Source: a virus. From it: a DNA stretch of 31,464 bases. Both the position numbers and the translations under genes were made by a program. Numbering within the stretch: position 1 is the stretch's first letter; each line of letters opens with the position of its first letter. The notes beneath the pieces are model-generated. The model saw only the letters and a program-made list of their open reading frames with translations, was not told where the DNA came from and did no database searches. Positions 1 through 31,464 of the stretch are shown one piece after another. The stretch is from the IMG/VR virus record IMGVR_UViG_3300044712_000259, positions 1 to 31,464 of that record, one strand, 5' to 3'.

Positions 1-133
1 TTTCGCGCGCGAATGAACCGCGTCGGGCAAGCTGAATATTCGTTACCGGCATCCCGGTTGCGCACGCCGGAGAGGATGCGAGGTTTGCCGCGCCGTCGAT
101 GACATTGGTGTGGATGATGCGGAGGTTCGCCAT
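1..133 (-). CDS. tail-tip/baseplate protein, 5' part only
   Basis: The first 44 codons of a gene that runs off the left edge of the window. The ATG follows the TGA of the upstream tail gene by a single base. The visible N-terminus begins MANLRIIHTNVIDGAANLAS. Such a start, directly after the tail-tip gene, resembles phage tail proteins, but too little is present to name a family. The role is inferred from position at the end of the tail module. Confidence 0.6.
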   Translation of the reverse strand, partial: MANLRIIHTNVIDGAANLASSPACATGMPVTNIQLARRGSFARE

Positions 134-134
134 T

Positions 135-1787
135 TCAGCCCCAGAGGGTGAGCGTCACCCGGCGGTTAATGATTGATTCGTTGATGCCCACCACATAGAC
201 CAGTTTCCCCGAGCCGAGGCCGTAGCGTGGATGTGTCAGCGTTATCACATCCCCGAGATTGACCGTCAGGGGCAGGGTGATACATTCGGCTGAGTAGGTA
301 GTCCTCACGGGTCCGTTGAGCGCCTGCTGTCGCTCTGCTTCCGTTACCGCGTCGGCCTTCAGCGCAAGATACGTCTGTTTTGCGTCCGGTTCAGCCGCCA
401 GAAGGTGTGCGGTTTTGATTGACGGATCCGCTTTCGTCGCGTACCGCCATTGCTGCGCGTAAATCGCCCGGTCTGCGTCCGTAACGGCTCCACATACGTT
501 CTCCTGCGGAGTGTAGTTGCGGAGATAAGCGAGCCGGGTGGTTTGGCAAGGGACGGACTGTTTAACGATTTTGAGGCCGCCCTGCACGATGTCGTCAGCG
601 GTCAGGGTCATGGTGGATGCGCCCGGCACATTGTCGAGCTGTCCGAACACAAGCCGCCCATCCCGGCCCGGCGTGTAGAAGCCCCCCACCGACTTAATCA
701 GGTCGTCTATCACGTCCAGTGTGTTGCGCCGGGTGTTGATGTAAATGCCGCACCGCTGTGGGCAATCATTGATGAAGGTCCGAAGGCTGGCACTGTCGAT
801 GCCCGTCACCGGCAAGTCCGTTTGCTGGATCAGGATATACCGGATGATGCGCCCGATACCTTCCACGAACACGCCGCCGGAGGTTGCCCCCTGCACGTCG
901 CATGTCACCGTGCCGATAGGCTTTGACAGGAGCGTGAAGCGTCCCGTGGTGAGGTCTGCGGTGAATTCAATCGGGATGCCGTTGTCGCGTACCTCAACAA
1001 TGCTGTGGACCGGCCCATCGTGGACCTGATAGACAAGCAGGGCGGTTGACAGGCACTTCGGGGAGATGTTGAAAGCTTCGCCATAGCACAGCGGGATCAC
1101 GTCACCGGATGCCGTCGCGCCGCCGGTGTATTCTGCCGTCACGCGCCCCACGGCTGCCGCGTCGAGGGTAAAGGTTGCCGGGGTGGTTGCCGGGCTCGTG
1201 GTGTAATCGGAAGGGTTGAGGAGCACACCGTTGTCATATACCGCGTCGATGCTGGTTACTGCGTCCTCGCAAACTTTGTAGGTCGTGCCGCTGACAAGAG
1301 TGGGGTCACCAATGAGCCGATTCTGGATCGGCGTGTTGAGCGCCCACTGATTGTCTTTGATGCTCATCTTGACCTGGTTCGCGTTGGGGACGGAGATCCC
1401 GGAAATCGTCCCGGTCATTACCGATTTGAACCACGCACGCGGCCACGTTTGGTCGCCAAATAAAACAGAAACGGCGCGCCCGTCCCACCCGTACCCGAGC
1501 CATGCGTCACGGCTGAATTCCGAGTTATCAATAATGATGTCACCCCAGGAAGGCACCGTATAGCCTTGGAGCGCGTCCCCGAGCGCACAGGAGAATTTTG
1601 GGATATCGATCACCACATCCTGATACTCAGTGTTCGCCGGGGTGTCGGTAGGCTTGCTGCAAAACGGCATCGAGGCGAGATATGCTGTCTGTTCCCCGGA
1701 GTCGTAATACTTGGCTTCAACGAGCAAAACCCTTTGCGCGTCCTCCTTTTTCAGCCATTCGGCGTATTGAGCGTCAGTAATCGCCAT
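135..1787 (-). CDS. tail-tip / baseplate protein
   Basis: A 550-aa protein encoded directly after the tape measure. Its ATG shares one base with the tape-measure TGA (TGATG), which suggests translational coupling. It has no signal peptide or membrane helix and is rich in beta-prone Thr, Val, Asp and Gly, as expected of a tail-tip or baseplate structural protein. The C-terminal part (LTVNLGDVITLTHPRYGLGS, about residues 510-530) resembles domains seen in phage tail-tip proteins. In siphoviruses this slot holds distal-tail, hub or tail-associated proteins. No specific family is recognised, so the role rests on synteny. Confidence 0.65.
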   Translation of the reverse strand: MAITDAQYAEWLKKEDAQRVLLVEAKYYDSGEQTAYLASMPFCSKPTDTPANTEYQDVVIDIPKFSCALGDALQGYTVPSWGDIIIDNSEFSRDAWLGYGWDGRAVSVLFGDQTWPRAWFKSVMTGTISGISVPNANQVKMSIKDNQWALNTPIQNRLIGDPTLVSGTTYKVCEDAVTSIDAVYDNGVLLNPSDYTTSPATTPATFTLDAAAVGRVTAEYTGGATASGDVIPLCYGEAFNISPKCLSTALLVYQVHDGPVHSIVEVRDNGIPIEFTADLTTGRFTLLSKPIGTVTCDVQGATSGGVFVEGIGRIIRYILIQQTDLPVTGIDSASLRTFINDCPQRCGIYINTRRNTLDVIDDLIKSVGGFYTPGRDGRLVFGQLDNVPGASTMTLTADDIVQGGLKIVKQSVPCQTTRLAYLRNYTPQENVCGAVTDADRAIYAQQWRYATKADPSIKTAHLLAAEPDAKQTYLALKADAVTEAERQQALNGPVRTTYSAECITLPLTVNLGDVITLTHPRYGLGSGKLVYVVGINESIINRRVTLTLWG

Positions 1788-4700
1788 CAGGCCCTCGCCA
1801 CTGCCGAGAACGTGCCGGCCACGATGTCAGCGTTGTTGTCAGTCGCGGTCACAATCTTCTGGGCGTTCGCGTCGGCGTCCTTCCGCATGGCCGCGATTTC
1901 TGCCTTGAGTTCCGCGATGGAATTCACCATGGCGGTTGTCCCGGCGCTGATTGCATCCTGGACCCGGGTGATTGCGTCAATCTGCCGTTGCACGTTGTCG
2001 AGGGTAATGTCTCCGCTGATGCCTGCCACGTCCGCCAGGGTGCGGGTGACGGTCTCGTAAATCTTCGTGTAGCCGGTCCCAGAGCCGAACATCTCGCGCG
2101 CCGAAGTGAGGTACGATTCCGCGAGCCCTGGCAGGGCGGCAGTGTTGCCGGTCGATACCGCCCCTTGCCATGCCGCGCGCTGCTGAAATAGGAGCTGCGA
2201 AGGCGTGAGGGTAGATAGCGGCCCACCAAGAATGCTTTTCAACGTCTCGGCCGCGCTCATGGACACATCGAGAAAGGCCGCGCGCATCTGTTCGGCTGCC
2301 GTTGCCGCAGATTCCGTCATCAAGGCGAAGGCTTCGGACACGCTCATCAAGGCTGCGAAGGTTGACGCTCCGGCTTCCGTGGTCACGTCCAGGGAATTGA
2401 CGAGAGAGATGAAATCCGAACGTGTGGCTGGGACAACCCGGCCCATCTCCGCGAAGGCTACATTGACCTGCCGGGTGGCCTGTGCCGCCTTCATTGCCCG
2501 CTGCTCATCATCAGTGAACATGTTGCTGAAATATGTGTCAACTGCGTCCGCGAACTTTTCAGAGCCGCCCATGAGTTCTTGAAGTTTGTATGCTGAGTTC
2601 GCGCCCTCAAGCGTAGAGCTCACTAAGGTTACCCCAATAAGCTCCAGTCCTTCATTCACCCCCTGCAAGGCCGTGGCAAGGCGCACCAAGGCGTCAAAAG
2701 CCGATTCGCCGTAATAAGTGAAATCCTTCAGTCCTGTCACAGTCTGCCCCATGGCGTCGGCGGCCTTGGCAAACCATGTTTCCAGGCTTTTTTGTATGTT
2801 TTCCGGAGTCTGCCCCGACGTAATAATATTCCCCGCCGGGAGTTTCGCCCCTTCGATATTGGCTTCAGTCCCCATGATAGTGGCAGCCCTCACGATGGTT
2901 GCCCGTATCTGCTGCATATAGGCGTTCAGCGAATCCGTAAGGCCGGAATTCAATTTGTACGCTTCGATGCCGGTTTTGTCGTCAGTGAACCATCCACCAT
3001 CTTTCTGGCGGTAGAGATATCCCATTGCCCTGACTTCATCCCCTCTCCCCCCGAGGGCAATGCCTTGGTACTTGGTGTACCATTTATTGCCGATGCCAAA
3101 AAAGGTGTTCAGGACGCTGGTAATCGGGCCGGTAATCCCAGTCAGAAGGTTCCCGGAAAAAATATCTTTGAGGTCTTTCCGGAAGTCTGACCACGACCGG
3201 GCAAGACCGGAAGGAGGGGCGCTGAACTCCCCTTGCGTCAAACTTCCGGTCAAAAGTTTTGCCTGGCTGGTATTGAGGAGGTCCGCGATATCTGTGAGCC
3301 CATCGGAAACCTTGTTTAGCGCGAGGCTGGCGTTCTCCGCTGATGCCGCCAGCGCCTGGAGAGATTCTTCTGTCTGGCTGTCCGATGCCGAAACGTACTG
3401 AGCGCCGATGGATGTGCCGACCGTACCGCCACCTATGGCATTCCCCCCGCCGCCGGTAAATCCTGCTGTGACCCCACCGACCGAACCGGCCCCTCCGCCG
3501 AAGGTGGTAGAAGCAATTTTGGCAATCTGGATTGCGCCCATGGCTCCGATTGCCGCTGCCTGCACAATGTCCATCGGGTACGGCACTTGCGCCAGAGCCT
3601 TCATTATCCCTGCCGCCGTAGACATGATCGCCGCGCCGATGTTGAGCGCCTTTGCTGCTTCAAACCCTTTTCGACTGCTCTGATCCTGCGTATCTGCCAG
3701 AGCTGTGAACAGCCCGCCAACCAGACTTGCATAATCTGCATACGTTGATAGCCTGGCGCTGGTTTCGTCATCTGTAATCTGCTTCGCCTTCTGCGCCTGC
3801 GCCGCGTCAAGCGTAGCGAGGGCTATCGCCTCAGCTTTTCTGGCTTCCGCGCTGTCTTTATGTGCCTTCGTCGTCAGCTTGATTTGCTTCCGCTCTTCCT
3901 CGTATCGCCTGGTGAGCTCCGCAATCTGGCGTCGGTACGGATCGTCGATCATGTCAATTTCCCGATTTGCACTTCTAGACAGCATTGCATTGAGTCCGGA
4001 GGATTCCGCGAAATCCGCTTTCAGCTTGGCGATCGCCACGGACACCTTGTCGGCCATGTCCGGGAATTTCTCCGCGATCTCTTGGAACTTCCCGATCTGC
4101 GAGTTCATCGCGTCAAAACCGCTGCCGGGCTGCATGGCTTCAACCGTCTTGATGGTATCAGCGATACCCTGCCAGTATGCTTTCTTAGCGGCGGCCATGG
4201 CTTCGAGTCTGTCCTTGTATTCGTCGGCCTCGATTTTGGCCTGCTTCAGTGTTTCCTCAAACTGCTTCTGCGCCTCGATAGCCCTCAGATGTTCAGCCCG
4301 GAGTTGCTGAAGCAACACGATATCCGCGCCCTTCTTGTGCATCAGGTCAGTGTACTTATTGTCGATGTCGGCAATCTTCTTGGCATATTCGTCCAGGCCG
4401 GGGGTGAGGGCGTCAACCTCTTTTCGCAGGTCCGCATAGGTCTTTCTCCACTGTTCGGCTTCGCCCGCACCGCCCCCCCCTGCTGGCGATTTGCTTGCCC
4501 CTGACGCGCCTATCCGCCTTGCTGCGGCCGCTGCAATGCGCTGTTGCTCCAAGGCCGCCGCTTTGGCCTGTTCGGCAGGCGCGTTAGCAGCCCTGGCGGC
4601 AAACATTCGTTCAGCCTGGAGCTGGAACGAATTATCAATGGTGTTGCCCCACCTTTTTTTCATATCCTCTGAATAGGCGTCGCTGTAACTCCTGAAGTCC

Positions 4701-5728
4701 CGCAGGCTTTCTCTGGCCCCTTTAAAGTCAAGCCGATGGACTTTTGCGGTTGCGTCCAACAATTTACTGACCTGCATATGCCACGATATTGTGGCGCCGG
4801 TAACTGTGGCGATAAGAGTCAAGACCCCCCTGACTGCATCCGCTACGAATGCGAATACCTGCACAATCTCCCGGCCCCACTCCTTCAATTTACCTTCTCG
4901 TTGCAACCTTTCAGCTTCCGTGTTTGCGTCCTTCAGGCCGTCAGTAAACCCTGAGACAGCTACTATGAGGGCATCGTTGAACGTGCTCCCCAAAACCACT
5001 TTCAAGTTGTCCATATACCGCTGCATAGACAGTAGCTGTTTGCCTGCCGTTCCCATCGCAGCCTCATAGGCCCCAGCGATATTGATGCCCTGTTCAATGA
5101 CTGCGTTTGTTCGGGCAGCAATTTTTTCGGTTTCAGACAGCTCCTTGCTAGTCTTCCCTGTTTGGTCCGCCAGTTTCTTGTACGAGTCCTCGAATTTGAC
5201 GTTTATGCCGATGGTCTTGAGGATCTCGGTCTCGCCCCTCTGGATGCCGTCAATCATCCGGGAAAACGCTTGCGACGAATTTATCCCGCCAATAACCGCG
5301 GCATCCTGCGCGATACGCGCGAGTTGCGCCGACTTGGCAAGGTCCATCTGGGCACTCGCCATTTTAGTCAAGGTTTCCCGCGCCTCAACCATTGCAATGC
5401 CGGTTTTCTGTAACTCTTGCTGGTAGCCGGACATTTGCCGGGCGGTATACCCCGCGTTGTTCCCGACAACAACCATGGCCGCCCCCAAAGTTTCATATCT
5501 GGCTGCAAGGAGAATTGAATCCTTAATGTAGTCAGCGAGCTTCCACAGCCCCATGGCCGCCACTGCGCCCTTGATATACCCTGCCAAAGAACCGAACGAC
5601 GATCCCAGGCCGCTCGTGACCCGCTCCGCCCTTCCGCCTTCAGCCGTCAGATTTTTGAGCCGGTCGATTGCGACAACAACACCATCGCTGCGAACTTCCA
5701 GCCCCAAGGTTGCGATATCAACGCCCAT
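1787..5728 (-). CDS. tail tape measure protein
   Basis: A 1313-aa protein, the largest gene here, lying between the tail chaperone pair and the tail-tip gene, which is the standard tape-measure position. The N-terminal third is Ala/Gly rich with long helices. A hydrophobic segment near residues 290-320 (VFAFVADAVRGVLTLIATVT) and Ala-rich coiled-coil stretches around residues 370-620 are typical of tape measures. A Gly-rich hydrophobic stretch follows near residues 690-770 and could be the membrane-inserting part. At roughly 1.5 angstroms per residue the predicted tail is about 195 nm. The start follows the chaperone stop by two bases (TAATCATG). Confidence 0.92.
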   Translation of the reverse strand: MGVDIATLGLEVRSDGVVVAIDRLKNLTAEGGRAERVTSGLGSSFGSLAGYIKGAVAAMGLWKLADYIKDSILLAARYETLGAAMVVVGNNAGYTARQMSGYQQELQKTGIAMVEARETLTKMASAQMDLAKSAQLARIAQDAAVIGGINSSQAFSRMIDGIQRGETEILKTIGINVKFEDSYKKLADQTGKTSKELSETEKIAARTNAVIEQGINIAGAYEAAMGTAGKQLLSMQRYMDNLKVVLGSTFNDALIVAVSGFTDGLKDANTEAERLQREGKLKEWGREIVQVFAFVADAVRGVLTLIATVTGATISWHMQVSKLLDATAKVHRLDFKGARESLRDFRSYSDAYSEDMKKRWGNTIDNSFQLQAERMFAARAANAPAEQAKAAALEQQRIAAAAARRIGASGASKSPAGGGGAGEAEQWRKTYADLRKEVDALTPGLDEYAKKIADIDNKYTDLMHKKGADIVLLQQLRAEHLRAIEAQKQFEETLKQAKIEADEYKDRLEAMAAAKKAYWQGIADTIKTVEAMQPGSGFDAMNSQIGKFQEIAEKFPDMADKVSVAIAKLKADFAESSGLNAMLSRSANREIDMIDDPYRRQIAELTRRYEEERKQIKLTTKAHKDSAEARKAEAIALATLDAAQAQKAKQITDDETSARLSTYADYASLVGGLFTALADTQDQSSRKGFEAAKALNIGAAIMSTAAGIMKALAQVPYPMDIVQAAAIGAMGAIQIAKIASTTFGGGAGSVGGVTAGFTGGGGNAIGGGTVGTSIGAQYVSASDSQTEESLQALAASAENASLALNKVSDGLTDIADLLNTSQAKLLTGSLTQGEFSAPPSGLARSWSDFRKDLKDIFSGNLLTGITGPITSVLNTFFGIGNKWYTKYQGIALGGRGDEVRAMGYLYRQKDGGWFTDDKTGIEAYKLNSGLTDSLNAYMQQIRATIVRAATIMGTEANIEGAKLPAGNIITSGQTPENIQKSLETWFAKAADAMGQTVTGLKDFTYYGESAFDALVRLATALQGVNEGLELIGVTLVSSTLEGANSAYKLQELMGGSEKFADAVDTYFSNMFTDDEQRAMKAAQATRQVNVAFAEMGRVVPATRSDFISLVNSLDVTTEAGASTFAALMSVSEAFALMTESAATAAEQMRAAFLDVSMSAAETLKSILGGPLSTLTPSQLLFQQRAAWQGAVSTGNTAALPGLAESYLTSAREMFGSGTGYTKIYETVTRTLADVAGISGDITLDNVQRQIDAITRVQDAISAGTTAMVNSIAELKAEIAAMRKDADANAQKIVTATDNNADIVAGTFSAVARA

Positions 5729-5730
5729 GA

Positions 5731-6470
5731 TTATTCCTTCGCCGGTGGCGTCATTTCAATACGAAAAACATCATCAATGCCCGTCAAGGCGTCCATTTCC
5801 CACTGTTTCAGCGTAACACCCTTCAGCCGCGCCCAGGCATCAATGTCGGGCCAGGTGATAGGGTTCATCGCCATGCCGACTGTGCGCCGCCCGCTCAGCT
5901 CTGAAAACCACGCCCAAACGTGCGCCGCACATTCCGGGAGTTCCGGGAGGCTCTGCAATTCGGGCGGGGTGAGGCCTGTTATCCGCTCCACTTCCTCAAG
6001 TTGAGCCCGAAGGGATTTGGTCGCTCCCTTCGAGATTTTATCTAGTTGGAACTGGCTCTCCGCGTATGCGACTACTTCCCGGACGAGCCCTTGATAAAAT
6101 TTCCCCGGTCCATGATGCCTTGTGTAACCTGCTCAAAGATCCACGGGAAGCGGTTGAAAATGTCCTCAGCGTCCGTCAGTGACTGTCCCTTGTAGGACAG
6201 GCCGTCGATGGACTTCGTGCAGGCTATGACTTTGCGCTTGTCGAGCTCCTCCCGCTGTTCCGGGGGCATGAACTTGCCACGGTTGCGCCTGCTGTACTCG
6301 GTATACCTGACTTCCGCTTTGCGGCTCTCTGACTTGAATATCTCGCTGTCCTGCCCGTAGACGGTAACGGTTGCCCCTATTTCGTCGCCTGTAGAGGGGT
6401 GCACGATCTGGATGATTGCGGTGTCGTCCTGGTCGAGCGTTGCGAGGTCAAACCCTTTTACTTCTTTCAT
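5731..6470 (-). CDS. tail assembly chaperone G-T fusion made by -1 frameshift
   Basis: A predicted product of about 246 aa that begins as the 132-aa upstream chaperone and shifts -1 near 6099-6105. It then continues in the other frame to TAA at 5731. After the slip the -1 frame reads KFYQGLVREVVAYAESQFQL and stays open for more than 120 codons up to the tape measure. The -1 extension has no convincing start codon or Shine-Dalgarno site of its own; the first plausible start, a GTG near 5991, would discard a coherent helical segment. In lambda and many siphoviruses the G and GT proteins coat the tape measure during tail assembly. The fusion here is inferred from the frame and the slippery sequence. 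Confidence 0.85.
6072..6470 (-). CDS. tail assembly chaperone (G-like)
   Basis: A 132-aa soluble protein beginning MKEVKGFDLATLDQDDTAII, encoded between the tail tube and the tape measure. This is the position and size expected of the short tail assembly chaperone. AGAAAGGA lies just upstream of the ATG. The last dozen codons contain a tandem slippery sequence, so a fraction of ribosomes should read through into the fused product ending at 5731. The family itself is not recognised by sequence. The assignment rests on position, size and the frameshift. Confidence 0.82.
   Translation of the reverse strand: MKEVKGFDLATLDQDDTAIIQIVHPSTGDEIGATVTVYGQDSEIFKSESRKAEVRYTEYSRRNRGKFMPPEQREELDKRKVIACTKSIDGLSYKGQSLTDAEDIFNRFPWIFEQVTQGIMDRGNFIKGSSGK
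6096..6105 (-). promoter_or_regulatory. programmed -1 ribosomal frameshift site
   Basis: In the zero frame the minus strand reads CGG GGA AAT TTT ATC. This gives G_GGA_AAT at 6105-6099 and, overlapping it, A_AAT_TTT at 6102-6096; both match the X_XXY_YYZ slippery pattern. The zero-frame stop (TAG, 6074-6072) comes seven codons after TTT. The -1 frame is open from here to 5731. The first heptamer differs from lambda's G_GGA_AAG only in its last base. Confidence 0.85.
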
Positions 6471-6578
6471 TGCGTAAATCCTTTCTGTTGAAGGTTGAAA
6501 AGAGGGGGACGCTGGCCGGAGTCAACGAAACCGGCCATACGGGAGAGGAGACAAACCGCTTAACGCCCCATGCTCCAG

Positions 6579-7730
6579 TTAAGGAGTCCTGGTGATCTTG
6601 ATGGTTGTATCGGTCGCGGTGTAGGTTGCCGCGAATGCCAGAGATTCGGTGCGGGCCAGTTCTGCGTCGTCGCGGGTGTTGCTGGTGTATTTCACCGTTC
6701 CGAGGTCGATGGTGTAGGCCTTCGTTGCAGACACGCTGCCGAGGATCAACTTCAAGGAGGACCCGACGCCGTTGATGAACTTCTTCCTGAGAGCCTGGTC
6801 GATGTAGTAAACTGTGATGTTGCCAGAAACCTTGATGGCCCCGACGCTCACGGATTGCGCCACTGCCGAACCGCAAGCGAAATTCGGTTCAACGCTCTGC
6901 TCAACCTTGAGATCCCATCCAGTAACGTGCGCGATGGTGGCGCCGCCTTCCTGGATGGTGCCGGTGAAGGAATCGAAAGGAGCGATGGTGGTAGGCGCTA
7001 CAACGGAGGTTGCGATGGTTGCGAGGTTCAGAATGATGCCTGCCGTAGCGGTTTTCGTCACGATGCCGGTTGCCGTGGTAAACGTCATCACGGTATCGGT
7101 CAGGGTAGTGATTACCCATCCGGTCGTGTTGTTGTTGCCGGCGTCAGTGTTTCCGAGGCCGCAAACTGCGTCCCCGAGTTGCCATCCGTCAACGGTCTGG
7201 AATCCGGCAGAAGCTCGGGTGATGGTTTTGGCGTCAGCGTCGTATGCGAGGTTGACGCCCTTTGTCTGCGCTACCTTGATATCCCTGAAGATGAAATCGA
7301 GTGAGCCTTCAGCGATACCGTTCACCTTTTGACTGATGCTGAAGCCGGAAAACTGCGTGCCGAGTACCCGCTCGATGATGTCCAGCTCGTCGGATGTTTC
7401 CTCGAAAGTGAAGGTCCGTGCCGCATTGCCCACCTTGAGGACTTCAGCTGCCCACGTTCCACCTAGGATAGCCTCAAGGATGGAATCATAGGTTCCGTAA
7501 CTCCATTCAATCGGGACGGAGCCGGACCCGCTGCGGTTGCCGTAGGACATAGAAGATTCCATCCGGTCAGACCGGCGGTCCTTGCTCATGAAGGTGTCGC
7601 GCTTCAGGTCGAACTTGACACCGACCTTTGAACGGAGCGTCTGATAAGCTCCGGCGGCGGCGGTGCCGGGAGTGACTTCGGGGAAATAGGTATACAGGGT
7701 CTTACTGCCGTCTGTCGTGGTGAGTGCCAT
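6579..7730 (-). CDS. major tail tube protein
   Basis: A 383-aa protein located between the tail terminator and the chaperone genes. The sequence is rich in Thr, Gly and Val with alternating beta-type patterns. A central section around residues 165-240 (DGWQLGDAVCGLGNTDAGNN onward) looks like an added Ig-like or decoration domain. The end, TYTATDTTIKITRTP, is typical of a tube subunit that closes with a beta strand. GGAGCAAAT precedes the ATG. It should polymerise as the tube through which DNA leaves the capsid. The family is assigned from order, length and composition. Confidence 0.82.
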   Translation of the reverse strand: MALTTTDGSKTLYTYFPEVTPGTAAAGAYQTLRSKVGVKFDLKRDTFMSKDRRSDRMESSMSYGNRSGSGSVPIEWSYGTYDSILEAILGGTWAAEVLKVGNAARTFTFEETSDELDIIERVLGTQFSGFSISQKVNGIAEGSLDFIFRDIKVAQTKGVNLAYDADAKTITRASAGFQTVDGWQLGDAVCGLGNTDAGNNNTTGWVITTLTDTVMTFTTATGIVTKTATAGIILNLATIATSVVAPTTIAPFDSFTGTIQEGGATIAHVTGWDLKVEQSVEPNFACGSAVAQSVSVGAIKVSGNITVYYIDQALRKKFINGVGSSLKLILGSVSATKAYTIDLGTVKYTSNTRDDAELARTESLAFAATYTATDTTIKITRTP

Positions 7731-7748
7731 ATTTGCTCCTGTTCTGCG

Positions 7749-8162
7749 TTAATTGGCTGCGAGTAGCCGGTATCGAATCGTAATCGGTATGTGGATCCAG
7801 CCCGTTTCCTGTAACATCGGACCGGGGAATGCTTTCTGAATCTGAACCGTGATATCGGAGTAGGTCATCAGCGTGCCGCGTTTAAAGAAGTCAACGAGGT
7901 TGTCGCGGAGGGTGTTGATTGTCGACACTCCGTTCCCCGCGGGCGCGTAGATGCTGATCTGGTAAATCCCCGCGTGCCTGTTCTGCCCTGCTGTGCCTAG
8001 TTCAGCCTGTACCGGCTCCCCAGGGAGAAGGAAGGGGGCGAGGTACGGGACAGCGCCCGGCGTGAAGCTCATATTCTCCCAGGCAACGGAGGGGAGAGAG
8101 GGGAAGGTGAGCAGTCGAGTAACGAAGGCGGCGCGGATTTTGGTCTCAGGCGCGCCCATCAT
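7749..8162 (-). CDS. tail terminator protein
   Basis: A 137-aa protein containing AGIYQISIYAPAGNGVSTIN followed by LRDNLVDFFKRGT and a conserved-looking C-terminus GWIHIPITIRYR. This arrangement is typical of the DUF4128/lambda gpU-like tail terminators that cap the tail tube. Its ATGATG start overlaps the stop of the neck protein gene. It is followed by the tail tube gene, the normal order. The function in capping and joining tail to head is established for the family. Assignment here is from sequence pattern and synteny. Confidence 0.75.
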   Translation of the reverse strand: MMGAPETKIRAAFVTRLLTFPSLPSVAWENMSFTPGAVPYLAPFLLPGEPVQAELGTAGQNRHAGIYQISIYAPAGNGVSTINTLRDNLVDFFKRGTLMTYSDITVQIQKAFPGPMLQETGWIHIPITIRYRLLAAN

Positions 8163-8548
8163 CTGCCCCCGTAATGTGACGAGATTTCCGACAAGGTGGC
8201 CCGCACCATTCCCGCCGGAGCCTGTTTGCTGTGCCCATACTCAAGCGCCCCGATATAGGGAAGATTGTTGCAAAGGAATATCGAGCCGATGCAGTTCCAA
8301 TCGAAAGCCGCCTTCTGTGCCGCTGCGATTGATGCCCCACCGGTCTTGTCCATCCTTTCAGGGTAGGATGCCGTTGTAGGGGCAGCGACAGACGGTGACC
8401 AATTCGCCCTTGCCCTGCCGGTGTCCACCGGAGTCTTGAGGACAACGCCCGCAAACGCTTCCATCGTGATTTTCTGGATCACCGTTTTCATCTGCTTTTC
8501 AGACTTGGCCTGGAAGCGTGAGAGGTCGATGGAGAAGGAGCCGGGCAT
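8159..8548 (-). CDS. HK97 gp10-like neck / head-tail joining protein
   Basis: A 129-aa protein. The segment LKTPVDTGRARANWSPSV (about residues 37-54) is the hallmark PVDTGxxRxNW motif of the HK97 gp10-like family. It is followed by NNLPYIGALEYGHSKQAPAG, the conserved YxxxLEYG element. These proteins act at the head-tail interface. It overlaps the tail terminator gene by four bases and shares one base with the ParB-like gene upstream. Confidence 0.85.
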   Translation of the reverse strand: MPGSFSIDLSRFQAKSEKQMKTVIQKITMEAFAGVVLKTPVDTGRARANWSPSVAAPTTASYPERMDKTGGASIAAAQKAAFDWNCIGSIFLCNNLPYIGALEYGHSKQAPAGMVRATLSEISSHYGGR

Positions 8549-8910
8549 TATTCGCTTTCCTTGCCGTCACAAGTCGGCATGGTCTCAAACCGGACGGCCT
8601 TGATAGTCTCTCGCCCCTCAACCATAGCTTTAATTACACGGTGCCAACCGTCCATGATGAAGCCGTCAGGGTCCATCAATACCGGGTATTCAAGGGATGT
8701 TTCGTTGACCCTCTTGATGTGTTCCGCAATATCTCGCGCGGTACGGGACTCGTCAAAAACCTTCTGCCCGATATAGATGCCGATTACGGGTATTTCAAAA
8801 ACAGGCAGCCCCTTTGAATGTTCGATTAATCGGGCAACGGAATAATAAAAACCGTTGCTATCTGTGTACTTCCAGTCAGCAAGGCCTGTGTTTTTGAGTA
8901 AAACTTTCAT
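8548..8910 (-). CDS. ParB/sulfiredoxin-like domain protein
   Basis: A 120-aa protein whose C-terminal half carries YPVLMDPDGFIMDGWHRVIK (residues 75-94), the P-x-x-x-x-DG-x-x-x-DG-x-HR pattern of the ParB/Srx fold; the H-R pair is residues 90-91. The domain is found in partition proteins, nucleases and small phage modifiers, so the activity cannot be named. It sits among neck genes, overlapping the head-closure gene by four bases and the gp10-like gene by one. It is unlikely to be structural and looks like an added gene riding in the late operon. Confidence 0.75.
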   Translation of the reverse strand: MKVLLKNTGLADWKYTDSNGFYYSVARLIEHSKGLPVFEIPVIGIYIGQKVFDESRTARDIAEHIKRVNETSLEYPVLMDPDGFIMDGWHRVIKAMVEGRETIKAVRFETMPTCDGKESE

Positions 8911-9263
8911 CCATTCCTCACATGCAGCTTGTAAATGTAAGCCGTACCCGCCGGATTCACAGCATTAACCGCTACCACGTTCCAGACAACGCCCCCGATG
9001 GTCAGGGAGTCGCCGGGAAGGGGTGCCGTCTGATCTGCCGAGATAATCGCCAACCGGTCACCTGACTGAATCAGCGTGCCCTGCGTCATCGACATAACGT
9101 CTTTCACGCTGGGGGCCGTCTCAATGCCGTATACCGTCCAGGTCTGAGTAACCGGCGTGCCGATGCTCCCGGCTACCGGGTCAACCGTTCCAGGGGATAC
9201 GCGGGTCAGCGTGAGGGCTTGGCCCTTTGCCTTCAGTGTTTTGACGATGGTTGCAGCGTTCAT
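8907..9263 (-). CDS. head-tail connector / head closure protein
   Basis: A 118-aa protein beginning MNAATIVKTLKAKGQALTLT. The core GDRLAIISADQTAPLPGDSL and VVWNVVAVNAVNPAGTAYIY is the small beta-barrel pattern of phage neck proteins of the gpFII/gp16 stopper type. The ATG overlaps the upstream TGA (ATGA), so this start is preferred over a longer in-frame ORF. Position between the connector and gp10-like genes supports a head-closure role. No family assignment beyond that is claimed. Confidence 0.7.
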   Translation of the reverse strand: MNAATIVKTLKAKGQALTLTRVSPGTVDPVAGSIGTPVTQTWTVYGIETAPSVKDVMSMTQGTLIQSGDRLAIISADQTAPLPGDSLTIGGVVWNVVAVNAVNPAGTAYIYKLHVRNG

Positions 9264-9547
9264 TTCGCCGCCTTGATGCCCGATATCAGCGATACCCAAA
9301 AACCCTTGGTGAAAATAGCGATGAGCGTCAAAACAATGGCGGTCAGCACCACGCTCCCTACGATACTTGACGCCTTGTCAAAGGCTTTCAGGATGCGTTT
9401 GACGGTGCTTACCTCTTCAGGGGTGAAGTTCATGTTGCATACGGTATGCGTCTTGAGCGCCGCCGCGATTGCTTCAACGTCTTCATCTGTCAGAGATCGA
9501 CGGCGTACTGGATATTCGGGCATGTCGTCCCCGCCGTATATTGTCAT
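9260..9547 (-). CDS. small single-helix membrane protein in neck gene cluster
   Basis: A 95-aa protein with a charged N-terminus (PVRRRSLTDEDVEAIAAAL, about residues 13-31), a short amphipathic region and one strong membrane helix near residues 62-88 (VGSVVLTAIVLTLIAIFTKG). The gene starts in an ATGA overlap with the connector gene. Proteins of this shape occur in head-to-tail regions of several siphoviruses and could be minor membrane proteins or holin-like. The function is unknown. A holin role is possible but unsupported, since no lysis gene is adjacent. Confidence 0.6.
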   Translation of the reverse strand: MTIYGGDDMPEYPVRRRSLTDEDVEAIAAALKTHTVCNMNFTPEEVSTVKRILKAFDKASSIVGSVVLTAIVLTLIAIFTKGFWVSLISGIKAAK

Positions 9548-10092
9548 CCGCGCACCACGTCAGTGCTGCCGGAAGGTTTGAGAAAGTCCGAAAGGAGCTG
9601 GTCAACGAGCGGGTAGGCCACTTGCCCCGGTGCCGTCCCCGCGAAGTATTCCGTCTCGATAACGTCGATCTTCTCCCGCTTGACGCCTGCGGTTGCGTCT
9701 GCCGCCAGGTCGCCGGAGAGGGCACGGAGGGCAAGCTCGCATTGTGCGTCCTTCAGGCGTTGCGGGATGGTGGTGATTGCCAAGAATCCGCTGTATTCGG
9801 AATCGTAGAAAGAGGGCGGCACGTCGTAATAAATCTGCTCGTCAACGACCTTTACACCAGCCCTCGGCCACTCCATAGCTTGCGTGAGAGGGTAGACCTT
9901 CTGACCCTTCCAGCGCTTCCGATAGTGGCCGTCAAGGTAAGCTGCGGCACGACGAAGCGCGGCTTCCTTCACGGCGTCCGTTCCGGTCCAGAGGGTGTTT
10001 CCCCTGGCGGTGTGATATGTGGTTGCGTCTGCGGCTGATATGTACGACTCTGCGCCGGTTACAATCGCCCCTGTCTCCACGGTCAAGGCCAC
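9544..10092 (-). CDS. DnaT-like head-tail connector
   Basis: A 182-aa protein. The pattern GAESYISAADATTYHTARGN, ALRRAAAYLDGHYRKRWKGQKVY and later LKDAQCELALRAL matches the phage proteins often labelled DnaT-like and located at the head-tail connector position. The long alternating helices fit an adaptor-ring subunit. The start is GTG, sharing one base with the upstream TAG (TAGTG). The connector role is inferred from synteny; the DnaT label is a database convention rather than evidence of replication function. Confidence 0.72.
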   Translation of the reverse strand: MALTVETGAIVTGAESYISAADATTYHTARGNTLWTGTDAVKEAALRRAAAYLDGHYRKRWKGQKVYPLTQAMEWPRAGVKVVDEQIYYDVPPSFYDSEYSGFLAITTIPQRLKDAQCELALRALSGDLAADATAGVKREKIDVIETEYFAGTAPGQVAYPLVDQLLSDFLKPSGSTDVVRG

Positions 10093-10349
10093 TATTCACC
10101 CCTGCACAGCGTCAGGAGGTCGCTTTTCCTGACGAGGTTCGGATACGGCTTGTTGTTCTGGTCCAGCCATCCTCTGAGCTCAGCGACAGACATATCCGAA
10201 AAGAGGTCTTTGATTTCTTCCTCTTTCGGCGGTTCCGGTTCGCCCGGAGGGGTGAGACTCCACCCCATCTCCCGGACGCATTCCCGAGCATCAACGCTTT
10301 CCTTTTCGAACTCCTGCCCGTCGAGGTCGTACACTTTCATGAGAGACAT
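10092..10349 (-). CDS. small protein with HeH/LEM-like C-terminus
   Basis: An 85-aa acidic protein. Residues 55-82 (MSVAELRGWLDQNNKPYPNL then VRKSDLLTLC) resemble the helix-extension-helix (HeH/LEM/SAP-like) fold found at the ends of some phage structural proteins. The middle is a Pro/Glu linker (PPGEPEPPKEEEIK). The GGAAGG site lies nine bases from the ATG. It lies between a repeat-containing structural gene and the connector. It may be a minor capsid-associated protein, but the function is not known. Confidence 0.6.
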   Translation of the reverse strand: MSLMKVYDLDGQEFEKESVDARECVREMGWSLTPPGEPEPPKEEEIKDLFSDMSVAELRGWLDQNNKPYPNLVRKSDLLTLCRGE

Positions 10350-10367
10350 GTATATTCCTTCCCTGTT

Positions 10368-11123
10368 TTACGAGAGAGCAACCGCGCCGGTGTTGCTGAT
10401 AATCGTTCCGTTCCCGGCATGATCGAAGAACACCACAAGGGCATCGTTGATGTCGGCGAAGGTAGCAATCTTGTTGGTGCCGTCCCACGTCCCGGTGGTG
10501 ATGGTGCAGGTGTGGTCCTGTCCTCCCGCGGGCTCCAGGCCCGCCTTGACGGTGAACCAACCGAAGTGGAGGGAAGCATCGGCGATGGTTGCGGCGATGG
10601 TTGCGGCTGCATTGTTCAGCAGTACGCTCTTTTTGCCAGCGGTGACGACCTGTGCCCCGGCATCCGTGATAGTCTGCCCGATAGAGGCAACGGCGCATTG
10701 CGAGTTGATCTCTGCCGGAGTAGCTGTTACCTGAACCTCTGCCCCGGTCGCCCCGATATGCAGCTGCGTAGCTTTCACCACGCCAACATTACCGTTTGCG
10801 TCCGCACAAGCGACTTTTGACGCCTCCTGCGTGCCCGGGGTGGTTACCGCGGTCCGGTTCAACTGTGCAGCGGTGGCAGTTACTTGCGTCTCGCTACCAG
10901 ATGCCCCAATGTGAAGTTGTGTAGCCTTTACAACGCCCTGGTTGCCGTTGGCGTCGTTCACCTTGCACTTGCTGGCGACATTCCCGCCAGCGGTGGCGCC
11001 ATTCAGATACTCAGTTTCAACAGCGCTCAATTCGACTTCGGCCACGACTTCGGCCACGGTCTTTTTAACAGTCTTTTGTACATTGGCGTTGACGGGTACG
11101 GTGACATCAATGGTGTTTGACAT
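10368..11123 (-). CDS. repeat-containing capsid decoration / fibre-like protein
   Basis: A 251-aa protein with an N-terminal amphipathic segment (VQKTVKKTVAEVVAEVE). It is followed by about three copies of a 51-residue repeat, then a distinct C-terminal domain from about residue 160 (KSVLLNNAAATIAATIADAS onward). Each repeat carries an L/V-x-TA-x-E-x-x-LN-like element, then GVVKATQLHIGA. Similar TAAELNxLxG repeats are common in phage surface fibres and head decorations. The gene lies just after the cement protein, so a capsid-surface location is likely. Binding partner and exact role are unknown. Confidence 0.65.
   Translation of the reverse strand: MSNTIDVTVPVNANVQKTVKKTVAEVVAEVELSAVETEYLNGATAGGNVASKCKVNDANGNQGVVKATQLHIGASGSETQVTATAAQLNRTAVTTPGTQEASKVACADANGNVGVVKATQLHIGATGAEVQVTATPAEINSQCAVASIGQTITDAGAQVVTAGKKSVLLNNAAATIAATIADASLHFGWFTVKAGLEPAGGQDHTCTITTGTWDGTNKIATFADINDALVVFFDHAGNGTIISNTGAVALS
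10692..11036 (-). repeat. 51-residue coding repeats in decoration protein
   Basis: Protein residues about 30-145 contain a unit repeated with a 51-aa spacing. GVVKATQLHIGASGSETQVT (from residue 63) recurs as GVVKATQLHIGATGAEVQVT (from residue 114). An earlier, more divergent copy of the LSAVETEYLNGAT element begins near residue 31. The second and third copies are nearly identical in protein but differ in codons, so the duplication is not very recent. Confidence 0.8.
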
Positions 11124-11132
11124 GACGCCCCC

Positions 11133-11552
11133 TTATCGCTTTGCCAGGAAAGCGCCGAAGGTCATACCGGTGGTATCGATGGTGCCAGCCACTACGCAAG
11201 ACAGGCGCACGTAGCGGTACAGAGTCCCATTGACCTCGTTACGGATGGGGATAACATAGCGGCCCGCTGCTGTGCGGTTGGCGTCCTGCGGGACTACCAG
11301 CTTTCCGAAATGTGCTTTTCCGAGACATTCAGAGGTGGAAGTCATGGCTGCTACGGTCGAGCCTTCGAGGTTGACCGTGTAATATTCGTCGTTGCTGGCG
11401 ATTTCGACGGAGGCGACATCCAGCACGAGAAATCCGTCAAACAGGCCCTGCCCGATATCGAGGATATCGCCATCAGCAGAAGCGGTCAGTGCGGCGCTAT
11501 CGCGCAGATTGAGCGCGTCATCATAGGTGAACTGAGAATAAAGATTTGCCAT
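11133..11552 (-). CDS. capsid cement / decoration protein (Bbp16-like)
   Basis: A 139-aa protein encoded directly after the major capsid gene. The sequence begins MANLYSQFTYDDALNLRDSA and is beta-rich (AGRYVIPIRNEVNGTLYRYV near the C-terminus). It resembles the Bbp16-type cement proteins that clamp capsomers in HK97-fold phages. The chosen ATG has GGAGAAATACACA upstream; an upstream in-frame ATG has no good Shine-Dalgarno site. Assignment to the Bbp16 family is from memory of its pattern and from position, so it is moderate. Confidence 0.7.
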   Translation of the reverse strand: MANLYSQFTYDDALNLRDSAALTASADGDILDIGQGLFDGFLVLDVASVEIASNDEYYTVNLEGSTVAAMTSTSECLGKAHFGKLVVPQDANRTAAGRYVIPIRNEVNGTLYRYVRLSCVVAGTIDTTGMTFGAFLAKR

Positions 11553-11600
11553 TGTGTATTTCTCCATAGGGAGGGTTACCCCTCCCTGGCTACGGGTTGA

Positions 11601-12527
11601 TTACGCGGTTACGGCTGCGTCAGCAATGGACCAGAGGCGGGTTGCTGCCCGTCCGTTGAAAATGGCGATGCCGTTGTACCATTCGACGCGGGTGCGGAAG
11701 AGCGGGGAGGTCTGAAGTTCCCCCAGGTCGCGCACGTCGATACCGCCGTTCTGGATGCCGGTCAACATGCCGTCACCGAACGACACGACATAGATGCTGG
11801 TGCCGGTCGCGGTGCCGGAGGTGCAGGCTTCGGTGTTGGTGATGATGCTGGTCTGGGTGTTGTCCAAATCAACGACCAGAATCGGGAGGTCGTTATACTT
11901 CATCACAGGGCGTCCGAAAGCGTCTTTGTCGTAGGTGATGAACCCGCCGATCTGGTAGTTTCTAGCTGCGGTGGTCAGTCTGCGCCGCATACCCTTATTC
12001 ATGATGAGGTGCGTAGGGTTCAGGGTCTGGTCAATGGCTTCGTCCAGCTTGGCAAGGGATAGTGCCGTGCCGTTTGCCGTCGAGCCAGCCGCAATCTTCT
12101 GATCGCCGACGATGCGGACCTTCAGGCCGTCGAACTCTCGCGGGTCGCTCTGGTTGTCGCCGTTGAGAAATTTGGCAGTCCAGGCGAGAGACAGGGCACG
12201 GACCTTCATCGCCTCATGCACTGCACGCTGATTTGCGCCCATGGTGTCGATGATGAACTTGTCAACGTCGAGGTCGCCACCGGCGATTACCAGCGATTCG
12301 GTCAGCGGATTCAGCACGCCGGTTGAGGGGGTGTATGCCTCGTTCACGCCACGGAAGCCGACCCCGGGAAGTGCGCCCTCGCGGTTGTACTTCATCGCGT
12401 TGCCGCTAATGGATTCAAAGGGAAGGTTCGCCAGGATGTCGGACGATCCGGCGTACAGTTCGATGATTGCGTTTTTGATTACGTCGCCGGGATTGAGTTT
12501 CGCGGCTTCAAGCAGGGTAAGTGCCAT
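11601..12527 (-). CDS. major capsid protein (HK97 fold)
   Basis: A 308-aa protein following the scaffold gene. Features include VRALSLAWTAKFLNGDN (spine-helix region), LDEAIDQTLNPTHLIMNKGM, a central beta section (GGFITYDKDAFGRPVMKYND) and the C-terminal VEWYNGIAIFNGRAATRLWS, which is common in HK97-fold capsid proteins of the gp7/P22-like type. There is no long N-terminal delta domain, consistent with a separate scaffold protein. AGGAGTAACCATC precedes the ATG. It forms the icosahedral shell. Confidence 0.88.
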   Translation of the reverse strand: MALTLLEAAKLNPGDVIKNAIIELYAGSSDILANLPFESISGNAMKYNREGALPGVGFRGVNEAYTPSTGVLNPLTESLVIAGGDLDVDKFIIDTMGANQRAVHEAMKVRALSLAWTAKFLNGDNQSDPREFDGLKVRIVGDQKIAAGSTANGTALSLAKLDEAIDQTLNPTHLIMNKGMRRRLTTAARNYQIGGFITYDKDAFGRPVMKYNDLPILVVDLDNTQTSIITNTEACTSGTATGTSIYVVSFGDGMLTGIQNGGIDVRDLGELQTSPLFRTRVEWYNGIAIFNGRAATRLWSIADAAVTA

Positions 12528-12538
12528 GATGGTTACTC

Positions 12539-13273
12539 CTAAGTTTTGTGACCAGCCTCACGCGCTGCCGTGATCCGGTCTGTAGGTTTGAGATTTGCAA
12601 ACTTTTCGGCGTTACCGCCGCCATTGCTTCCCTGCGCTCCGCTTCCGCTTGCGCCACTAGCTCTGTAAAGTGCGTCCTTCATCGGGTGCGCCTCCACAAG
12701 TGCTGCTATTGCTTCTTCAAAGTCTGCCGGTTCGCCCGGACGTGATTTACTGAAAATCTGGTTACCGCTTGCATCTGTGGCAACTACTTTTCCACCTTCT
12801 ATCTTGAAATTCTTCCCGAAATACGCTTCCGCGATATCCGGCAGGAGGATTAACTTTTCTTTCAGGAATGGGCTGGATGCGAATTTGTTGGACACCTCCA
12901 GTTTGTAGATGTGTCCGTCCTTTTCTGTCAGGGCGGTTTCAAGGGCTGTCGCTTTCTCCTGGATCGGCTTCACGGCGTTGGCGATCAGCTTCTGAATCGC
13001 CTCGTCATCCATCGCCTTCTTGCCTTCCATGGACTGCGCGAATTGCAACGCCTTGATTGCCGCTGCCGGGTCCTCGATGCCCTCAAAGGCCGTCAACTTC
13101 TCTTTGGCTTCCTTGGCCGCCAGGCGGTGAGTCTTCGCCTCGCTGTTCAGTTCCGTGATTTTCTGCATGGCCGCCGGTGCGTCGAACGGAATATCCGTCC
13201 CGCTGTCATCCACATAAACCGGCTTCCCGTCCTGCACCACTACATGTCCAGCTGCGTCAAGTTTCAGTTTCAT
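12539..13273 (-). CDS. capsid scaffolding protein
   Basis: A 244-aa charged, helical protein encoded just before the major capsid gene. It begins MKLKLDAAGHVVVQDGKPVY and contains a predicted coiled coil around residues 40-130 (LNSEAKTHRLAAKEAKEKLT onward). Its Gly/Ser-rich linker near residues 215-230 precedes a basic C-terminus. This layout is typical of phage scaffolds that are lost on DNA packaging. The start was placed at the ATG with GCGAGA upstream; a longer ORF to 13369 runs into a non-coding hairpin region. Confidence 0.8.
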   Translation of the reverse strand: MKLKLDAAGHVVVQDGKPVYVDDSGTDIPFDAPAAMQKITELNSEAKTHRLAAKEAKEKLTAFEGIEDPAAAIKALQFAQSMEGKKAMDDEAIQKLIANAVKPIQEKATALETALTEKDGHIYKLEVSNKFASSPFLKEKLILLPDIAEAYFGKNFKIEGGKVVATDASGNQIFSKSRPGEPADFEEAIAALVEAHPMKDALYRASGASGSGAQGSNGGGNAEKFANLKPTDRITAAREAGHKT

Positions 13274-13343
13274 AGCGTCTCGCTTTCGTTCGGCCTGCTG
13301 GCCATGGGTCTGATATTGATCGCACGGTATACGGGGAGGCGTG

Positions 13344-13392
13344 AAAAATTCCTCCCGTCTATTGCACAAACTGAGGGAGGGGAATTATTTTT
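13344..13392. terminator. bidirectional terminator-like hairpin
   Basis: Two arms, AATTCCTCCC (about 13348-13356) and GGGAGGGGAATT (about 13375-13386), can pair with a two-base bulge around an 18-nt loop. On the plus strand the hairpin is followed by ATTTTT; on the minus strand by TTTTT as well. It separates the scaffold gene from the plus-strand cassette, insulating the two transcription directions. The 214-base gap it sits in (13274-13487) otherwise holds the plus-strand promoter and no gene. Confidence 0.55.
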
Positions 13393-13412
13393 CAGAAATT
13401 GCATTTTTCCCC

Positions 13413-13445
13413 TTGACATTTTTTACCCATTGGGTAAAATGGGTA
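13413..13445 (+). promoter_or_regulatory. sigma70 promoter with overlapping operator
   Basis: TTGACA at 13413-13418, a 16-bp spacer and TAAAAT at 13435-13440 form a near-consensus promoter for the plus-strand cassette. Overlapping it is a perfect inverted repeat, TTTTACCC (13421-13428), ATT, GGGTAAAA (13432-13439). A third half-site, GGGTA, lies at 13441-13445. A repressor bound here would block RNA polymerase. The XRE-type protein encoded at 14252-14536 is the obvious candidate, an inference from co-location. Confidence 0.82.
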
Positions 13446-13487
13446 TCAAGAACACGGGGCGACCCGAAAAAAATAAGGGGGAAAATC

Positions 13488-13775
13488 ATGAAAGCACTAA
13501 CTGGCAACACCTACCCGGTAAAAGACCAAATTAAGGCAATGGGTGGAAAGTGGGACGCTGATAAAAAAGCATGGATGGTGCCCGACAAGGTTTATGAGCA
13601 AGCGGTTTCCCTGGTGAGCGGAGCCCCTAAAAGTCAGTATAAAGGCCACTATGACCCGAACAAATTTAACGGCTACGGACGCAAGCGCGGCGGGTACACG
13701 CGGCGGAACGAAGACGACGAGTGCGAATTGTGCGGGAAGAATAAATACACGTGCGGCCATTGTATTGGCTGGTAA
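13488..13775 (+). CDS. small protein with DUF5710-like motif and C-terminal Cys cluster
   Basis: A 95-aa protein in the plus-strand cassette. Residues 1-40 (TYPVKDQIKAMGGKWDADKK then AWMVPDK) match the KDxIKxxGGKWDAxxKxW pattern of DUF5710-like domains found in phage and plasmid DNA-processing proteins. The C-terminus CELCGKNKYTCGHC is a four-Cys zinc ribbon or knuckle. AAGGGGG lies six bases before the ATG; a longer in-frame start would lie upstream of the promoter and is rejected. The function is unknown. Confidence 0.75.
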   Translation: MKALTGNTYPVKDQIKAMGGKWDADKKAWMVPDKVYEQAVSLVSGAPKSQYKGHYDPNKFNGYGRKRGGYTRRNEDDECELCGKNKYTCGHCIGW

Positions 13776-13787
13776 GGGGGAGAGGAA

Positions 13788-14255
13788 ATGAAAAAAATAA
13801 AACTGCAAGATATGAAAAAAAGCGGCCTCTTCTCGGAGCATCAGGGGTGTCAAATTGTTGCCGGACCGCATCAGCAGGTACGGCTCACGATCCCGGCGCG
13901 TGAGGCGCTGGAAGCGTCCGGCGCAACTATCACGCCTGAACCGCTTGACGCTGAAATAGGCATGCCCACATATACCGTGGTGCTTGGCGATCACATTCCT
14001 GCCGGACTTGTCGCCGCATCAACACATATCCAGTGTCTGGAGGGACACGGATATTACGAGATTCTTAGCCTCCGCATGGAGATTGAGCCTCCATATCCCG
14101 GCGAGCATGATGGCGATTACTGGCGGAGGCTGGACTTTACCCCCTGTCCAAAATGTGGCGCTCCGCTCATCTGGTACGAGGCCGGGTATGTGCCCGGCTA
14201 TCGAGTATGTGCCAAAAAACCGCATCATCATTGGCTCGCTGGGCGGGGGGAATGA
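13788..14255 (+). CDS. hypothetical zinc-ribbon protein of the plus-strand cassette
   Basis: A 155-aa protein with no recognised family. The N-terminal part (GCQIVAGPHQQVRLTIPARE) is basic and mixed. The C-terminal part contains CPKCGAPLIWYEAGYVPGYR followed by VCAKKPHHHW, a Cys4/His-type metal-binding layout. GGGGGAGAGGAA precedes the ATG. It is separated from the gene before by 12 bases and overlaps the gene after by four, so the three plus-strand genes form one operon. Confidence 0.75.
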   Translation: MKKIKLQDMKKSGLFSEHQGCQIVAGPHQQVRLTIPAREALEASGATITPEPLDAEIGMPTYTVVLGDHIPAGLVAASTHIQCLEGHGYYEILSLRMEIEPPYPGEHDGDYWRRLDFTPCPKCGAPLIWYEAGYVPGYRVCAKKPHHHWLAGRGE

Positions 14256-14536
14256 TGACCCCCGCCGAACTCAAGGAAGAACGAAACCGGCTCGGTCTCT
14301 CCGTCGAAGCAATGGCGGAGAGGCTCCACCTCTCAAAGGGAACGTATCTCAAATACGAGTACGGACAGAGGGCCGTCCCTGACGATATTGATTGGCGGGT
14401 GTCTCTGGCTGAGAAAGACCCTTGCGGGCTGGCTCTGCTAATTCTGGAGCGCACGAAAGAATTTGGCTGGGAACAGGGACAGGAACGGCAGATAGGCGAA
14501 GAGATTGTCGGGATGATGGATGATTCCGTAAAATAA
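14252..14536 (+). CDS. XRE-family HTH regulator
   Basis: A 94-aa protein with an XRE/Cro-type helix-turn-helix at residues 5-50: LKEERNRLGLSVEAMAERLH, then LSKGTYLKYEYGQRAVP. It is the last gene of the plus-strand operon and overlaps the gene before by four bases (ATGA). Its likely target is the inverted repeat over the operon promoter near 13.43 kb, giving autoregulation. It could instead be an antitoxin, but neither partner resembles a known toxin. The start could be either of two tandem ATGs. Confidence 0.82.
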   Translation: MMTPAELKEERNRLGLSVEAMAERLHLSKGTYLKYEYGQRAVPDDIDWRVSLAEKDPCGLALLILERTKEFGWEQGQERQIGEEIVGMMDDSVK

Positions 14537-14558
14537 AAAGCCCGGACGCGATGCCGGG
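14531..14558 (-). terminator. rho-independent terminator for leftward transcription
   Basis: On the minus strand GCCCGG, an 8-nt loop and CCGGGC are followed by TTTTTATTTT. It lies 43 bases beyond the HNH endonuclease stop and overlaps the end of the convergent plus-strand operon. It should end leftward transcripts coming from the terminase-portal side. On the plus strand the hairpin lacks a T tract. Confidence 0.82.
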
Positions 14559-14600
14559 CAATGGCTGTGGTAGGTGGTGAAACGGGGAGAGGGGGGAGGG

Positions 14601-15242
14601 TTAGCTATTAGATATTCTTACTCGCTGCGTCATAGCCTTTTCTATGGGCCACTTATGGGTATGTATTCTCTTGTAAAGAACATCTCTCGGGATACCTTGC
14701 AGTGCCGCCCATTGACTTACGGTTCTAGTTGCGCCTCGCCATTCTATCACCATGTTGTTGCTTTTATTGTTGGCTTGCTCACGATTGTTGGCCCACCTGC
14801 AATTTGACTTCTCGTAATTACCGTTACTGTCTATCCGTTCGATAGTGCATCCCCTGGGCCTTGGCCCCATGTCGCTGAAAAACACTTCAAAAGAATCCCA
14901 CGCAGGGTCAATGGTGATGCCCCTGCCTCCATAATTGTTGTAGTTAATGCAATTCTTGTTGAGCGTCCGGTATCTCATTTTGGCCCACGTTTTATATGCT
15001 CCCGTAAAACTTCCATCAGATGCTTGTCCGTGCTTACGGTTCAACGTGCGGCCCATTTCTACCTTTAGACACCCGCACGATTTACATCCTCCATTGCGCA
15101 ATTCTGCACCATAGACCCGGTGCAAGTTACCGCAGGAGCATTCACAAAACCAATAAACTTTTTTCGGTGTAGAGTCGGGGTCTTTTCTAATAACGGTGAG
15201 TTTACCAAATATCTTTCCAGTCAAATCAATGAGTGGCGGCAT
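14601..15242 (-). CDS. free-standing HNH homing endonuclease
   Basis: A 213-aa protein. Residues 30-65 hold a four-Cys zinc ribbon (CECSCGNLHRVYG...CKSCGC). The region about 85-165 carries TWAKMRYRTLNKNCINYNNYG, then GRGITIDPAW, MGPRPRGCTIERIDSNGNYE and NCRWANNREQANN, the signature of the phage HNH family often found in introns or between genes. The C-terminus (SQWAALQGIPRDVLYKRIH) looks like a DNA-binding helix-turn-helix. AAAGGAG precedes the ATG. It interrupts the head operon between the Mu F-like gene and the scaffold and is probably a selfish gene. Confidence 0.92.
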   Translation of the reverse strand: MPPLIDLTGKIFGKLTVIRKDPDSTPKKVYWFCECSCGNLHRVYGAELRNGGCKSCGCLKVEMGRTLNRKHGQASDGSFTGAYKTWAKMRYRTLNKNCINYNNYGGRGITIDPAWDSFEVFFSDMGPRPRGCTIERIDSNGNYEKSNCRWANNREQANNKSNNMVIEWRGATRTVSQWAALQGIPRDVLYKRIHTHKWPIEKAMTQRVRISNS

Positions 15243-15350
15243 GACACATCTCCTTTGGATGCCCTTAAGGTGAGATGCAGCAGGGAGTAAGGTTCTCCTT
15301 TTCGCCTGGCCGGGCTAGCTGCAAGGTTTAACTATACCACAAATGCGTGG
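15243..15350 (-). other. possible structured leader of the HNH gene
   Basis: A 108-base gap between the Mu F-like stop and the HNH start. In minus-strand RNA, UGCAGC (15323-15318) can pair with GCUGCA (15281-15276). The enclosed segment holds a GGAG/CUCC hairpin (15298-15284) and a GC-rich stem near 15315-15304. The palindrome CCTTAAGG follows just before the Shine-Dalgarno site. Near 15331-15340 lies TATAGTTAAAC, a possible -10 region with no clear -35. Nothing here identifies a known RNA family. Confidence 0.35.
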
Positions 15351-16430
15351 TCATGTGCCAAAAACTCTTTTGAAAACAGCTTTATTTCTGGCCTTGAGTT
15401 CTTTTAAGTCGTACACGACCCCCGCTCTGTCTGCGAACTTTTCAATCTTCAGCTTTCCATCAAGAAATAGCTTCGCCCTTGTTGGGCCGAGCATGTCCTT
15501 TATATCTTCCGCGCTCTGCGTTCGCATCCACTCATCCATCGAAATATCGGCCCTTACGGGTCCATTTTTTGAAGCCCGTGTTGACGCTGGCATTTCATCC
15601 ATATCAATACCCAACTCCCGCCAGGTGCGAAGCTCTGGTATCGCCACCGATCTACAATTAACGTGAATCGGGGGGATTGGTCCCTGTCCCACTGGATATT
15701 TCGTCCCCGATAAGCTGCGGCATTGGATCGATGTTCTGCCGTCCAAGGTGGAAAGAAACACCCACCCCTTGACCACTGCGCTGTTGGCCTTGTACGTCAA
15801 CTGCATGGCCTGATTGGAAGTATGGTTCACGACTGTTCGGCAAATAGCCTCGCAATGTCGCCTTCCAGCCTCTAAGACTCCATCCTTGAACTGCTCCGCC
15901 CTCGTACCGCGTAACCGCCGAACGAGAGAATCGACACTTTCGCCCTCCACCATGCCGAGCCGGATCGCGCCCCTGATGTTCTCTTCTTTCCCCTTCGCCA
16001 GAGAGTCGAAAATCTCCTCCAGGAGCAGCTTCTTTTCCGGCCCGACAGTGACCGGCGCCTTATTCACAATCGCAGCCAGCTGCTCCACGGTGGGCTGCAC
16101 GATGTTGAACGTTACCGGCGCCTGAGTTGCCAGGACTGCCACTGAAGCCCCCGTCTCAGCCGTGCCAAAGTCCAGCATGGCGCTTAATAGCTCATTGTGC
16201 GCCTGCTTGTAAACCTCTTCGGTCATCAACCGAATTTCTTTCAGAAGGGCGTCAAGGCGGGCTTTGGTGAATGTGCCATCTTCGCCGCGGGCCGAAATTT
16301 TAGCCAGGACTTCCTTGTCTGCATCGTTCAGTAAAGAGAGGATGTCGCGCACCACTCGTGAAGCGTAGCGCCCCAGATTGATCTGGTGTCTGATGGAGTA
16401 ATCAAGTAGTTGTTTGGCGGGGTCGGTCAT
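15351..16430 (-). CDS. Mu gpF-like minor head / head morphogenesis protein
   Basis: A 359-aa protein. The region about residues 190-265 contains RTVVNHTSNQAMQL, FLSTLDGRTSIQCRSLSGTK and PIPPIHVNCRS (HVNCRS 256-261), the conserved D-x-R-T-x-x-x-C and PxHxxCR motifs of the Mu gpF/SPP1 gp7 family. These proteins are minor capsid components near the portal. It overlaps the portal gene by four bases, which is the normal order after terminase and portal. The N-terminal half is helical. Confidence 0.9.
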   Translation of the reverse strand: MTDPAKQLLDYSIRHQINLGRYASRVVRDILSLLNDADKEVLAKISARGEDGTFTKARLDALLKEIRLMTEEVYKQAHNELLSAMLDFGTAETGASVAVLATQAPVTFNIVQPTVEQLAAIVNKAPVTVGPEKKLLLEEIFDSLAKGKEENIRGAIRLGMVEGESVDSLVRRLRGTRAEQFKDGVLEAGRRHCEAICRTVVNHTSNQAMQLTYKANSAVVKGWVFLSTLDGRTSIQCRSLSGTKYPVGQGPIPPIHVNCRSVAIPELRTWRELGIDMDEMPASTRASKNGPVRADISMDEWMRTQSAEDIKDMLGPTRAKLFLDGKLKIEKFADRAGVVYDLKELKARNKAVFKRVFGT

Positions 16431-17866
16431 CGCTCACTATTCGCCGATGCCGGGTCTTTCTGATTCGTGAATGACGCCAGCGGTGGGCCTTCATCATTCA
16501 ATTCTTCCACGTTCAGCTCAATGTCGAAATCCGGAGGAAGCTCCCCACGCCATATCAGCGTCTTCAGCGCCTGTTTACGGGATATGTCGCCGAGGGCGCG
16601 GTATTTGCCGATCTCTGCAAGCCCTGCGTCGGTTCCCTTGCGCTCTCCGAAGTCATCATTGACTGTCACCTCGCCTCCAGCGTCCGGACCAAGCCCGAGC
16701 ATCATGGCGAAGTGCTGGAAAAGCTGCTCAATGCTGTCGCCGATGCCGCCGGCCACCGCCTTCAGCCCGGCGTTACATTCTGCCGAGTCGAGAGCCGCCG
16801 CCGTTGCCGTGACCTCCCCGGCTCGTTCGATGCGGAGATTTACAGATGCCGTCTCAATGGCAGTCTCAATGCTCTCAAGGTCAAGGCGTCCCATCTCCAC
16901 GCCTTTTCCGGTCGGTTCAACGTATGCGTACTTCGCATCAGGGTTCGGGGACTTCAACAGCTTGGATGGTCCGGTCTCAATAGTGCTTTCCTCGCTCACG
17001 CCCACCGCCGAGAGCATGGCGAACCGCTGGAAGGTGAGGGCGTTGATCTGCTCTGCCATCGACCGCCAATGTCTGAGATTCAGCTCTGCCGTGGCGCGGA
17101 ACGGGGGCAGGCCCTCGCAGAAGCCGACGCGGTTGGTGTAGATCGGGACGAGGGCGATCCGCTGGAAGGTGGTAAGCCCTTCCTCGACCTTCACCCACTT
17201 CTTTTTATCGCCGGTCTGCCGCCAGATCGAGAAAGCGACACGGTAGCCGCCCTCTACCCGCACCAGCTCCAACACGCGCACCTGCTCGACCGTGGCGTAC
17301 TCCCAGGAATCCGGGACCGGCTTTGACGTGCACTCCCGGATCCGCACCCGCGTCAGCGTATCTACCCCGCCGATCATCTCGCTCACGGTCTCCAGGATGC
17401 TTTCAGCCTTCACATGGATAGCGTAGGGGCGCTTGCCCGTCGCCTTCTCATCAGCCAAGGTCTGGGCGCCGGTGTCGGGCGGCATATCGCCAAGAATGAA
17501 GGAAATGCCGTCCGTGAAAGCGGATTTTGCAACGTCCATCATGAAGGTGTCAAGCCCGCGCCCCTGTCTGTCGATGTTCTCGCAGAGCGCCGCAATATCT
17601 GCCGGCACGTTCTCTTGCAGCACAATCGGCTTGCTGAAAATCTTGCCGGTGGCCTTGCCAACGGCCTGATCAAGAAAGTTGGTCAGGATGTTGCCCTTGA
17701 GGCGCAGCTGGTAGTTCTTCTCCGATTCCGCCGGATGCTTTGGCAGCCAGGTCTGGCCCTGCGCGATCATCTCGTCTGTTCCGCCCATCAGCGCGCGGCA
17801 TAACTGGCGCTTGCTTTCCTGGTAGGCTACGCGAGGGGAGGGGTCGGCTACGGTCTTTTTGTTCAT
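16427..17866 (-). CDS. portal protein (DUF4055)
   Basis: A 479-aa protein. The N-terminal region (SKRQLCRALMGGTDEMIAQG then QTWLPKHPAESEKNYQLRL) and the helical FLDQAVGKATGKIFSKPIVL are typical of the DUF4055 portal family. The later EITATAAALDSAE-type element (GEVTATAAALDSAECNAGLK, near residue 355) is a conserved portal feature. It directly follows the terminase and precedes the gpF-like gene. Portals form the dodecameric ring at one capsid vertex through which DNA is packaged. Confidence 0.9.
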   Translation of the reverse strand: MNKKTVADPSPRVAYQESKRQLCRALMGGTDEMIAQGQTWLPKHPAESEKNYQLRLKGNILTNFLDQAVGKATGKIFSKPIVLQENVPADIAALCENIDRQGRGLDTFMMDVAKSAFTDGISFILGDMPPDTGAQTLADEKATGKRPYAIHVKAESILETVSEMIGGVDTLTRVRIRECTSKPVPDSWEYATVEQVRVLELVRVEGGYRVAFSIWRQTGDKKKWVKVEEGLTTFQRIALVPIYTNRVGFCEGLPPFRATAELNLRHWRSMAEQINALTFQRFAMLSAVGVSEESTIETGPSKLLKSPNPDAKYAYVEPTGKGVEMGRLDLESIETAIETASVNLRIERAGEVTATAAALDSAECNAGLKAVAGGIGDSIEQLFQHFAMMLGLGPDAGGEVTVNDDFGERKGTDAGLAEIGKYRALGDISRKQALKTLIWRGELPPDFDIELNVEELNDEGPPLASFTNQKDPASANSER

Positions 17867-17875
17867 GGTCCGTCC

Positions 17876-19261
17876 TTATGTAAACATGTCCGAGGTGGTG
17901 GCTGTCTTTTTCGGCATTGCTACTCGATACCGTGTCATATCCCCTGCGTGGTCTTCTGCGTCGGTGTCAACATCGTCGGGCTTCTTCTCGTCACGGGGCA
18001 AGGTCGGCACCGTTCTCAACCACTGCCTGCAATGCTCAAAAACGAACAGACCCGGCTCTTCCATTGGGAATTTCTTGCTTGCAGATAGCCGCTGCCGAAT
18101 CAGTTCCCACCCGTTGAGCCTACTCCCTGGTGACTTGTCTGACCGCTCCCACCTCACGCCCACCGTTGCCATGTTGTCGGCTATGCAATGCCCGTCTTGA
18201 GTGTCGAATATTGAGTTGTCTGCCGGGCCGGGCCGAACGGTGAGCTTCATCTTCTTCTCGCGCTCCAGGACGCCCCTGGCGATATCCGAGGCAAGCATCT
18301 TCATTCCTTCGTTCTGCTTGCCTGTCCATCCGTACCACTCATGAATCAAAAACAGCGTGCCGCGTGGAAAGTTGCGCTTCGTCCCATCGGCAAGCGTCGC
18401 CTCTGTGCCGTCCGATTCAGCCCACCAGCCGACAGAGAAGGGCCGGGAAGACCCCCAGTCGAAAGCCCGATCAACCCGCCATGATTTCGGAATATCGAAC
18501 GGCTGCAAGACATGGTGTGGCGCGCTCCAAACTTCCGTGAAGATGCCACCAGCGACGATATCCCAGTCCCCATAACGCCAGGCCTTTCTGAGGTTATCGT
18601 CCTCGATACAGTCCAGTTTCGACAGGTATTCAGGGTCGGCATTGAGCAAGACGTGATTCTCTTCAACATCTCCATGGATCCTCACCCGTGCCTGTCCGTG
18701 CTCGTCGTTTATTGGAGTCAAGGCGGGAGCCGGGTCTATGAACCTCATCTTTACCGCGCCATGGCCCACGCCGTAAGGATTGCATGTTGCCCTGTATTTC
18801 CTCGGCATCCCTGGATGACTGGACCGGCTGCACGCCTTCATCTTGTCGTAGCAATCGAGGGATGGCCAGTTGGTCAACTCTTCCCATCCGATCCATGGGT
18901 ACTCATGCCCGTGATAGTTCCAGTAATCATCAGGGCTCTTCATGTGCCGAAGGAGCAACTCCTCGCCGGTCGGCCACTTCCACGTATAATCAGCCGCGTT
19001 GAATTTCGCGCCCGGAAAGATCTGGAAAAACCACTTTTTGCTTTTCGCTACCACGTCGGCCAACTGCGGGTAGGTCTGCCGAAAAAGGATGCCGCGCCAG
19101 TTCGCTCCGAACCCTTCGCCGACATGTTGTGCGAAATCCATCAGAAGGCTGTCAGTTTTGCCGTTGCCGCGAGTTCCTTCGTAAAGCACCTCGTAGTATG
19201 GACAGGTTAAAAAAAGAGTCTGAGAGCCTGCCTGAGGCTCCCAGACTACGGGTATCGTCAT
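17876..19261 (-). CDS. terL: terminase large subunit
   Basis: A 461-aa packaging ATPase and nuclease. Walker A is GTRGNGKT (residues 29-36), Walker B is WIGWEE (123-128) and the coupling motif is TCNP (159-162). The nuclease domain begins with FDWGSSRPF (Asp268) and ends with a late acidic/His motif DAEDHAGDMTRY near residue 446. The ATG overlaps the small-subunit TGA (ATGA), so the start is placed here even though the frame is open a further 43 codons upstream. It should translocate DNA into the prohead and cut concatemers. Confidence 0.95.
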   Translation of the reverse strand: MTIPVVWEPQAGSQTLFLTCPYYEVLYEGTRGNGKTDSLLMDFAQHVGEGFGANWRGILFRQTYPQLADVVAKSKKWFFQIFPGAKFNAADYTWKWPTGEELLLRHMKSPDDYWNYHGHEYPWIGWEELTNWPSLDCYDKMKACSRSSHPGMPRKYRATCNPYGVGHGAVKMRFIDPAPALTPINDEHGQARVRIHGDVEENHVLLNADPEYLSKLDCIEDDNLRKAWRYGDWDIVAGGIFTEVWSAPHHVLQPFDIPKSWRVDRAFDWGSSRPFSVGWWAESDGTEATLADGTKRNFPRGTLFLIHEWYGWTGKQNEGMKMLASDIARGVLEREKKMKLTVRPGPADNSIFDTQDGHCIADNMATVGVRWERSDKSPGSRLNGWELIRQRLSASKKFPMEEPGLFVFEHCRQWLRTVPTLPRDEKKPDDVDTDAEDHAGDMTRYRVAMPKKTATTSDMFT

Positions 19262-19785
19262 CCCTTCTTGCCCCATGTTTCGGGTGAAGCGGTCGGAGGT
19301 ACTTTCAGCACGCCGGAATGGGTGACCTGTACGCTTGACTCCAGCTTGTCGGTGAACAGCTTCAGATGGCGGCCTATCAGTTCGCAACAACCCTTAACGT
19401 CAATCGTTTTGTACTCTTCGATGAAGCCGTCCTTGTACTTCACACCCACAATAGCCCGCGCCGTGTCATCGTCAAGTTCATGCGGCATCTTCAGTGTACC
19501 GTCATCGTGATATAAACGCCTCACGTCGAACTCTTGCCCCTGCATCAACCTCTTGAGCGTCTTTTCTGCCTTTATTTCAAGCCGACGAACAATCGGATCT
19601 CTCAACTCTTCAACCCTTGCCTTAATCTTGTCCCGGTCGAAAAACTCCTTTGCTTTCCTGTTGATAGTCGCGGGTTTCATGTTGACACAGTTAAACGCCT
19701 TCCGGTAAGCGTCGGTCTTGTTTCCGCTGCTCAGATATTCAAGGCAGGCGTTTTCTTGTTTCATGGTCAACAACGGTCTCTTCAT
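19258..19785 (-). CDS. terS: terminase small subunit
   Basis: A 175-aa protein. The N-terminus MKQENACLEYLSSGNKTDAY, then RKAFN and INRKAKEFFDRDKIKARVEE, is the classic DNA-binding N-domain of the terminase small-subunit family. Residues 80-130 hold a helical oligomerisation region (AEKTLKRLMQGQEFDVRRLY) and then DVKGCCELIGRHLKLF. It overlaps terL by four bases. Its role is to recognise the packaging site and hand DNA to the large subunit. Confidence 0.93.
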   Translation of the reverse strand: MKRPLLTMKQENACLEYLSSGNKTDAYRKAFNCVNMKPATINRKAKEFFDRDKIKARVEELRDPIVRRLEIKAEKTLKRLMQGQEFDVRRLYHDDGTLKMPHELDDDTARAIVGVKYKDGFIEEYKTIDVKGCCELIGRHLKLFTDKLESSVQVTHSGVLKVPPTASPETWGKKG

Positions 19786-19813
19786 GCTACCCGTCTACCA
19801 CTCCCGGTGTGAA

Positions 19814-20107
19814 CTATTCCACCCCTGTGTTGCACTTTCTGCGAAGCCGCTTCAGCTCCTTGTGCATGATGTAGTAAAAATTCCGGCGGCTGATTCGGTA
19901 CTTACGGCATAGTCTGGTCATGTTCCTCCCGTCGTACTCGCCCATCATCTGGATGTTGCGCATCTCGATTTTTACGCCTTCAGTCTCGTACACCGTGGTC
20001 ACCGCCACCATGACCGCCTCTTTTGCCTTCGGCGGTAGGGGAGGAAGGAGAGGGAGCAACGTTTCGAGCCTTTCGCTTTGTGGCACGTTTGCCGGGTAAT
20101 CTGTCAT
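19814..20107 (-). CDS. Mor-like HTH transcription regulator
   Basis: A 97-aa protein. Residues about 60-95 (GEYDGRNMTRLCRKYRISRR then NFYYIMHKELKRLRRK) match the DGRN-x-x-x-L-x-x-x-Y-x-[LI]-x-x-x-x-[IF]-Y-x-I element of Mor/middle-operon-type activators. The N-terminus is Pro/Leu rich (LETLLPLLPPLPPKAKEAVM). It sits just ahead of the terminase-led late genes, so it is a candidate late activator. The start was placed at the ATG nine bases from AAGG; two upstream codons (GTG, ATG) are alternatives. Confidence 0.65.
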   Translation of the reverse strand: MTDYPANVPQSERLETLLPLLPPLPPKAKEAVMVAVTTVYETEGVKIEMRNIQMMGEYDGRNMTRLCRKYRISRRNFYYIMHKELKRLRRKCNTGVE

Positions 20108-20120
20108 TTTCATCACCCTT

Positions 20121-20645
20121 CTAATGTCTGGCAGTCTTTTGTGAACATTCTCCCGCTGCTTGTTGCTGTCTATCCATTATCGGCCCCTTGCCCCTGTTCA
20201 GTGCTCCAGTCACCCAGACTTCGAAACCTCTCCCGGGAAACCTTTTCATACAACCTTCCGCCGTGTTTCTCAGGGCTTCGACATCTCTATCCCTCATCGC
20301 GTCACATGACAGGAAGTCAACTACCGCCCTACCGTATACGCTTACAGGGGTCTTCCATGGTTGCGCTTCTTCGGCCTTCAGCCTATCGGCTTCTCTCTGC
20401 CGCCCTTCGGCTTCACGGTCCCGTATTTTGCGCCCTTCCTGGAGGATGATGTCCCTGATCTTCCCGGGTGCTACCAGTTGATCGGGGTGAAATTCCATCT
20501 CAATCCGTTTCACCGCCCTCACCATGGCGGCGTCCGGCTCGTCCCTGACCGCATCCCATATCGACGCGGCCGCCTTCGCATCATAGCCGCGGCGAAACAT
20601 GCTGTTGATCATGTCCATGGCGTCAGAAAAATATTCCGGTTTCAC
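20121..20645 (-). CDS. replication-associated helical protein
   Basis: A 174-aa protein. The N-terminal two-thirds, with DAMDMINSMFRRGYDAKAAA and AMVRAVKRIEMEFHPDQLVA, then PGKIRDIILQEG, resembles phage helicase-loader or inhibitor proteins encoded next to O-like initiators. Residues 70-95 are a charged helix (KIRDREAEGRQREADRLKAE). The ATG overlaps the stop of the winged-helix initiator gene by four bases, supporting a shared replication role. No motif shows ATPase activity. A loader or accessory role is inference. Confidence 0.6.
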   Translation of the reverse strand: MKPEYFSDAMDMINSMFRRGYDAKAAASIWDAVRDEPDAAMVRAVKRIEMEFHPDQLVAPGKIRDIILQEGRKIRDREAEGRQREADRLKAEEAQPWKTPVSVYGRAVVDFLSCDAMRDRDVEALRNTAEGCMKRFPGRGFEVWVTGALNRGKGPIMDRQQQAAGECSQKTARH

Positions 20646-21391
20646 GCTGCCCCCTTAATCGCCGCCAATATCTCGGCGGATGTTGCTGCTTTGGGCCTGT
20701 CGTCCTTACCGCCTTTCAGTCGCTCCATTACCCAATTCAGGCTTTTTGCCCCCGCTCCAGGGACGGCCTGGAACGCTTCCGTGATCCGTTCCGGAGGGTA
20801 GAGATGGCAGATATCCTGCAACACGGTTACGATGGGTTGATTTTCGTGGATGGTCCCGAAATATTCCCGGTAGAGTTTGCGACATTCGGAAACCGGCATC
20901 CGGCTTTCTTTTGCTGCGGCATAGCCGGACTCGGCCGACGGTTCGCTGTCTGTACTTACTGACTCTGTTATAGCAGCAGCAGTACTATCCATTCCTTTTC
21001 CCTTCCCTTCCCTTCCCTTCCCTTCCGTCCGTGAATCCTCAATGAGTATTGTGTGAGTCCTCAGTGAGTCGTCGTATTCCGGGCAACCATTTTTTGACGG
21101 ACGGTTAACTATCTGGTGTTCTGTAAATGTTCGGATATGCAGATATTTTCTACCTTCCACGGCATATTCGATGACAAGACGGTGGATAATTAGTTCTTGA
21201 ATCAAAGGCTCGACCTCAATCACATCGGCAGGAAATATCTTCATTTTCATCTGCTTCGCCGACCTTTCGATATTCCCCCGGTCGTCAGCGAAATTCCACA
21301 TTCCGATGAATAGTAACCGAGCACTCAGTGAACACTCAGTGATTGCATCATCCGTCCAAAACTCTGGCTTGATCGTCCGTATTCTTGCCAT
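20642..21391 (-). CDS. phage replication initiator with winged-helix N-terminus
   Basis: A 249-aa protein. The N-terminus MARIRTIKPEFWTDDAITEC, then SLSARLLFIGMWNFADDRGN, is characteristic of phage O-like/DnaD-type replication proteins. These have a winged helix at about residues 15-110 (LIIHRLVIEYAVEGRKYLHI, HQIVNRPSK). The linker at 120-165 is low complexity (EGKGREGKGKGM) and is encoded by a pentanucleotide repeat. The C-terminal part (PERITEAFQAVPGAGAKSLN) is a DnaD-like tail. It should bind the phage origin and recruit host helicase. Confidence 0.82.
   Translation of the reverse strand: MARIRTIKPEFWTDDAITECSLSARLLFIGMWNFADDRGNIERSAKQMKMKIFPADVIEVEPLIQELIIHRLVIEYAVEGRKYLHIRTFTEHQIVNRPSKNGCPEYDDSLRTHTILIEDSRTEGKGREGKGKGMDSTAAAITESVSTDSEPSAESGYAAAKESRMPVSECRKLYREYFGTIHENQPIVTVLQDICHLYPPERITEAFQAVPGAGAKSLNWVMERLKGGKDDRPKAATSAEILAAIKGAA
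21000..21026 (-). repeat. pentanucleotide tandem repeat in replication gene
   Basis: Five perfect copies of CCCTT on the plus strand (AAGGG in coding sense), followed by CC. They lie within codons for the Gly/Lys/Glu linker of the replication protein. A change of one unit shifts the frame by two bases and would truncate the protein after its winged-helix domain. Repeats of this kind are prone to slipped-strand mispairing. Confidence 0.85.
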
Positions 21392-21477
21392 TTCTACCTC
21401 ATATCTGTTTCATCGCCTTTGGTGCACAGAGTTTCTAGCGCGCAATAGGAGCCGTCAGGCGGCTCAATTGGGGGACA

Positions 21478-21678
21478 TTATCTGATAAAATGAGTCTTGG
21501 CGGCATGAACACATGTCGGACTCCATCGAAATCTGCCAGTTACTGGGCATTCGGAGTTTTTGCATTGGGTACAGATGCAAATGAGCCCGTACGGCACACC
21601 CGCGTTGCACTCGCTCCTATTCACACAATCCGCGTATGACACATCTATCTCTCCGTGTGCACTACAAAATCCTGACAT
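21478..21678 (-). CDS. Cys-rich small protein
   Basis: A 66-aa protein with about ten cysteines (CVNRSECNAGVPYGLICICT, then QCKNSECPVTGRFRWSPTCV), arranged as likely metal-binding pairs. GGAGG lies six bases before the ATG. It is just downstream of the RusA gene in the same direction. The family is unrecognised. A following 86-base gap (21392-21477) holds one 6-bp hairpin (GAGCCG/CGGCTC) without a T tract and no gene. Confidence 0.7.
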   Translation of the reverse strand: MSGFCSAHGEIDVSYADCVNRSECNAGVPYGLICICTQCKNSECPVTGRFRWSPTCVHAAKTHFIR

Positions 21679-21699
21679 TTGTTTCCTCCTGGTGTATTA

Positions 21700-22146
21700 C
21701 TACGGAGTCTCCTCTAGTCCCTCAACTTCCACCTCTACCCCTGGGACACTACCGTAGATTTTTTCAACATCCCCCATCCGCGCCACCTGACAGTCGTCCA
21801 CCCATACAATGCCTGTGAGGGCGTCCTTTAAACATCGCACCAGTTTGTCAAGATCTCCAGTATGGGACGTATGCCAGTGGGGAGCGTCAGGCCTCAGGAC
21901 ATGGGATCTCTTGCCAGTAAAAAAGTGCTTCTTTGGTCTCGGCATTACAAACTTGCAGGACAGACAGACCGGCCCCCTAAATAACGGTGAGCCGGTCTTT
22001 TCAATGGCAATGGTGCTGATAAGGGATGCCCACGGTTTCTGCCGTTCACTATTGTCCTGCACAACCTGGGCGCGGCCTGTGTGTTTGTTGTAGAAGGCCT
22101 TTGCGCTGCCTTTCGGGACGGGGACGCCTGGGACAAAGAATTTCAT
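21700..22146 (-). CDS. rusA: RusA-type Holliday junction resolvase
   Basis: A 148-aa protein. The N-terminus FFVPGVPVPKGSAKAF and the core HTGDLDKLVRCLKDALTGIV then WVDDCQV match RusA, with catalytic Asp98, Asp100 and Asp117/118. RusA is a homodimer that resolves four-way DNA junctions. Here it probably processes branched recombination and replication intermediates before packaging. It works alongside the RecE/RecT-like pair further upstream in the operon. The ATG lies three bases after the TGA of the upstream 59-aa gene. Confidence 0.93.
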   Translation of the reverse strand: MKFFVPGVPVPKGSAKAFYNKHTGRAQVVQDNSERQKPWASLISTIAIEKTGSPLFRGPVCLSCKFVMPRPKKHFFTGKRSHVLRPDAPHWHTSHTGDLDKLVRCLKDALTGIVWVDDCQVARMGDVEKIYGSVPGVEVEVEGLEETP

Positions 22147-22149
22147 CTT

Positions 22150-22329
22150 TCAATACCTCTCAAAAAGCTCTTCCAATTTCGCCGCCTGCTTCTCCGTCAA
22201 ATCGTGTCCGTGCCGCGTCCGCTCGTGCATATCCAAGATGAAATTTTCGGCCCACTCATCGTCAATACGGCCGTGAGATGCCTCTTGAAACAGTCGCTCT
22301 GCCATAAGTTTGTGACGAGGATTGCTCAT
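22150..22329 (-). CDS. hypothetical 59-aa helical protein
   Basis: A short gene with AGGAG before ATG, encoding MSNPRHKLMAERLFQEASHG, then RIDDEWAENFILDMHERTRH and DLTEKQAAKLEELFERY. It is charged and helical. The C-terminal LTEKQxxKLEELFERY pattern is common in small phage DNA-metabolism accessory proteins. It directly precedes rusA with a three-base gap, so it may be co-translated with it. The function is unknown. Confidence 0.75.
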   Translation of the reverse strand: MSNPRHKLMAERLFQEASHGRIDDEWAENFILDMHERTRHGHDLTEKQAAKLEELFERY

Positions 22330-22341
22330 TGTCGGTAACTC

Positions 22342-22734
22342 CTATTCGGCAGCATACGCCTCAGCATATTCGCAAGGGTCCTGTGCTATTGCCGTTGTCT
22401 CTACTGCCTCTTTCAGACAGTCCTGTTTGTCCTTGCACCCTATTTCGCAGTCTGTGCAACAATCGATGCAGTGCGAATTGGCGTGACTGTCGGCCCCGTG
22501 CTGATCCATGGCAATGTGTAAAAGCGTATCCGAAGATTGCTGCGTATCCACGGCTTCATCGCTTACCCTGTCCCATAGTTCTTGAGTTTTATGATGTTCT
22601 TTGCCGTCGGTGAGCCACTCAAAAATAGTGGCATGGAGTATCGCCGCGCCTACTTCCAGCACCTCGGAGAACAGGTGCCACCACTGGCGATAGATAGTGT
22701 TGCGGGATGCGAATATTGTTTGCGGGAATAGCAT
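22342..22734 (-). CDS. hypothetical Cys/His-containing protein
   Basis: A 130-aa protein beginning MLFPQTIFASRNTIYRQWWH. The middle is rich in His and acidic residues. The C-terminal third has a dense Cys cluster, CIDCCTDCEIGCKDKQDC, suggesting metal binding. The ATG overlaps the upstream stop (TAATG). It has no signal peptide. The family is unrecognised. Confidence 0.65.
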   Translation of the reverse strand: MLFPQTIFASRNTIYRQWWHLFSEVLEVGAAILHATIFEWLTDGKEHHKTQELWDRVSDEAVDTQQSSDTLLHIAMDQHGADSHANSHCIDCCTDCEIGCKDKQDCLKEAVETTAIAQDPCEYAEAYAAE

Positions 22735-22985
22735 TACACCTCCTTCCTTTTTTCCAAATATTCAGGGATATAGCATATGCGCTCTCTTGGAGTCCTGTTA
22801 GTTCCCAATTCGGTTGCGTGGTCATATTCTGGTGCCCTGTGTGCCACCACAGCGGGAATTGTAACTCCGATTGAGTATCCAGCATCCTTTGCCGCACAGT
22901 AGGTAGCATAACGGGCCTTGCCTGTGGTTTCGGCAAATACAATCGAGGTCATCCCGATCAATTCAGTTCTGTAGGCTTTAATCAT
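22734..22985 (-). CDS. hypothetical 83-aa protein
   Basis: A small protein, MIKAYRTELIGMTSIVFAET, then TGKARYATYCAAKDAGYSIG and VTIPAVVAHRAPEYDHATEL. The arrangement looks like small phage proteins with one mixed alpha/beta domain, and no metal or catalytic motif is obvious. Its ATG forms an ATGA overlap with the gene upstream, and its stop overlaps the next gene. It is part of the same early operon. Confidence 0.7.
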   Translation of the reverse strand: MIKAYRTELIGMTSIVFAETTGKARYATYCAAKDAGYSIGVTIPAVVAHRAPEYDHATELGTNRTPRERICYIPEYLEKRKEV

Positions 22986-23143
22986 TTACCTATACTCCTT
23001 ATCATAAGTCTCAAGCATTTCACACACGTCACATTCCTCGGGTCCGTAGTCAACAACCTCCCATCCTCCCCACATAGCGCACTGTGGGTAAATGTTCCAT
23101 CGGAGGGGGTGGAGAGGAGGAGGTGGACAATCACTTCAGACAT
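22982..23143 (-). CDS. hypothetical 53-aa CxxC protein
   Basis: A short gene encoding MSEVIVHLLLSTPSDGTFTH, then SALCGEDGRLLTTDPRNVTC and VKCLRLMIRSIGK. The CGEDGxLxTxDPxxVTCxKC layout is common in tiny phage zinc-binding proteins. The ATG starts before the upstream gene's stop (eight-base overlap) and the TGA overlaps the next ATG (ATGA), both fitting this frame. A competing frame over the same DNA is noted among rejected items. Confidence 0.7.
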   Translation of the reverse strand: MSEVIVHLLLSTPSDGTFTHSALCGEDGRLLTTDPRNVTCVKCLRLMIRSIGK

Positions 23144-23444
23144 ATACAGGCGTCCTCTTCAATGCCTTACGTATCTTCACTGTAGCCTCAGTCCAACCGC
23201 ATTCCCGCCAGAATATCCCGTTCACGTCTACCCTGTACCGCCCGGCCCTGCTCCCCGGATGAAACACTAAATGCTCTGTCCGTCCACTGATGTGGCTGCG
23301 TACGATGATCTCAAAACAGGGGTCCGGCAGTTCATGATAGTTTGGCGCGGGGATGGATGCGTGGTATTGAGCCCAACGAGCTTCTGCCGCCCTCCGGCCA
23401 CGCTCTGACAATTTTTGCTTTATTTCTTGCCTAGTTAGCCGCAT
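23136..23444 (-). CDS. hypothetical 102-aa basic protein
   Basis: A protein beginning MRLTRQEIKQKLSERGRRAA, followed by EARWAQYHASIPAPNYHELP. The N-terminal helix is strongly basic, suggesting nucleic-acid binding. The C-terminal half (YRVDVNGIFWRECGWTEATV, then KIRKALKRTPVY) looks like a small beta-alpha domain. No family is recognised. It is the first gene beyond the possible right-hand degenerate core of the cassette region. Confidence 0.65.
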   Translation of the reverse strand: MRLTRQEIKQKLSERGRRAAEARWAQYHASIPAPNYHELPDPCFEIIVRSHISGRTEHLVFHPGSRAGRYRVDVNGIFWRECGWTEATVKIRKALKRTPVYV

Positions 23445-23447
23445 TAA

Positions 23448-23493
23448 GCATAATCACCTTTCTTGCAAAGTTTGGTAAGTGCTTGGTTATCCC
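23448..23493 (-). other. degenerate attC-like site (weak)
   Basis: The gene at 23487-23705 ends GGGATAACC, with its TAA stop inside an ATAAC inverse core (23493-23486), as in the clear attC sites nearby. The far end has GATTATGC (23455-23448) instead of GTTATGC. The inner arms are weak, and the inverse core does not match the GTTATAG core at the start of that gene. It may be an old decayed site or coincidence. Confidence 0.3.
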
Positions 23494-23705
23494 AACAGTT
23501 CTTTTGCACACTTTTTATACGCTTCGGCCATGCCTTCTATCCTGGCGGCGTTAAATGGTGCACATATTTTGAGCTTACGTGCCTTTGCCTTCAACCGTTT
23601 AGACTCTGTCTTCCAACGGTTTGCGGTTTCTTCGCGATCAAAGCATTTATGATTTTCAATTTCCTCAAATGTGCCAATTTTTCCGCAAATAGAACATGCT
23701 GCCAT
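23487..23705 (-). CDS. small zinc-finger protein flanking the cassette array
   Basis: A 72-aa protein MAACSICGKIGTFEEIENHK, then CFDREETANRWKTESKRLKA. C4, C7 and H19, C21 can form a CCHC zinc knuckle, followed by a basic helix. GGAGG precedes the ATG, which lies 33 bases after the GTTATAG core at 23738. That core matches the inverse core left of cassette 1, not this gene's own end. This gene is therefore read as the resident gene downstream of the insertion point rather than an inserted cassette. Confidence 0.75.
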   Translation of the reverse strand: MAACSICGKIGTFEEIENHKCFDREETANRWKTESKRLKAKARKLKICAPFNAARIEGMAEAYKKCAKELLG

Positions 23706-23731
23706 TGTCGATCCTCCGTAGCACCACCGCA

Positions 23732-23791
23732 CTATAACCAGCGGCAGGTGCATATTTCGCTCCGCTCGCGTTTCAACTCAAGCCGTTATTT
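23732..23791 (-). other. attC-like site 6 (end of cassette 5; array right boundary)
   Basis: The inverse core AAAATAAC (23792-23785) includes the TAA stop of the cassette 5 gene. The simple core GTTATAGT starts at 23738. The inverse core is the reverse complement of GTTATTTT at the start of cassette 5. The simple core is instead complementary to ACTATAAC at site 1, as expected if it is the displaced right half of the original target. The inner inverted arms are weak here. Confidence 0.7.
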
Positions 23792-23956
23792 TGATTGCAG
23801 CCTTTCCATATCGGCTGCGATTTCGCGAAGCTGAGAGGGGGTCAAATCCTCCACGTTCATCGCCCAATCCATGTTGCCAAAGCGAATGAAGTATGACCAC
23901 CCGAGAGATTTATGAGCATTGACTTCCCGAAATACCTTCCCGACTACGTTGACCAC
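23786..23956 (-). CDS. cassette 5 gene: 56-aa hypothetical protein
   Basis: A GTG-start gene with GGAGG five bases upstream, encoding VNVVGKVFREVNAHKSLGWS, then YFIRFGNMDWAMNVEDLTPS and QLREIAADMERLQSK. The last part is an amphipathic helix. The stop TAA lies inside the inverse core of attC-like site 6. The GTG lies 30 bases from the GTTATTTT core that begins the cassette. No family is recognised, and one small ORF of unknown function is typical of integron cassettes. Confidence 0.75.
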   Translation of the reverse strand: MVNVVGKVFREVNAHKSLGWSYFIRFGNMDWAMNVEDLTPSQLREIAADMERLQSK

Positions 23957-23979
23957 TGTTGCCTCCGATATCTGACAGA

Positions 23980-24028
23980 AAATAACCAGAACATGCGAGC
24001 GGTGAACCCGCTCAATTTAGTGTTATCC
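23980..24028 (-). other. attC-like site 5 (end of cassette 4)
   Basis: The inverse core is CGGATAAC (24029-24022), carrying the TAA stop of cassette 4, and the simple core is GTTATTTT (23986-23979). The inner arms GAGCGG and CCGCTC pair around a 5-nt loop. The inverse core plus the base before it is complementary to GTTATCCGT at the start of cassette 4 over nine bases. At 49 bp between 7-bp cores, it is the shortest of the six sites. Confidence 0.78.
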
Positions 24029-24265
24029 GTGCGCTTCTGCGAGTATCTTTTGCCCACACTCGACACACGATATTTGTGCAGGATTATCCTTGTTGGCATA
24101 TCCAACTAAGATTCCACATCGTTCGCAATGGATAGCCACGAATTTACAGGGTCCAGTGGGACAATCTTCACGGTATCCTGATGCTTTTTCATGGCAGATT
24201 TCGCACTCAAAATCTATCGGCCACCATCCATGATGTGAATATTTTATTTCCCATTTATGGTCCAT
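24023..24265 (-). CDS. cassette 4 gene: 80-aa zinc-ribbon protein
   Basis: The protein MDHKWEIKYSHHGWWPIDFE, then CEICHEKASGYREDCPTGPC, KFVAIHCERCGILVGYANKD and SCVECGQKILAEAHG has four Cys pairs, suggesting two zinc ribbons. GGAGAG precedes the ATG, which lies 29 bases after the GTTATCC core. The stop TAA is part of attC-like site 5. The family is unrecognised. It might bind nucleic acid or a protein partner. Confidence 0.8.
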   Translation of the reverse strand: MDHKWEIKYSHHGWWPIDFECEICHEKASGYREDCPTGPCKFVAIHCERCGILVGYANKDNPAQISCVECGQKILAEAHG

Positions 24266-24287
24266 CGTCTCTCCGATCTACGATAAC

Positions 24288-24346
24288 GGATAACAAGCCA
24301 ATTGACCGCCCGAAAAACTAGGCGGTCATCGGCCGCCCCGTTATGT
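24288..24346 (-). other. attC-like site 4 (end of cassette 3)
   Basis: The inverse core is GCACATAAC (24348-24340), with the TAA stop of cassette 3, and the simple core is GTTATCC (24294-24288). The arms GCCGATGACCGCC and GGCGGTCAATTGGC pair with one unpaired base and an A/A mismatch around a loop, the imperfect-arm layout of attC sites. The core is directly repeated as GTTATCCGTTATCG. The inverse core is complementary to the start of cassette 3 over nine bases. Confidence 0.82.
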
Positions 24347-24895
24347 GCTCTTTGTTGCCTCGTGCTCTTTGAGGCACTCTTTGTAATAAGCGTCCAGCGC
24401 CTTGATGGTGACTTTCTTCCAGTTCGGAAACGTCCGAGGGTTCTGGTAATCGCTGAACTGGAACCGAATGCGAACGTTCAGCAGTACCGACCGGTCAGCA
24501 TTAAATACCGGCTGGCATGGCAGCACGATATATGCACCGTTCTTTCGACATACCTTGTTCCAGCGGTCATTAAATGCAAACTGGTCATCATCCCATTGCC
24601 ATGATGGACGGCTTGCCACCCGCTCACGACTGTAGACGTTCAGGCCGACATTCTCCCACCAACAAAGCTCACCATCATCGACACTTTCCAGCAGATATTT
24701 CGGCCATCCGTTGTTCGGGTCGTATTCCCGCAACCATGACAAATACCACTTGGACGGCGGCGCAGAAGTCAGCGAAACGAGGTCGCCCACTTGCGGGTTA
24801 TCGCAACCGCAGTTGTAACCCCAATCCTTATTGTTGATCGTCGGAAATGACATCAACTCGCTCAGGATAAGTAATCGTGCTCTGTTTTTCGACAT
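24341..24895 (-). CDS. cassette 3 gene: 184-aa hypothetical protein
   Basis: A Trp- and Asn-rich protein (WGYNCGCDNPQVGDLVSLTS, then APPSKWYLSWLREYDPNNGW and PKYLLESVDDGELCWWENVG) with no recognised family, signal peptide or membrane helix. GGAGGAGAGC precedes the ATG, and a longer start is not needed. The ATG lies 27 bases after the GTTATGTGC core; the TAA stop is in attC-like site 4. It reads like one soluble beta-rich domain. The function is unknown. Confidence 0.82.
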   Translation of the reverse strand: MSKNRARLLILSELMSFPTINNKDWGYNCGCDNPQVGDLVSLTSAPPSKWYLSWLREYDPNNGWPKYLLESVDDGELCWWENVGLNVYSRERVASRPSWQWDDDQFAFNDRWNKVCRKNGAYIVLPCQPVFNADRSVLLNVRIRFQFSDYQNPRTFPNWKKVTIKALDAYYKECLKEHEATKST

Positions 24896-24915
24896 GCTCT
24901 CCTCCTTGAATCCGC

Positions 24916-24976
24916 ACATAACCCGACGCGGCACACCGACCCGATGAAGCCGGGCGGGTGCGCTTTGTCGTTATTT
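24916..24976 (-). other. attC-like site 3 (end of cassette 2)
   Basis: The inverse core is GCAAAATAAC (24979-24970), with the TAA stop of cassette 2, and the simple core is GTTATGT (24922-24916). The arms GCGCACC and GGTGTGC pair outside CCCG/CGGG around a CTTCAT-centred loop, giving an imperfect 61-bp inverted repeat. The inverse core is complementary to GTTATTTTGC at the start of cassette 2 over ten bases. Confidence 0.83.
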
Positions 24977-25192
24977 TGCTTTCAGTAGTTTTGCGAAGGA
25001 ACGCATTCGCACTTGATGATGTTTGCGCTTCGAGGCAAAAACTTTCGCCCTATCCATCCACTGTTCCGGGGTGTACGTAGTCGCTTTCGGATCGCGGGAC
25101 AGATTTACGTTTGTCCACTCGCAATCCCGGTAATATCTCGCCCAATGGCGATGATGGTCGCGGAGTACCACCATTTCCTCTGTGTCCAGCAT
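24971..25192 (-). CDS. cassette 2 gene: 73-aa basic protein
   Basis: A short, strongly basic helical protein, MLDTEEMVVLRDHHRHWARY, then YRDCEWTNVNLSRDPKATTY, PEQWMDRAKVFASKRKHHQV and MRSFAKLLKAK. The basic C-terminus could bind nucleic acid. GGAGGGG lies just before the ATG, 31 bases after the GTTATTTTGC core. The TAA stop lies in attC-like site 3. No family is recognised. Confidence 0.78.
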   Translation of the reverse strand: MLDTEEMVVLRDHHRHWARYYRDCEWTNVNLSRDPKATTYTPEQWMDRAKVFASKRKHHQVRMRSFAKLLKAK

Positions 25193-25216
25193 CGCTCCCC
25201 TCCGATCACCAGCGCA

Positions 25217-25278
25217 AAATAACAAAACGCTGGACTGTGACTACGCTGACGCTTGCACGTCAGCTTTGGCCGTTATCT
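25217..25278 (-). other. attC-like site 2 (end of cassette 1)
   Basis: The inverse core is GACAGATAAC (25281-25272), with the TAA stop of cassette 1, and the simple core is GTTATTT (25223-25217). The inner stem GCTGACG/CGTCAGC has a 6-nt loop. The remaining arm on the right is longer than on the left, so the outer pairing is imperfect. The inverse core is complementary to GTTATCTGTC at the start of cassette 1 over ten bases. Confidence 0.82.
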
Positions 25279-25893
25279 GTCTACCCCGGCTGTTTCCGCA
25301 GTCCGCAACAGAATGTCACGGAATGCCGCCGGAGTTGCGTTTCTAATCCTGGTCTTATCTTTGCCGCCGACCATTGCCATCATGCCGATGCGCCTGGCTT
25401 TTTCGTAGCCGTACCGCTCCAGGGCTACCGGGTGAATCCGTTGACCGGACGTTCCCCATACCAGCAATGGGAGCGCCACACCGCAGGCATACAGCCAGGT
25501 TGCCTTTCTGCTCATGTGGCCGTAATGCCCCTGTTCGACATGGCAGGTATACCCGCCAAAATCATCGGCCTTCACCCATCCGCCAGCCTTCGGAGGCGTA
25601 GCCAGCCCAAAAAAGCGCCAAGCGTGAGAGTGTGCAGGATGCTCAAGGACGCCACCGTAATTCCGCACCGCCGTCAATGCAGCGGCGAAACAGCCGCCGT
25701 CCTCGCCAAGTCGGTATTGCCCTGGCTTGTTCGGTGCTCCGTGCCAGTACCGGCCCCATCGCTGACATGGTGGATGGGCTACTACCGGAGACGGTCCCCG
25801 ATATCTCCGAGCGTCCCTTACTTCATCCCAGGGATCAACACCGGGTATGCCGAAATAAGCGCCGTCAGTTTCTACGAAAAGAGCTGCTACCAC
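25273..25893 (-). CDS. cassette 1 gene: PPCQRWG-family protein, possibly DNA modification related
   Basis: A 206-aa GTG-start protein (AGGAGG six bases upstream). It contains GVDPWDEVRDARRYRGPSPV, then VAHPPCQRWGRYWHGAPNKP, GGVLEHPAHSHAWRFFGLAT, HYGHMSRKATWLYACGVALP and TPAAFRDILLRTAE. Proteins with the PPCQRWG motif occur in many phages. The Pro-Pro-Cys resembles the catalytic PC of C5-cytosine methyltransferases, but SAM-binding motifs are not clear and the activity is unproven. The stop TAA lies inside attC-like site 2, and the GTG is 25 bases after the core. Confidence 0.78.
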   Translation of the reverse strand: MVAALFVETDGAYFGIPGVDPWDEVRDARRYRGPSPVVAHPPCQRWGRYWHGAPNKPGQYRLGEDGGCFAAALTAVRNYGGVLEHPAHSHAWRFFGLATPPKAGGWVKADDFGGYTCHVEQGHYGHMSRKATWLYACGVALPLLVWGTSGQRIHPVALERYGYEKARRIGMMAMVGGKDKTRIRNATPAAFRDILLRTAETAGVDR

Positions 25894-25911
25894 CTGAATC
25901 CTCCTTACGAC

Positions 25912-25961
25912 AGATAACAAAACACAGCAGCGGTCAAGCCGCTGTGTTCAGGCCGTTATAG
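25912..25961 (-). other. attC-like site 1 (array left boundary)
   Basis: The inverse core is ACTATAAC (25962-25955) and the simple core GTTATCTGTC begins cassette 1 (25918-25909). The arms AACACAGCGG and CCGCTGCTGTGTT pair with a 3-nt bulge around CTTGA. Unlike at the other sites, the upstream gene stops (TGA) before the inverse core. This inverse core matches GTTATAGT at the array's far end (site 6), not the start of any cassette. The half-sites therefore look like one original target split by the insertions. Confidence 0.8.
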
Positions 25962-25990
25962 TCCTTGTATCACCCGTTCAATGGAAGCAT

Positions 25991-26590
25991 TCAACTCATC
26001 AACATAGGCATCAAAAGCCCTTCGCCGCCGTCAAATTTTATCCTAAAAAATGAATTCTTATCATGAGGCGCAATCTGTATATTTGGTAAATCCTGGATCA
26101 TATCAAGGTAAATGGCATTTATCTTTACTTCGCCGACAGCGCCGTTCATCACCGGGCCGGAACTAATTTTTACCCTCCCGGACCCGTTGCAATCTCCGCA
26201 AATCTCCGCTCCTTTATCATTGATGGTGCATCCTATAGCGCAATCATCATTATACCTCTGACATTTCTTCCACTCCCCTTTGCCGCATTTAATATCTGGA
26301 TTACGCCATGCGTTACAGTGCGTCACATATCCCTTGCCACCGCACCAATCGCATGCTTTAATTTCAAGGGTATATTCGGGTAGCGGCTGCCAAACCGTAA
26401 TTTCACGTGATTTGGCTTCATCAAACATCCGCTCTGCATTTTTTGGACCCCTGTCTTCATCGTACCCGTCCACACGCGGCACCCGTATAATGATTCGTCC
26501 GTCCGTGGCATACGTCCATTCCCCGCGAGAAAATGGCCTATTGATGCCGCGCATCTCCGCATCTGGATTACAAAATCGTAATAAGTCCAT
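25991..26590 (-). CDS. phage protein with central CxxCxGxG zinc module
   Basis: A 199-aa protein beginning MDLLRFCNPDAEMRGINRPF, then SRGEWTYATDGRIIIRVPRV. This pattern recurs in phage early proteins of unknown function. The centre has CDWCGGKGYVTHCN and later CGDCNGSGRVK, a DnaJ-like zinc module (about residues 80-145). GGAGGAGG precedes the ATG. It lies between the RecT-like gene and the cassette array. No GTTAT core lies ahead of it, so it is not itself a cassette. Confidence 0.75.
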   Translation of the reverse strand: MDLLRFCNPDAEMRGINRPFSRGEWTYATDGRIIIRVPRVDGYDEDRGPKNAERMFDEAKSREITVWQPLPEYTLEIKACDWCGGKGYVTHCNAWRNPDIKCGKGEWKKCQRYNDDCAIGCTINDKGAEICGDCNGSGRVKISSGPVMNGAVGEVKINAIYLDMIQDLPNIQIAPHDKNSFFRIKFDGGEGLLMPMLMS

Positions 26591-26631
26591 TGGCCTCCTC
26601 CTTCTTCACTCACTTCAGGTGGAATTCGTTG

Positions 26632-27549
26632 TCACATCTCTTTTTCGCATTCAGGTGGCACCGCGTTCGGGCACGAAATCGCATGTCCATCAACTTCTCC
26701 GCACTCCGGACAGGGATCAACAGCAGTCCCCGGCGGGTCCGGCCAGCCGTCGTCTTCGGTGTCCATGTTGGGAAGGCCGTTTTGAGCTCCGGCTTTCTCG
26801 TCAGGCGTCATGGGTATTTCGCCGGTGGTGGGGTCGGCGGTTTGGGCGTCAGCGAAGCGGGAGACAATACTTTCGGCTGTAGTGGCAGGTTCCTGTTCAG
26901 GGCTAATGTCGATAATGTCCCGCATCTCATCGTCAGTCCTCATGCCCATAAGCACCTCGGAGGCATAGAGTCTGCCGAAAAACGTGGCGGCACGATAACG
27001 CAGCATGAGGTCAGGCATGGTCTGCCATTTTGAGCCGTTTTTACTGAGCCATCCTTCTTTGACAGCCATTTCCAGCGACACAGGAGGAGATTCAAGCCGA
27101 TCGCCGGTAGCCTTCTCAATTGCCCACGCGACGCAAACGCGGTTCCTAATCTTCTCCTTGCCAGTCTTGGTCTGCTTGTTGCCCTTCACGTATTCGATAA
27201 ATTCATAGGCGACTTCCCGCTCTGGTTCCGGTTCAGAAATATCGAACCGCAGCGGGGAGAATCGTCCGGTTGTGTTCAGGGCTCCGATAATAAAGGTGGA
27301 ACTCCACGAGGGCTTGCCATGCACAATATAAAGGTTCTGTAGAACCGCCAGAGGGGACGCCCCGATCCTACTTGCCATCTCCAGAGCTATGACGCAGTTG
27401 GGGAAATTGCCCTTGTATTCCTTTGGAACTAGGTCGGACGCGGCCAACAGTTTGGCTTGTCGCTGTAGGAGCTCAAAGGCTTCCACACTCCCGAATCCAG
27501 GAGCCATCGGAAGCCTGCTTTCTATAGTTGTTGGCAAATATTCTCTCAT
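26632..27549 (-). CDS. recT: RecT-like single-strand annealing protein
   Basis: A 305-aa protein. The block FPNCVIALEMASRIGASPLA, then VLQNLYIVHGKPSWSSTFII, and later YRAATFFGRLYASEVLMGM, is the RecT/Redbeta-like annealing pattern (about residues 48-210). The C-terminal tail adds a CPECGEVDGHAISC zinc pair not found in all RecT proteins. It follows the PDDEXK exonuclease gene, the standard order of phage recombination pairs. RecT anneals single-stranded DNA during recombination-dependent replication. Confidence 0.88.
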   Translation of the reverse strand: MREYLPTTIESRLPMAPGFGSVEAFELLQRQAKLLAASDLVPKEYKGNFPNCVIALEMASRIGASPLAVLQNLYIVHGKPSWSSTFIIGALNTTGRFSPLRFDISEPEPEREVAYEFIEYVKGNKQTKTGKEKIRNRVCVAWAIEKATGDRLESPPVSLEMAVKEGWLSKNGSKWQTMPDLMLRYRAATFFGRLYASEVLMGMRTDDEMRDIIDISPEQEPATTAESIVSRFADAQTADPTTGEIPMTPDEKAGAQNGLPNMDTEDDGWPDPPGTAVDPCPECGEVDGHAISCPNAVPPECEKEM

Positions 27550-27570
27550 TTCAATTTCTCCCCCTTTGTT

Positions 27571-28413
27571 TTACAGATAGTTCGGCTTGAACAGCGTGAT
27601 CAAATCGCCCGAGCCTTCGTAATTCGGCCACACTCCAGACGCCCGGCATTCGGCCTCAATGTTCAACAGCCTCCGATATTCTCGTTGACCGCGAACGATG
27701 AAATCCATGTCCAGCATATAGGTTTCCGTGCGGTACGGCAGTTCTTTCTCTATGGCGATAAAACAGAAGGCGTCAAAATTGTTTCCCGTGGCCTCCTTTA
27801 TTCCATCCAGATAAAAAGCGGCCTGAATGTCGTAGCCGTACTTCACCACATCCCGGCAAAACTCATACTCGCCAGCACAAGTACAGGTTTTCAGATCCAC
27901 GAGAAGGCCTTTATTGCCGTCTGGTATCCGGTCGGGCCTGCATTTGCACATCAGCCCGGTTGCCGCGTCCTGCCATATCACCGTTTGTTCTGACACGCCT
28001 TCGGCCAACAGCTTCGGAGCAAACGGATGTTTCTGTATCGACTTCCGCATCTCCACCAGTTTCAAGCAATCGTCGGCAGAGATAAGCGATTTCCCGGCGT
28101 TGGCCGCCTCAAATGCCGCCCACTCCTCTTTTCCGGCGTTGGTGCGCTTGTTGATTCCGGACGGGATGACGGCGCACTCCTTCACAAAAGCGTCCTCGCC
28201 TTCCAGCAGGAACACATGGGAAGCCCTACCGAATGCCATAGCTGGCGTGTCTTCTTGCGGGACTTTCGCCGCCGCTGGACATTTGTCCAGGCGCTTTAAG
28301 TAGGACTTTGAAACGTAGTCGCGGAGCAGTTCCCCGTGATAGTCGCTGGCAGGGATGTCCGGGTAGATGCCGGGGGCAAGGGGTGTTATTTTCTCTGCAA
28401 GATTCCCGTTCAC
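27571..28413 (-). CDS. RecE/RecB-type PDDEXK exonuclease
   Basis: A 280-aa protein with a GTG start in a GTGA overlap with the upstream gene. AMAFGRASHVFLLEGED (His66), then VIWQDAATGLMCKCRPDRIP (Asp161), LLVDLKTC (Asp173, Lys175) and YDIQAAFYLDGI (Gln197, Tyr201) are the ordered H, D, DxK and QxxxY motifs of the RecE C-terminal/PDDEXK family. It should resect double-stranded DNA to give single strands for the RecT-like partner encoded next. Confidence 0.88.
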   Translation of the reverse strand: MNGNLAEKITPLAPGIYPDIPASDYHGELLRDYVSKSYLKRLDKCPAAAKVPQEDTPAMAFGRASHVFLLEGEDAFVKECAVIPSGINKRTNAGKEEWAAFEAANAGKSLISADDCLKLVEMRKSIQKHPFAPKLLAEGVSEQTVIWQDAATGLMCKCRPDRIPDGNKGLLVDLKTCTCAGEYEFCRDVVKYGYDIQAAFYLDGIKEATGNNFDAFCFIAIEKELPYRTETYMLDMDFIVRGQREYRRLLNIEAECRASGVWPNYEGSGDLITLFKPNYL

Positions 28414-29468
28414 GATTCTCTCCTTTCAAACTCATGTCCGCACTTCGGGCAGGTAATCATCCGTTCGGCTCTGGCCTTTTCCGCTTCAATTCGTGCCGCC
28501 TCGGCCTCCTGACGCTCTTTCTCTTCGGCTTCAGCCTTCGCCCTTGCCTCTTCCAACTCCAGGCGCCGGCGGTCAATCTCGGCTTGTTTCTCAGCAGCTT
28601 CGGCTTCCAGTTTCGCCCGTTCCTCAGCAATGCGCTTTTCTTCGGCTTCCCGGATTTCGCGGAGGCGCTTTTCATCTGCTTCCCGTTCTGCCTTCAGTTT
28701 CGACTCTTCCGCTTCTCGCGCCTCGCGGATCTTCCGGTCCTCTTCCTGGCGCCGCGCCTCATCCTCTTTGCGGAGCCGCTCCAGTTCAGCGCGCTCGGCC
28801 TCGATCTTCGCCCGTTCTTCAGCCGCCTTGCGGTAGGCCTCTTCTTTCTCGGCCTTCAGCCGTGCCGCTTCCGCTTCCTGCTCAGCCTTGATTCTTGCTG
28901 CCTCTGCTTCCTGGGCCTGCTTGTTGGCAAGGATTGATTTCAGCTTGGAGGCTGATTCCATCAGGGCAAACTGTGCTTCTGCTGCGAATTCCTGATACTC
29001 GGCCTCGCCGATCTGGATTGCCTCCACGTTCGGGAGGACCTCGGCCAGCTTCGCCGCAGTCAAATTGATAGCTTTCAGCGGGTATTCCTTGATTGTCTGA
29101 ATCTTCGCCTTGATACCCTCGATCCGCTCCCGCTCGATACGGGCTTTCTCGGCTTTTTCCTGCTCCTTGCGGGCTTCTTCGGCCTTAATGACGGTATCAA
29201 TCGGCTGCTCAAGTTTGAGGATTTCGGCCTGAATCCGCTTAGCCTCGGAGTCGATCAGATTGCACCGCTCAAGGGCCGGAGCCTTGATTTCCTTGCGCTT
29301 CGCCTCAAGGGAGGTGCGGAGTTTTACCAGTTCAAACCTGTCCTTTTTTGCTGTCTCCATGCCCTTTGCTGTGCCCACGTCGTAGACCACGCCGACCATG
29401 CGAGCGCGGAGTTCTTGTAGCCCCGCTTCTGTCGCGCTGTATTCTTGTATTGCCTTTTCTGTACTCAA
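28410..29468 (-). CDS. long coiled-coil protein with C-terminal zinc ribbon
   Basis: A protein of about 352 aa. The N-terminus STEKAIQEYSATEAGLQELR, then YDVGTAKGMETAKKDRFELV, resembles a phage early protein family often encoded before recombinases. From about residue 100 to 335 it is an almost continuous Glu/Lys/Ala coiled coil (EAARLKAEKEEAYRKAAEER). It ends in CPKCGHEFERRES. The start is placed at TTG with AGGGGGG upstream; an ATG 57 bases upstream would overlap the previous gene. It may tether or regulate the nuclease pair, which is inference. Confidence 0.78.
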   Translation of the reverse strand: MSTEKAIQEYSATEAGLQELRARMVGVVYDVGTAKGMETAKKDRFELVKLRTSLEAKRKEIKAPALERCNLIDSEAKRIQAEILKLEQPIDTVIKAEEARKEQEKAEKARIERERIEGIKAKIQTIKEYPLKAINLTAAKLAEVLPNVEAIQIGEAEYQEFAAEAQFALMESASKLKSILANKQAQEAEAARIKAEQEAEAARLKAEKEEAYRKAAEERAKIEAERAELERLRKEDEARRQEEDRKIREAREAEESKLKAEREADEKRLREIREAEEKRIAEERAKLEAEAAEKQAEIDRRRLELEEARAKAEAEEKERQEAEAARIEAEKARAERMITCPKCGHEFERRES

Positions 29469-29493
29469 CTTGTTCGCCCCCCTCTTTTTGTCC

Positions 29494-29763
29494 TCATCCG
29501 ACCGCACAAACATGCGGCAGGACATCTATGGCCGTTCGCGATCCGTTGACCTCGACCACGCGGAATTTCAGCTTTGACCCGCATTCCGCGCAACAAATTG
29601 CGTACTCCGTTACCAACTCTTGCCGGAACTTGTAACGGTCTACGAATTTGTCCTTACCGCTGCCGTGCCCGTTCTCCTGACAGAGAGAAACGCCCTGTTC
29701 TGAGGCAAAGCATTTGCCACACGAACATTCGTGCAGGTTTTCTGTTTCCCCGGCTGTGCTCAT
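29494..29763 (-). CDS. small multi-Cys protein
   Basis: An 89-aa protein, MSTAGETENLHECSCGKCFA, then SEQGVSLCQENGHGSGKDKF, with a later CCAECGSKLKFRVVEVNGSR. Two Cys groups (CSCGKC, and CCAEC with a late C) suggest zinc binding. The ATG overlaps the upstream TGA by four bases. The family is unrecognised. Confidence 0.75.
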   Translation of the reverse strand: MSTAGETENLHECSCGKCFASEQGVSLCQENGHGSGKDKFVDRYKFRQELVTEYAICCAECGSKLKFRVVEVNGSRTAIDVLPHVCAVG

Positions 29764-29990
29764 GCCGCCACCTCCATCTTTCCGCTTTTCTCTGCTAGGC
29801 ACTCATCGCAGAGCCACACCCCCTCGACATCCGGCATCCCCTCTTCACCCAACATCGGTTTGCCGCATACGCAAAAGCCGTTGTAACTCTCGTCGTCGAT
29901 GGATTCGATGACGGCATTGGGATGGGTTTCCATGAACGAACGGATGCAGGTTACGTCCTGGCTGAAATACTCCTTGTACTCAATCCTCAT
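29760..29990 (-). CDS. small CxC/CxxC protein
   Basis: A 76-aa protein, MRIEYKEYFSQDVTCIRSFM, then ETHPNAVIESIDDESYNGFC, VCGKPMLGEEGMPDVEGVWL and CDECLAEKSGK. FCVCGKP and CDEC form a likely zinc ribbon. It overlaps its upstream neighbour by about 11 bases. Small ribbons like this are common in phage early regions and often unassigned. Confidence 0.75.
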   Translation of the reverse strand: MRIEYKEYFSQDVTCIRSFMETHPNAVIESIDDESYNGFCVCGKPMLGEEGMPDVEGVWLCDECLAEKSGKMEVAA

Positions 29991-30132
29991 TGCCCTCTCC
30001 TTTGACCTCGTCCTCGTCGCTATCGTCCTGGCTATCCCAATAATCAGGCGGCAACATCGAGTCGAACGACCTCTGAGCCCTCTGTAGTTGAGATCGGCTG
30101 CGGTTGTAGCTGCGAATTTCTGATATGCTCAT
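29980..30132 (-). CDS. 50-aa acidic-tail protein overlapping the previous gene
   Basis: A short gene with GAGGAAAGAAA before ATG, encoding MSISEIRSYNRSRSQLQRAQ, then RSFDSMLPPDYWDSQDDSDE and DEVKGEGNED. The N-terminus is basic and helical, the C-terminus strongly acidic. It overlaps the gene upstream by 89 bases in a different frame, an unusually long overlap for this operon. Both frames look coding, so either a recent extension of the upstream gene or true overlap is possible. Confidence 0.6.
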   Translation of the reverse strand: MSISEIRSYNRSRSQLQRAQRSFDSMLPPDYWDSQDDSDEDEVKGEGNED

Positions 30133-30283
30133 TTTCTTTCCTCTTCGCCTCCACCACCCGCGCCGCATATTGCGGGTAATGCAGCCAGAGACAGGCAGAG
30201 CAGATGCCACTAGTCAGGCCGATAACGCCGTGGCCGTCCTTGGTGCCAATAATGTGACCGCAGTGCATACAAATGATTGTCAT
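30044..30283 (-). CDS. small zinc-ribbon protein
   Basis: A 79-aa protein, MTIICMHCGHIIGTKDGHGV, then IGLTSGICSACLWLHYPQYA. CMHC and CSAC form a zinc ribbon at residues 5-30. The C-terminal third (RNSQLQPQPISTTEGSEVVR) is low complexity and lies over the next gene's frame. The ATG overlaps the upstream TGA by four bases, which decides the start. Confidence 0.72.
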   Translation of the reverse strand: MTIICMHCGHIIGTKDGHGVIGLTSGICSACLWLHYPQYAARVVEAKRKENEHIRNSQLQPQPISTTEGSEVVRLDVAA

Positions 30284-30636
30284 GCTGCCGCCTCCTTCTC
30301 CAGACACCCCCTGCGGACCAGCCGCCCGTCAACCTCCATGATCGGCGGTAGCAGTGTTTTCGCGCCCCGTGACCAGTCATAGAGTAATTTGATGCAGTCG
30401 CGGCACATTCGCTGCTCAGAGTCCAGCCGCAGCCTCCCACTGCAACCTTCCACCGGACAGGGCCGCATTGCAGGGCGATTGATGTTTTTTTGCAGTGGGG
30501 GTTTGATTGCCGCCGTCATCGGCTTGACGATCCGTTGGAATTCGATCCAGTTGCCGCAGCAGCGGCAGGAATGTGCGATTGCCTCAGGGCTGTTCATCGC
30601 CAAGTGCATCCTTGTTTTGCATTTTGGGCAGGTCAT
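30280..30636 (-). CDS. 118-aa protein with three Cys-pair groups
   Basis: The sequence MTCPKCKTRMHLAMNSPEAI, then AHSCRCCGNWIEFQRIVKPM, has two Cys groups of an N-terminal ribbon. CPVEGCSGRLRLDSEQRMCR with DC closes a second ribbon near residues 60-82. The C-terminus (MEVDGRLVRRGCLEKEAAA) is charged. The ATG overlaps the upstream stop. A nucleic-acid-binding role is possible but unproven. Confidence 0.78.
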   Translation of the reverse strand: MTCPKCKTRMHLAMNSPEAIAHSCRCCGNWIEFQRIVKPMTAAIKPPLQKNINRPAMRPCPVEGCSGRLRLDSEQRMCRDCIKLLYDWSRGAKTLLPPIMEVDGRLVRRGCLEKEAAA

Positions 30637-30773
30637 TTGTTCATCCTCGCGTCAACCGCCTCCATCGCCCGCGCTCGCGTAGGCCGCGTAACGTGATCAC
30701 CGTAGCCAAACACCGCGACCCATTCTTTTCGGAGGTAGGACCAAAATATTACGGCTCCGCGATACTTGATCAT
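30633..30773 (-). CDS. 46-aa basic protein
   Basis: A short gene encoding MIKYRGAVIFWSYLRKEWVA, then VFGYGDHVTRPTRARAMEAV and DARMNK. Both ends are ATGA overlaps with the flanking genes, strong support for translation. The sequence is basic and aromatic, with a likely beta-hairpin then helix. The family is unknown. Confidence 0.75.
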   Translation of the reverse strand: MIKYRGAVIFWSYLRKEWVAVFGYGDHVTRPTRARAMEAVDARMNK

Positions 30774-30982
30774 TTACCATCTCCTTTGAGCCTGTTCATC
30801 ACCTCGGTCTGCTGCTCTGGAGTCAACAGTCCAAGCACTCGTGATTTGGCTTCTTGGTCGATAGCCGCTATCAGTGTGTGCATCAGCAGCAAAACTCCCG
30901 CAATCAGCAATAGTGTCTGGAACGCAAATCTTGCAGCTTGCCAAGCCCAGCCTTTTGTCGACGTCACCCATCGGCTTATCAT
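30770..30982 (-). CDS. 70-aa small membrane protein
   Basis: The segment AARFAFQTLLLIAGVLLLMH, then TLIAAID, is one membrane helix (residues 16-42) after a short basic N-terminus. The C-terminus SRVLGLLTPEQQTEVMNRLK is a soluble amphipathic helix. It overlaps its upstream neighbour by four bases. It may form a pair with the adjacent membrane peptide. The function is unknown. Confidence 0.75.
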   Translation of the reverse strand: MISRWVTSTKGWAWQAARFAFQTLLLIAGVLLLMHTLIAAIDQEAKSRVLGLLTPEQQTEVMNRLKGDGK

Positions 30983-31140
30983 GTCGGTTCTCCGTCCAGG
31001 ATGTCGTTATGACCTTCTTGTGCTTCCCACTCATCCAGGGCAGCAGCAACGCTCCTCAGTAGTAGACAGACGTATGTAATCGCCAGGATTGCAAAAACCA
31101 GCAAGATTACAGCGATCCAGAGAAGGATATTTAGGACCAC
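30979..31140 (-). CDS. 53-aa single-helix membrane peptide
   Basis: A GTG start with GGAGG five bases upstream is preferred to the longer frame. The protein has one strong membrane helix, ILLWIAVILLVFAILAITYV, then CLLLRS, followed by an acidic tail, ALDEWEAQEGHNDILDGEPT. Its stop overlaps the next membrane gene (ATGA). Single-span peptides like this in early operons can alter host membranes, but nothing here identifies the role. Confidence 0.72.
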   Translation of the reverse strand: MVLNILLWIAVILLVFAILAITYVCLLLRSVAAALDEWEAQEGHNDILDGEPT

Positions 31141-31142
31141 AA

Positions 31143-31298
31143 CTACCTCCAGTCCATTGAAATGTTGTAGTAAGGAACTGTGGCGGGAGGGACAAACGGT
31201 TTTTTTATCACAGCTTGGCATGACTTGCAGTAAAACGGCTGATCAGTCCATCTGCCGCATCTCACGCAATGTCGGTTCTTTTTCGCTTTCGCTTTCAT
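31143..31298 (-). CDS. 51-aa zinc-ribbon protein
   Basis: MKAKAKKNRHCVRCGRWTDQ, then PFYCKSCQAVIKKPFVPPAT, has CVRC at residues 11-14 and CKSC at 24-27, a compact zinc ribbon after a basic tail. The ATG overlaps the stop of the first gene (ATGA), so the longer overlapping frame is rejected. The function is unknown. Confidence 0.78.
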   Translation of the reverse strand: MKAKAKKNRHCVRCGRWTDQPFYCKSCQAVIKKPFVPPATVPYYNISMDWR

Positions 31299-31447
31299 TT
31301 TTGCCTCCGTTCCGCCCGTTCTGCGAGCAGCTGGCGGGCAACTGTACGCGCCTTGACTTTCGCCCTGACTGTCGGCGGTGGGGCGGTCTGCTGGATCAAG
31401 GTGTGCAGTAGCTCCTTGATCTCCCTGATTTCCTGCTCGATGTTCAT
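31295..31447 (-). CDS. 50-aa helical protein
   Basis: The rightmost complete gene, encoding MNIEQEIREIKELLHTLIQQ, then TAPPPTVRAKVKARTVARQL and LAERAERRQK. The first half is a short coiled coil, the second half a basic helix after a Pro linker. A small oligomeric DNA-binding role is conceivable. Its stop overlaps the zinc-ribbon gene by four bases. Whether more genes precede it lies outside the window. Confidence 0.68.
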   Translation of the reverse strand: MNIEQEIREIKELLHTLIQQTAPPPTVRAKVKARTVARQLLAERAERRQK

Positions 31448-31464
31448 TTCGTGATGTCCTCAAG

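Follow-up and report, generated by a model that had tools for sequence, protein, structure and literature searches.

A phage early operon holds a putative integrase-less array of inverted gene cassettes, probably from a phage integron lineage

In the viral DNA analyzed here (the window, 31,464 nucleotides of IMG/VR record IMGVR_UViG_3300044712_000259), five same-sense ORFs on the minus strand lie between a CxxC-rich gene and a small ORF, and successive ORFs are separated by a site of the form ATAAC - hairpin - GTTAT in minus-strand reading. The locus raises the question of whether these units are integron cassettes and, if so, which way their attC sites face and to which integron system they belong. 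The first-pass annotation had described integron-type cassettes with same-sense ORFs, cores, and hairpins between the flanking genes, and all of these elements were found on the minus strand. As it had also stated, the TAA stop of every ORF sits in ATAAC and the start codons lie 25-31 nt past the core. The hairpin sites are real, but six of them were counted instead of the five described because the outermost hairpin, w6, is also an attC; together they bound five cassettes at 23736-25957 (Table 1). The small ORF directly past w1 is possibly a sixth cassette without its far boundary.

Table 1. Features of the cassette array and its surroundings in the window. Coordinates of attC sites are given in plus-strand reading, from AAC to GTT; end complementarity is in bases.
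Feature	Position	Strand	End complementarity	Description
Small Cys-containing ORF	23487..23705	-		Directly past w1; core-to-start spacing cassette-like
attC w1	23736..23787	+		Innermost site, structurally degenerate; attI/intI position in complete relatives
Cassette 5	23786..24022	-	8	237 bp; ORF 23786-23956, 56 aa
attC w2	23984..24024	+		Scan, arm profile, end complementarity, fold
Cassette 4	24023..24340	-	9	318 bp; ORF 24023-24265, 80 aa, Cys-rich
attC w3	24292..24342	+		Scan, arm profile, end complementarity, fold
Cassette 3	24341..24970	-	9	630 bp; ORF 24341-24895, 184 aa
attC w4	24920..24972	+		Scan, arm profile, end complementarity, fold
Cassette 2	24971..25272	-	10	302 bp; ORF 24971-25192, 73 aa
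attC w5	25221..25274	+		Scan, arm profile, end complementarity, fold
Cassette 1	25273..25955	-	10	683 bp; AA/C hairpin - core - RBS - ORF - TAA/ (slashes mark the cassette ends)
Cassette 1 ORF	25273-25893	-		206 aa, weakly C5-methyltransferase-like
attC w6	25916..25957	+		Outermost site, part of cassette 1; scan, arm profile, fold
CxxC-rich flanking gene	25991..26590	-		Outside the array
RecT-family ssDNA-annealing protein	26632..27549	-		Early operon upstream of the array; PF03837 27 bits, cut-off 24

Sites were scored with a purpose-made scanner and an arm profile, and R boxes were matched within a cassette. The loop lengths of the attC sites were too variable for a plain alignment. Within each unit, the two ends are complementary over exactly the lengths reported earlier (Table 1), and the observed start-end pairing was the best of the 120 possible pairings of five starts with five ends. 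For 16 cassettes from seven arrays, the mean was 9.1 for matched ends versus 5.2 for mismatched ends, and none of 100,000 permutations was as high. All 30 dinucleotide shuffles of the window lacked an array chain, and a later scanner detected linked arrays of at least two cassettes in only two of 175 control loci (4 Mb, both strands), one of which (L136) is a real 10-cassette array of another attC type. The cassette-specific matching proposed in the first-pass annotation is thus upheld, and each cassette contains complementary inverse and simple cores, as attC core boxes do.

Cassette 1 was found in four arrays, those of the window and of three other viral contigs (L114, L115, and L116), and between the AA/C junction that precedes the hairpin and the TAA stop, the copies are 83-88% identical. 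The 100 bases on each side are at the random level, and the neighbours differ. The hairpin upstream of the ORF moves together with it, that of w6 being kept with cassette 1 in L114 and L116, whereas the downstream hairpin is unrelated between the four arrays. These limits of homology indicate the order of the cassette in the gene sense: the hairpin first, the gene second, and the stop codon last. Cassette 1 is in this respect a gene cassette, a mobile unit found in varied contexts with its boundaries at the cores. Many phages encode relatives of its 206-aa protein, for the most part without flanking attC sites, and the three closest ones are in arrays. Cassettes 2-5 had no relatives among the loci fetched, so that movement is documented for cassette 1 only. 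Distant relatives of cassette 3 are present in a few phage records; viral-contig searches with cassette 3 and with the flanking CxxC-rich gene gave no relatives, and no near-identical phage records were found.

The related arrays L001, L002, L114, L115, and L116 differ in the number and kind of cassettes. Relatives do not, therefore, always carry the same five genes, which is the pattern that the first-pass annotation had named as evidence against its view. Another related locus (L251) contains a tandem cassette duplicate in which 548 of 548 bases are identical. The four contexts of cassette 1, the varied cassette sets, and this duplicate may be regarded as signs of activity, although the duplicate could be explained by ordinary tandem duplication too.

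Since the hairpins lie just 5' of ribosome-binding sites, they might be terminators or translation-control elements between early genes instead of recombination sites. Such elements would not account for end complementarity that is cassette-specific, for cassette 1 homology that stops exactly at the core on both sides, or for the linkage to IntI and attI in relatives described below. We dropped this explanation, which is scarcely credible, because of the cassette-specific end matching and the boundaries of cassette 1.

The first-pass annotation had placed the hairpin at the end of each unit and had assumed canonical attC polarity. Both assignments were reversed by the arm profile and by the homology of cassette 1, which put the hairpin at the start of the unit, 5' of the ORF. 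The arm profile was built from 17 known attC sites of Vibrio phage MK672802, Shewanella phage M16-3, and the class 1 integron in P1 MH445380, and assigned the correct polarity to all 17 in leave-group-out tests. By this profile, 24 of 25 phage sites face against the ORF, including all six sites of the window. The phage sites have the imperfect L''/L' stem of attC with extra bases in the L'' (5') arm: read opposite to the ORF, the 25 sites gave a ratio of 21:2, and the known attC sites gave 13:2. Within the window, w6, w5, and w3 agree in this respect, w4 and w2 tie, and w1 is off by one base. At each of the six window sites, the bottom strand was predicted to fold better than the top strand, but the difference was often small; the values for w6 were -11.6 kcal/mol for the bottom strand and -8.4 kcal/mol for the top strand (z -4.5), and the weak stem of w1 folded no better than shuffles (z about 0). 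As judged from these sequence comparisons, the attC sites of the window run against the ORFs, each hairpin forms a unit with the gene that follows it, and the TAA stop is the final codon of its cassette. This arrangement is not that of a canonical gene cassette, in which attC lies 3' of the gene and shares its polarity.

Two of the arrays that contain cassette 1 (L114 and L115) have an IntI directly 3' of the array and co-directional with it. These proteins scored 309 and 301 bits with TIGR02249 (cut-off 265) and possess the catalytic residues of integron integrases, and their best solved relative is VchIntIA (Vibrio IntIA, 2a3v). Members of the clade of these IntI proteins were found on about 20 viral contigs and in several genomes of Geobacterales. 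Alignment-based integrase scans were restricted to the catalytic core; the catalytic motifs were found in 19 of 22 integrases by motif search and in the remaining three by reading the translations. An attI-like element, ATAACAT...TTA....GCCA..ATGGC....TAA, is present just before intI in 22 of 22 loci. It appears to occupy the place where attI is expected, and cassettes could be chained from it by end complementarity of 6-12 bases. Both components of a complete integron, intI and a candidate attI, are thus present in these 22 related loci and not in the window, where the best match to attI (17 of 26 positions) was at background level. No integron integrase was found anywhere in the window record, as had been noted before; with six attC sites, of which a CALIN requires at least two, the locus is a CALIN in a phage. 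The earlier description of a cargo array without an integrase is correct as to the missing integrase. Related phages, however, have a dedicated IntI and an attI-like element on the 3' side of the array, which makes it most likely that the window belongs to a phage integron lineage as a member without an integrase, and not a stray cargo array.

In 43 of 45 cassettes from the intI loci, the window, and L116, the longest ORF faces intI or the place expected for it. Four canonical arrays served as controls, two of them chromosomal integrons from the same order whose attC sites are very similar; in these four arrays, 6 of 30 cassettes point toward intI and 24 of 30 away from it (Fisher p 6e-12 versus the phage set). 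In a tree of 24 phage-type integrases, IntI from chromosomes of the same order, and three references, a branch with 100/99 support separated the phage-type integrases from all others. Since the phage-type IntI were gathered by mutual similarity, which favours one clade, the tree indicates their separateness from the sampled chromosomal integrases and not their origin.

These results bear on two other explanations. The window might contain an ordinary CALIN that was captured from a host chromosomal integron and has the same attC polarity as its genes; chromosomal integrons of Geobacterales do have very similar attC sites, and the phage CALIN of TJE1 (PMC9892861) is an example of canonical polarity in phages. 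However, both polarity tests gave the opposite orientation, the hairpin travels with the downstream gene, and nearly all cassettes face intI, which makes a captured array very unlikely. Alternatively, RecT-mediated annealing at the short hairpins could exchange cassettes without an integrase, as recT is near the array of the window and directly before the array in L002. Annealing of this kind leaves the cassette-specific core matching and the linkage to attI and IntI unexplained, and such arrays are present in other kinds of phages too, one of which is Mu-like. It is even less probable than capture.

With a probability of roughly 0.85, we interpret the array of the window as a CALIN, without an integrase, that belongs to a phage integron lineage; its cassette genes are inverted relative to attC and are placed co-directional with the early operon. 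The cassette boundaries, the polarity, the four contexts of cassette 1, and the linkage of arrays to a distinct IntI clade and an attI-like element in several kinds of phages are demonstrated at the level of sequence. Read along the gene, each cassette consists of C, the attC hairpin, the core GTTATNNN, a ribosome-binding site, the ORF, and NNNATAA. The attC resembles a normal attC that folds as a single strand, with its orientation reversed relative to the gene. In complete relatives, the cassettes lie between phage early genes and attI/intI, and transcription of intI leads away from attI and is co-directional with the cassettes. IntI would insert a cassette at attI in the sole orientation permitted by attC, and as the genes face against their attC sites, insertion would leave them co-directional with the phage early operon. 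Expression would presumably depend on upstream phage promoters and not on the integron Pc; in chromosomal integrons, insertion by the same rule brings a gene into line with Pc, facing away from intI. Phage transcription would run from the early genes toward intI, and only cassettes with inverted genes, such as make up the arrays, would be useful there; new genes would enter beside intI and be transcribed as the last part of the early operon.

It is inferred that the phage IntI clade acts on these attC sites and that the array of the window is or was mobilised in trans. Since the window contains neither intI nor attI, the array may be frozen, or it may be moved in trans by the IntI of a co-infecting or resident phage or by a host integrase. 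The anatomy could even be as proposed here while the cassettes were moved by a host chromosomal integron integrase and not by the phage IntI. A strong IntI is encoded in 56 of the 138 genomes from this order, the attC sites of hosts and phages resemble each other, and the window lacks an IntI. Against this, cassette 1 is also present in arrays with phage IntI and an attI-like element, and the gene polarity of host cassette pools is opposite; we consider a host integrase as the mover unlikely. Among the loci of long IntI-like host recombinases, L225 is a canonical array, which was used as a control, L227 is partial, and no array was found by the scan at L224. The chromosomal integrons of Geobacterales (L225 and L270) resemble the phage arrays in the attC type, TAACCAG...TCAAGCGCT...CGTTA, and in the end complementarity of cassettes, but differ in that 10 of 13 cassettes point away from intI. 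The integrase of L225 belongs to another clade than the phage IntI, and that of L270 is outside the tree sample.

Most carriers of the arrays are metagenome contigs. Terminase genes, portal genes of several families, or Mu-type transposition genes are present on the contigs of L195, L240, L251, L253, L226, and L208, and intI often lies between early and packaging genes. A separate serine-type integrase is encoded on the contig of L195, so that IntI is not necessarily the lysogeny integrase. The host of the window is likely to belong to Geobacterales or relatives, because the attC type matches that of Geobacterales integrons and one Geobacterales genome encodes a portal protein 56% identical to that of the window. 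Several cassettes across the arrays encode DNA methyltransferases (PF01555 and PF00145), which suggests protection against restriction, and the cargo of the cassettes may often serve counter-defence. In the window, C5-methyltransferases predominated in the fold search with the cassette 1 protein; none had E below 0.001, so this likeness is just a hint. The product of cassette 2 had no Pfam match, and the zinc-ribbon matches of the cassette 4 product in Pfam were all sub-threshold.

In class 1 and Vibrio integrons, most genes face away from intI and depend on Pc. The phage arrays share with them the IntI family, the R and L boxes, the extra stem bases, and the R-box matching, whereas attC is 3' of the gene in class 1 and Vibrio integrons. 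In the Treponema reverse integron, the cassettes follow intI and attC has canonical polarity. The intI of Treponema denticola is in the direction of the cassette genes (PMC4909258), and it is likewise co-directional with them in the phage loci. Unlike in T. denticola, where intI is 5' of the cassettes, intI is 3' of the array in the relatives of the window, and the genes run opposite to attC. Qi et al. described phage CALINs and integrons in 2023 (PMC9892861), and several of the attC sites were active with IntI1. The window resembles these phage CALINs in having attC-bounded cassettes without an integrase, and methyltransferase cargo is shared by them and the arrays studied here. The complete phage integrons in that study derive from Vibrio, Shewanella, or class 1 integrons, of which they are pieces; unlike in these, the genes here are inverted, and the related phages have their own IntI clade and attI-like element. 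Phage CALINs were thus already known, and a phage IntI lineage with inverted cassettes appears to be the novelty; no report of such a lineage was found in the literature searched, which was incomplete and without preprints. Because attC is 5' of each gene, canonical integron analyses may misread phage cassettes.

Integrons have been treated as devices of bacteria, and recently of archaea, with phages as occasional carriers. It is fairly probable that a distinct and long-lived lineage of integrons, with its IntI clade and attI, belongs to phages of Geobacterales and other hosts and is placed in the early operon. This lineage would draw on a separate pool of inverted cassettes that is fit only for phage transcription units, would shuffle genes largely for counter-defence, and would be split from host integrons by gene polarity despite compatible-looking attC sites. 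If so, phages with their own IntI, attI, and inverted cassettes would use integrons for themselves, and a phage cassette pool is predicted. The fixed polarity of the cassettes would be explicable, as the genes must face the transcription that they join, and a precise mechanism would explain why small early genes turn over rapidly in phages. Phages appear to own a gene-shuffling device that was once thought to be essentially bacterial.

The family of the protein encoded by cassette 1 of the window array was unusually highly conserved among very different phages. Its relatives, which reach to microviruses and one small Xanthomonas phage, lay mostly outside arrays, and a weak fold resemblance to C5-methyltransferases was detected. 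Between the two outer flanks of the window array there is an inverted match of 8 bases, GTTATAGT, which extends past the common core by only three bases; it could be the trace of one original cassette or could have arisen by chance. Elsewhere in the window, an Rfam search identified an int-alpA RNA (44 bits versus a cut-off of 36), which adjoins an HNH endonuclease gene.

Among the loci compared with the window, the L251 phage array consists of eight cassettes adjoining intI and a putative attI, and includes a perfect tandem cassette duplicate of 548 bp. L271 (G077:C32), which also carries an array, encodes a deeper relative of IntI; its array genes may likewise be directed toward intI, and the locus may mark an intermediate. 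At L116, the C-terminal remnant of an integron-integrase-like recombinase is located near the integrase-less array, which suggests that an integrase was possibly lost there.

Coordinates of the features in the window and the compared loci
Feature	Locus	Position	Strand
HNH endonuclease gene	window	14601-15242	
int-alpA RNA	window	15262-15325	minus
Outer-flank match	window	23731-23738	
Outer-flank match	window	25955-25962	
Cassette 1 ORF	window	25273-25893	minus
Recombinase remnant	L116	1913-2104	
Eight-cassette array	L251	1-7256	
Ten-cassette array	L136	1353-5509	

The ten-cassette array of L136, a 27-kb viral contig, includes a 78% relative of cassette 1. No TIGR02249 match was found in the L136 record. 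Its attC sites, with mostly GTTAG cores, are of a different type from those of the window, and its cassette genes are mostly inverted relative to attC. The inverted arrays of phages may involve more than one attC type.
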